A DNA stretch of 64,000 nt. Source: Clytia hemisphaerica. Its lineage: Eukaryota; Cnidaria; Hydrozoa; Leptothecata; Clytiidae. The first letter of the stretch is position 1, and every line of letters starts with the position of its first letter. The notes below the pieces were generated by a model. It saw nothing but the letters and a program-made list of their open reading frames with translations, did no database searches and was not told the origin of the DNA. Positions 1 to 64,000 of this stretch are shown here, in pieces. The stretch is from the NCBI GenBank assembly GCA_902728285.1, contig CACVBU010001306.1, positions 145,273 to 209,272 on the forward strand, in the 5' to 3' direction. The position numbers were made by a program, and so were the translations under genes.

Positions 1-918
1 GAAGAAAAAAAATAGGGGGGCAAAATTTGGGCCAAAAAACGGCTAAAAATTGGGTTTTTTGGTCTTTGTGAAAAATTGGATCATTAATTTTCATTGATTT
101 TTTACGGGGTAAATTTCAGCTAAAAATCGGCTAAAAAAGGGTTTTTTTGGACTTGTTTTCCTAACTTTTTGCGTGAAAGTAGGTAAAAGATGGCTCAAGC
201 AGATTTTTGTAAAAAAATAATTTTTCAGCTTAAAAGACGCATATTTATCTATAACAATCACTATTAATAAGCATACATCAATGTTCTTAAAATTACTGAT
301 TTTTTTTATGAGATATGTTTTTTTGCTCTCGAAGTCTTGAATATGAAAGAATATTTCAAGAGCATGAAATTTTGGTTTCTAAACGTTTTTATAAGAAACA
401 AACGACTAATTTTAATAGATCGTCACTATTTGTGTTCTGAATTTTTTTTTAATCGTCACGCTTATGTAGATATCAATTATATATGTGTTAAATGCATAAC
501 CAGGTAGGTCCATAAAAGTATCACTTGTTCTAATTTACTTTAAATCTTCGAACGTTCGAAGAATTAAATTTAAAGAGTATATAATAAAGAAATTTTAAGA
601 ATTAAAGAATTTCAAAAGTTGAAAACAAGACGGCGGACTAATCAGCTCTAAAATTGGATACGCTCCCTACTTTATGGAAAGCCTGATCAAGTCAAGTAGT
701 TAGAGATCAGTTGTAGTGCTTTACATTGTCATGGTATGAACCAAATACATGGTTTCTCACAAAAAAAAATTATAAAAATACGAGGCTCGATTTTACCAAA
801 ACCTTCGAGAACCCATATTTAATAGATTGCTCTGAAGAGAAGATAAACAAGGAAACGATAATAGAATAATATCTGTCATGAAATTACATCAATCACATTA
901 ATTCGTATGGTTTTTTAG
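1..918. other. Intron sequence upstream of the AASDH terminal exon
   Basis: AT-rich with long T and A runs and no coding signal that I can join to AASDH. It ends in the polypyrimidine tract and AG (917-918) that form the acceptor of the exon at 919. Earlier AASDH exons must lie left of the window. Confidence 0.6.
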
Positions 919-2060
919 GCTGTCACGATGGTTTTATTTATTTCGTCGACATCAAATCAGGCGATATTTATTGGAAATACAAAACAAACGACATTGTCAA
1001 ATCTTCACCAGTATCTTACAATACTACATCCACGAACGGCTACGAATACTGTGTCACTAGCATTGCTTGTCACGACAAAGTTCTTTACTCGTTGGATCAT
1101 ATCAACAAAAAGGTCTTGTGGAAAGTACCTACAAACAGTCTTTGTTGCTCTTCACCGCTTGTCAATCCAACGGAGAACACTTTATACGTCACTCTGTTGT
1201 CAGGTAAGTTGACCGCTTTCGATAGCGTGTCAGGACGGAAAAAATGGGAGTTTAATACAGGTAAACCTATATTTACTTCACCTATGTTTAGTCGCTCCAA
1301 AACTCAAATCGTATTCGGATGCGTGGACAACGTCTTGTATTGCGTGAGCTCGGAAGACGGTAACCTCGTTTGGAAATTTGAATCAGAGGGTCATATTTTC
1401 TCGTCACCCATCTGCGTAAAACACCCTCGAAATCCAGACGTGGAATGCATATGTTTTGGCTCCAACGATGGTTCACTATACGTACTAAACGATACAGGAG
1501 ATTTGATTTGGAAAACTTTCCCATGTCCGACACCTATTGTTAGCAGTCCCGCTGTTTTGTATGTCCGGTGCTATAAAAGACTACGGAAACGCCATCTTGC
1601 GGACAGCTTCGATAAACATCATGACAAGAGCGGGAAGAACCTTTCGGCAACGGATTATGAAAGAACGAGTAAGTCTTTGAAACGGGGCGACACAGAGTCA
1701 TCGAAACAAGATTTGAAGCAATCCAAAGAGTCATCATCGGAACAAGATAACGAAAACTTCAAAAACTTCAACAAGTTTTTGAGTTCAGGCTCAAAGATAT
1801 TGAACACACTATCAAAAGAATGCAGTGTAGGATCAAAGGCCATTACAATACCATCATCAGATGACCTGATAGTACCGCTTCTCTTTTCAGTTACTACAAA
1901 AGGGGAATTCGATATGTATGATCTGGAGACAGGTAAGCGAGTCGAGATCACTGGATTGTTGAAATTTAAAGGAGAAGTCTTTTCTTCTCCTGTTGTTATT
2001 GGTAACGGAATTGTTATCGGTTGTAGAGATGATTTTCTATATTTTATTGACGTTTCTTAA
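919..2060 (+). CDS. AASDH: AASDH, C-terminal PQQ-like beta-propeller exon (partial gene)
   Basis: The exon starts after the AG at 917-918 in phase 1 (a split Gly codon, then CHDGFIYFVD) and runs 379 codons to the TAA at 2058-2060. The translation is a chain of PQQ-type blades: DGFIYFVD, LYSLDHINKKVLWK, GKLTAFDSVSGRKKWEF, FGCVDNVLYCVSSEDGNLVW, GSNDGSLYVLNDTGDLIWK, and finally GEVFSSPVV, GIVIGCRDDFLYFIDVS. This matches the C-terminus of acyl-CoA synthetase family member 4 (beta-alanine-activating enzyme, ACSF4), whose adenylation and carrier domains would be encoded upstream. An insert of about 80 residues rich in Lys, Ser and Asp (about 1565-1830) sits between blades and is absent from the vertebrate protein as I remember it. 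The start is a splice site, so Met codons at 928 or 1092 are not starts. A transposon target duplication begins 3 bp after the stop. Confidence 0.9.
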
Positions 2061-2071
2061 TACACACAATG

Positions 2072-3485
2072 GCGACCCTGCCGACGCATCGGACAGTCCG
2101 GTGTTTTGTCCGGTGCCAAAAAGTATTTGAATTTCTGGACACCCGACACGTGTGTATCATCAAAAATAATGTGCACTGGACGCACCGGACTCAAGTCCGG
2201 TGTTCGTTAATCTTAATGTTAATGTATATATTCTTTAAAGTCGAAAAATGTGTACAAATCTGTACTAGCTTTAAAGCTAATAGAGTTCGACTGCCTATTT
2301 TACAAAATGAATCATTCATCATCATCTGTTAATGCCCAATCGCTGACGATTTCTTCTGTAGTAGAGCATTTTGGTTTGTAATGTGAAAATATCTTTGTTT
2401 GGTTTTGTAATTTTTTAACGAGGCGTAGTTTTGTTCTTGGGCTTCCTCTTACGCACCAGTTGAATCCTTTATTGTTATTGTTTTTTGTTTCCTTGATCTT
2501 TTTCCGTTCGTTGATTGTGAAATCTTCCGTTATACTTACCTGAAAGAAACAAGTTTCTTTTAGCATGTGTAAATTCTTCATGATAACATCTTTGTCATGT
2601 TCACTTTGCAGGGTGACTTTCAGAGGACGGCCATTCTTTGTTTTTCTGTCTCCTAATCTGTGGTGAGTAACATTGATTTCTGGAACATTGATGTCATCTA
2701 GGAGTTCTCGGAACCGAAATATGTCATACTTTTCCCCATTTTCTTCTTCTTCCTTATCTGGGCCTGAATATTCGAGAAACACGTGAACGATCATATTCAG
2801 TTTTCTAGATTCTATGTCTCTCTTTTCACTTTCTTCCTTCCGTTTTTGTTCTTCGGCAGATTTTAAGTCTTCTTTTTGCTTCTTGGTAATCTCGGCGTAT
2901 GTTTTCTTTGATGTTTCCGTCATTATTTCTGCTGTGTGCTTTATTTCCTCTTTTATCATGCTTCTTGTCTTGTAGTTTTCCTGCCAGAAAGGTTTTGAGA
3001 TCATTTTTGATGGAATCACGGGTTTTTGTGTTGGTGTTGACCTCATTGTTCAGTTTTTGTATGACGTCGTCTTTCTTTTTAAGTTCATTTTGCATCATAT
3101 GTTGAGTGTTTTTTCCCACTTTATTTCTTAGGTTTTTCGTTATTCGTACGCAGTTTGAACATAAGTAATGATCGTTGTAGGATGTCACGAATATTTGTAA
3201 TTGATACAGGGGTAACTGTGTGCACTCATAATGAACTGATCTTTTACATTTTTTGCATGTTAAGCGATCCAGGTCTTCGTCTTCAGTACATCTTGACGGC
3301 GTGCAAGCTTGAGGTGGTGAGGCTGCTTCGAAAGGCTGATCTTTATCCATTTTGATGTTATTTTCATGAATTTTGATGTTTTTATTTGTTTTCAGCCATT
3401 TTTTCGAAGAGCGTTGCATAAGCGTCTGATCTAGTTGACGTCAAATAAAAACTGTGAGTATAGTATGGTTCGTCGGCAGGGTCGT
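2072..3485. mobile_element. TIR transposon with 8-bp target duplication, carrying an ORF1-like gene
   Basis: The ends GCGACCCTGCCGACG (2072) and CGTCGGCAGGGTCGT (to 3485) form a 15-bp terminal inverted repeat. It is flanked by a perfect 8-bp duplication ACACAATG (2064-2071 and 3486-3493). The left 140 bp contains repeated CCGGAC/GTCCGG motifs and resembles the 120-bp MITE at 34853-34972, so both belong to one family. An 8-bp TSD fits hAT, P-like or related superfamilies, but no transposase is present. The cargo is the PHD/coiled-coil frame on the minus strand. Confidence 0.85.
2312..3419 (-). pseudogene. PHD-finger / coiled-coil / RRM-like protein, LINE ORF1-type, frameshifted
   Basis: Two overlapping minus-strand frames (3419-2826 and 3046-2312) make one protein if joined near 3000. 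The first part has a PHD-like Cys/His module (LTCKKCKRSVHYECTQLP, then YLCSNCVRI) followed by Lys/Glu-rich coiled coil. The second continues the coiled coil (TYAEITKKQKEDLKSAEEQK) into an ORF1-like domain with RKLNMIV, HHRLGDRKTKNGRPLKVTL and ITEDFTINERKKIKE. That order, with the RLG..GRPLKVTL and ISxDxTxxER motifs, is known from ORF1 proteins of animal non-LTR retrotransposons, which bind RNA. Here it fills the TIR element at 2072-3485 and no reverse transcriptase is present. A +1 shift or indel near 3000 breaks it. Whether it is a captured ORF1 or a native accessory gene cannot be told from one copy. Confidence 0.7.
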
Positions 3486-3493
3486 ACACAATG

Positions 3494-5021
3494 TTGTTTA
3501 TGGATATTTTTCAGGTTCGGTTAAGTTACATGATTTTAGCCATAATGTTTCTTAATGTATACCATGTTGTCTTTCTTTTGGCACTTTGGTCCTCAAAAGA
3601 ATGCTTTGATCCTTTAGTTGCTTGAAAATCAACAATCCCAGTTTCTGCTTTGTTCTCAGTTTGTCTTATTTTTTGACGTCTCGTTGTTCTTATGAAATTG
3701 TTCCCATCAAAAACTTTTATAGTATGAGAAAAGAAGTTGGGTAAAAAAAAAGTTTGATATTAATTAAGTTTATACCAAAGTCCATTTTAAAATTATTATG
3801 ATACTCTTCGCCTTTGGAATAGTTTGTCAGTTTCAAAATCTTGTTTTATACATAGAAAACCCCACAAAACCTGACGTTGAAACTCTTCCCACATTCGTCA
3901 CTTTTCAAAAATCCTGTGAACGTTCACCGCTCCTATCAATAAGGGAAAGTAACAGTGTACTGCTATTTCCTTTATCATCTTTGTGAAGTAGTATTGTTTA
4001 CTGAGAAGCCCTCTCTTAATTAGTTAATGATGGTTGAGCAGTCTCATTAGTAATTACTACATACAACGTAATTGAATTAAGCACAGCGATAACGAATTAC
4101 GGAGTAATCAAAACTTTTTTAGCTGTTGGGATTTTTAAACTCACTTGATATTGTGTACATGGCTGGTGACATGGGTATAATGATGATTTTTAAAATTGGT
4201 AAAATGCTGTTGAAGTTCTAGATGTCGTTAAAGGAGTATTATTAAAGTATATCGCATTAGGACTTGCTCTTTCTGTTAAGTTTGTTTTTGGGGAATGTTC
4301 ATTTTATTTGTGGTTTGCATTGCTCATTTTGATTGAAGCAACTGTTCACTTGAGCTGCAGTCTTAATTTGTATATTCATGAATTATAGAGGATGTTTGAA
4401 TTGTGAAAAAAACTCAGGTTTTAGAATTTTCAAGCCAATGAATTGAAATTTAAAAGCAAAATAATTTCATTTCCTAGTTTGCTTTACTCATTTTTATCTT
4501 CTCAGTATTACTCGATATTTTTTACCTAGATTTTATTTTGTATTTTTTGTTATATTTATTTTTTATGTCTACGTTATTTTTCTCTTGGCTTTTCCCCGGG
4601 TGATATTTTGAAATATTGTATGACGTGGAGTAGTTGGGGGTTATTCTCTAGTTGGCTTATTTTGACGTTGGTTTATTTAAAGGTACAAGGATGTTCCGCT
4701 GGGCAGAGTATCTTTTTCACTTTCGCGAGTCTCAGGTAGGGTTCGGAAAAGCTCAAAAATAAATTTTGGCAAATTAATTCAAAAATGAATCCCTAAAGGG
4801 CGCATTTTTCGAACCTGGTCGGCACACTCTTGTTGGTCAGTTAGGTTAATACCATCCGTCTGAGTCCAAATAAATTATATATTTCTTTTCTTCGTTGGTG
4901 CTCTTATGATATTTTGTTTGTTTTGATTGTTTGTTTATTGTTTATGTTGTTCATTAGTTCAAAATTCAACAAAATTGAAAAAAAGGAAAATTACTTGTAA
5001 TGAAAATTCACTAATTCAAAG
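3494..5021. other. Intergenic, no gene seen
   Basis: AT-rich spacer between the TIR element and MTIF3. Short open frames (for example 3798-3986) lack codon structure or a recognisable product. Confidence 0.55.
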
Positions 5022-5603
5022 ATGAACCGCTGCATGTTCTGTCTACGTTCAATGGTCCGTTCAACTGCTCGGACCACGTATCCAGTCAATCATTTTCGAA
5101 GACTGTCCGTGCAAAGTGCATTATGGAGTAGCGATAACAACAAAATTAGGCTGATTGATTTACAAGGGAAAACATTAGGTCTCATAACAATAAACGAAGC
5201 AGAATCGATAGCTAAAAAAGGAAATTTAACTTTAAAACAAGTAGCTGTTCAATCCGATACAATCACAAACAGTGTATACAAGCTTATTGAAATGAAGGCC
5301 CCGTCTACATCAGAGAAACCGATTGGAAAATCGGGCAAAAAATCGGGGAATTCGGAAAAAGAGCTAACTATGAAATCACAAATACAAGATAATGACTTGA
5401 ATGTGAAAGCAAAGAAGTTACAACAGTTTTTAGATCGTGGCTCACAAGTCACTATAAAAATCACCAAACCCAGGAGAGTTCAAACACCACCTATGGAGAC
5501 GTACGAGAGACTGATCGCTAAGCTAGACTGTGAAGTTTCACTCAAAGGGACACCCAAGTCCAGTGAAGGCTTCTTGCGTGCTATCATTGAAAAACGAAAA
5601 TGA
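5022..5603 (+). CDS. MTIF3: Mitochondrial translation initiation factor IF-3
   Basis: Single exon of 193 aa ending at TGA. The N-terminus (MNRCMFCLRSMVRSTART...) is basic, rich in Ser/Thr and free of acids, as expected for a mitochondrial presequence. Residues about 39-95 are the IF3 N-domain (KIRLIDLQGKTLGLITINEA, then LKQVAV and VYKLIEM). After a Lys/Ser linker, residues about 112-190 form the IF3 C-domain (KELTMKSQIQDNDLNVKAKK, FLDRGSQVTIKI). The order and length fit animal MTIF3, which binds the small mitoribosomal subunit and helps place initiator tRNA. The final C-domain helix is short. The start is the first Met of the open frame, and AAAG directly precedes it, so an upstream leader exon or a trans-spliced leader is possible. 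SLC35B2 begins 360 bp downstream on the same strand. Confidence 0.9.
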   Translation: MNRCMFCLRSMVRSTARTTYPVNHFRRLSVQSALWSSDNNKIRLIDLQGKTLGLITINEAESIAKKGNLTLKQVAVQSDTITNSVYKLIEMKAPSTSEKPIGKSGKKSGNSEKELTMKSQIQDNDLNVKAKKLQQFLDRGSQVTIKITKPRRVQTPPMETYERLIAKLDCEVSLKGTPKSSEGFLRAIIEKRK

Positions 5604-5921
5604 AAATTTATGACTTGCTTTGACTTTACTTTTTTCTAGATGTCTCTATCATTTTTGTAAATTTGCCCTAAAAAAATTATTTGTCTACTCAAATACTGTC
5701 GTTTTATTATAATTTTAACATTAACTTAAATTCTACGAATTAATTCTACGACATTAGTTACGTATATAGAGGCTGATTTTGATGGAATTTACTGAAAATA
5801 ACTTGTCAAAATTTGATAAAAATGGAAAAATGTTGTGCGTGGGCAAATAAGGTGACGTTGTAAACTGCTGTAAGAAGCTCATCAGTATTTTCATCAACAT
5901 ATTCATATTTGTATTTTTCAG
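5604..5921 (+). promoter_or_regulatory. MTIF3-SLC35B2 spacer with 3' splice acceptor
   Basis: The spacer ends in GTATTTTTCAG (AG at 5920-5921), a good 3' splice site 42 nt before the SLC35B2 ATG. The 42-nt leader is A-rich (CAACAACAACAAAAAC). It could accept a 5'UTR exon or a spliced leader; no upstream exon can be identified by eye. Confidence 0.45.
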
Positions 5922-5963
5922 GGAAAAAATAAATAAACAACAACAACAAAAACAAAACAAATT

Positions 5964-8900
5964 ATGAAATTGGTATGGGCGTTTGGATTGCTCTTGATTT
6001 TCCTTATTGGTTCATGCCACGCAGTTGATGATGTTGTTGCCGCAGCACCAAGTGAAAAACAGGTATGACTTTCAATTCCTTTAGTAGGTAAATTTTGTGA
6101 CCGTTTTCGAGGTGACCCGAATGCTTCCTTTTCTTTAGATATCTACCCGAAAGTAGGGAAGGGCGCTATCACTTTCCCTGGATTTCTCTACCATGCTACG
6201 GCCGACTCCTTTCATATGAGAAATTTAAAACTATTTTGGACACTTTTTACAGTGATTTTAGGGATGTATATGTTATCTATGGTATGGGTAATTTTTTTAA
6301 TCGGGTTTAACACAGCTCTCAATTTTAGCGAAGGTGGACTTTCAATAACAGAAGTGAAACAGTTTGGTTGAGATATTTATTTGAAATACTCTTTAAGGTT
6401 TTATTTTTACATTAGTGTCCCCGTTTCATATCAGACACATATTTCATATCAGGACAGTGTCTGCCTATTTTTATTTTACTCTTTCTAACCAATCTTATTC
6501 CACATCTGTGTCAATCCCATGTGAAAAAAGCTTGTGAATGAAAATTGACGAGTAAGCAAAGGATATTACTCTTTTTTTTCACTTTTAAAATTATTTTGGG
6601 AATGAACTCGTTGGCTTTATCCTCTTTGCTTTGGAAATCTTAAAATCCATTCAGAAATCTATCCTGTTTTGAAATAAAAAATCAGACCCTCTACCATGCA
6701 CACACACTTTACATTCCGAAAGATTTTTTCAATCCCTTAATTTATGTTCTTTCATTCTTTGTTTTTTTTTGTTTCTCCAGAAAGTCACAGTGAGCGGTGA
6801 CAAACACGATGGAGAGGGTGGACATGACCACGCGCATCACATCCCGCATCGCGTGCACAACGAGGAAGAAGAGTCATGGGTTCAGGGATTCGTATGGAAT
6901 ATGGTCGGATATTTGATCATCATTATACCCGCGTCTTTTCTCATCCGAATGGTCAAAAATTCAAACTTCAAAGAGCAAGGAGGTGAGAATGGTCTAAATC
7001 TACACGAACTATTCTACATGGATAGCTATGGTAGATTCTAGTACCGTACAATGGCTAAACTTTCTTTTTTCCCGGTTAAACTTTCCTATTAGCGAGTTTA
7101 TGTATTTGCACTTTTGAGGACGGTAAAGTGACTGAAGCGATTTAGAATAACCCGCAATTCTACCCCGCAAAATCGAGGACGGTTAAAGTGCTGATTTACC
7201 GTCGTCCTCAGTTGGTCATGATCTAGTCAAATTAGAACCTTACCGTCTCCGTCGCTGAAAAACACACATACATACATAAACTCGCTATTGCCACTTTAAC
7301 AACGGAAAATTCCAACACTTGCTAGGCGGTCAGTCACAAGGCTGTTGTGTATTATCTACGCCTTAGTACGCTGCGAAAAAAAACAGCAGAAAGATCCTGG
7401 AAATGCAAGGAATGTTTCCCCAGGATTGAAAAGCTTTAGGCAGCCTACGGTGCATTTTTTTGTTTTCAATTTTGAAGACCGACCCTTGGTCTATTACGTT
7501 TTGTGTATTTTACCTTCCACTGATAGGACGTCCGTTCCTTACTGTAATTCACCAAGTGACGTCAATCTCTCTCGTGATTCCTGAGTGCAATATTTGCAAA
7601 AAGTTACAAATAAGAAATGGTGCTGGGAATAAAACAAAACCATAGATTTATAAAGCCCGAAGGGCTAGATGGAGTGCTTTAAGCTCTTCCAAGCAAAAAA
7701 GTGAATATTGCAAAAAATATTGCTGCTATTGCTTTCGAAAACCAGCGAAGCTTCTGATTGGTGAAGCGCTGAAATGTCACGTGGCTTAGGTATGATTTCC
7801 TATTTAACCTCGGCACACTTTTCAGCAAAAGCACGATATCTAGCCCTTCGGGCTTTATAAATCTATGAACAAAACCCGTTCCCGTCTATTACAAGCTATT
7901 TTATTTATAAAAACAAAACAAATAGAAAGATTCCTTTTATATGTCCGTTTCTTCCGGCAAAAGTTTACGTTCAGGCTAGAAATAAATACATCGGAAGCTG
8001 TGAAAAATTTGAAAAGAAGTGGAATCTCTATAACTCAAACATGCACAAGGAACGCGACCGTAGCATAAAGGTAGAGCATCCAGCTACGGTGCGCTAGGTT
8101 GTGGGTTCGATCCCCAGCCGGGTCATACCAAAGATTCCCAAAATGGCACTTGATGCCTCTCTGCTTGATGCTCAGCAACTAAAGAGACGGATCAAGGGTA
8201 CTTTAATGGGATGAATTTTCGCGGGGATTAAATTTCGCGGTTGAGCTTAGTCTGATTCGCAGACCTATACTTCCTATAGGTCTGCTTAATAGTGTATGGA
8301 TTGGTTTCCCGCTACGGTGGCTCTTATGGTGGCTGACTCGTGCTATTTGGCGAGTTGCTAAGTTTTATGGGAACTCGAATGCGAGTTAAAAGATAAACAA
8401 AAGAAATCAAAGTGAAGACATTCCAGTGTCAGACGGATTCCATTTTGCCACAGGCACGCCTTTTCGAATGTTTCTTTTATTTTCGAATGATTTTTTTCTA
8501 TTTTCGAATGTTTTTTTTATTTTCGAATGTTTTGATATTAGAGCTTTGAGTCAACGAATTTGAATTTCTCAAAAACTTTGAAAGAAAATTTCACTATATA
8601 TAAACTATTTGTTTCTAAAGAACCTCTTCAGGTTAGTTAAATGAGACATATTGGGTTTCATCAATAAAACTGATTCCAACATTCTTCCCGTCCCTGTCAA
8701 AGTTTAACAAAACAAAGAATAACAGAATCTGCTGCTGCACTTTTTCAAACACTGTAAGTAGACACAAAAAAAGTAAAAGGGAAGAAGGCTCTCTGGAAAG
8801 AGATAAAGCCACAAAATAATATTACTACTAGATACTTACAACAACAATCTTTCCCTATCATAAGCTTCTAAAATAACCACATACCTGTCAATACCTGTTA

Positions 8901-11900
8901 CTGTATCTTTTCTACATTCGTTCAAAACGAACAAAATGTCCACCAAAACAAATCAAAATTCCACATTATAAGCTTGATAACAAATGTTCTAGACGGTAAT
9001 TTTTTCTTGGTACACATATTATATACTCTAAAACTTGTAATTGTATTAACAAAACTTCTTTCGCCTTAAACAAACTACCCCAAATCAAAAACAAGTACTC
9101 GAGCTTGACGAAAACCACTTCCCGCTTCGACGGCCATCTTGAATTTGAACAGCGAAAGCTATGCTACTTCGTAACAGGTAGAGTACCTTTGCAAATTAAT
9201 CATCATAAGCACTCGCCAGCAAAAATAGCCTTCTCGCCGAATTTCGGCGAGAAGCGGCATTTTGTGGGAAAGAGGATTTACCGAGTATTAAGCAGCCTCT
9301 ATAAGAAACTTTTTTCGCTAGAGGATGAGCAGAAGCCTAGGTTGAGCTCATCCGCGAAATTTAAAATTTCACGGGGATTAATTTTCGCGGATGAGGCATT
9401 TCCTGATTTTTCGCGGGGATTTAATCTCGCGGATTGGGGTACAAATTTTTGAAAAGGGTCAAAACATTAAAATAAAATTTTTCCAGGAAAATAAATAATT
9501 TTTTTTCAAGTAATAAGAGGGTGTTTTGGAATAGGGCGAGGAGATATGTATTACAAAGAACACTGTTTGCAAATGCTGCTGCCAAAACAAAGCGTTCGAG
9601 TAAACCAGAAAACCCATCTGTTATCCCGAAGACATCTAATGCGCCTATTTTGTTAGACTAGTCATAGCTTTCACTAAATGCCCACGCAGAAGATCATGTC
9701 ATGCACTTATAAACTTTTTAATGCTTTAAAAATTAAAACATTAAAAATAATCAGAAATAATTGATTGATTTAATTATTGAATGATTGATTAATTGATTGA
9801 GGCATATGCTTGAAAAAAATTATATTCCATTAACACAATACTTGAAGAATTCCTGCAGCTTGATAATTTGATAAATTTAAGGAAAAGCTTCTCACAAATA
9901 TATTTCAAAAATTATGGTATAATTAGCATACTGGTTTTCACATCTCCTGTTTGTTTTTTTCTCCCAGTTTCTATCTTACAACAATATATGTCATGATTAT
10001 TACTCACAATAGACCTTTTCTGATAATGCCGCAGACATTTTAGATTGTAGGCGAAATATATAGTAGTGAATAAATCAACAAGGTAACCAATCAGAAATAG
10101 CTTGTTTTTTTCATTGGCTGCTATATTTCAACAATTCTCTATTGCAACTTTGCCTAATAAACAATAGTCAAGAGGATACTGCGTATGAAATTTATCAAAA
10201 AGTTCTGCGCCATCTTAAATAGGGTGAACTAGAAACCAATCCTAGTTAAGGCCCGGCCTCCACTTGCGTACGCTGTGATTGCACTTCTCAAACAAAATCT
10301 TCTATTTTATCGGTCAAAAGAAAAATAAAGGAATGCCATTGTGGTCCATTCAGACGTACAGTCGAGAAAAGTTGAAATGCGCCTAAATTTTTTTTCAAGT
10401 GCATAGTACTTTTTCATGATGCAATCTTTTCTCCAAGCTGAAAGGATTGAAGCCATTAGGATGATCGCAGCGCAGACGATGAAGAGACGTGGTGCCTTCA
10501 GGAAGCTAGACTTTTTGAGTTTATAGCTATATATACTTTCACTTTATGGTGTTTCTATATGACTGTCTGTGTACCTAGTCTAACCACCGTTAAATGCCTT
10601 CGGGAAGGTCCATCCTAACTTGGAAAGCCAGAATTGGAGTTATTTTAACAAACCACTGGAGCGTAAGTTATTTAGAAAAAGTTGAATATGCGCATGTAAA
10701 GTTAAACGAATGTTAACAAACTTTTTTCAGGTTTTTTAAATAGATTTTACCACACTGAAAAAACAGTGAATACACTCTAAGTGAGGTAAATCTATATTGA
10801 AGACCAAAAGAAAAAGTTTGTTTACATTGATTGACATTCAACATTCATTCAACCACTTTTGGATTCAACTTTACATATGGCCATATGCATACATTCAACA
10901 TTCTTGTACTTTGCCGGTATCTTGTTTTACTAAGTTAAGAAGGACTTTCTCGAGTTACGACCATATGATGGTATTTAAAGCTTAATAAGCTCTATAAACA
11001 ATAAAGCTAGTTATTAATATAATAACAGACAAAGATAAATTACAGTTTGAACAAAAATATCAAATGTACGTACATTTAAAAAAAACTTGAGCAAATTTCT
11101 TTAAAGATTCCAGAAAAAGAATTGAAATCATTGCTGAAATGAACTTCTGACTAAATTACAGTATTTAGTATTCAGTTTCAAAGACAAGAAACAAAATTTG
11201 ACATACAAAACACTTTTTCCAGTAAATGAATCAGCTAATCATCATAACCAGTCTACCATTTTGTTTGTTTTGATTTGCACAAGTAATATTGTAATTCGTG
11301 TTATATCATACACTGTTATAATTTCATTTATAACACTCGCTTCAGCTTTTCAAGGCTAAATCAAAACTAATAAATTGTAATATGTATTAATGGTAATAGC
11401 ATATAACGTAATATGAAATAATGCATACTACTGTCCCGAAAAAAAACCCGAACATTTACGGAAGAGACTAACTACGGAGATGCTTGCGCGACAAAACACA
11501 AAAACAACAAAAACAACAAAATTTCGAGATTCCAGTCCAATATCTATGCGTGAAACTATGAGTGCCTCCTCGTCGCTGCGCTCCTGCGGGGGCAATTAGG
11601 AAGTTTTTTAACTTGTTAAAACAGAGATAAATAAAATGACTCAAATGACTTGTTGTTTCGTTATTTTCACTCTTTCTTATCATTGAAAATAAATTCTTTT
11701 GTTTTCCGTTTTCCCTCCTTTTCCTTTTCTTACATATCCTTTTAAATGTTTAAAGGAAACGACGCATGGTATATTTATGAAATGTTGATCTAGTATTGGC
11801 ACAAACATCCATACGGAGTATTTAGGAGTGCTGGATCATAACAAAAACCAAAAGTGACTTTATTCCAAAAATATATATTCAAAAAAGTGAATGTAATCTA

Positions 11901-14517
11901 CTATAATGTTCAACAACAACACAAAAAGGCATACAGGAAAACTGAAAGAAAAAAAGAATGTCTTTTTCTTTTGAATGAAATCGAGTGTTTCTATTTTTAA
12001 ATGAAAACATTCTATTGTGAATTTATTCGAAAACTTCTTTGCAATCTTTTTGTTTATATTTTGTCTTCATTCACTTTCGTTTACTGTTGAAAACATAACA
12101 AAGTTTTAGCTATACTCTTAAATCGCGTATAACTGTCGGTTAAGCCAATCAGCTTTCGGGCTGACATCAGCATGTATTTCAGAGTATACCATGGAAGTGC
12201 CACAAAATCCGACCCCTACTATAAGTATAGCGCTATAACCTTTAATTTCAAGCCAGTTGGATTACCCTCTTGCATTGAAAAGCTATTAACAATAAGCGAT
12301 CACTTTAGATAAAAAATTTTCCAATACCTCTTCCAAGTTTGTAAATTTGTGGAGAAAATTTTGAGGAAAACGATTTTTTGCTAACAAGCATATCGAGGAT
12401 TTTACCTTTTTCGAGGGTTGCGTGCCCTCATGTAGAAAATAAAAAAGGATAAAAATAGAAATTTCGCGGATTGCAAAAAAAATTCAAATTTTTCGCGGAA
12501 ACTTATTTTCGCGGATGGGCCTTTTTCAAATTTCCAATAGGACTTATTTTCGCGGATGACACCCAAATCCGCGAAAATTAATCCCCGTGAAAATTTATCC
12601 CATTAAAGTAAGTGGAGAAATCCAGGGAAAGGAGTGGCGCCCTCCCCTACCTTCGGGTAGACAGCTATACGAAAAGGAAGCCTTCGGGTCGCCCTCGACT
12701 GCGATCGCAAACTTACTTACTACTTACAGGGAACGCCAATTTGTTCGACTTATGGGAATTTCGAGTTATAGAGACGTCCTTTTAAGGCATTATTTAACTG
12801 ATGGGACAAGAGAGTTTTTTTCGGGTTAAGGATACAACCGAGTTATAGAGGTTCGAGTTAATGAGACTCCACTGTAGTTTTTTTTTTCTTAAAAAATATA
12901 GACGTGTTTGTCAGGCATAAAATGAATGTTCGTCGCTGTGGAAAATTATTGAATATTTTTTTCTTCACTGAAACAACAAGCATACTTTCATTCAGTTTTA
13001 ATTTTAGAGTTCTTTATTTTTTACCGGTTTTTAGGCCAAGGTAAATGGTACCAACTACTAACGTGTTGCATTTTCGGTAATGAAGCTTCACCCACTGGTA
13101 ACAAAAGATCAATCTTTCCATGTCTTTCTGGCGACACCACCACTGCAACGGCTATCAAACTCGCCACATGCACCATTGGTAAGCCATAGCCACAATCTGG
13201 AATTTTCTTTTCATTTCTTTTCATATGTCATTTCCTTCAGTGCGCACATTGCCGTTTTTGTCTTTTTGTTTTATGTTTTTTTTCCTGCGAACTGGAACTC
13301 TCTCTTTTCATTCAATAAAGATGTCATTTTATTTCAGTGTGCACATCCGTTTTTATATTTTTGTTTTTTCGATCTTTCTCTTTCTATAAGGATATCCATA
13401 TTTGAAATTTTTTATGGTAAATTTTAACGATATATCCGATATTCCAAGTTGACTTTTCGACTTTGTATTAAGCAAGAAACATTATAATTTTGACACTTGG
13501 ACAGCAACAATTAGGTTTTATTTAGGGTCATACAAGAAGCTATATCTTTCGTTCTTATTGGTAATTTCAGGTCTTCAAGTATCTTACCTAACGTGGGGTG
13601 TGCTCCAAGAGAAAGTGATGACACACAAGTACGGGGAAGGCACACAAGCCGTCAAATTCAAGAACTCCGAATTCCTCGTCTTCATGAACCGTATCGCAGC
13701 TTTTATTGTTGCTGGGCTATATATCCAAATCACACGGTCAGGCCAATGGAACGGACCATTTTATCGGTTTTCTTTTGCCTCTTTATCGAATATTTGCTCG
13801 TCTTGGTGTCAATACGAAGCGTTGCGATTTGTCAGTTTCCCGACGCAGGTACTTGGGAAAGCCTCCAAGATGATTCCTGTTATGATCATGGGTCGTGTGG
13901 TTTCTAAGAAAACGTACCAATATTATGAATACGTTGTGGCACTTATGATTTCAGTTGGCGTTTCCCTCTTCTTAACGGCTACCGGCTCCGATAAACACAA
14001 CTCTACGGAAACTACCGTGTCCGGCTTAATTCTAATGATCGGATATATGGGTTTTGATAGCTTCACAGCCAATTGGCAATCGCATATGTTTACCGAATAT
14101 AAAGTGCCATCCATGCAGATGATGTTTAACGTGAATTGTTTCTCCTGTTTATTCACCTCAGTACCGTTACTCATCTCGGGCGGCATGACTTACGCCCTGG
14201 CGTTTATGATGGTCCACCCATCTTTTGCCACTCACGTTGGTATTATCTCCTTAACATCGGTGACAGGCCAAATGTTTATTTTCTACACTCTTGCTGAGTT
14301 TGGACCGCTTGTTTTTACAACCATAATGGTGACACGGAATATGTTGAGCATTTTATTGTCTTGCATTATTTATGGTCATGTTTTAACTTCACAAGCTGCT
14401 TTGGGTGTTTCCGTTGTATTCTGCGCTCTGTTTTTACAGATTTATGCGAAATACCGTATCAAACAAAAGAAATCTCAACAAGTGACGAATCCACGTGAAC
14501 AATCTGATATGGCTTAA
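5964..14517 (+). CDS. SLC35B2: SLC35B2 (PAPST1), Golgi PAPS transporter, four exons
   Basis: Exons 5964-6062, 6781-6982, 13035-13178 and 13571-14517 join with GT-AG borders in phases 0, 1 and 1, giving 463 codons plus stop. Exon 1 encodes a signal-anchor-like segment (LVWAFGLLLIFLIGSCHA). Exon 2 encodes a His/Glu-rich luminal stretch (HDGEGGHDHAHH), then ESWVQGFVWNMVGYLIIII, equivalent to the first conserved helix of human SLC35B2. Exon 3 gives LLTCCIFGNEASP. Exon 4 gives GLQVSYLTWGVLQEKVM, FASLSNICSSWCQYEALRFV, SFPTQVLGKASKMIPVM, SGLILMIGYMGFDSFTANWQ and a Lys-rich tail. Family members exchange PAPS from cytosol into Golgi lumen for sulfation. Intron 2 is 6 kb and made largely of mobile elements. 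Confidence 0.95.
7091..7289. mobile_element. MITE with AGCGAGTTTATGTAT inverted ends
   Basis: AGCGAGTTTATGTATTTGC at the left is mirrored by ATACATAAACTCGCTATT at the right, about 200 bp apart, in SLC35B2 intron 2. The inside contains GAGGACGGTAAAGTG and its inverse. The target duplication is not clear. Confidence 0.6.
7641..7867. mobile_element. 227-bp MITE, 30-bp TIR, 8-bp TSD
   Basis: The two ends form a nearly perfect 30-bp inverted repeat beginning CATAGATTTATAAAGCCCGA. The 8-bp duplication AACAAAAC lies at 7633-7640 and 7868-7875. This is the pattern of a hAT-type MITE, although no autonomous partner is in the window. It lies in SLC35B2 intron 2. Confidence 0.85.
8049..8200 (+). repeat. 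tRNA-derived SINE, 5' part (split by insertion)
   Basis: The head (8049-8127) has a pol III B box, GGTTCGATCCC, and a degenerate A box around TAGCATAAAGG. It passes into a tRNA-unrelated body (CATACCAAAGATTCC...ATCAAGGGTA). The body matches the copy at 23764-23960. At 8200 the SINE is broken by the 4408-bp element and resumes at 12611. The head does not fold as an intact tRNA. Confidence 0.8.
8201..12608. mobile_element. 4408-bp TIR element with TA duplication inserted in a SINE
   Basis: The left end CTTTAATGGGATGAATTTTC and the inverse of the right end, CTTTAATGGGATAAATTTTC, continue into a TIR of about 40 bp containing CGCGGGGATTAA and TTTCGCGG. TA flanks both sides (8199-8200 and 12609-12610). 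Removing the element restores the SINE reading ATCAAGGGTAAGTG seen at 23764-23960. Subterminal CGCGG-rich blocks recur at 9340-9440 and 12450-12600. The open frames inside (9105-9452, 10797-10985, 11468-11683) match no transposase I know, so it looks non-autonomous or badly decayed. The TA TSD suggests a Tc1/mariner-like or PIF-like mover. Confidence 0.85.
12611..12735 (+). repeat. tRNA-derived SINE, 3' part
   Basis: This continues the SINE cut at 8200: AGTGGAGAAATCCAGGGAAA, GGAGTGGCGCCCTCC, CTACCTTCGGGTAGA, and a tail ending in ACTTACTTACTACTTAC. The match to 23845-23960 is clear. Together the two parts make a SINE of about 280 bp. Confidence 0.8.
12736..12880. mobile_element. Pogo/Tigger-like terminal fragment
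   Basis: The right end, read inverted, is CTACAGTGGAGTCTCATTAA followed by CTCGAACCTCTATAACTCG, the style of Tigger/pogo ends. The left part has related TTCGAGTTATAGAGACG. No transposase is visible. Confidence 0.5.
13035..13178 (+). CDS. SLC35B2: SLC35B2 exon 3 (48 codons, short)
   Basis: Acceptor TTTTTAG|GCC and donor ATTG|GTAAG delimit 144 nt. Read in phase 1 it gives GQGKWYQLLTCCIFGNEASP ... IKLATCTIG, then GLQVSYLTWG in exon 4. The CCIFGNE motif aligns with KACVFGNE and the end with KLLFCATG of the human protein. It restores the only missing part of the gene. The longer open frame at 13080-13427 is in another frame and is not coding. Confidence 0.9.
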
Positions 14518-16932
14518 AGCCTGGTTTAGATTGTGACTTGATAAGTGAGTTCATGAAACTTAGAACTGCTTAGAATCTTACAAATTATAAAACACTGGAC
14601 CAGGTCTGGGTCCTAAGTAGTTTCACTTAAACTGTGACTTGTAACCATAGTCACCCAGCTGACAGACAACGTTTTTTTAACGTTTATTCAATGTTCCATG
14701 GATGTTTCGAACATTATATGGACGTTTCTTTGGCGCCTGGAAAAGGAAAATTGTTTCACAAGACCTTTCTAACTAAAACGTTAAAATTTCGCGGTAATAT
14801 TTATAATATTTATTGCCAAAAATAAACGAATAGGCCTTTTCATAAATTATTTGGAGTGCAAAAACCTCCTTCAAACTTAGTCTCCAGTCCCCAGTTCCAA
14901 ATATTACGATTGGGAATCAATTGTTAAAGCAATATTTTGAAAACGAACCAAGTGTTTCTCGTGAAGTAGTAATGATGAAAGTCGTCGAATCTTGTGTATC
15001 TTAAGTTTTTTTTATCACCGAAGGAAATTTATTTAAAAATGGTAGCATAACTGTAGTAATTTAAATAGGTAATTTATATTTTATACTGTTCTTATTGTAG
15101 TTCTTTTTTATTGTTCGGTTTTTGTTCCGAGTTTTGTTTTTTGTTTATGCTAGGAGTTTTTCTATAATTTTATTTTTTTTCTTTGCTAGCCTTAAAATTC
15201 TGTCTGATTTCCAAGATTAAAATTAATGGTTATTGTAACTAAGTTACAGGCTCAAAAGTGTGATGTGATTTTCGTGAAATATTCCTATATAATGTAACCC
15301 GGAAATAGAAAGTTTTTTGTAAGTTCATCCACTCGATTTTTGACGCGGAGATATTTTAAACTTTTAAGATTTTTGAAAATTGAGGCATTTCTATATAGCA
15401 ATAAATTTTGTTTGTTATTTATTAGTTTATTTGTTTATTACCAAGTAAAGTATTTTTCCTACTGTTCTAACAATTTTTTGTACTATTTATTTGGAATGAA
15501 AAATCCTACATTTCAAAATGTTTGGATTGGAAAAAATAAGTCATCAATTTTTGAGAATTTTTGAAATTCGATGCTATTATTATCGTTTTTAGATATTTCT
15601 ATTTACTGTTGTTCATTTTATATAAAAATGATGTCTATGTCAACTCTTAGGTAATCTCCCATCAATCACTACGTCTTTGCCCTAACATATGAGAATCCTT
15701 ACTGCGCCAAAATTTCTTTAGTCCGTTTATCTATTAACGGTAGTCTAAATTTAATAAATCTACACACTGATTTTTGACATTTAAAACCAGAATATGGTCG
15801 TGATGTAGGTTTTATTTTTAGGCCTAAATTTCTTATTAAGATGTTCTTTCTTTCAGCATTTTGTGAGTATATTTGTACAATTTCCTTAGAAGCTGTATGT
15901 TCTCGAGTCTTGCAAAGCCTCCAAACTCTGGAATTCCACCAGTATTCTAACATTACTTATGCTCTAAGAAATTTCTGTTTGCCTTTGTAGCTCCCATGAA
16001 AATGTCAATTGAATTTTCTAACTCTTTAAAATTACTTTTTGGTCTTTGTAGTTAAAGGCTTTATATTCTACTAGATACTAATACTGTATTGCTGTAACGT
16101 GATGTTTGAAGGGCAAGTGTTCATTTTATAGTCAGCCAGTATAGATATAATTTTCACACCTTGTCAAAAGTGGCTTTTTATGACTTTTTCCAGTCATATT
16201 ATTTTCTCATTTTCTTTTCAATTTTAGCTAATATTAAAATCAAAAACAGAATCGGATCTGCATTTTCCAAAACGTGTTGAAACAATATGTCAAAAATGTG
16301 TTTGCTGTGTCATGAATCGAAATGGAAAATCAAATGATTGTTACAGGAAGAAAAATTCCACGAAAGTTCGTCATTTCAGTAAGTCAGTCATTACCTTTCG
16401 TTTGGCTTTGTATTGGTTTTATGATAAAATATTCCTTTTTACTTGGACTTGTTTTCAATAAATCTCGTACTTTTTTCATTTTAATGTTCATTTACAACGT
16501 GCCATTCACAATTTCTATCTGTTCCTTGTTGGAAAGGTAATCGCTAATAGAGAGCAGAACATTATAAACTAAACCCGTGAATTTGTGCGAGCCATCTCAA
16601 ACAGCGCTCTTGTGGTGTTTTAGCCTTTAATTCTCATAATTTAATAAGGTTTTATAGAAAAAATGTTGACTTGCAATAACATTATAAAATCATACTGAAA
16701 GTGGTGTTGATAAAATTATAGTCTTTATTTTTTACAAACATATATTTATGATTTGATTTAATTCACTACAGCAGATTTAAAAACTGTAAAAATTTCAGTG
16801 ACATTTCTTTTTTGAAATTATCTTTTGGATTGTTAGTTGTTGAGGTGAGAATTTCAACTTAAATTGTCAGACAAAAAAATGTGCTCATATCTGTTGTTAT
16901 GGGTGAATATTTAGACATTTCCTTCATTTTTA
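14518..16932. other. Intergenic, no gene seen
   Basis: AT-rich spacer downstream of SLC35B2. Open frames of up to 84 codons (for example 15699-15953 minus) show no recognisable product. Confidence 0.5.
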
Positions 16933-17238
16933 ACACCCCCTTCTCACAGACCCACCGAGACCCCTCCCACTGGAGATATTGGTGAAAATATCGTCCTCAG
17001 TGACAAATTATACTTTATTTTTTGTACCCACTGAAAAAAATCAGATAAGCAAATCCTCACTGCAAAATATTGCACTATTTTTTGCATCCCACTGCATTTT
17101 TTAGCTCGAAAACGATGGAATTCATATCCCTATATCCATAAAAAACATGGAAATATCAATCCCGATCGAGTTTTGGTCCGTGATTTTTACCCTCCACTAA
17201 CTGAAAGAAATCATACCGGATCTGTGAGAAGGGGGTGC
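16933..17238. mobile_element. MITE, CACCCCCTTCTCACAGA family
   Basis: The left end CACCCCCTTCTCACAGACCC mirrors the right end CCGGATCTGTGAGAAGGGGG. Flanking TTTTTA and TTTCTA are a 6-bp duplication with one mismatch. Inside are repeated CCCACTG/CAGTG motifs. The copy at 20539 is related. Confidence 0.75.
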
Positions 17239-19093
17239 TTTCTATCAAGGAAAATATTTGGGTCCTATGATCATTGTTAGTGTTTGGGATTAGAATATGA
17301 CAAAAGTTGTCCGCCTGTCTACCTGTCTACATTTTGCTTGTCTAGAACACGTAGGGCTATTCTTGTAGATTTTTATAAATGGTCAGAATCTGCTTAAATT
17401 TTATAGATGCATCTGTTCTTTGGATAAATAATTAAGATATGAAGTATGCTGTACTCAGAAATATTTTGAAAAAGATTTGAGGATTTTCCCATAATACTAC
17501 CCAGCAACATTTCATCAGGCATCTGAACTATCAAGTATATATTGTGTACAGGGAACTGATTTTAGATACAATCTAGTGGGAAGTCAATACTAATGCTATT
17601 GATATTACTTTACTTGTCATATGAAACTTCTATATCTACGTCTTGTATAACTGTTTCTAAATTTGAACAAAATTTGAACAAAAAAAGTTTTGTAAAGTTT
17701 GATGACATCCAGAAATGAATAAAACTGACAGACATTGAATTTATTTTTGATTAAATGTCGTAAGATATTATGATTTTCCAAAATGAAAATGTTAGCATGT
17801 TCTAGCAAGCCTAAACTTAAATGAAAGTTAATCTTCAAACTAAGATGTTTTTAATTCGATTGTGATTTGAAATTGGGTAAATTCATCGCATTTTTCGCAA
17901 AAACAAGCTTCCTAGAAAAGATTTAACAATTTTTCACATAAAAATTTCTTAAATCGTGGTTGCATCTAAATTGGTACGTAGAATAGAAATATTTTAGGCA
18001 GGGTATAATTTTCAAACGCGAAAAGATGGCTATAAGAATTATGATTTAAATTCTCTAGAGAACAGTACCCTCCGAGAATGAAGTAATCATATCAATTCAG
18101 GGTGTCCGGAAAAGAGTATCGAGTCAAAACTTAACAAACGTTTTTATCTGTATTCACAAAATTATATTTTGAGTTAAATAAAAGTCAAAGTTAAATGAAA
18201 AAAGAAAATAAAAGTAAATAAAAAAAATAAAATTAAAGTTAGATTAAAGGCTGACATTCCCCTAAATAGTTGACCAGAAATCCCAAACAGCAAACTTAAG
18301 CTATTATGTGCCTCATCGGTCATCGGACAAAGAAATGCACAAAATTAAATCAAAGGGGCCTCGAAAGCGTGACAAATTGAAGTAGTAAAAATAAAAAAAG
18401 GGAAAATTTACAGTCTCTTGTTATCATTTATTCAACGAAACTTTAAGGGGTCAACGTTCTCTTATAAAACTTTACCTATCAAATTCTCAATTTTCACATC
18501 AAAATAGGCGCCCGAAAAAAAAGATTTTTTAGTACTATTGTGTGACTATCATACTGTAAACTTAACCCTAGTTGACCTTTACAAAACAAAAAAAAATTGT
18601 TCAAACTTTGAGAAGTTCCATGACTGAGGTTGTCACACCTCATAAACAAGTGAAGTGCTATGTAAGATGAAATATACAGTATGTTTTTATAAGAACATTT
18701 TAAAAGTCTCTTCATTTGAATCTTGCTACTTTCTATGAACACTTTGAGAATGTCTTATTCTTAGATATTCTTAGTTCATGGGCTACCATGCCTCTGCATT
18801 TTGTAGAAGCTTAAGATTCTATATTGTTCTTATTATGATGTTTTTAAATTCCATTGTTCTTATAAAAACTTGCGTTGTACACAATACGTTTTGTAATGAC
18901 AATTCTTTTTGTTTTCGTCACATTTTTGATCAAAAAAACAATTTTTGACAACAAATTTTTGTATATATTTCTTTTTGACAAGGGATAAGAGATAAGATTT
19001 CTTAAATTTCATTTCAGATTTAATGACAGTGCTGTACGCCTGGGGTGTAGATTCCAGTTAAAAAAAAATACTGTTTTTGTTTCTTTATTAAAG
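17239..19093. other. Intergenic upstream of SIX1/2
   Basis: AT-rich with no coding match. It ends in a pyrimidine-rich tract and TTAAAG directly before the SIX1/2 ATG, which could be a splice acceptor for an upstream or spliced leader. Confidence 0.5.
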
Positions 19094-20005
19094 ATGGATC
19101 AATCGCAACATATGATACCATCTTACTTGGATTTCAATAACAATAATGGCGCCGCTGCAACCAATCACCAACCATCAGTTGCAAGTTTTACTCCGGAGCA
19201 AGTGGCATGTGTTTGTGAAGTTCTTGAACAAAGTGGAAATTTCGATCGCTTGGCCCGTTTTCTTTGGTCACTACCAACCTATGATGATATTTATGCTAAT
19301 GAAGCCGTTCTGGTTGCAAAAAGCGTGGTCGCATATCACCAAGAAAACTTACAAGAATTATATCATATTATAGAGAATAACACATTTTCACCCATCTATC
19401 ATCCTAAACTACAAATGTTATGGTTGAAAGCTCATTACACGGAAGCCGAGAAAATTCGGGGACGTCCACTCGGTGCTGTTGGGAAATACCGCGTCCGTCG
19501 TAAATATCCGTTACCGCGTACCATTTGGGACGGTGAAGAAACGTCATACTGCTTCAAGGAGAAATCAAGAGTCGTCTTACGTGATTGGTATGCCCGTAAT
19601 CCGTATCCGTCTCCACGTGAAAAGAAAGAGCTTTCAGAAGGAACTGGTCTATCAACAACGCAAGTCTCAAATTGGTTTAAAAACCGTCGACAACGAGACC
19701 GCGCGGCCGAAGTAAAAGAACGCGAGGACGAACATGAGAAAAAATATTATCGTGAGACATGGGAGAAACAGCAAACTGAGTTAGTACACCGTAGCGCTTT
19801 ACTGAAACCATCTAGTAATAACTTTTCAAGTGAACACATTGCTGCTACTATTTTATCACAAAGTTTAGGAGCAAACAACCAACACCAACCGGCATTTAAC
19901 GTACCGCTGATCAATTCATCAGTAATCCGAACCAAAGATGAAAACATTCCTGACGGCTATGGTAAAAAACAACCTTCAGATTTCGATGTTTTGTCGAACA
20001 TGTGA
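19094..20005 (+). CDS. SIX1/2: SIX1/2-class homeobox transcription factor
   Basis: Single exon, 303 aa. The SIX domain (residues about 32-140) begins [19 protein letters not shown] and ends [20 protein letters not shown]. The homeodomain follows (about 141-203) with [17 protein letters not shown] at its N-terminal arm and [14 protein letters not shown] in helix 3. The [11 protein letters not shown] signature assigns it to the SIX1/2 (sine oculis) group rather than SIX3/6 or SIX4/5. The N-terminus is Asn-rich. The C-terminus is short and divergent, Asn/Gln-rich, without a recognised activation motif. Such proteins bind DNA with EYA co-activators in nuclei of developing tissue. It starts at the first Met of the frame. 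No intron is seen between the SIX domain and homeodomain. Confidence 0.95.
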
Positions 20006-20538
20006 TGAGTGTTTATGTTACCGTCTACAAAAACTCTTCGTCGGTAAAAAGAGATTATTGGTAAGTGACAAATCATTCACCTCACCAAAACCGGGATTTT
20101 TTCATTCCGTTTCTTTGTGAGCTCCACTTTGACGATTTTTGAAAAATAGAAGCCTTTCAAGTGTCTTGACGTAAATTCGATTTTTTTCGCTACTGCAGGA
20201 GCTTCGAAAGTTAAAAGTGAAGTAAAAAAATCGAATGTTTGGAGTCCGAAAACCTGGGCTCCAAACATTCGAAAAACTTGCAAAGTGGTATGGACGTAAA
20301 TTACGTTGAAAAAGCTGGTATAGGCTACGAATTTTTTTGTCGACGAATATTTTTTTTGCTAAGTAGATTTCCCCCGACAAATTTTCTACCGTTAAAGTTA
20401 AATGTAATGTAATTCTCGGATCTTGACCCACAAATCCTCACAGAATAGCATATATTGGACAAAACTACTTTAAAGCGTCAATTTGCAATAACCTGCTTGC
20501 CTTTACGTTGTAAACATCTTCATGTTTGATAGCATACG

Positions 20539-20821
20539 TCACCCCTGTGTCACAGACCCGCTGGAACACCAGCCCCGCTGGAAAATTTGGCAAAAATTTC
20601 GTCCCCAGTGAGAAAATACTCTGAAATTTCAGCACCGCTGGTAATTTGACTTTGATTTCATCTCCATTCGAGATTCAATGTTTAAAAATTGCACTCCAAA
20701 GCCATCCCAACTGGATTCTTTAACCTTGGAACAATAAAATTCTTATCCCAATTGAGATTTCAATAGGAATTTTTATCCCCACTGAGGAAAAAGTTCCACC
20801 GGGGCTGTGAGACAGGGGTGT
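20539..20821. mobile_element. MITE, CACCCCTGTGTCACAGACCC family
   Basis: The left end CACCCCTGTGTCACAGACCC and the inverted right end CACCCCTGTCTCACAGCCCC form a TIR of about 28 bp. CATACG flanks both sides (20533-20538 and 20822-20827). It shares end style and CCCACTG/CCAGTG interior motifs with the element at 16933. Confidence 0.8.
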
Positions 20822-21190
20822 CATACGGAATGTCATTGATGAACTATGATGGATATTGTACCGTTAAATATAAAAGCTCGCTTAGCAATCAAATGCGTCA
20901 AAATGGTAATAATTCAGATAGTGCTCAGGTAAAGTCACTTGGAAAAAATACCAAACTGGTGCTCATCTGCGAATAAATTTTGGCAGAGTCTTTTCTTACC
21001 GACCAGCATGGTTCGTCTATCGAATGTTGAGCTTTTGGATTGTTAAGGGTACTTACAATGTGAAATGATTTCGATTCTGAGAGAAAACATTTTTGTTAAA
21101 ACCGCGAAAAACTTCTTGGTAATTGGGAATTTTATACATTTTTGATCGTTTTGATGTGAAAGCTTTGGATCAACAATGACATTTGTTTTG

Positions 21191-21265
21191 ATATGTGATT
21201 TGTTTGTAAATATGAAAAAAGATAAACTTTAACAAACAACATTTTATATATTTTTGATACTTGAG
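21191..21265 (+). repeat. Direct repeat, copy 1 (about 75 bp)
   Basis: ATATGTGATTTGTTTGTAAA through ACATTTTATATATTTTTG recurs at 21641-21716 with one inserted base. It has no feature of a known element. Confidence 0.7.
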
Positions 21266-21366
21266 AATTTGTTATTTTTTAGATTTCTTAAGTGAAAAAG
21301 TTGATTTGTGAACTAGAAAAACCAGATGGTGATTCATCTAGAGTGTCTCAAAAGACGAAGTTTGGA

Positions 21367-21635
21367 CCCGGGGGCACTCGATTCAAAAATGACCATGAGT
21401 GCGGCCCAAAATTAGGCCTTTGAAATCGGACCCTTACAGTGCACTTCTTTGAAGATCTTTGACCATTTTTAGGCAAAATATGGTCAGATTTTCAAAACTT
21501 TACACTCTTAGAGTGCAATTTTTCTCATCTTTGCTCATGTCGATCCTAAGAGTGGACTTTACGAAGCTTGGAAAAGGGACGCTTCAGGACCGCACATACG
21601 GTAAGTCGTTTACCTTGAGTGCCCCTTCTCCCGGG
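21367..21635. mobile_element. MITE, CCCGGGGGCACT family
   Basis: The ends are CCCGGGGGCACTCGA and GAGTGCCCCTTCTCCCGGG. The interior has repeated ACCCTTACAGTGCA-like motifs shared with 58106-58441. The flanks AGTTTGGA and AGTTTATA fit an 8-bp duplication with two changes. Confidence 0.75.
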
Positions 21636-21640
21636 AGTTT

Positions 21641-21716
21641 ATATGTGATTTGTTTGTAAATATGAAAAGAAGATAAACTTTAACAAACAACATTTTATAT
21701 ATTTTTGGTCGATCTT
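21641..21716 (+). repeat. Direct repeat, copy 2
   Basis: Second copy of the 21191-21265 sequence, starting 5 bp after the end of the CCCGGG MITE. Confidence 0.7.
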
Positions 21717-23763
21717 TTTTAATCCACCCTAAAGACTAAAAATTACTTAAAATCGACCTCTCAAATAAGTTTCTTTTTAAATCTATTATTTTTCCATTCT
21801 TTCAGCTTTTTTCCGCTACGTCCTTTTACCCTTATTTTCTTGAATTATCCTCGAACTATCTTTCCGAGTTTTATAACGCCCAGTTGGAAAGTTCCGACAA
21901 ATAAAGGCTTTTGACAAAATCGGGATTCTTCACTCCTTTTGTAACCCTAGGGGGACAGAAATTGATAATCTTATTGTTTTTACTAGCCTAAAGGCAACCA
22001 CCAACGGACACCCTTATGGGGAACACATACCTGTACCCTTCATTTGCATTGGTACTCTCCTCTTTAACTATCGAATGTTCTGATAAAAACAAAGAGATGC
22101 ACTATTCTTTGTGGCTGTCCCGCTTTGTCCTGAAGAATTGTCAATTCTACATTACACTCCTCTACCTTGACATACACTTTTTATCAAATTATCGAGAACT
22201 GGACGGCGTATTTAACGCGAGCGAAGCAAGAAAAATATCTACTTGCAGAGTCATTTCGGAAGACTCTGGTACGGTATAAATTAAATACCGATGCTCTCTC
22301 TGATAATTTTTGACTTAAACAAAAAGAATACCTCACGCGGGCACCGGGGGGGCCGGGGGGCACTGACCTTGATGGCTGACGGGGATGTGCCAATGGAGTT
22401 TACAAAATGGACCCTATCAGATATGAATTATATCTGGTATCTGGCAAATTTTGGACCCTGTCAGAAAGGAAATCAAAAAAGATTTCCGATTTTCACCTTG
22501 AAAATGGCCAAAATGACTAAAAGTTGACGCAAAATTAGAAAATTTACGGTACAATCATGGTCGTAATATTTGAGAAAAAAGGGAAATCCACCGGGAAGTT
22601 TTAAAACCACAATCGATTTGTAAGTGCTCTAATGTAGGTTGGAAGGGTAGAGTTTTAACATGAGACTTAAGACTGATCTGAGGATCCAAAAGTTTAAAAA
22701 TGGTCCAATAAGGCTCATAATATAGCCTGGAGGTCTCTAAACCCGAGCCAAATTGAAATATCCGATTAAATTTGAGAGATGGCCCAAAAATCGACTTTCT
22801 CGCCCTAACTCCAAAATTCGAAAAACGAGGAAATTAGCTTAATTCTCAATAGATTTCGACCATGATTGTAGTATTGATTTTCGAGTTAGTTTCGGTTTTT
22901 TTTCACCCGTCCTCCCGCCGTTGGAAATTCTCCTCTCTCGAAGCATGCCTCCTTATTCACTTAGATTCTTACTAGCCCTTTCTAAGTCACCAGGAAAAAA
23001 TTGATATAATTCTTGTGAAGCAGTTGAAGCAATCTTTTTTTGAGCAGACTATATCTGTCAACATGAGGTGTGAGTCGCAGGGCCAAATGTCAAATACAAT
23101 CAACTCTCTATAATTTGATCTTCAAGGGACCAGGGATTTTCTTTGAATTAGAGAAAAATTCGAATTAAAGAGAGTAATTGAACTCAATAAGTAATGAAGT
23201 AGAGAAAAAATATTCGATGAATAAAACCGTTTTATACCCAATTCTAAAGGGATTTTACTTTCATTGACTAACTTCAAGATCATAGGAATATTTTTACTGC
23301 CAAAAATTGATAGAAAAATCCCCCCAAACTAGCATCCAAAGGTTAAAAAAAACGTGTATCTTTGATCTCGACGAGAATATCGGCAAATATTGGGAAAAAT
23401 TTGAGGGCGAATACGTTACGTGAATTGAGGGGCGACTGTGGTAGGGACTCTAAAACACCCGATTTTTTAGGAAAACGGACAAAAAACCACATAAAATGGT
23501 GAAAATAAAGAACATTTTCAGGCTTAAATCTCAAAAGGTTAAGAACATCTGAAGGCTTCAAAAATTTTAGATGTTCTTATAAAAAAACGTGTACATCTCT
23601 TGTTTTTCTTTATATCACAATGCTATGATGCACTGCTTTACAGGTATTTCGAAACTATAACAATTGGCGTACAAGTACTAAATGTTTTAATTTATCAAAA
23701 ATTGCAATTTCAAAGCCACTTTTCTTTATTTAGCACTTATAACAGTACGTAATTTTTTATTGT
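21717..23763. other. Intergenic with decayed repeats, no gene
   Basis: 22340-22530 starts with CGGGGGGGCACTGACC-type sequence resembling a CCCGGG MITE end but has a different body. 23100-23190 carries CAACTCTCTATAATTTGA and GAATTAAAGAGAG, Tigger/pogo-like ends. The open frame 22016-22279 has no recognised product. Confidence 0.45.
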
Positions 23764-23960
23764 GAGGTCATACGAAAGATTCCAAAAATGGTACTTGATG
23801 TCCCTCTGCTTGGTGCTCATTAATTAGGAGAAGAATCAAGGGTAAGTGAAGAAATCCAGGGAGAAAGAGTGGCGCCCTCTCCTACCTTCGGGTGGATAGC
23901 TATCGAAAGAGGAGCCTTCGGGTTGCCTCCAATTGCTGCCACAGACTTACTTAGTGATCT
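23764..23960 (+). repeat. SINE copy, 5'-truncated
   Basis: GGTCATACGAAAGATTCC to CTCCAATTGCTGCCACAGAC, ending ACTTACTTAG. It is uninterrupted at the point where the copy at 8200 is broken, and so proves the empty site. Confidence 0.8.
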
Positions 23961-24064
23961 CTAAAGTGATTTAACAGTATATTAGGTGATTTTTTCTTTT
24001 GATGGACCAAATTTAAGGGTCGTGCATGGTCTTTAGACTTTCTTCTTGGACTCTGGCGACCCAC

Positions 24065-24825
24065 AACAATGTATGTATGTATGTAATAGTTTATTTCAAG
24101 TTGACGAACAGGTAGCAACAAAGGCTAATAAAAGTCAACGCTACTTTACAATTTGTAAGGTGATTACAAAAAGCCGACACCGTCAATATAGGTCCGGCAG
24201 TTTCTACACGGGCATGATGTAGGCCTCCACTGCTTAATCTTTTCCTTAAAAATACTAAGATCGACTATATCTCTATACTCATCCGGAATTAATTCCCAAA
24301 TTTTTGGCCCTAAAAATGAAAGTGACTCTGAACCGTGAAAAACAGAGTTTATTTCTCTTGATCTGAAGTAAGGCGTTTTGCGATTTACTTTGATATTTTC
24401 ATCATGTTTGAAAATTTCTTTAGTTAGATTTGATATGTTATTTTTACATTTGAAAAGTTCTATTGCTAACAACTGAAGATTTTTATGGTGGAATTTGATG
24501 GCACCATCTTTCTCTAAAAGCTGCTCAAAAGTAGATGTATGATCAGAATACACTATCCTCAAACATCTTTTGTGGAGGTGATTTATTTTTTGATCTAGCC
24601 TGGAAACATCGCAACGCATCTTTAACAGCAACTCAGGCAAGATCCTAGGATTAACTTTTGACAACTGCCTGACTTTTGAGCAACATATTAACACGATTTA
24701 TAAGAAAGCTAGCCAGAAAATCAGTGCACTTGCGAGGGTAGCACCGAACATGAATCAAAAGAAAAAGCAAAGGCTCATGAATGCCTTCTTTCGAAGTCAA
24801 TTCAATTATTGTGCGCTTGCCAAAT
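24065..24825 (-). mobile_element. CR1/L2-like LINE 3' end with 5' inversion (twin priming)
   Basis: Minus strand 24640-24164 encodes the RT C-terminal tail (RLDQKINHLHKRCLRIVYSD, LLEKDGAI, FHHKNLQLLAIELFKC, LGPKIWELIPDEYRDI). It ends with TTGAAATAAACTATTACATA and a TACA microsatellite tail at 24067-24090. The preceding protein segment (KILGLTFDNCLTFEQHINTI to FFRSQFNYCALA) is on the plus strand at 24640-24822. In the intact element FNYCALA is directly followed by the region leading to RLDQKINHLHKRCL. The 5' segment is therefore inverted relative to the 3' segment, meeting near 24620, which is the hallmark of twin priming. Both segments still read without stops over most of their length, so the insertion is rather young. 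Confidence 0.85.
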
Positions 24826-25292
24826 TATCAGTTCCTGAACTATTTTTCTTTAATTTCACAAGTAAAAATAAAACAGTATGCTTTGAATTACAATGTTTAC
24901 ACTTTTTACTGTTTATAGCCACTAACCACACGATTTTGTACCAAGTTTTAGTGTACATTCCTTGAAACATCACCCGCCTTCTTCGAAGCTCAGTAAGAAT
25001 CGTTATTACAAGGGTTTTCATCATTTACTGAAGTATAGGCGGGTGATGACCTATCAAAAATTTCCAAGTACGGGAGAAATTTGTTTTTCTTCTAGAATTA
25101 CATAAATAATGACAATCGGAGTTAAGACAGTTTACATATACCATAGCCTAGTGTCTATCTATGTTTTCGTTAGATAAAATGGAATTCACAGTTTAAATAT
25201 ACGCTTGAATATACGGACCATAGAGCCCGTGAAATCCGTATAAGGAAATGCGAAAGTCATCCCTTAGTAGGCTTTCCAGTAAAGTTATTTTA

Positions 25293-26198
25293 TCAAGAAA
25301 TTACTGCTATTGGATTGACCGTATTACTGTTCCGAGCAAAGATTGTATTCCTACGAAGAAATCTTTTATACAATCGTTTGAATTCAAGATCTTTCCAAAT
25401 GTAAATGCAAGGGTTCACACAAGAGTTAAAAAGAAAAAAGAAAATCCCAACGACGTACAAGTACGGTTGATAAGGGCGTGTAAAATGATCAAAAAACAAC
25501 ACAACGATTGCATAAACAACTACTGGGAGGGCAGCACCAAAATACGCGATCATAAGTAATAAGATTTTCTTAGAGAGTCGGATATGGGTCCGTAGATGTT
25601 TTTGGTCGTTCCTACTAAGCGATAGGGTGTTTGTTTGCCGTTGCTTGACGGCTTTCCAGATCTGATAATATCCAGTGATTAAGATAGTAGATGCGATGAC
25701 AGAACCAATGTTAATAAAATACATTAAAAATGTTTTGTTGAATGCATTTAAAAGTGCCGTTACTGAGTTACCAAACCAAATCGTCACAAGAATTAGATTG
25801 ATTTTAAGATCAGTGATAATGTCATGGTATTTGAACGGTTTTGTGATGCTTGTATAGCGATCGTAGGTGATAAAAAGTATTGTAAAGCCTGATGAAGAAC
25901 TAAACCAGGTAACAAAGAAAAGTGCAATAGTGTTTAATCTACAAATTGAAGGTGTAATTTCCAGACCAGTCCACATCATCAATATGGCCATGGGATTTGA
26001 TAACAAACCAACCAAACAATCACTAATTACTAACGATGTTAGAATTTTGTTTGATTTTGATCGTTGTGACGGCTGCCAAAAAACCATCAAGGAGAAAGTG
26101 TTTCCCATTGTTGTGATAATTGCTGACAGACAAAATAGGATGGTAGCTGCCAGATTAAAACCATAGTTTGACGTGCTGAAGATTGCGTCGCATGACAT
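25293..26198 (-). CDS. Rhodopsin-class (class A) GPCR, orphan
   Basis: Single exon, 301 aa, seven hydrophobic segments. Landmarks: Asn33 in TM1 (MGNTF), Asp60 in TM2 (VISDCLVG), Cys86 before TM3, the YDRY motif at 112-115, Trp141 in TM4, and the NPxxY-type motif NPCIY at 262-266, followed by a basic helix 8 (KDLEFKRLYKRFLRR). The second extracellular loop has no cysteine to pair with Cys86, and TM6 (LLLMIAYFGAALPVVVY) has the Pro but not the CWxP motif. This fits the large sets of intronless orphan receptors in cnidarians and other early animals, so the ligand cannot be named. The start is the first Met. The N-terminus is short and lacks a signal peptide. Confidence 0.9.
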   Translation of the reverse strand: MSCDAIFSTSNYGFNLAATILFCLSAIITTMGNTFSLMVFWQPSQRSKSNKILTSLVISDCLVGLLSNPMAILMMWTGLEITPSICRLNTIALFFVTWFSSSSGFTILFITYDRYTSITKPFKYHDIITDLKINLILVTIWFGNSVTALLNAFNKTFLMYFINIGSVIASTILITGYYQIWKAVKQRQTNTLSLSRNDQKHLRTHIRLSKKILLLMIAYFGAALPVVVYAIVVLFFDHFTRPYQPYLYVVGIFFFLFNSCVNPCIYIWKDLEFKRLYKRFLRRNTIFARNSNTVNPIAVIS

Positions 26199-26804
26199 TT
26201 TTTTAGTCTATTAAGAATGATTAATAACGTATGATTTGCAAATATCTATGGTTTTATCCATTTTTCGACAGATCTAAACTATACACCAGGCATAAATCAC
26301 AGGACTGCCGTTTTTTCGAAAGAAACACACGGTAGCAGATGCTATAACAGATGAAGAAATCTTCTATTCTCATCGCCTATTCTCTTTGACTTTTTGAATA
26401 TTAAATTTTGAATTGGAAAAGAAAAAATGGTAACAATTTCAGATAAGATGGAGTTTTTATTAGATATTTTGATAATTGGTCATTTAAAGTAATAGAAATG
26501 ACACTTTCTTCAAAAAAAAGTAACAAAATTGTTTTAAACTGGTTAACAACCAACCAAATCAAATGAGAACTTGCAAAAACTCCATCTTTTCCCAACAATT
26601 TAAGAAGAAGCTATTCTGAAATAAGACTAAATTTTATCAAATTTTATTACGAACCTCTCCTTGATTAAATAATTGACTTCCAATTATGACTTCAATAGAA
26701 AAAGAAGATCAAAGGAAAGGGAAATTGCAATAAAAAAAGCAGTTTAAAGCAAAAATGAATCAATATCTCAAAGTAACTAAGACGTCCGCCCGGAAGGTGA
26801 TGTA
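26199..26804. other. Spacer upstream of the GPCR, no gene seen
   Basis: AT-rich. It would contain the GPCR promoter (minus strand), but I see no distinct element. Confidence 0.4.
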
Positions 26805-27860
26805 CTAGTCTGGGAGCAAAATTCAATATCTCGAGTTATAGACGACTTTGCTCAACCCAGAAGGTGAATGGGATTGTTATACATCGTTGGAACCAAAATT
26901 TTATGCTGAAAATGGAAACCCGGGTCTTAAAAAGTCTTTCCTGGACAAAATTGCAAACGAGGCTGGAGTTTGCACTCCGTCGTGGCGTTTTTTCGATTTT
27001 ACCTGTTTTAGAAAAATGCTTACTGTCAGCAAAGTAAAGGGTTTTAGAATTTCATTTTTTATGCAAAATATTCTCAATAGAATGGGTTAATAGAAAAAAA
27101 TTCAAAAATTTTGAAAACAAATATTTTTGCACTCCATCTTGGAGGATTTTGGCGAAAAATCTATGTTTTTTCGTAAAATTCGTCGAAAGCTAGTCTATAA
27201 ACCATTGAAATTATGTCAAAATAAGTCCAAAAATACTTTCCTGCTAAAAATACTATAAAAGAATAAGAAATCATAACAAAATAAAGAAAAATCGGCTCAA
27301 AACGCTATTTTGCACTCCCCCATTGGTGTTTTTATTGAAAAAAACGAGATTTTTGGTGTTTTTGAAAAAAATACAACATTTTCTAGCTCTTCCTTTGATC
27401 TACGACTGGAAATCCCGTCTTTCTCTTAGAATCATTTTTATCCAACACAAAATGCTAAAAATTCTGAAAAATGACCCTCCTTCGCTGGGGTTTTAAGTCA
27501 AAATTCAGTAATTTTAAGCCTAAATTCAGTATTTTTACTTAAAATTCGTCTATGAATCACTGAAATTGTGTCGAAATAAGTCCACAATTATTTTCTTACT
27601 GAAAATACTATAAAAGAATAAGAAAGCATAACAAAATAATAGAAAAATCGGCTCAAAACGCTATTTTGTACTCCCCCGTTGGTGTTTTTCAGATAAACGA
27701 GATTTTTGGTGTCTTTGAAGAAAATAATATAACAATTTGTAGCTTTTTTCTTGATCTACGACTGGAAATCCTGTGTTTCTCCTAGAATCATTTTTTTCAA
27801 CACAATATGCAAGAGAAATCTAAATAAATCACCCTCCTTCGCTGGGTGTTAGGCCAAACT
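26805..27860 (+). repeat. Fold-back element, left arm
   Basis: It begins GTCTGGGAGCAAAATTCAAT, then CTCAACCCAGAAGGTGAATG. It carries two tandem subunits of about 350 bp marked by GCTATTTTG.ACTCCCCC and GACCCTCCTTCGCTGGG. The same sequence runs in the opposite direction at 29690-31195. Frames inside (for example 26848-27090) are repeat sequence. Confidence 0.8.
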
Positions 27861-28083
27861 TTAGTATCTTTGCTTAAATTTCATTAAAAACTAGTTATTA
27901 TCCATTGAAATCGTGCCTAAGTGAATGGTTCTTCACTCCCTGCATCACTCTCTGATGCTGATGAAGTCTACAATATCTTGATCAATGTTCAAAATATCAC
28001 CATTTGCATGGGTGGGTTTCATAGAGCGATGAAGAACCACTTTTATGATATGAGTTTTCTGCGATCCCACTGTCGTTATTCTA

Positions 28084-28333
28084 CTCTTTTGTGCTTAATT
28101 GTAGTGGCGATGGAATAAGCAGGGGGTGGGTGTTCCAGAAGAAATCCAATAAAAGAGGGGGGGGGTCATAATAAAGTGATATTGGGGTGATAGCCATAGG
28201 AAAATGAAGTTTTTAGCGATTTTTCAGGAAAATTTCACAAAATTGGGGGGTCGTTATAAAATGATATCGAGGGTAAAAAAATTGAAAAAATGTAAAACGA
28301 CCCCCCTTCCCACTACAATTATGTACGAAGGAG
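28084..28333. mobile_element. 250-bp MITE with TA duplication
   Basis: CTCTTTTGTGCTTAATTGTA at the left is mirrored by TACAATTATGTACGAAGGAG at the right, with TA on each side. The interior has GGGGGTCATAATAAAGTGAT. The copy at 50161-50396 is of the same family. It lies in the spacer of the fold-back element. Confidence 0.8.
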
Positions 28334-29689
28334 TACCCAAATAGAACAATGCAAATGGCAGGAAAAAGAAGATTACTCCACGCGAGCTTGAATTCAAAGA
28401 TTAAAGCGCAGTTCCTTCTTTACCTTCTCATCCCAAATCAGAAGAAAAGTCCATCACAGTCATTGAATACATGGCTATCGTCCAAAAGGTTCTTGCCATT
28501 GCTAAACCAAAGTCAATCGATGACGCTCAACGTCTATCGAATCACACATCCATTCTTCGTTAAAAGAAAGTCGAATTGTAGCAGTTGTACACGATTACGA
28601 TTACGATTACGATTTTCAACCATCCATCAAAAAATAAAGTGAACACCAACGTTGTGGCAGCTCGAAAAAGCAACCGGAGTATCAAATTACTCATCCGAAA
28701 CAGGCTTTGGTAGTCGATTTTACCACCTTTTTATCCAATCCAAAAACAAAGTAAATTTGGTCAACCACCTCTTCAAAACGTGGAAATTTTTCTTCTCTAC
28801 TTTCTGAAGAGTGGGGTGGGGGAGGTTGTGTTCAGGGTTTTCGGTGACACGGTATCGGCCTTTTTCTGTTCTTTATTTCGGTATTTTATAAAATATGTAC
28901 GGTATTTATATTCAAAATGCTGCTAGTGATGGTAATATCCATGAAACTTCAGCATTTCGGTATTTTACCTATGGAATTTAGGTATTATTTCGATAACTTT
29001 TCCTGAACTATATTCTTCATGAAGAAGTTTCCAAAAATTGCCTGCTAAACTATCTTCAAATTTAGAAAACTACTAGTACACCCCTGTTTCAAATACGTTG
29101 TATACTTATACAACCATCATAGTCCTTAAACCAGTGAAAGTTTTGTTGTTTTGCTAAGTTTTTGTACTAACCTTAACGAAGGTGATGGGATGCGTACTGC
29201 CTCATTTCCCCAATGAACTCAACTGAGAGCTTAAGCAAAAATATCCATAAAAAGTAGCGTTTGAGGTACTTAGTTTTCATAAAAAATCAGTCTAAAACAT
29301 GGTGTAAAAATCGAAATTTTCTCCTGTCCCCGAAAAACCACGGTTTCGACTCCTCCTTCACGAAAACTTTAGTTCCTCAATACTAATTGTACGTCGAAAT
29401 TAGGTCATTCTTTTACTATGCTGTGATCAGAAAATGTAAACTAAAACTATTACTACGTTTTAGTTAGGACATTATGTCATTCAGATCCCACATTCATTCG
29501 TTATGAAAGTCTGAGCAGGTAGTCCTCAATGCTCAAAACTTATTTCAACAATAATTTATGCAGCTTAAACGCCTTATTTCCTCCATTAAGCGCCACCATG
29601 CTGCCGTCTTATAAGCGCCGCACCTAAGGTTTAAGTTTCAAAATAAGCGCCGCACTTCCCAATGCGGCACTTATTAGAAAATGACTGGA
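28334..29689. other. Fold-back spacer, no gene recognised
   Basis: Contains a short ATTACG microsatellite near 28592-28612 and AAGCGCCGCAC-type repeats at 29590-29680. The frame 28349-28642 has no recognisable product. Confidence 0.4.
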
Positions 29690-31195
29690 AAGTGAAAAGT
29701 CTTATATTCAATAGCAATTTTGTCCTAAAAACCCAGGCGAAGGAGAGCGATTTTTCATATCTTTTTAGCATTCTTGTGTTGGAGGAAAGTTCTAAGAGAA
29801 AACACAGGAAAACTTAAATAATGTTATATTTTCTTTAAAAACACTAAAAATCTCGTTTTTCAATGAAAACGCCAACGGAGGAGTACAAAATAGCGTTCTG
29901 AGCCGATTTTTCTATTTCCTATACTTTATTATTTTAAAAACATTTAGCAGGGAAATATTTTTGGACTTATTTTGACACAATTTCAGTGAGTATAGACTAG
30001 TTTTTGACGAATTTTAAGTAAAAATACTGAATTTTAAATAAAAATACTGAATTTCGGCTTACAAAATACTGAATTTTGACTGAAAACCCCAGCAAAGGAG
30101 GGTCATTTTTCAGAATATTTAGCATTTTGTGTTGAATAAAAATGATTCTAAGAAAAAGATAGGATTTCCAGTCGTAGATCAAAGGAAAAGTCAGAAAATG
30201 TTATATCTTCTTCAAAAACACCAAATATCTTGTTTTTTCAATAGAAACACCAACGGGGGAGTGTAAAATAGCGTTTTGAGCCGATTTTTCTTTATTTTGT
30301 TATAATTTCTTGTTCTTTTATTAGCATTTTTAGCAGGAAAGTATTTTTGGACTTATTTTGACATCATTTCAATGGTTTATAGACTAGTTTTTGACGAATT
30401 TTAAGAAAAAACATAGATTTTTCGCCAAAATCCTCCAAGATGGAGTGCAAAAAATATTTTTTCGAAATTTCGAGATTTTTTTCTATTAACCCATTCTATT
30501 GAGAGTATTTCCCATAAAAAATGAAATTCTAAAACCCTTTACTTTGCTGACAGTAAGTATTTTTCTAAAACAGGTAAAATCGAAAAAACACCACGACGGA
30601 GTGCAAACTCCAGCCTCGTTTTAGTCTAGCAAGCTAGACGACTAATTTATACATAGTAGAAATAAAGCAAAAAGTAATTAATGGAACAATTTTAGTCGTC
30701 TAGAAACCTTTGTGCACTAACTCCAAACGAAAGAAAAGTGTCAATATTGCAATTATAATTTTTTCCTGCTCAAAATAATTCTCGAGAAAAAAAATATGTG
30801 TGGATTTGTGTATTGAAAGTTTTTCATTTGAGTTGATTTCGTTTTGAGAGTTTGTTGTTGCTTGATAAATTGTTTTCTCGATATGCAAGTTTCTGCGTAG
30901 CTAGCCCCTGTATCTATAAGGCTGGAACACCGGATTCTTCCAGTCGTTTATACAAACTAAATCCCGTATTATTATTATTATTATTATTAGTATTGGTATT
31001 GTTAGTATTACACGCATTATAAACGACTCCAGTCTAGCCTCGTTTGCAATTTTGTCCAGGAAAGACTTTTCAAGACCCGGGTTTCCATATTCGGCATAAA
31101 ATTTTGGTTCCAACGATGTATAACAATCCCATTCACCTTCTGGGTTGAGCAAAGTCGACTATAACTCGAGATATTGAATTCTGCTCCCAGACTAT
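29690..31195 (-). repeat. Fold-back element, right arm
   Basis: Inverted copy of 26805-27860, again with tandem subunits (GGGGGAGTGTAAAATAGCG and CGGAGGAGTACAAAATAGCG). It is interrupted at 30622-31035 by a 414-bp insertion. Confidence 0.8.
30622..31035. mobile_element. 414-bp insertion with 10-bp TSD in the right arm
   Basis: AGCCTCGTTT is duplicated at 30612-30621 and 31036-31045, while the other arm has it once. The left end contains the palindrome GTCTAGCAAGCTAGAC. The right end, inverted, is AGACTGGAGTCGTTTATAAT, only weakly like the left. An ATT microsatellite lies at 30966-30990. The long TSD suggests a Mutator-like or related mover. Confidence 0.75.
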
Positions 31196-33957
31196 ACGAA
31201 CAGATACTGATTGCTTTGCACATAGCACGTATTGACTCAAAAAGGTCATAGTCCAAATGTACAATCTCAATTGAAAAAAAAGATGAAAGTGAAGGGAAAT
31301 TGCAATAAAAAAGAAGGTTAAAAAGCCGAAAGATGGAGGCGGATCTTCAACCTTTCCCAAAAAAAGAAAAGTCGTAAATTTGCGCCGCATTTTGGTTGAC
31401 AGATAGTTCTTTCTTTGTTTTCACGTTTAACATTCTTGTATGAAAACCACACAGGCCACGCAACTTATGTAGGAAATATTTGCCTTCAAGTTCCAGCATA
31501 GGAGTTTCGACTATAGTCTCCGGTTATACCTTATCAGCCCTATTTACCCTAGACTAGCAAACTAATCTGTTAATTAATCATGTCAGAGGGCGGGAACATA
31601 AAGGCGAGTGGCGTTGGCTAAAATAGGAGCTGCGTAGGAGGACGAGCAAAAGTTGGTGAGAGGCTGCTTTCAGCTCTTGCTGCCGACAAAATTTCTTCCT
31701 ACGCTTACCTAACTCCTACGCTCACTTTTCCCGCGTGATACCGTTCCAGCCCGACTGGCGTGCCAGTCTATATTTACCCGGCCCTTATTAGCGCCATTTT
31801 TCCGTCACTGGCGTTTTAAAGGCCGTCCTATGGGATCGGAATTAAATAAATCGGCTGAATATGGAAGAAATTTCGCTTTGGCGTAAATAAATGCTGGCGC
31901 AAGAGGGGTCGATAAAATAACTAATTGAATATGAGAAGCAAGTGAAGTGTATCAAAGCATCGAGTAGGGTGTGAAGTCAAGGCTGATAACAACCAAACAA
32001 CTACACGTTTTTTTTATATCAGAACAAACTATATAAGAACATATGGCTTCCATGGCCAAAATGTCAAGAAATGTTGAGAACAACTTAAGACTTTGTGATA
32101 GCTGGTTTATCATCAACTTGAAAAATTTCAACAAACTTTTCTCTCTCCATTTGTTTTTCTCTTCCATTATTTTTTCTTTTACTTTTATTTAGATGAAATC
32201 AACATCAAAACATTCGAAAAAAGAATCGAATGGTCATTAAAAAGATCAACACACTCTTTTCATAAACTCTTTTGATAAGTTGTTGTGTATTGGAAGTCAA
32301 AAGAAAACATTTATAATCATAAAATTGTACAAAATATGATCTCTCGCTTACCAGACCCCTTTTTGAACGAGGTACTTGTATTTGTACGGTACAATATGAA
32401 ATACAGCATTTATGTACGCGTTTTAGCCAATCAGATTGCTTATATTTTTCCTGTTGATGATGACAAGAATTAAACCAAGATCGGGTTATTCGATTTAAGA
32501 TTAACCATACAGTATGCACAGTTATGTAATTTGCGGCAAACATAATTTTGATTCCTATATAAAACGCACTTTTCATACCCCTGAGTATCAGAGGTTGAGA
32601 ATATTTCAACCTCTGAAGACCAATAATAGAAATTTTATCGTGCATGTGTCAATCTAATCACTGCAGAAAAAATCAAAGATGAAGAGTAAATATAACCATA
32701 TTAATGTCTAGCAGACTGTATCAGTATGCAGTTTACTATTTGCGAATTCCCCAGAAACCTCCAAGTGTAAATGAAACAAGAGCCACAAAGATGTGGTTAA
32801 ATATTTCCTCCAATAGCTCAGAGCATAGATTGTAGTCGCAGTCGAACCCCACAGATTATCCTAAAGCCCCAACTTAGTAACTTAAATTTATTAAAGCCTT
32901 TATATTAAGCAATATCCGATGCAAAACAAAATTTAACCATATTCCTGCTAAAAATTGTCTTTATTTCATAGACATGTTCACAGATGATATAAGTCTAAAA
33001 ACTTGTTAAAAAATTGCATGCATTTACACCATCTACGTATTCTTTAGAATTATGTGTGATAATGTGTTGGCAAATGATAACCATTTTGACACAAAGAAAA
33101 ATGTATTTTATTCAACTAATATTGTTTTTTACCTTCATTAAGGAAATAAAATCTTAGACAAAATCTTTTGCAAGTTGATATTATTCTAAGACTCATCTGA
33201 GTAAGAAAGTGCCAAAATATCTTGAGACTGTCTACTAAGGGACTAATATGGAAATATGGCAATATGAATTTGGGAGATATCGAAATATGTTGTACACATT
33301 AGTTTCATATGAAAAACTTCCTTGTCATCAATATTTTAAACCACCATATTATACCATCCACAAGTAAAAAGTTACTTAAAAATGGATCTCCTTCTTTACA
33401 GATTTTTAGATTTCCAGTGCATAAACATCTGTTACATTAGTATTTATGTGATAATATACCAAATTGTCAACCTTGAAATTGTCACATTTAGTTACAGTAT
33501 TGCTGAATATTTACAACACTTTCCAGCAAACTTTTTTGTGAAATTTGTGTCTTGATAAACTAAACTCCATGACATTTTATCATTGACCATTAAATCACAT
33601 CTTGGAACAATAGAGTTCCTTGGTTTAATTATTGCAAGAATGTTTATCTTTGTTCATATTCTCATTGTGTGTGCAACATTATCATTACATCATTGCCAGC
33701 AAGTTACATTGTATTGTCAGCTTTAGAGGTCGTCAAACTTTGTTGAATTTGTAATCCTGGCACCTGAATGTGAAAGGAAAGAAAAATTCAAAATTTCATA
33801 ATGGGAAATAATCTCTTTACAGTAATCAATGCCAAATGTGTGGTCATTCGCTGAAATCTCCCAAAAAAAAAGGCTTTAAAAGGGTGGGACTCTGCTTGAT
33901 GGTTTGACTTTGAGCTATGTTTGCCATGCATATAAACTGAGCCATTAAAGAAGTTTA
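31196..33957. other. Gene-poor AT-rich region
   Basis: No feature is supported. The 146-codon minus frame at 32205-32645 lacks domain or composition evidence. GGTTGAGAATATTTCAACC near 32592 is a small palindrome. Confidence 0.45.
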
Positions 33958-34830
33958 CGGGAACGTACAAAAAGGACCACAGGGTACGTACAATAAGGTA
34001 CACTGGGAACATACAATAAGGTTCACGGGGAACATACAATAAGGTTCACGGGGAACATACAATAAGGTTCACGGGGAACATACAATAAGGTTCACGGGGA
34101 ACATACAATAAGGTTCACGGGGAACATACAATAAGGTTCACGGGGAACATACAATAAGGTTCACAGGGAACGTACAATAAGGTACAAGGGGAACGTACAA
34201 TAAGGTACAAGGGGAACGTACAATAAGGTACAAGGGGAACGTACAATAAGGTACAAGGGGAACGTACAATAAGGTACAAGGGGAACGTACAATAAGGTAC
34301 ACGAGGAACGTACAATAAGGTACACGAGGAACGTACAATAAGGTACACTGGGAACGTACAATAAGTTCACGGGGAACATACAATAAGGTATACTGGGAAC
34401 GTACAGTAAGGTTCACAGGGAACATACAATAAGCTTACTACTTACTTACTGCACGGTTTAACGTCCGTTGTTCCCAGCAGCTGGGGTTGGACGCAATAAG
34501 GTTCACGGGAAACATACAATAAGGTATACTGGGAACGTACAATAAGGTACGCTGGTAACATACAATAAGGTAGACGGGAACATAAAATAAGGTTCACGGG
34601 GAACGCACAATAAGGTACACAGGGAACCTACAGGGAACCTACAATAAGGTATATACACAGGGAACATACAATAAGGTACTGGGGAACGTACAATAAGGTA
34701 CATGGGGTACGTACAATAATGTATACGGGAACGGCACAATAAGGTACCCAGAAACACACAAAAAGGACAAACGGAGAGCGTACAAAAGGTACCTTGAAAG
34801 CATTCAAAAAGGACCATGGGAAGTGTACAA
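33958..34830. repeat. 23-bp minisatellite
   Basis: About twenty near-perfect units of GGTTCACGGGGAACATACAATAA type (33980-34430) shift to GGTACAAGGGGAACGTACAATA variants. Degenerate copies continue to 34830. A 60-bp foreign block with CTTACTTACTGCACGG interrupts it at 34434-34494. The unit is not a multiple of 3 but has no stop in the minus frames, which produces false repeat proteins. Confidence 0.9.
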
Positions 34831-34852
34831 AAAGGACCACACAAAACGTACC

Positions 34853-34972
34853 AGGACCATGCCGACGCACCGGACTTAACGAACACCGGACTTATTTTGT
34901 CCGGTGTAGCGAAAGGATACTTTTTGCCACCGGACAAATACACCAGTCAGTACGGTGCGTCGGCAGGGTCCT
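34853..34972. mobile_element. 120-bp MITE, same family as the AASDH-linked element
   Basis: The ends AGGACCATGCCGACGCACCG and CGGTGCGTCGGCAGGGTCCT form a TIR. AACGTACC is duplicated at 34845-34852 and 34973-34980 (8 bp). Its interior (TTTGTCCGGTG.CAAAAAGTA) matches the left end of the element at 2072, so it looks like an internal deletion derivative. Confidence 0.9.
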
Positions 34973-34980
34973 AACGTACC

Positions 34981-36180
34981 AAAGGATCCCAGAGAGCGCA
35001 CACAAAAGATACAAGGGAGGGGAGCATACAAAAAGGTAAACAGGGAGTAAAAGCATCTATTATGATGATCTAGTTTTCTTTTTAGCATCTGGCATCAAGG
35101 CTAAAAAGGGGGCACTGAGAAGAGTGCAAGCTTTTCCAAGTTTTGACCATTAATATCTAGACAATATATACATGATGGAAATCAGAAAGAAATTTATGCT
35201 CACCTTCTTCTCAAGTCAAGATAGGAATGGATTGGATTTCCATGTGTTTCAGCTTCTTTCTCCACCCTTCTTCTTCTCCTTATGGGAAAAATAAATTCAG
35301 CACACACGAGAGAAACTCAGGCAGTCCTCTGAGCTTTACACACAATCATTTGTTTTATGAAAAGCCCAAAAAGCTGGTAAAAACCCCTGCCATATTTTGA
35401 TAGAAGGATACTATTTTCTTCCCCGCTAAATCTTCGCGACTATTTTTAGTCACGTGACTGAAGAGCCTAGTCATAATGTGCAGCACGAATAAAGAAAACA
35501 TTAACATCGAAAATGGAAGAAAAGACGGAAAAAGGCCGTTTTAACAAATATTCCCCTATAGTAGGGAAATATTTAATGAGTTTCTTTCAAAATAAATCTT
35601 TTACATGATCCCAAATGAATAACAATAATTACTAAACTTTTAATTATGGAAATGTCACTTTAATTGAATCGAAATAATAGACAGACTTTATGTTATGATT
35701 CTCTATCATTGACTCTTTGTGTTTTTAACGACGGGAATAAAAATATCAACTTAGAACTTCGTCCAAGATCTTGTATGGTCGTCATGGTTACTTTTCTCTG
35801 CGTTGATTGCGCGCTAAATAGAATCTGTATTGGTCGGCACAGCGTCGATATATGATTTCAACCTGTGCATTTCAAGGTACAATTTTCATGGAGCGCCATT
35901 TTACTTAATTTTTAATTTTTGGCACATGACAAAAAGTTGACATAAAATTTTCCGTAGCGCAGGGGGATTTTCCTCAGATGCTAGTTTTCAGTGATCTTTA
36001 GAGCTTCAGCGTGTTGCGTTAAGAAAACTCCATAGCTGTTATCAGGTTACTGAGAAATAAGAAAGTTGTTTCGTATTTGCTACTTAGCTAGCACAAGTTG
36101 CTATTTTGCCTATCTTTGAATATATGGCATCGGAAAGGTGGTTTTGAATTTTGACGAAAAAAGCAAAAAAGCGTGATTTT
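34981..36180. other. Spacer, no gene seen
   Basis: No coding match. The frame 35664-35855 is unsupported. Confidence 0.4.
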
Positions 36181-36189
36181 ATTTTAATT

Positions 36190-38440
36190 GGAGCTAAACC
36201 TTAATTCCAAGTCGAATGAAGTACATCCCGCCACCGTGCAGAGGCGGCTAGGAAATAGTATATTTCGGCTCCCGGTTGTTCTTTCCTTCGCCTGTATATA
36301 TTCTACCGTGAAGTTTCCTTCCAGCTCAATCTCAATTGATTACGATTTCAAACTTCATCATCCGAATCATGATCGTTCAAATTTCATTTTTGCAACGACT
36401 CACCCAACCTCACCCAAACTTCCGCCACTTCATCAACGTTACCAGCTTCCTCAGCAGGCGGATGGAATCAATCCTGGCAACGCTAAACTCATTAATCGAC
36501 AGCCGTCTTTGTGATTTGTTGCTAACAGGCGTCATTCCTTCTGCCCCATCCAAACGATGCCAACAACTTCCCCAACATAATCAAACAACGACAATTTTTA
36601 CGCCCGCTACCACCTCTAACGTCCTCACAGGAGTGATCAATAATAGTGGTAACCTTGCTACGAGTACGGGTGAAAACGTCCTGCTATCATTGCAACTCCT
36701 CTAGTCCAGCAATTTGGACAGGCCTTGCAACAGCGACGACAACCTCAACTTCCATGTACTAACGAACTACCCACCATTCCTGCAAAGATTTTAATATAGA
36801 TCAAGAATGGCGAGTTCATTGACATCGACCTTTTGTTGCCTAACAATATATTGGTAAACCTGCTAATTCTTCAGTCTCATTTGCCTTCGATGGAGATGGA
36901 AGTATCTCCCTTCGGCAGGGTAGTGATGCCTCTTCGGTGCCTGGACGTCCCCCCCACGCACTTTTCCTCGACGAACGTTTCCCCGACACACAATTCCCCG
37001 TCGTACGTTTCCTCTTACCAGACATTTCCCCTAACGGACGTTTCCCCGACTATGACCGGAAATTTCCCCGACGGATGTTTCCCCGACCGGAAAGACTCAC
37101 TTTTGATTTTTTTTTTGGTTGACCATGAAGCAATTACCACGAGTTATAACTGAAAGTGACAAATTTTAACTAAAACTTGGCATTTCAGGAGGGCTACATT
37201 TGCACTTAAAGGGTTATAATCTATTCCAGCGCGCGGCCAGTGTGTATCCTGACTAAAACTAAGCAGAATACGAATAAAAAGTTTGACTTTTATTTGCGAG
37301 TTTTTCTTGAGAACAATTATCTTGAGAAATAGATATCTTGTAGGTGCAATCAATTTTTACCTTTAAGAAAGCCAATCCTTTTAAATCCATGCACGCATCA
37401 GAGCTGTCGATGTTGCAATGTTTAACTGGGATGGCATCTTATGCCACTGACTTATGGATTAAGGTATTTCAAACTTTCAAAAATAAATCTGTCACCTTTT
37501 TTATGTTGGGGGAAACGTCCATCGAGGAAAACGTCCGGTAATCACCTCTTCTATTGTGTTAGCCAAAAAAGCAAAGGTTATTATTGATCTGAACTCCTGG
37601 CTGACGATGGCATGGCCCAGGTTTTTTCAAGCCGTATTGGTTTATCGCCCTTCCCTCGTCAACCAGTTGATCGTTGATCGCTTACCATCGTATATATTTT
37701 GCACATCTAGCCAATGACAACTTTTTCATGGGTGGCACACCCATACGATACGACCTTTAGAGCTTTCATCTCCAACAATCCCACTGTTATATGGGATATT
37801 ACTAATACCACTTTATTCAACATACACATTCAGGGTCAAAGGGAAAAGGAACCTAGCAAATGTCACCTCTGCCAGCGCAAGGACCAACTTGTCTTCTGCT
37901 TCCCCTCTGCTCCCCCTTGAATCTAGGCTCAGCTCGCTCCTCAGCTGACCACACCCCTCGGTTGCCCTCCCACCCTAGCCCTGGCCCTCCGCCCTCTTCT
38001 TTCCCTCGTGCACAGTGCATTCAACCTTACCCATCCATCTGTCAGCCCTCCCCCAGCAAGCTTCCTTTATGGATTCCACATTGGATTTCAAAGACTTCCT
38101 CCCTCAAGACCTAACGTAACGGTCTTTCCACCTATTGCAACAGTGAGGCTATGTCTAAAGCCATCTTGAAAGGGCTGAAGCGGGGACATTTGCAGGCCCC
38201 TTTGAATCCGATCCTCTTCCTTCAACTACTGTTCCTCTCTGGACGCTGCCCCTAAGGACGGACCCCACCCTCGACTTACCTACCCTGGCTCCTCTGTCAA
38301 CGATGGGATTCCTGTTGATTCGACTCACGTAGAGTACACATCCTTTGATGAGCCCTCAACACGATCCACCTAGTTGGCCCTGGTTGTTTTATGGGGAAAT
38401 TAACATTAAACATGCCATAGAATGCACCCCCTGAGCTTAG
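36190..38440 (+). pseudogene. DIRS-type retrotransposon, 5' part (gag and start of RT), decayed
   Basis: Frames broken by stops and shifts carry a DIRS-like gag: NGEFIDIDLLLPNN (36815), PVITSSIVLAKKAKVIIDLN (37535), then PRFFQAVLVYRPSLVNQLIV, HPYDTTFRAFISNNP and a Cys knuckle remnant CHLCQRKDQ (37860). From 38170 the N-terminal RT region follows: YPGSSVNDGIPVDSTHVEYT, then SFDE and GEINIKHAIECTP, the decayed form of the LDIKHAF block. The RT stops there, and its continuation (YLDDF block) is at 45300. DIRS elements use a tyrosine recombinase. A 594-bp MITE interrupts gag. Confidence 0.75.
36943..37536. mobile_element. MITE-like insertion in DIRS gag
   Basis: GGACGTCCCCCCCACGCACT with TTTTCCTCGACG at the left mirrors ACGTCCATCGAGGAAAACGT at the right. 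The left end also has tandem GACG.TTTCCCCGAC repeats (36970-37090). Gag sequence lies on both sides. The TSD is not clear. Confidence 0.55.
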
Positions 38441-39167
38441 GGGGGAGGCTAAATCATTTTTGCTTGATCGGGGGCTGAATTTTTCAAAAATACTGGGGGC
38501 TAGCTTTCTAGGGGGGGGCTGAGTTTTGACTAATTGAACTGGGGGCTAGGTTTATGATTTTAAGTTTTCAATAAATTTGAAAAATCAGTTTTATCAAACT
38601 TCTAATTTATATACCTAATTCTTTGAGTATTTCATCTTTATTCCCTGCTTAATCAAGATCTGCATCATCACTTTAGTTCTTGCAATGTTTGCGTTTTTAG
38701 ATTATAACTTTCAGTTTCTTGCCGAACATTGTTTTTTTCAGAAACCCTTGAATTGTCATCGAAATGCTTTCTCATCTTCGATCGCGAGCCTCGCACGCAC
38801 CGTAAAGGAACGAAAAACAAAGTTTTGTGCGAATTGCACGTGTAATTTCATTAACATTACAGTCACGTTTGTCTGCGATTAATCCCGCTGGACGTTTGTA
38901 GAATACAATGCACCCTTTTCCCATTGCTCCATTAGTGGAGAAGACTAGGGGAGTGAATATTCCATTTTCAACTTGAAGTACCCTTTTGTTGTATTGTCTT
39001 TTCTTCTCTTTCTCGTTTGTTTCGTAGCACTTTGCAAGCTATTGGCTTCGGTATCTCTGGGCTTGTAGGTCAAAGACCCTTATGTCAAAAAATGCCCGTT
39101 GACCCCTTGTCCAAAAGCTAACAGTTCTTACGTTAAGTCTTGCTTCTTTCGATTAGTTTCCATTCGT
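38441..39167. other. Spacer with GGGGGCTGA repeats
   Basis: 38450-38560 has about four degenerate copies of GGGGGCTGAATTTTTC-like sequence. Nothing coding is recognised to 39167. Confidence 0.4.
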
Positions 39168-41400
39168 TTATTCGCCTTCCTGGATTTCTGATACCATTGG
39201 TTCAACTTTAACATATTTGCATACTTCTTCTAACATCTCAGCAGTGATATCACGCAGCTCGTTATGCCTAAGAGCGACAAAGCCTCCTTTTTTTACATGA
39301 CAGAGCATGCGCGACATCGAAGGTTGCATCACATGGACATTTGGATGGCATCTTGTCGAGTTTCCAACCGTAGCGCAATCGTATAGCATCAGTAAAATCG
39401 TTTCTAGAGAGGTCCAATCCATGTTCTTTCAATGGCAAGGTCGTCAGCCAGTTGGATACGCCTTATTGACCGTTCGCAAGGATACTCTTCTTTTTGTCGG
39501 GTGCCATTGATTGAATGAGGTAGTCGAGTTTTTCTTTTTGACGATCTGAACTTTCTTCTGTGATTTGATATTTGGTTGCTGGATTTTTAATTTTCTCTTT
39601 ACCTAGAATTTGATTTTGGTTGTCATTCGTGAAAAGCGTGATCTCGTTTACCCAGGTCAGAACTTTATCCGCAATGAACGAATCTTGAAACCATTGGCTG
39701 CCAATTACTGCACCAAGGTGCTTCGATCCTTGTGTTGTTATTTGGATATTGGTACCTCATTCTTTACAATGACCCACGGGTTTCGGATGGTAGCCAAACA
39801 GTTAACCTTCAACACTTAATTTGTCCCACCAGCTTCGAAGGTTGCCGATGGATCCAGCAGCTGTCATATCGTCAGCAAAAGCAACCTCTTTCTCTGATCT
39901 TGATTGTGGTTTGATCGCCAGTTGATGTAGAAGGGGTGTCGTTCCTATTGCATATATTGTCATTCCAAGTGGGTCACCTTGAGTGATTGAACGATTTTAG
40001 TTCGCCACCACCAATTACAAATAGCTTATCTGGTTTGGAATAGCAGTTTCGAACGTAGGTTGCCAATAAGGGACAGGTGTTACCAATGTTGTGGAGCAAG
40101 GCTGTTCAATGCATTTTCAGCGTCAACCAAAAGTACTGCGTCAGTCTCTGCCTTTTCAAACATTGATCGCATTGCATGAATAGCAGCCTCACTTCCTGAT
40201 TTCTGTCCGCACATTTGTGAATTTGGAACTGACTTTGTGATGTCTGCTTTAAGGACACTCATGACAACTTTGCCCATTATGCGTCGTAGCACTTCCCCGA
40301 CGCCTATTGAACGCACACCAGACATTTTGTCAAGAGGAATTAATCGAGATGCCATTCATGATTGTAAGGAATCGTCCGTGATTTCATTGGTGCATTGATG
40401 ACGAAGCTGTTTGATGGTATTTTCGTCCAATGGGAGTACACCTCCACGCATGTTGTTGGTTAGTAACTTCATTGACGTTGCCTTTTTGCATCAGGTCTCG
40501 AAACTTTCGTGAGGTAGTGGCAAGGGCTCTCTTCTTATACGTTGAAGGAAGGCGCTGCTGTATAGTTTCCGCTTCTCGGAGAAGTTGGTGAAAGTCTCCT
40601 TTCTTCCAGATTTTCATTCTTCTTTCAAGCGCGTGGAGGTGATCTTTACTCTTTGATGTTTTTGATGGCTTTTGCAGAAGAAGTGCTGGCATGATTTGGA
40701 TGGCAGTGAATGCACAGCTTTGGAGTGGAGTTTTCTCGACGAACGCGGTCAACAGCTTTGTGATTTCTAGAATATACTCTTTTGCTGGCATTTCCTTTAG
40801 GCAGCAGAAAAAGGTTCTTCTCCGGGGTTCTTCTTCCATGTTACTATTCTTTGGTAGCATATATCCATATCCAGAATGACCTCGATTGGATACTTGAGCA
40901 AATTACATCCTGAGACTGATTATTTGGAGGGTCGGGTGGCGTTGGTGGATCAGGAGGTTGCTTTTCGTTCGTTCCTGACATTTCTTCTGACGTAACTTTT
41001 TGTTGACTCTCTTGTGACGTCACTTCTTTGCCAGTTGGATTTGGCTTTGTAGTGATTTCCTTTTTGCCTTTGCAGAATTTTAGGTGATATTTCCTTCCAC
41101 CTTCAGATTTTAATTCTTTGTCACAATTTCCGCATGGGTATTTCTTATCAAGTGGTGGGAAAGGTCGCGAGAAGGGTTGCGAGGGAGGTAGTATTTTATC
41201 CTCGGGTATTTGCTCATCTATTCCCTGTTCTGTTAGATCCCTTGATTTTGGGTAGAGATTCGAGAACGACTTTCCAGTGCCGATGTTGACTTGCTGTGGT
41301 GGAAACACTATGAACTGTCTGATTGGTGGTCTGCTATCTTTCTGTGTTGAGGCGATGTTGATGTCATCTTCCCTGCATTCATTAGCCATTTCTTTCACAC
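39168..41400 (-). pseudogene. R2-like non-LTR retrotransposon, decayed
   Basis: Read on the minus strand: an N-terminal region with a zinc finger (YPCGNCDKELKSEGGRKYHL, then KFC, near 41115-41065) and Pro-rich linker. RT blocks follow: [20 protein letters not shown] (40340), [20 protein letters not shown] and AENALNS (motif A, about 40120), GDPLGMTIYAIG (39975), AFADDMTAAGS (motif C, about 39870). Then come SNWLTTLPLKEHGLDLSRND and the C-terminal block GGFVALRHNELRDITAEML (39270). The order finger-RT-C-terminal block and the GVRSIGVGE and FADD motifs fit R2/NeSL-type elements common in corals and hydrozoans. Several stops, frameshifts and a shortened thumb region show it is dead. It lies inside the split DIRS element. 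Confidence 0.8.
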
Positions 41401-42118
41401 GTAAACAATATCCCTATTTGTCGAAGGATAACTGTTTAAAAAAGGAAAGATCAGGAATGAATGCCGGAGCGCTTCAACACATCGGGGGTCCTCCAGAGAC
41501 AAGGTTCTGGACTTCCCGCAGAGCCCGAAAATGTCAGGAAAGAAAAGGTTACGGTGATTTGTGTGAAAGAAAATTGAATAAAACCGGCCTATATAAGAAG
41601 AAGGATGAGCCTTACGGGTGGTTTTATTCTTAAAACTTTTTGTATTCGATTCGTGTGTCAAAATCTTCGACGGTGAATCGTTTTGTCTGGAACAGAACGG
41701 TTGGGATGTCTAAGGTGTATTCTAGACTCTTCACTCTGTCGGAGAGACGCGTCTACCTCCTGGCTGCAGAGGATTTTCTTCTGGCTATATATTCGAGCCA
41801 ATCAGTCTTTTTCAACTGATCTTCTGCATCCTTGACTACAGGCGTCTTTTCTTCGATGTACTTGTTCACCCTCACGCTCCGGCTACCTTGACTGCGGTAG
41901 TCTTTTCTTCGGGATTTTTCGACCCTGTCTAGCAGACCTTGATTTCGGCAGTATTTTCGATGGCGTTGATCAACAGTTTCTTCACGGAACAGGAGTTGTT
42001 TATGTTACTTTTCTCTGTCTACACTTGTAAAGGTTCGATTTAAATCTCCAATACAATGTTCGAAATTATTTTCAAAACAAAGCAATGTTTGTGTTTTTAA
42101 TCCAATACATGTAATAAT

Positions 42119-44870
42119 CTATCATTTTAGATGGATAAAGAAAATAACAAGCAAGCAAAAATAAACCAAAACGAGGAAATGTCAATGGTTTTGATGGAAT
42201 TGGAGGAAAATAATTTTCGCTTACCACTGGTAAGCTCACTACGAATCGTCTTGAATTACTTGCAAAAAACAAGGTAGATGGAGACTGGCGTAGAAACAAA
42301 GAGATAAAATTAAAATATACTTTGATAAAGAGAACATGGACATACGTCTACGAAGAAAATAGTTATGAAATCGATCAAACACACCTCGCACCACTTGGTA
42401 TGGTCAAGTATCTGCAAAATATTCTTTCATTGGACAAATGTCTTAAATTATGATGTCCTTCCAACGGACGTTAAGGATAAAATACCCGTCAAAGTTATTC
42501 TACAACAAAAGAAATATAAAAAATTCAATGCGTTAATACCGGTGATCAGGGTTTCCAAAAATTTAGTTGGCTTTACTGTACTGTTTGTATGAATAAGCTC
42601 CTCCCTTCTGTTGTGAATAGTTACAAACAACATCTTCCAGAAGCAGCAAAAGTAGAAGATATCATAAATGAATGGAACACTATTTGGAGCAAAGATAAAA
42701 ATATTGCTGACTATGTTGACGTTTGTGGATGTGTTCTTCCTAACCAAGTAGAGGTTATTGTTATGCCAAACAATCGAAAATGCATTTTACGCCCTAATGA
42801 ACACACCTTAAAATACACCAAAAGTTACTGCCTAGTATCCTTTCTAAATCAAGAAAACGTCAACATGATTCTGATGAACAGCCAGAATTCACTTTTACGA
42901 AAAAACCTAGCAACATATTGCAAGCTGATAAAGAGGGTAATCTATCAACCAGTGAAACAGAAATATTCGAAGCAAAGAAAAATGACAAAAACATCACCCT
43001 TTCATTCGCAAAGAAAGCTTGACCCCCAAAATTTATGCCCGTTGGCCAAATGTTGGATCCCAAAATGAGTCTTACTAATATTCCTAAATGCTCAAAATAA
43101 TTGCTTGTCAAGCATTGTTTGGAGTTAATCATTATGTTTCACAAAGGACCGCCCTTCAGATCTAAAATTCTAAAATTTCGAAGCAAAAATTCACGGATTT
43201 CTGATACCGAAACAATTTCAGAATTCCGAAATGCTAAAGGAATTTTGCCTGATATCCGCAATACTAAAGGAATTTTGCCTGATATCCGAAATTCCGAAGA
43301 AAAAAAAGTCGATTTCCGCAATTCCGAAAAACCGTACGCCACCACTAAATGTTCCTTGGGCACTGACAAAGATCCCAGGAGGTTCCTTGGACAGTGGTAA
43401 ACTCGTTTCTCAAATTCTTGCAGTTGTTAACAGAATCGTTACCTATGGTGTTAAATCATTTGAACCAGCCAGTAAATCAATCTTATATGAATACGAATCC
43501 CACTTTCCCGATGAGATATGTCCATCTTTACCACCTATTTTTCATGTTGTACCTTAACCGATTTTGACATAGAGAGCAAAGTAATAAAAATGAGATTTGA
43601 ACACTAGCCTGTTGCATTAGTTGCAGATGGATGCTCTGTCAACACTAGAGCAGGGAAAGACCTAATTGATTGCTATGGGTTACCCTCTCCAACCACAAGA
43701 TGTTCTGCACATGCTGCAAATGGTTCATTAAAACGAATTTCTTTTTTTATATGATTTGAAAAACTACATTACACTTACAAACATATACTTCTTACAAAAA
43801 CAAATACGCCCAATTTTGAGACATTTTCAACTAAGTGGAAAGAGCACATCTTTCTTAAACGAGGCTCTTACCATGCTGGAAATGAAAAACATTAATGTTC
43901 TAACATGGCGTCCAGATGGCGTATCAGACTACTTTTGGACTGGGAATAAATCCTTTCAATTCATAATACATGTTGAAATTTATTTCCTTTCATACAGGTC
44001 CTTATAGTGGCTGACTTTTTAAGAAGACTTGACACTGATTATGCAATAGTTATGGATGTTTACGCTGAGTCCCAGGCCCTAATTGAAATTCTTTCAAATA
44101 AGGACATGAAAACTCCACACTTTGATAGAATTCTTGCTGGATTGAAAGATGATGGGTAATATTGAATATCATTTTGAATCACATCATATAGTCTTACAAC
44201 AGTCATCGAAACCGCTATGTGGAAAATCTGTTCAGAAGAAGGCTTATATAGTCCGTAAAGAGGCAAAAAAGTCATCAAGAACTTGACTGAAAATACCTTT
44301 GGGAAAAGCCATGAGGGTACGATTGTAAAATATGCCTCAACATTTAACTTAAGCTTTAAATATGATAACAAAACCAGAGTAAAAAATGTTAAAGAGCTAT
44401 TTCCCATGTACGGGACTGCCAAAACTCACACTGTAAAAGATAATGCTTGCTCGGAAGCTTTACCAGGTTATAAGATTGAAATTGAATATGAGGCAAAGCT
44501 TCAATGCACGAAACCTCAAATGATTAAAAGCTTCAATGAGATTTGACCTAAATTGGACATTCTCTGGCTTAGCTATAAAAAGACGAAGCCAGAGAAAGAT
44601 GTAACAAAACGTTTTTGGATAAAAGTCCTTTGAAGAATATTCGATCGACTAGCCAGAGTTTGTTGAGCTTATCATGATTCTTCTCTCAATATCCCCTGGA
44701 ACTAGTCCACTTGAAAGAAGTTATTCAAAACTTGTTTCAAGGATCGCGCTCGAATATCAGGTGGTACCCTTGAAACGTTGTATTTACTTTGTTGTTTGCA
44801 GATCAAAAACGGAGATGATGAACTCTTTAAAAAATTAAGGGAAACCTTACAAAAGTGAACCATTAGTTTT
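42119..44870 (+). pseudogene. hAT-like transposase gene, decayed
   Basis: It starts after CATTTTAG at 42131 (MDKENNKQAKINQ). Readable blocks include YKQHLPEAAKVEDIINEWNT (42620), GVKSFEPASKSILYE (43450), VADGCSVNTRAGKDLIDCYG with TTRCSAHAANGSLKRI (43620-43735), and ADFLRRLDTDYAIVMDVYAE (44010). Near 44690 is ISPGTSPLERSYSKLVSR, the hAT C-terminal dimerisation motif. D.G.SVN...G and the C.AH block are typical of the catalytic core. Stops and shifts separate the blocks. A CGTAC-type MITE sits at about 43143-43350. It lies in the 6.9-kb interval that splits the DIRS RT. Confidence 0.65.
43143..43350 (-). mobile_element. GGCGTAC/TTCGGAATT MITE, partial copy
   Basis: The right end, read inverted, is GGCGTACGGTTTTTCGGAAT. 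Its body repeats TTCGGAAT and AGGCAAAATTCCTTTAG. It matches the copies at 58527 and 59042 but lacks the far end. A 28-bp internal duplication is present. Confidence 0.65.
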
Positions 44871-45299
44871 GCTAAATTTTTTCATAAAACTATACATGGT
44901 TTTGCAAAAAACTTGTTTCATTCTGTTCTAATCAAGTTCTTGTGATTTTTAATGTTCTAAAAAAAACTTTCAGATCATTTCAAAAAAATGCCTGTTAATA
45001 ATTCTCTTTCATCACTGAAATACTGAAAAAATTAGTTGCCTTCTAAGTGTCTTATCAAGCTCAACTAAAGTGCTCTAGCCAATGAGCTACATCTCTTTAT
45101 TGACAAAATGTAAACTGAAATGAACCTGCTACCTCTTTAGCTAGTCTTCAACACTCAGAAGATGTGTAATATGTATGTGTAATATATCATGTTTTTAATC
45201 CTTCTTGTTGTTATATAAAAAGTTTGTTAAATTTTATTAAGCTTGTCCTTATTGTGACATAATGTTGATATTTGTTATTAGGAAGTTTAGAGGACCTTC

Positions 45300-46590
45300 T
45301 TTATTTTTTATTTTTGAGTTCCCGTTTCATGAAGGTGGGGCTACATTCTTAAAATTTAGCTGAAGCTAATGCTCTCTCTCACTATCTTGATGACTTTATT
45401 CTGTGTGCGGTTACCGCTGTCGAAACTCAGCATAAGATGAATGTTACAAAGGCTCTCTTCAAGGACGTTGGAGTTCCCATTGCTTTGGACAAATTGGAAG
45501 GCCCAAGTCAGGTTATGTCTTATCTTTGTATTGAAATTGACACTGACACTGACACATTGACACTTCTCTTGTTCGTCTTCCTGATGATAAGTTGTCTGCA
45601 CTTAAAACAATGGTATCCTCTTGGCGCTCAAAGAAGAAATTTACCATACATGAGCTTCTTTAATTGGGTCTTTATCGTTTGACTACAAAGTGATTCGTCC
45701 AGGTAATATCTTTCTGCGTCGTCTAATCGATCTTTCTACCTCTTTCTGGCTCGTCTTCATCAGCATATTGAGGTTTATTGCGATGCCCGTCTTGACCTGG
45801 ACATGTGGGCAGACTTCCTCGAGTCTTAGAATGGGTCATCTTTTATCCCTACCTCCATTTCGCTTAAGAAGCCTTTGGAGATTTTCACGAATGCTTCATT
45901 TTTAGGTTTTGGCTGCCTTTTCCAGGGTTTGAGGATTTCCAAGTCGGGCCTTTCGATGTCTCTAATCTTACCCACATCTCTTTCCTTGAGCTCTTTGCTG
46001 TTTTTGTATCTTTGACAACATGGATTGAGTCTTTTTGGAATTGTAGGATTGTTGTGTTTACCGACAACGAGGCTACGGTTTCGGTCTGGTCGTCGTCTTC
46101 TTCAAAAGACAAGCAAATGATGGCACTTATTAGAGAGAACTTTTTTATTACTGCTAAGAAGAATATCCTCCTTTCCTTTCCCATCACTCAGTTCTTATGA
46201 CCCAACAGCTCACCTTCAAAGGTCTAATATTACGTGTGACCCGGAGTTTTCAATCATGTCCGTCCGAATCAAGGCAAGTAGGACTGACCCTTTTCGAATT
46301 GCCGCCACCTTTGACCAAATTTGCCAAATGGATGCAATGAGAAACTGTCTAGCTATACGTGATTCATCAAATGGCCTGCTTTTTAAATTCTTGGATGGCA
46401 AATTCCTAACCCAAAGAAAAAGTTCATGCCCTTCTCGGAAGGTCCCTTCCTCTCAAGCATTGTTTATATACCCATAGTTTAGTATTGGTGGAGCTTCTGC
46501 TGCCCTCTCTGCAGATTTGTCTGACTCAATGATGCACATGCCAATATATACAGAATTGTATAAAATATATTGTATACAGAACCTGACCTG
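45300..46590 (+). pseudogene. DIRS-type retrotransposon, 3' part (RT end, RNase H, tyrosine recombinase)
   Basis: It begins FEFPFHEGGATFLKF (a decayed PFG..S.PF block), then LSHYLDDFILCAV, the RT catalytic YLDD (45375), and GVPIALDKLEGPSQVMSYLC. KLSALKTMVSSWRSKKKFTI and VIRPGNIFLRRLIDL follow. RNase H is seen in LELFAVF, VVFTDNEATVSVWSSSSSKD and MALIRENFFITAKKN. After a deletion comes part of the DIRS tyrosine recombinase: FSIMSVRIKASRTDPFRIAA, NCLAIRDSSNGLLFKFLDGK, and FSIGGASAALSADL where the family has HSFRIGAAS. Several stops and frameshifts are present. It is the other half of the element whose gag and RT start lie at 36190-38440. Confidence 0.8.
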
Positions 46591-47474
46591 CATTAACAAA
46601 TAAATTAATAATTTACCCTAATCTGAACTTGTGTACTTGGTTAATTTAAACTTAAGATAAGCCAGTGCTAAATATTAATTGCCAGCATGTGGTGTTTGCT
46701 GATGAGGATCGAGGGTTTAAAACTAAGTGAAATAAAATGACAAAGTCCACTTTTCAAATTCCAGCGGCACGTCCCGTCGGTCGTCAAGCCCAACAGTCAA
46801 AGAGTAGGAATTTTTGAAAAACATATCACTTGGAAAGAATTCATTTGTGCCTGCTATTTGGTATAAGTGAGCTATGTCAAAGGAAGACTGACTGAAGATG
46901 TTTTTAAATTTGGACCCTCAGAAGATATTACACAGGTCTATGAAGATATTTTGAAAGCAAAAATGGTCAAGTCATGTTTTAAGGGTACTGCATTATTCAA
47001 GACAGGAGGAAGATAAAGATTAGAATTAAAGGGATTCATTCCCTCATAAAAATAGGTTCTTGGTACTAGGATTTTACAACATTGCAAAAATGAGTGCAAG
47101 AGTGCAAAAATCCTAAGGTCAATGTAAAGAATAACAGCATACCTTTATAATTGATCTTCAAAGCCTCAAAATCAAGTAGATGTTTTCTCTACAAAATTAA
47201 ACAAAAAATAATTTTGTGTACTTTCGGTTTCGCAAAAAAGAAGCATAGCCACCAAGTTGGCGTGTACACTTAATAAGCTGTTTTTAGATCTTACCTGAAT
47301 ATATATTCATACTCGACAGTAGTACCTGCCCCGCAATCCAGCTGTCTCTTCAGGAAGCCTTAGTTACGAATCACGCCGCGTATACATCACAAATCAAAAT
47401 AAATAAAATCGTGTGGTGAGAAATGAGAAGTTAGCAACCACCCTCTGTGTCTGTCTACCTTCAACCAGAAAACC
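46591..47474. other. Spacer with a short coding-like fragment
   Basis: 46869-47015 (+) reads SYVKGRLTEDVFKFGPSEDI and TQVYEDILKAKM without a stop and looks like decayed coding sequence of unknown type. Nothing else is supported. Confidence 0.3.
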
Positions 47475-48110
47475 AAAACAAGAACAGTATGTCAGACCGT
47501 GAGAGTTTTGCAACTGATTCTGAAGAAAGTGATGAAGAACTTGAACCATATTAGTTTGAGCCATCTCCATCTGAAGGGAAAGCACACAGTGGGATGATAC
47601 TGAATCTTCCGGGTCTGAGAATGATAATCTAGCCACCAAATCAAAGTATGTCAGAAAGGACTCTGAGGAATGGTGCAAGTGTGGCTACCGTCAACAGCAG
47701 TTGCAACAAATTGAATGCGTATACTGCAGTAACCGCCCATGACCTTTGTAAGAGAAAAGTCATTTCAAAGTGTTTCTGTTTGTGGAAGACATGAAAATAA
47801 ATACCAATTTTTCACTAATGCAATTGGTTTGGAAAGGAATTGAGTGTTCGGGAAAATTTTAAGATCGACACATCAAGGAAACCAACAAACCCAGTCCTTT
47901 GATCTTATAGCATTGACTATACTGTGGATGGTGCCGGCAAAGAATAAGCTGAAAGGCTGCTTGTTTGTATGGGAACGTAATTTATAGTTTCTATTCTTCC
48001 AGGTTGCATTATTGATCACCCATCATTCACTGCAGTTTGAGTCAACAAGGACGTGCTGTGGACAGCATTCATTGTTTGGACTCAAAGATAGAGAGAACAT
48101 TGTAATCCCT
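47475..48110 (+). pseudogene. P2RX7_C-like protein, N-terminal half, decayed
   Basis: From 47488: MSDRESFATDSEESDEELEP, a stop, then FEPSPSEGK. In another frame, WCKCGYRQQQLQQIECVYCS is a Cys-rich block. After an acceptor-like CTTCCAG at 48001 comes CIIDHPSFTAV, then a stop, then VNKDVLWTAFIVW. These match the start of the small proteins that carry the P2X7-receptor C-terminal zinc module (acidic N-terminus, WCKC, then C.I..HP.F..V, VL.TA). Such proteins are abundant in cnidarian genomes and their role is unclear. The later YRQF block is missing here, but a similar block is at 56162. At least two stops and a frameshift show decay. Confidence 0.55.
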
Positions 48111-48589
48111 GAAAATTCATAAGTTGTATCGGCTAGACTTTACAATTCCCCCCATCAAATTTCCATATTCAAAAACCTACTTTGCTACTTTGTTCTACTT
48201 TCATTTTTAAAATTACATTACAACGACATCACTTGTACACTTTTACCTTTTGACATCACAAAAAAAGATACCCATGCACTGAAATAACGTCAGAATTAAA
48301 AAAGTCTAACGATTTTTTTTCATTTCCAAGAAGATTCTTTAGCAGTCAAGGGGGTCAAGACGTATGAAATTTATTTTGCAAAAAAAGGTAAAAACCAACT
48401 TGTTTATTTTAAATTTACATTTCTTTTTCCAATACATTTCAACTTCGCTTTCCAGTCCCTTCTGCTGCGCGTCCCCTCTAGTGTAATTATAACTTTACCG
48501 ATCTTATTTTTCTTCCGTACCAATACAAAAAAAAAGCGCGGCAGCGCTTTCGTTTTTGCAACTTTAATTTTTTCGCAGAAATAGATTAC

Positions 48590-48940
48590 GGTTTGGGCAC
48601 AAAGTAAACAGTGAATCGGGCACGAAGTGAACAGTGGTTTTGAAAAGGGATAGGGCACGAAGTGAACAGTGAATTTTGAAAAATTTTGGTCCGCCATTAA
48701 ATAACGAGTCATTTTATTTTTGAACACAGGTTCGGATCTACCGTCTTAATTAAAATATCGTACCCCGTACAAGTCGTTAATTTTTGGTTCAGTCAAATTT
48801 TCTAGAAAAGGTAGGCAAACTTTGAATTTTCGCAAAAAGTAAATCATGGTTTGGGCACGAAGTGAACAGTGGTTTTGAAAAGGGATGGAGCACTAAGTGA
48901 ACATTGATTTTGAAAAGGGTTTTGCGAATACCCTTGAAAA
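48590..48940. repeat. Degenerate GGGCACGAAGTGAACAGTG repeats
   Basis: Five or more imperfect copies of GGGCACGAAGTGAACAGTG, spaced 35-40 bp and often followed by GAATTTTGAAAA, lie at 48592-48680 and 48850-48925. A third group is at 51310-51590. Confidence 0.7.
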
Positions 48941-49516
48941 TGGTCTTCTTTGCTATAGGCAAACATACTTCAATATACATTTTTTGCCAGAAATGCGATT
49001 TCAAATCCGATTAAAGTATATTAGATATACGTTTTTTATGCGAGCGTTAAAATTGCGAAGTGGGCTTGAGGAGTAGTGTAAAAAAGGAATTTAACTTCCG
49101 CCATCACGCAATTTTTTTGTAGAAGTAACTTATTTATAAAATATTCAGCAACGTACTATTTATAAAGGAATTTTTTTTATTTATTACCTTACTGAGCAAA
49201 ATTGCGGATTCTGATCAGCCTAACCTAACCAACCGCGCGAAAGTAATAGTCCTAATTAATTTTCATTTGGAAGCACATCAAACGCAGATTTCTTGTCAAT
49301 AACGGACGAAATGCCATTGCAAAGAATTTTAGAAAGTATTGATAACCAAAAGGTTTTCATAAGAGAACTGATTGACAGTGGACTTTTGGCAAACCAGCTT
49401 TATTGTGAAAATAGGCATCAAAAGACTGCAATGAGGCTACAAAAAGACATGCTTTCATGGTAAGATTAAATTTAAAATTTCACTCGTTACTATTTCAATC
49501 TGATTCAATACAAGGA

Positions 49517-49770
49517 GTGGCACTGGATGAGATTGCAGAAACCGCCTAAAAATTGGATTTCAAAATAGCACCCTTATAGTGCAGCGAAATAAGCTATTTT
49601 TTTCACAATAGTTATGTGTTAATTTGAGTTTTTATGCAAAATATAAAGATTTTCCAAGAAATGTTTAGCTTACAGTGCAACTTAAAACTGTTCATCCTTT
49701 GCAGTGAATTGTAATCATCTTTGAAGGAAAATATACCCTTCTTATGAGAAAATTTGAATTTTTTCAAATC
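49517..49770. mobile_element. CCCGGG-family MITE, decayed copy
   Basis: GGCACTGGATGAGATTGCAG, then AAAAATTGGATTTCAAAATA and CACCCTTATAGTGCAGC, parallel the start of the element at 58106. It lies in the first intron of the ISXO2-like gene. Confidence 0.55.
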
Positions 49771-50160
49771 AGTCACTTAATTTAATTCAGGAGATGCCCA
49801 ACTTGTACAAATAAAATATCAATGAAGTCAAAATCGTTCTTCTCTGAAACAAGAACGGATATGGTCTTATGGATTAAAATTTTGAATGAGTGGCGTAAAG
49901 AATCGACAATCAGGGTAAGAACCTTTAAAATTTTTTTGTCGATTTTAAATTCGATAAAATTAAAGTTGTGAAAACCACTTCCATTAGGGTAAGAGGATAT
50001 CTTTTGCGTTGATATTTTTCCGCCTTGATCAAGTAGAAAAGTCTAATTTACGTGACTTCTGTCATTGAGCTGTAAATAAACCTTTTACATGAAAACGAAA
50101 AATCGAGAAAATAAGTTCCCGCTGAATGCAATTTAAAAATTCAAAAATTGGAAACCCATA

Positions 50161-50396
50161 CTCTTTTGTCCCCAAGTGTGCCTAATAAGCGTGGGGGTGG
50201 ATGTTCTTGGAAAAAATCCACAAAATGTGGGGGGTTACAATAAAGTGATATCGGAGCGATTTTCCCTAGGAAAATGAAGGTTTTTGGCAATTTTAGGGCG
50301 AAATGCCATATAATGGGGGGTCATAATAAAGTGATATTGGGGGTGAAAAATCAGAAAAATTGCAAAGTGACCCCCCTACAATTAGGGACAAAAGAG
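50161..50396. mobile_element. 236-bp MITE with TA duplication
   Basis: CTCTTTTGTCCCCAA and the inverted right end CTCTTTTGTCCCTAATTGTA form the TIR, with TA on both sides. It is the same family as 28084-28333 and lies in the second intron of the ISXO2-like gene. Confidence 0.85.
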
Positions 50397-51309
50397 TAGG
50401 GCAAGAAAAAAATTTCGTCATAAATTGGGTTTCAACCGCGAAAATTAGTTTCGCGAGATACGATCATTTCGGACGCTCTTACCGCGAAAATAAGTTCCTT
50501 GAAAATTAGTTCTCTTTTAAGGTAATTTTTATTTTCTTTCTCAAAGGAAATTGCAACAAGGTATAACCTTAAATATTGGTACAACTAGTGGTCATTGCAA
50601 ACATTTCAGAGAGTTGTGCCAATCTTGGTTTACAGATATTCAACCCCAATTATTGGGTGGCGAGGGACAACAAGTGCTCGTCAAAATCATCAAGGTATTT
50701 ACATAACGACCGGATATCTTTCTACATTTTTCATTAGATACATATGTGCAATAAGGTTAGGCTAAATTGGCTACCTTATCCACAATAAATGTTCGACTTA
50801 TGAGCATAGCTCGCCTTTACCGATAAAACCTGGTACATTGTTTTTTTGTGAAAAAGATGTGATCCTTCGCACAGGGTGTATGCGCAATCGAAATCTCCAT
50901 GATTATCAAGGATTAAACATAGAAATTGCTACTTATCATGCACTTTTACGGATGAAGAAAAAAAAGGGTATAAGGTGTGAACAAGCAGGGGGATTCGTCA
51001 ATGAATACAATTTCCGTTTTTTCATAAAAAGTGAGGAAATTATTTAAGACAGAATGATCAAAGTGTTTAAGAATGTATACAACCTTGTTTTTTAAAGTTT
51101 TAATTGTAATTTTATTGAGAAAGTTGAATTTAAAAATAAAAGATTGAATGAAGCATCTCTTATACCTTATAACTCAATTCGTTTTCTTCTTTCTCTACGA
51201 TTTATTTGAGGAGATTTGGCAATGAACAGTGAAAAAGGGAGTAAGTGCAAAGTTAAATCAAAATATATTCGGCATAAAAAGATTGGGTAAAAATGGAATA
51301 TCAATTTTT

Positions 51310-51590
51310 TAAGCGTTTTGGCACGAAATAAACAGTGATATCTAGAGGCTTTGAGCACGAAGTGAACTGTAGTGACAACTGTAATCTTGAAAAGGAATTG
51401 TAAAATGGGTTTAGGCACAAAGGGAACAGTGAATTAAAAAGGGTGATGGTACGAAGTGAGCAGCGAATTAAAAAAGGATTGGGTATGAACTGTACAGTAA
51501 ATTCGTAGGGGATAGTGCTCGAGGTGATCATAGGGTTTTGGCACAAATTGAACATTGAAATCAAAATCTATTAGGTACGAAGTGAACACT
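51310..51590. repeat. Degenerate GGCACGAAGTGAACAGTG repeats, second group
   Basis: About eight diverged copies, for example GGCACGAAATAAACAGTG, AGCACGAAGTGAACTGTA and GGTACGAAGTGAACACT, in a run upstream of the DUF3987-like gene. Confidence 0.65.
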
Positions 51591-51657
51591 ATTATACTGT
51601 AATGGATTTAACTTAGTAGTTTAGTAAATAAGTACTTTCTTTTTTCTTACATATAGC

Positions 51658-53670
51658 AATGACAAGATCTATTAAAAATCAAAGTGACGAAACTTGGGCT
51701 GTGCTATTGCAGCGCTTCATTCAATCAGATATCAAATGGGGAACAATTCTTTCTCAAAATCTGTTGAATTTCATTCGTGTTAAATCGACTGCCGTTGGAA
51801 CAAATGTGTCATATTTTTTCTTGTCCTTCTTGACGACTATTTCATACATGTGCTCTGTCAAAAAATCTTGTATTGAACTATCAGAAACTCAATTTTAATT
51901 TATTTTCGATATTTGTTGGTCCACCGACCTCTGCCAAATCTCCAGCGTTCAAATACGCAGGAATGATGCCCTGAAAAACATACCTGATTTGAACTTGTTT
52001 ACTTCGTCAACACATTCGGCTCTAACAAAGAAATTGGCAGTGCACAAGCAAGGATTTATCAATAACTCAGAAATAAGCAGCTATCTTCTCAAAATGCACA
52101 AGAATGATGATGATAATTCCGATGGAAACGCGCAAGTCTTGTGCAAATTATTTTCTGGAGAAAAGCATGAAATGGCATACGCTACAGAACAAACCCGTGT
52201 AATAGAAGAAAACTGCAGTTTTTGTATCTTAGGTAAAATAAACAGTTTTTTTACTCGTATAACTTATTATTGCGTTCTTGCGACTACAAAATGCCAGTTA
52301 AAATAATAAAAATATGTTATCGATGTATTCCCCAATCATATAGATGATTTTACTGTGACGTATTTCAGGGAGGCTTCGATCATCAACAAAAGAATATTCG
52401 TTAAAATGCTTGCCCATTACAACCACTCTTGGATTCTTAGCCTGATTTTCAGTATTTTCAGTATTATGTATTTTCCTACTATTTTCAAAAGTAATTTATT
52501 CATTTTAACAATTCTTTCAGGCTCTACACAAGTTTTTAATATGGCAAAAATATTTAGCCTCATCGACAATGGTGATGGATTGATCGATAGATTTCTTATT
52601 TATGTGCCATCATCTTTGAGACCATTGCCCGAAGAACATGATAACGCCATTAATGAGTTACAAAACACTCAATCCAAAATCACCGGAAGATATATATGAA
52701 GCAATTAATTCCTGGGATTTTGATAATCCACCTCAATTCTATTTTGAAGATGAAGCCCTAATGTGAGTACATTTTTATCAAAATAATTTCCAGAGGCCAT
52801 AATGAATGAACTTTTAACATCGTAAAAGACAAAACAGTTAAAGTTGTACAACCAGTTTTTTCTTTTATATCTGAAGTGAAGTTAATGGATGATTGAGACA
52901 TTCAGCACATACCATAAAGAGATAATGTTGAATTCTAAACGTAATATTTTTTATTTAAAGATATGAGAGAAAAGAAACTGAGTAGAATTTATCCCAAAAA
53001 TTGCTGCCCTACTCCACATATCGGAAAAAATGTTTCAAATAGCAGCCGGAAATGTAGAGGGTCCAATCGCAGAGGCAATTACTTTGGATTCTTTACACAA
53101 AGCAATAACTCTGGTTTATTTACTTGAAGAACAGAAACGATTTTTCACAAATGTAATTATTTACTTTCATCATTGTTCAGTTTTCAGTATTTATTCGTCT
53201 GAAAAATCGAAGAGCCAATACTGAGATTAAGCTATTTATATTTATAAATGTTAATCTAAAATTATCATAAAACCATATCATAATTATCATAAAACCATAT
53301 ATTAAATTTTTAATTGTGATTCATTCTTCAGATTGTTCAAGAGATTTCGACCGAGGAGAAACGTGTAAAAACGAAATCGCAGCCAACCTCTGGTCCTGTT
53401 GTGTCGTTACGTACTTTTTTTCATTATGCACCAAATGATTTACGGAAATCCATCCTCAAGCATGAAGTCATTTTGTCGTGTAATTTGTTACAAGCAGAGG
53501 AATTCGGTCGACTCGTTACTATTATATCTCCAGGCAACTTTGCAAAATCTCAAGTGTTTATTAAACCAGCAAATTTACCTAGAGATTTTAACATGGTGGA
53601 CCACGCTGAATACAACAAAGAGAGGCTCCGTTGTATCATTGAAGTAGGTGTCCCATGGTATAAAGTCTGA
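51658..53670 (+). pseudogene. DUF3987-like protein gene, four exons, frameshifted
   Basis: Proposed exons are 51658-52232, 52521-52762, 52961-53152 and 53332-53670. Exon 1 encodes WAVLLQRFIQSDIKWG, then in another frame FVGPPTSAKSPAFKYA, a P-loop-like motif with A in place of the last G. It continues LKNIPDLNLFTSSTHSALTK, GFINNSEISSYLLKMHKNDD and GNAQVLCKLFSGEKHEMAYA. The split Gly at the exon 1/2 border gives CILGSTQVFN, then SLIDNGDGLIDRFLIYVPSS. Exon 3 encodes AEAITLDSLHKAITLVYLLE. Exon 4 encodes SGPVVSLRTFFHYAPND and ends WYKV. This order (P-loop, STS.AL, DE.S.LL, LFSGE, GLIDRFL) matches DUF3987 proteins, which are helicase/primase-associated ATPase-like in phages and occur as multi-copy genes in cnidarians. 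Frameshifts near 51895, 51965, 52660 and 52985 show decay. Confidence 0.65.
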
Positions 53671-53869
53671 ACAGTATAGGATTTCATTTTATTATTTATT
53701 ATTCAAAGACTAGTTGGAGTAACTCGATCTGCAAATTACGAATACCTAGGGAACTTTAAAGACATCTGCTGTATAATATAAAAATGTATCTAATTTTAGA
53801 TAGACTTAATCTTTATGTGAAGATGTTAAATTTTTAAAATTCTTCCCCAGTTCTCTCCCTTACGAATTC

Positions 53870-54260
53870 TAGGAAATCCAAAAGCATTTGACAGGCATTC
53901 CAAATACATTCCGTAAAATAAAATCCTTTAACATAGTTCAAATGCATTTCAAAATTAAAGAACGCAATTCAAATGCAATTGAAGAATTGAAGAAAAAATG
54001 AACTGTGTTTGGATTGTTTAAACTTTTTTCCCTAAAAGTCTAAAAGTATTTCAAAGACAATCCAAGTTCTTGGATATTTTTGGATTGTTTCAAACACCTT
54101 TTCTGAAAGCAGCTCAAATACAATTCAGAATGGATGGTATTTGAAGTCTCTACAAAAACTAAAAATAGCAACATCCGAAAATTCAAATACAATCCAATAC
54201 TGAGCATACCCAGACTTGTCAGAATTTCGAATTTCAAATCAAAACAAAACATTTCAAGAC
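53870..54260. repeat. AAATGCATTTCAAA-type palindromic repeats, group 1
   Basis: CAAATGCATTTCAAA, CAATTCAAATGCAATT and related short palindromes recur. The same style returns at 55620-56110. Confidence 0.5.
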
Positions 54261-54470
54261 TTTCAGAGTCAAGGATGGTTCACTTGAAAGACTGAAAGCT
54301 TTAAAAATTATTTTCTTGATTTGAAATGCTCCAGATCATAATTATTATGAGGTAGTTGATTGTGGCTTTTTTAAAGACAGGTTATTACAGTATATATTTT
54401 CACTTAGTTCCCGTCCTGGCAATAATGTATGTAAGTTGTTGATTTGTTATGAATTTTGTGCCTGTTAGAT

Positions 54471-54750
54471 ACATGTTTTTTTATAAGCATTGCACTTATA
54501 AGCATATCTAGGCTCAGATATGGGGAAAAATTAAGCATATGGCAAGCATTACTTGAGCCTACGAAAAATGTTTTTTTCCTGATTTTGGCTTTTTTTGGCT
54601 GGAATTTTACCGATTTTCAGTATTTCCCTAAATTTATGCTTTAGATTTAAGCATCCCCTCAAGCATTTTTCAGCCTTATTAAGCTTTCGACCTAAGCATT
54701 TCTGAGCTTGTTTTCGGATTTTTGTATGCTTATAAAAAAAAACAACATGT
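54471..54750. mobile_element. MITE with ACATGTTTTTTTATAAGCA ends
   Basis: ACATGTTTTTTTATAAGCA at the left is mirrored by TGCTTATAAAAAAAAACAAC and ATGT at the right, 280 bp in all. The interior repeats TAAGCAT. No clear TSD. Confidence 0.6.
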
Positions 54751-55200
54751 AATTGGACAGGATTTTTATTCTAAATTTACAGATTTATTTGTTTTTAAAG
54801 GGAAAGATAGCAAGGACGGGTCAAAGTTTTTAGCCATTTGCGATCTATAAACAGAGATCAGAGAAGCTGCTATTCAGTACACTTTCGAAATAAAACCTTA
54901 CGTTTTGTAGGAGTCATTGTTCTGGAAGTCTTGGTTGAATTTCCACTAAACAAACCCATCTTTTTCAAAAAAATGCTTGAATGTTTTGAATTAAAAGGAG
55001 GTAGCAGTTTCGTATACGGGCTCCAGGGGAATAAGGCGGGTTTGTGGAGGTCAAAATTCTTGCAACGTTACAAATCATTTTCAGAAGCTAATTTTGGGCT
55101 CAAACGAAGCGTATAACTAAGTAGAGTAAGATTCAGTCTAGGCAGATATTTTTTTATTTTGAAATTTTGCGTAATTCGCAAAAATCCTCAATTTTGCGCT

Positions 55201-55507
55201 ATTTTGATGACGTCATAAAAATTGAAATTGCAATAACTTTTGATAGAATCATCAAAATAATTTCAAATTTTCACCAAAGATGCATTTCAATGCAAATTTT
55301 CAAAATATTTCCAAAATTTTTTAAAACCTTGATGACGTCAGAATATTTTAAGGATTTCAGCTTTTTTGCCGTAAAGTGATGACATCATCCAATTTCGATA
55401 AACTTTTTTAATAATCTTGAAAACATTATGAAAATGTATCTTTGGTCAAAATTTGATGATTCTATCAAAAGTTATTGGAATTTCAGTTTTTATGACGTCA
55501 TCAAAAT
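55201..55507. mobile_element. Hairpin MITE with ATTTTGATGACGTCATA ends
   Basis: ATTTTGATGACGTCATA and TATGACGTCATCAAAAT are the outer ends. The inverted similarity extends about 80 bp inward (AATAACTTTTGATAGAATCA on both arms). A third TGACGTCA-like site lies at the centre. Confidence 0.75.
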
Positions 55508-55779
55508 AGAAGAATCTTTCTTGATAATAAAATTTATTTTCATAATAAACTCAGCAAATTTTCTGAATTTTCTGGTGTTTTCAAATTCTGCCATCTCGTC
55601 CAATTTCAATTGCATTGTGGGATGCATGATTTAGATTGCATTTGAAATGTGAAATGTGCAATGGAATGACTTCTGTGTTTCAAATGTAATTCAATTTGAA
55701 ATGTGTTTAACTTATAATTTTGAAACATAAAAAGTGATTTTCAAAAACATATTTCAAATTCAATTCAAATTAGATAATT

Positions 55780-56030
55780 CAAAAACATTTCACAGATTGC
55801 TTTTGAAATGCGTTTTTTGAAATGCATTTGAATTGTTAACTATTTTCTTGGATATTCACAATTCAAATACATTTCAAATGATACAATCCAAAAGCAGTTC
55901 ATGGATTGCTTTTGAAATGTCATTATGAAATATATTTGAATTGCTAACTATATTCATAGAAATTCATAATTCAAATACAATCCAAATTATACAATCCAAA
56001 AGCAGTTCGTGAACTGTTTTTGAATCAACT
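55780..56030. repeat. 109-bp tandem repeat of palindromic units
   Basis: GATTGCTTTTGAAATG recurs at 55795 and 55904. Each unit runs through TTTGAATTG.TAACTAT, AATTCAAATACA and ACAATCCAAAAGCAGTTC, with inverted halves inside each unit. Confidence 0.6.
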
Positions 56031-56161
56031 GCGAAATGTATATAAATTATTATTTGAATTGTAACTGAAGCTTCTTTGTAATACATTTGAATTGTACAAT
56101 TCAAATACAATTCACATTCGTAGGGGCTATGTAACAACATAATCTTTTTTATTTTACACAT

Positions 56162-56340
56162 TATAGAACGTGGCGCTATGCAGGCTATCGCCAGTTTGCT
56201 TGGTGGGTACATAAGAGGTTGGGAAAACACATAAGACGTGAATTCGAAGACCCAAATGCTAACCACACGCAATCTGAGGGTGAAGATGCTGAAGTGAGTG
56301 AAATTTTCGCATTCTTCGAATGTGATTGTCAGAGGTGATG
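56162..56340 (+). pseudogene. P2RX7_C-like exon (YRQF block)
   Basis: After the acceptor CATTATAG it reads TWRYAGYRQFAWWVHKRLGK, then HIRREFEDPNANHTQSEGED, with either a donor (GAA|GTGAGT at 56294) or a stop at 56339. RY.AYRQF..W....LG is the signature of the P2X7-receptor C-terminal module, but the following VIPSC block is missing, so this exon is truncated or diverged. It may be the end of the gene whose start is at 47475 or a separate copy. Confidence 0.5.
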
Positions 56341-56482
56341 CCGTACTAGAGGTTGCTAGTAATGTTTAGTATCAGAAAATTGTAATAATTGTATTTTCTT
56401 CTTGATAACTTGATAACAGTACAATATATATTTTATTTATAACATCTAAAAATATATTGAATGGTGAAGAAGAATGCGGCTA

Positions 56483-57440
56483 TTATTTGATTTTTCCCGA
56501 CATATTTCGGACTCTGTCCGTTCTATAGAAAAAAAAAGTTTTATATCCTCTTCTGATGAATGCATCTTTCATTTGGAGGAGGGATTGGTTGTATTCTTTG
56601 GGATTAGAGCAAATCTTTTTCATCCTTAGTGCTTGACCGTATTGGATGTTGTGTTTTAGGTTGTTTGGGTGGTATGAGGTATTATGGAGGTACGATGACC
56701 GATCTGTTGGTATTTTGAAGATCTTGCAATCTAGTCGATTGTTTTCTATGGTTATTGCTGGGTCCAGGAAGTTGATTTCGCTGTGAGAGTATTCCGTCGT
56801 GAATTTAATTGATGGGTGAACTGTGTCGATGATTGCGAAAAATTCTTTTAGATCACTTTCTGTGCCTTCCCATATAAAAAATATGTCATCTATGAATCTG
56901 AGGTATTTTATGATGTTGTTAGTTATGCGTGGATAGATTTCTCGTTCTTCGAACTCTCCCATAAAAATGTTCGCATACGATGGGGCACATTTAGTACCCA
57001 TTGCACATCATTTGATTTGGAGATAATGTATGTTGTTGAATATGTAGTTGTTAAGGGTGAGGATGAGGCGTAAGAATGTTAAAATTACTGTCATGTGTTT
57101 AAAGGACGATTTTACGTTAGTTAATGATTTACGAATGGAGGCTACGCCTTTGACATTCGGGACGTTGGTATACAATGCCGACACATCCATGGTTACGCGT
57201 GTATTGGCATATGTAAATCTTTGGTTTTGTTGATAAAGTCTGTTGTGTCTTGATATATGAAGGTAGTGATTTCTGGTCTTGTAAGGGATAATGGACATAT
57301 TGGGAGATGCGTGCTGTGTGACAATTGATGGCGCTGATGACAGGTCTGCCTGGGTTATCTGGTTTGTGTATTTTGGGTGTGGTGTAAAATTTTGATGTCT
57401 TTGGCTGTGTCCCGGTAAGCATTTCAGTGGTTTTATCATC
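56483..57440 (-). pseudogene. Penelope-like element reverse transcriptase, truncated
   Basis: Minus-strand frames: KFYTTPKIHKPDNPGRPVIS and AINCHTARISQYV (57400-57290), MDVSALYTNVPNVKG (motif A, 57190), then MGTKCAPSYANIFMGEFEER (57000), YLRFIDDIFFIWEGTE (motif C, 56910), HPSIKFTTEYSHSEINFLD, KIPTDRSSYLHNTSYHPNNL and a C-terminal RRGYK. The set is diagnostic of Penelope-like RTs. The 5' third is missing at 57440, and the GIY-YIG endonuclease that should follow is absent. Frames change at about 57000 and 57230. Confidence 0.85.
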
Positions 57441-58105
57441 TAGTAGCTTGAAATTTCTCAGTTATTCTATGATGTATTATTTCTTTTTGTTATGTTTTGG
57501 TGTGAGCTAATCGTAATAATAGTAATATCTAACCATAGATATATAAAGAAACATAGATCCTAGACATCCATTCTACTCAGTTTTACAGACTTTTTTATAT
57601 GATCAGCCCTATCACGCTCTGATGGTGCCATTCGTCTCTTCTCTTTGTTTTTGTCACCAACTAAGCCTTTTTCTCGGCACTGCCCAAACATATTCTGCTT
57701 TAAGTCATACTTTTTGGGATTGTAATACTTTCTTGCTTTTAAAGCTTTCTTTGGTTTGCGGTAGGGGACACGGAAATGACTTTTCACCTTCAGTTTACCA
57801 TCCGCAGCCTTCATCACTGTTACTTTGTGCGTGCGCTTAGGATTGGCATTATTTTCAAGACATGCCAACACGTTTCTCGTTTCCATCTGGTCGTACTCAA
57901 AGTGATACAGCTTTGGCGTATATTTAGCGATGACATAGTGGCGAACCTTTAAAAAAAGATAGGATTTTAAATAGAAACTTTTATTTATTTTTTGCAAAGA
58001 TGATATATAAATACACGGAAATGTGATATATTTTGGCCATTGCCTAAGCCGCCTTAGTTATTGACTTAACAAGGGTATGGTACATTTAGTCTAATTGTGT
58101 GGACG

Positions 58106-58441
58106 CCCGGGGGGGGCACTGGGTTTGCGGACTGACGGTATGTGCGGGCCAAAAATTGGCTTTTAAAATTGCACCCTTACAGTGCAGCAAAATCAGTGAA
58201 ATCATACCCTTAGAGTGCATTTTCCCCCAAATTTTCAATCCTTTCGTGCAAAAAATGGTCAAAATTCTAGCATTTTTGGTCAAAATATCTAGATTTTTCA
58301 AGAATTTTCTGAAATTTCTACCCTTACAGTGCATCTCTAGTTTTTCCGACCCTTACAGTGCATTTGAGGTGCCTTGAAAAAGACACCCTTAGTGCCCGCA
58401 CATACCCGTCGGTCCTTTTGCCCAGCTGCCCCCCCCCCGGG
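58106..58441. mobile_element. 336-bp CCCGGGGGGGGCAC MITE with 8-bp TSD
   Basis: The ends are CCCGGGGGGGGCACTGGG and CTGCCCCCCCCCCGGG. TGTGGACG is duplicated at 58098-58105 and 58442-58449. The interior repeats ACCCTTACAGTGCAT. It interrupts codons of the minus-strand gene (GRAVHT). Confidence 0.9.
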
Positions 58442-58526
58442 TGTGGACGGCACGACCAATTTGAAGCAAATCCTTCTTCACAGATGGCTTTGTCAATATT
58501 TTTTGTAGCTCAATGTAGGCTTGGCT

Positions 58527-58838
58527 GTGGGGGGGGGGTCGTACAGTATTTCGGAATTGCGAAAATCAGGCAAAATCTCTTTGGTATTTCGGAATGCTAA
58601 AATTGTTTTGGTATCGGAAACCCATGAATTCTTGCTTCGGAATTTCAGTATTGTGAAGTTTTTATCCCCCTTTCGCGGAATTCATACATGAAAAATCAAA
58701 TTTGATGAAACATTAGTCGTAACGAGGCAAAATACCCAAAGAATCGGTATCAGAATTGCAAGTATCTTTTTACGGAATTTCGGAAATTTTAGCAAAATTA
58801 TTCGGTATTTCGGAAATAGCAAAGCCCGTACGTCCCCC
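58527..58838. mobile_element. 312-bp CGTAC/TTCGGAATT MITE with 6-bp TSD
   Basis: The ends are GGGGGGTCGTACAGTATTTC and CCCGTACGTCCCCC. TTGGCT is duplicated at 58521-58526 and 58839-58844. The body has CGGTATTTCGGAAT repeats. It interrupts the minus-strand gene between VDSQ and AYIEL. Confidence 0.9.
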
Positions 58839-59041
58839 TTGGCTATCTACCTTCAACCATTTTGTACGTTTTTCGATTTTTTCATGGACTTACTTTTTGA
58901 AGGTAGTTCCAATCCATCTGTACCTGTCAACGACATGGTGAAGAATAGAAAGGAAACGTTCAGCAAGGTCTTCGTTTGAAAGCCGTTTTGAGTGACCACC
59001 AAAAGTGATTGCGAATACTTTCAATCCAAAGCGCTAGAAAG

Positions 59042-59417
59042 GAGGGGCGTACAGTTTTTCAGAATTGCAGAATTCGACCATTTTTTCTTCGGAATTTCGG
59101 AATTCAGGCAAAATTCCTCCGGTATTCGGTATTCCTTCGGAATTCTGAAATTGTTTCGGTAACGGCAATCCATGAGTTTTTGCTTCGAAATTTCGGTATT
59201 ATAAAGTTTTTATCCCCTTTTTTCGGAATTCATACATGAAAAATCAAAATTGATGAAAAATTAGTCAAAACGAAGAAAAGTACCCAAACAAATCGGTATC
59301 GGAATTGCAAGTATTTTTTTACGGAATCGCAAGTATTTTTTTACGGAATTTCGGAAATTTTTGGCAAAATTATTCGGTATTTTGGAAATCACAAAACCCC
59401 GTACGCCCCCCCCCCCC
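59042..59417. mobile_element. 376-bp CGTAC/TTCGGAATT MITE with 6-bp TSD
   Basis: The ends are GAGGGGCGTACAGTTTTTC and CCCCGTACGCCCCC. AGAAAG is duplicated at 59036-59041 and 59418-59423. A 24-bp direct duplication (CAAGTATTTTTTTACGGAAT) lies near the right end. It sits in exon A of the minus-strand gene near its start. Confidence 0.9.
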
Positions 59418-59716
59418 AGAAAGACAATGATCTGAAATTATCATAAAATAATCCTAGCTATCATAGCTTCATTTTCCTTGGATAATCTACAGGCGTTGTT
59501 TCCATTTCTTTTTACCGTTAATGGGATAACGATAGCCCTATTGCTCCACTCAAAAAACGACTACACTCCCACCTACCTCTTAAAAAACGTACACGTAAAC
59601 ATAGTCACAAGTAAAAAACAATAGTTTCGAAGCCGGATTCGATGAGCCAATCCTCTCACTGTGCATAAACAAACCAAAATGGCGGCCAAAAGCAGGAGAA
59701 ATCTCAAAATCTTGTT

Positions 59717-60914
59717 ATGGAAGCTGTTTTGGAACTTTTAGAAAATGGATTCTTTGATAACGATAAAAGAATAGAGGCTGAAGTGAAAAGTTTAGAAAGT
59801 GGGTTGATTTTTTCTTTGGATTAAGGGTTACATTTTCTCAAAACAACCGACTACTTTGACCAATGATTTGTTATCAAAACTCCCTGTGTTAATTAGCCTC
59901 CATTACGATCGACCCTTAGCACCTAAAATCACAACAAAGCTAATTTTTCAGTAGTTTGATATTAATTGCAAATGATTCTGTTATGTTAATGGAATTTTTT
60001 TCATTTTCAGCTCTCAGAAAGTCCTACAACAACAAATCAACAATGGCATTGTTATGCAGATGGCTGCACAAAAAAGACAAAAACAAAAGGAGGACTAAGA
60101 AGTCATATCATGTGTAAACATCCAGAAGTGGTACAAGCAGAAATTCAGCAAAACGAGAAAATTAATTCAAAGAAACACTTAAAAAATAGAGCTTTGCTGA
60201 TTTTAGAAAATATATTTTAAAAGTAGCAGAAACAATTTTTGAAAGATTTTATACGCTTGTCTACCTCAAAAACATCTCCTCAGCTGATTCCAAACAAACA
60301 GGCTCAAAACCTTTTAATTCACGCACTTGCTTTGAAATGTAATAATCACCTTGTTCATAGAGGAGATCCAAGTAAACATGGGGACAATCTTAATGAATTT
60401 AAACCAGTTTTAACAGAAAAAGAACTTGCAGCACTACAATACCTTCCAGGCAACGTTGTGCACAAAACCTTCATTCAATTGAGAAAAAGTTGCAACAATG
60501 CATAAACTTTTTACGAAATCTCAAAATCAATGCCACTGAGACACATTTATGATGGCCATGGACAGAGGGGACTTTGGTTTGGTTGTGATGATGTTGTAAA
60601 CGTATTTAAACAAGCAGAGTTCACTTTTTCAAAGGTAACCCGAAAAAAACACACGGAAAATTGACTATAAAGCAATGGTGCAGTTGTTGATGAAAGACCG
60701 CACAATCAAGATCTATTTGGGAAATTTATTGTATGATTCTGATTTTGATTCTGATATTTGTAAGGATCTCCTTGGCCTGTACTTACGAATAAGAACATTT
60801 TCTTATGCTAAAGATGTGCTGGAAAAGTAAAAATTAGCAAATAAAAATACTAAAAAACATTCGCTTAGATCAGAACTAAAAGAACTTGAAGTATCTAATC
60901 CTGAAAATGTCTAA
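59717..60914 (+). pseudogene. C2H2-finger transposon-type gene, decayed
   Basis: From 59717: MEAVLELLENGFFDNDKRIE, then intron sequence. After the acceptor TTTTCAG at 60010 comes WHCYADGCTKKTKTKGGLRS and HIMCKH, a C2H2 finger with the KGGL core. Later pieces are IPNKQAQNLLIHALALK (60290), LTEKELAALQYLPGNVVHKT (60408), GQRGLWFGCDDVVNVFKQAE (60565), YKAMVQLLMKDRT (60668) and DLLGLYLRIRTFSYAKDVLE (60770) with a basic tail LRSELKEL. These blocks in this order occur in a large family of uncharacterised proteins in cnidarians that I judge to be TE-encoded; the catalytic class is not known to me. Stops near 60218, 60503 and 60829 and a frameshift near 60640 show decay. Confidence 0.65.
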
Positions 60915-63011
60915 TTTCAGCTAAAAAACTGTTACTAGAGTTTGTTGAGATTTTGTGACTCATTTTTTAATTTGTTCAAATATTGGATTATTTAAGTAAG
61001 TAAAGTAAAGTATGATTTGTATATTAAAAACTGTATTCTTCTGATGCAATCATCTGCCTTAATTTGGAAAGTCCTTTAAATGTAGTAAGTCATACATTTT
61101 CTTAGTAGCTAGTCCCTTTTAAACACTTTTACTATAGTGTTTGTGAAGACTGGATAGCTTATATTTTTCTATTCCAATGTTCAGTCAAACTGTTGAGTTA
61201 GGGCGGCTAAGGGTATATCTTTTTTAAAACTCATTAAAGCAATATTCAAAGTTTATGTTTTTCAATCAAATAAGTAAACTTCATATTTATTTATGTTTTG
61301 TAGAAGATGTTGATTTTAATAAGGGACTCCTCTAATACAATTCTTCCAAAACACATGTGACAGAAAGAAAATCTAAGCAGAAGTCCATTTTGAATGTCAA
61401 AGTAGATCATTTTGAATTAGCAAGACTACTTGTCCTTTTGCAGTGAAATTAAAATGGAAAACTGGAGGCGAAACACTAAATCTTTTTTTCACTATGTTGA
61501 AATGGGCCTTGTGCTCATCTTTGGTTTAGTTAGATTAGTTCTTTTTATTAATTGTATTATTACTATTTATGTAGATAATACTTTATTGTTGCATTTATAA
61601 AAAACTTTATAAATATAACAGAATCTTTGGTCCAAGTACTCAAATTGTCTCCTCACTTTTCTTAAATTGGTCGCAATTATTAGAATCAGGAGGTGATTTT
61701 GACATTCATATACAAAATTTGTGCTAAAGGCTGTGTAAAAAAGGTGGCTTTCTTAGTGGATACGTACATTTTGCGAAAAGGAAATATGAGGTGTAAATTT
61801 ATTAAGGAAGAGGCAAAGTTTTTTCCTGCCAAATGCACAAAATGAATTTTCTATCAAATTCACTCTATTTTTATGTTCCTTTTCACACATTCCATTCATT
61901 TAAAGTCCTGTTTTAGTGTGGAAATTTTGGTTAAAGTGTTTATAGTTATTTTTGTCAAAATTTAAAAGTTTGTTTGATTTCAGTTTATCACGATTTTTAT
62001 TTCTTGGATTCCATCTACTATTGTCATTAATATGAAGAAATTTGGTTCATACCTTGTTCTACTCATGGCTGCGTTTATAAATGGATTGTGAAACAACGGG
62101 TCACTGCTCCCAGAATCTTTGAGAGTTGGACGATTATCGATTCCCATGTATGTCGTTTATGACTAAATGAGTTAAAAGTTTGTCACGTGTTACTGGCTTC
62201 CACAACTTAACCTGATAACAGCTGTTCATAATTTTGTTACATGCACGGTAAACCTCTGAAGGCACTTGAAAATTATACATCTGAGGAAAATAGTCCTCCC
62301 GCGGAAAATTTTACAACAAGAATCTTGTTGTGCGCCAGAAAGTCAAAAACTGATACGGCGCCCTATTTGTAAACACAATCACGCAACTTTGTTGTCATCC
62401 CCAGTCCTTTTAGACAAACGCGGTCCTTACGATTTTGAGATACATATTCGTCAGATTGTAGGTTTTCGAATTTAAAAAATCAAGAATTTGGTGGGGGAAC
62501 AAACCCTGGAGGACACTATGCCACCTTATATGAATTTTTTTTGTTTCACTTACTGTCATAGCAGAAGTTATAAGAGGACCTTTCCAATTCAGAAAATGAG
62601 ACCCTAAGCTTCCGATCATCAGAAGAATACAAAATGATAAAAAATACCGTCCAAAGGATACATAATCGAAAGATTATGCATGATGTTTACAGTCGGGATT
62701 AGGGGACACTCAATTAGCGGATGACATCTCCTCAACAAACTCCTCTGTTTGACTCTGAATGCTTCTTTCTCTCCTCTCATTATACAATGGCCCTGTATCT
62801 TTTAAAAGACCGTGATTGTTATGTTTGCATAAAACTCTGGTACAGTTTAATTCCGAAATTTGATACCGAAAACGAAAACTCTCGAAAAGTCTCCTTATAG
62901 TGGACTGATCCGTTTCCCGATAGTGTCTGCTAATTAGAGGTTCCACTGTATTTTTAATAGATGGTGATTTATCGCTAAATATTGATTAAATTGACATTTT
63001 TTTCGTTTTAG
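60915..63011. other. Spacer / intron upstream of the Cys-rich exon
   Basis: AT-rich with no gene recognised. 62700-62955 has pogo/Tigger-like ends (GGGGACACTCAATTAGCGGA and GTCTGCTAATTAGAGGTTCC followed by ACTGT). Small open frames are unsupported. Confidence 0.4.
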
Positions 63012-63269
63012 GATCATATCAAGACCGTACCGGCCAATATGCTTGCAAGTTGTGTCCGCCCGGATTCTTTGTGACCTGCTTCACCTTTGATACCGGTGGG
63101 CGGTCCGGGCGTTGTTTACAGCCAGCCAATTGCACAGCAGGTTATTACTGCCCGCAGAACACTTCAAGTGCGCGGGAGAATCCCTGTTTGCCAGGAACGT
63201 ACGGTGATGTCGAGGGATTAGAAAAAGCGAGAGATTGTAAGATATGCCCTGGTGGTTCATATTGCAAAG
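63012..63269 (+). CDS. Ephrin-receptor-like (GCC2/GCC3) cysteine-rich exon of an extracellular protein
   Basis: The exon is bounded by CGTTTTAG and AAAG|GTAAGT, with phase 1 at both ends and 86 codons. It reads GSYQDRTGQYACKLCPPGFF, then CLQPANCTAGYYCPQNTSSA, NPCLPGTYGDVEGLEKARD and CKICPGGSYCKG. Repeated C..CP.G....G and GYYCP motifs are typical of GCC2_GCC3 / ephrin-receptor-like modules found in large secreted or membrane proteins of the SVEP1 or polydom kind and many cnidarian proteins. The modules fold by disulfides outside the cell. Symmetric phase 1 borders fit exon shuffling. Other exons were not found in the window, and the next ones would lie past the run of N. The host gene cannot be named. 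Confidence 0.75.
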
Positions 63270-63852
63270 GTAAGTAAAGTGATCGAAATCACAAGATTTC
63301 ATAATTGAGAAGGCCTTTTGATTATGAAAATGTGATATGTTAGATAGCTTTTGAAACCACTAATTCACATAACGTTGAGTTTTTTTTGTAATAAATACTT
63401 ATTAGGATATAGCTGCCACGACTCGCTCTTAATGCATACGGTGCACTTTTCCAACTTTTCCGTTCGTAGTTGAGAGACAAATACACCATTTCCCTCTTGA
63501 ACAGTAAGAGGCTTTTTGGTCACTGAACTGACGATGTAATCTTAAGGTTTCTGTCCGTATTCACAAACGTGTCAAGTTTTAGAGTAGCCCGGGGTCCACT
63601 TAGAGCTTTTTTATGGACTTTTTGGCGCTGATAAGTGGCCCGGTAGTATTGGTAATATGCTTTTGCCTAGGCGCGACTGTAAACAGTCCGCCGATTTTTA
63701 GTTGTTTTTGGAAGGTAAAAACAGTATGAAGCAATATTTTTATTTGAGAATAAGGGTTGCAAATCTGTTAATCGTGTTTGTTTCTCATTTTTGATTATAT
63801 CCTCAACTCCAAGAGTTTTATTGTTATCTTGATTTTAATTTTTTTTTTCAAA
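63270..63852. other. Intron following the Cys-rich exon
   Basis: No coding match. It ends at the N run. Confidence 0.4.
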
Positions 63853-64000
63853 NNNNNNNNNNNNNNNNNNNNNNNNNNNNNNNNNNNNNNNNNNNNNNNN
63901 NNNNNNNNNNNNNNNNNNNNNNNNNNNNNNNNNNNNNNNNNNNNNNNNNNNNNNNNNNNNNNNNNNNNNNNNNNNNNNNNNNNNNNNNNNNNNNNNNNNN
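63853..64000. other. Run of N (assembly gap)
   Basis: 148 undetermined bases to the window edge. Confidence 1.

Follow-up and report, generated by a model that had tools for sequence, protein, structure and literature searches.

Nested transposition almost certainly accounts for the 4408 bp that interrupt a SINE in the stretch of Clytia hemisphaerica DNA analysed here (64,000 nucleotides, referred to as the window). A SINE would first have inserted with a 7-bp duplication of its target, a TA-targeting MITE, non-autonomous, bearing TIRs and some 877 bp long, would next have entered the SINE at a TA, presumably mobilised by a transposase made elsewhere, and three unrelated non-autonomous elements, designated inserts A, B and C, would later have entered the MITE. 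The nesting would fix the order SINE, then MITE, then the inserts, leaving A, B and C unordered relative to one another. In the account that follows we read directly from the DNA where each element begins and ends, what it duplicated, which sites are empty and where further copies lie, and infer the transposase behind each element.

The split SINE and its empty site

The SINE lies on the forward strand in two parts, a 5′ part at 8056–8200 that ends in the TA at 8199–8200, and a 3′ part at 12609–12729 that opens with the duplicated TA. Both parts are bracketed by the 7-bp target duplication GGAACGC, which is present on the forward strand at 8049–8055 and matches 12730–12736 exactly; as a chance control, random 16-mers had a 7-mer in common in 247 of 20,000 trials. 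When the halves were joined and aligned with the copy at 23764–23960, the alignment ran across the break with identity at 159 of 186 aligned positions and a score of 122, the best score in 200 shuffles being 19. The copy spans only positions 73–261 of the 277 of the SINE, and is therefore without the SINE head, and it crosses the break point with a single TA, reading ATCAAGGGTAAGTG. Given an empty site with one TA, and GGAACGC flanking both halves, we concluded that the splitting of the SINE and the insertion at TA are real.

A scan of the SINE head with ARAGORN gave no tRNA, and Rfam returned three matches, all under the gathering score. A further piece of the same SINE, reverse-oriented and 80% identical to its 3′ part, lies at 6082–6191 of the window.

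The MITE between the SINE halves

The DNA between the SINE halves is bounded by TIRs at 8199–8240 and 12569–12610, which are 42 nt long counting the TA and 93% complementary, with TA at 8199–8200 and again at 12609–12610. Within the window a 24-nt TIR pattern matched nowhere but at these two ends, and 100 shuffles gave no match to it. The MITE itself is found, on the forward strand throughout, as a left end with TIR and subterminal repeat (8201–8247), which recurs in other copies, followed by the left part of the body (9349–9657) and a middle part ending in TTAA (11596–11753), both recognised by alignment with other copies, and by a right part carrying subterminal TTTCGCGG repeats and the right TIR (12242–12608), recognised by the TIR pair and by other copies.

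Subtraction of inserts A, B and C leaves a window copy of 877 bp without the outer TAs, or 881 bp with them (4408 − 1101 − 1938 − 492 = 877). Alignment of the window copy with eight complete copies and with part of the copy on contig C38 showed where it carries extra DNA. Positions 63–881 of the emptied copy, TAs counted, aligned unbroken with the copy at locus L056 over 844 columns at 91.2% identity; the initial 62 bp of the MITE are largely missing from L056 itself. Insert A was absent from all seven aligned copies that cover its site, the copies at L047 and L056 are without B and C, and the short copies hold the target sequences of A and C once.

These measurements agree with the outer architecture that an earlier note had proposed for this DNA, namely a SINE split at 8200/12611 by TA-flanked DNA with TIRs of about 40 bp, with an empty site elsewhere in the window. 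The TIRs, the TAs and the GGAACGC duplication bear out the split, the alignment of the halves to 23764–23960 is far above its shuffles, and that copy, though partial and headless, does read through with one TA. The same note had seen no recognisable transposase, and we likewise found none among the three stop-to-stop frames of 80 or more amino acids that overlap the region; a Pfam scan of seven frames was empty, with best E-values of 0.026–0.089, all well below the cut-off.

Three repeats inside the MITE

Insert A (8248–9339, forward strand) is a 1092-bp non-coding repeat with the ends TAGTC...GCCTA, known from copies elsewhere and from a 9-bp duplication, GGTTGAGCT, present on the forward strand at 8239–8247 and repeated exactly at 9340–9348. 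A genome search with the leftmost 206 bp of the interrupting DNA yielded 40 matches (40 of 1204 candidates scored), and none of the 39 besides the window itself starts before query position 49, a point just within the TIR; this first pointed to a nested repeat. At the 18 loci fetched the match lies within about 8231–9393, and in many it is unbroken from about 8247 to 9339. Copies of insert A recognised by both ends have an exact 9-bp duplication in nine cases of 12, the other three showing three mismatches (L014), one (L022) and eight (L024).

The 9-bp duplication would make insert A MULE-like. The two termini, TAGTCTG and TAGGCTT, share hardly more than TAG; some Mutator-like elements have weak or absent TIRs. 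Mutator-like elements are given a target duplication of 7–12 bp and, usually, long TIRs (PMC10741241), so that the 9 bp of insert A, window copy included, fits, whereas its near lack of a TIR does not.

Insert B (9658–11595, reverse strand) is a 1938-bp non-coding repeat that runs from TTGCC to CTAG between a flanking A and a flanking T, without duplication, as judged from its copies, flanks and empty sites. At least 12 other copies cover query positions 1–1934 in one piece at 85–94% identity (40 of 1679 candidates scored), and the flanks were compared in 10 of those 12. A precedes the 3′-end 4-mer in all ten, the 4-mer being CTAG in eight, TTAG in one and CTTG in one, and T follows GCAA in nine. 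An empty site was seen in both L047 and L056, and in L047 it reads GTTAGATTAGGAAG, so that the insertion of B duplicated nothing. A 5-bp duplication, ACTAG/ATTAG, was also considered at this insert and was dropped, there being no such regular repeat in the flanks of the 10 other copies.

Helitrons, as characterised in the same source, have TC...CTRR ends, an A-T insertion site and a 3′ hairpin 10–12 nt before the end (PMC10741241). Insert B agrees with them in its insertion between A and T, its lack of a duplication and its CTAG end, which is of the CTRR form, but its 5′ end is TT rather than TC (the window copy and all ten of those fetched have TTGCC), and the last 83 nt, in one fold of the window copy, gave no strong 3′ hairpin of the canonical kind. 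The site and the 3′ end fit, the 5′ end does not, and that one fold showed no clear hairpin; we term insert B Helitron-like and not a Helitron. Inside insert B, at 10681–10853 of the window, there is an imperfect palindrome that is 68% self-complementary, and inverted matches of about 70% occur in some other copies.

Insert C (11754–12241, forward strand) is a 488-bp repeat, AGGAAAC...ATAACCT, with a TTAA duplication at 11750–11753 and 12242–12245 and with copies elsewhere. At least 39 other matches are 94–96% identical to it (40 of 150 candidates scored), and their ends agree, 35 of the 39 starting at query positions 8–12 and all 39 stopping at 504–509 of 516. Three copies were examined with their flanks; two of them have TTAA on both sides, as does the window copy, and one has CTAA on the left. 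T2-MITEs, described in Xenopus and placed in the Kolobok superfamily, have a TTAA target and an AGGRR end (PMC6004289), and both features are common to insert C, which would thus be Kolobok/T2-like. Two of the three fetched copies, TTAA-flanked, carry AGGGAA/TTCCCT termini at both ends; in the window copy (AGGAA) and in the third fetched copy the AGGRR terminus is confined to the left end, the right end of the window copy reading AGGTT on its own strand, not AGGRR.

The MITE family across the genome

In the searched genome (417 Mb in 951 contigs), ends with the TIR pattern at up to two mismatches numbered 1001 forward and 980 reverse, and a reversed control gave 0. The 100 places listed of these 1981 ends are perfect matches to the pattern, and among them we found 36 plus/minus pairs within 7 kb, of which 33 span 282–818 bp and the remaining three 1629, 3148 and 5512 bp. 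The longest, at C38:2583246–2588757 (loci L047, L057 and L048), owes its extra length to a different insert, with minisatellite-like repeats. The 3.1-kb pair, on C129, showed no match to the MITE in the 1 kb of it that was examined, and a longest frame there of 80 amino acids.

Fourteen complete copies of 282–848 bp were extracted from the loci; since the TA at their ends had been built into the pattern used for the search, it provides no independent test. The copies vary internally, several having another internal segment, and in a group of 345–362 bp (L030, L034 and L040) the match to the window copy is confined to the ends. The TTTCGCGG/CCGCGAAA motifs, of which there are 3–14 per copy in the 14 copies counted, may be subterminal binding sites for a transposase. 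Single CCGCGAAA/TTTCGCGG octamers also occur in the window outside the element, at 50436 and 50482 (46 bp apart), 14787, 21102 and 58671; these are possibly remnants of the same family.

The family is short, non-coding and present in many copies, and has both TIRs and a target duplication, which gives it the general properties of MITEs. It is a non-coding MITE like CMITE of Acropora, which is described as about 100 bp long, TTAA-flanked, with a TIR of the form CCC... and linked to piggyBac (PMC2872659). Unlike CMITE so described, the present family is TA-flanked, 0.28–0.85 kb long and has another TIR, and identity of the two is ruled out by the TTAA flanks and different TIR of CMITE. A full-text literature search on the TIR words of the MITE yielded no transposon paper, as judged by title, with Repbase and Dfam outside the comparison; the TA-inserting family may be undescribed so far.

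Neighbouring genes and other frames

A UAA-transporter domain at 13453–14514 of the window (PF08449, E 4.9e-46) is consistent, as a predicted domain, with the SLC35B2-type name of the gene. At 2315–3440 on the reverse strand of the window there are overlapping frames that by eye are like ORF1 of a non-LTR retrotransposon, one of them matching the PHD finger weakly (E 1.4e-4, 22.3 bits, the cut-off being 24), and locus L011 holds a 933-amino-acid open frame (4474–7272, reverse strand) that by eye is like a non-LTR retrotransposon endonuclease/reverse transcriptase.

Tc1/mariner-type (DDE_3) transposase frames, mostly open over 361–426 amino acids, stand in head-to-tail series on contigs C625, C924, C254, C248, C491, C353, C61, C672, C907 and C899, with a nearly regular spacing, mostly of 3.97–4.40 kb (about 4.38 kb on C625), from which some steps differ. 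The series could consist of complete transposon units repeated in tandem, or could be produced by the assembly.

Discussion

The earlier note had taken the 4408 bp as one element, a large and possibly undescribed non-autonomous TIR family, in which case the short copies would be internal deletions. We now give that reading practically no credence. While the TIRs and TAs at the outer ends are what it predicts, and the few long pairs among those listed could be cited for it, inserts A, B and C prove to be separate repeat families, each found alone at numerous sites where its ends are the same and insertion marks of its own are present, and it is these independent copies and marks that contradict the large family. 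The short copies, moreover, miss exactly A, B and C while keeping the targets of A and C once, the 5.5-kb copy holds a different insert, and the search for copies of similar length with these TIRs led, in 33 of the 36 listed pairs (100 of 1981 ends), only to the short spans given above. The length of 4.4 kb is therefore owed to three other transposons inserted into a MITE. What stands of the proposed family is that it is non-coding and that no published description was found; its large size does not.

The nested reading is compatible with a more specific proposal, towards which we lean without great confidence, that the MITE arose by deletion from an autonomous transposon of this genome, TA-inserting and of the Tc1/mariner type, which supplies its transposase. 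TA is named as the target of Tc1/mariner (PMC7325037), and the 2-bp TA duplication of the window copy, with one TA at the empty SINE site and TA on both sides here, suggests such a mover. DDE_3 transposase frames are also numerous in the genome (at least 115 matches among 150 scored candidates), and the window MITE is short, non-coding and high-copy, with TIRs and a TA duplication, as Tc1/mariner-type MITEs are. It differs from them in its 3–14 TTTCGCGG/CCGCGAAA motifs per copy and in that a transposase partner was not found: among the matches listed (100 of 1981 TIR places), no PF13358 frame lies within 7 kb of a TIR, the nearest DDE_3 frame on a shared contig being 7078 bp off, and frames judged by eye revealed no autonomous partner in the whole 5.5-kb pair on C38, in 1 kb of the C129 pair, or in L029 and L044, whose ends are partnerless within the locus. 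A transposase outside Tc1/mariner, binding an array of up to 14 subterminal TTTCGCGG sites, is an improbable mover by comparison; were it the true one, the genome would hold an undescribed lineage of TA-targeting transposons.

With the 4408 bp read as a stack nested in a 0.9-kb MITE, what we have is nested repeat DNA of an ordinary sort rather than a large family new to science. It is a case in which a seemingly large new element turns out to be several small ones, all of known kinds, stacked together. This has little wider consequence; the boundaries of the four repeat families could be used in annotating the genome.
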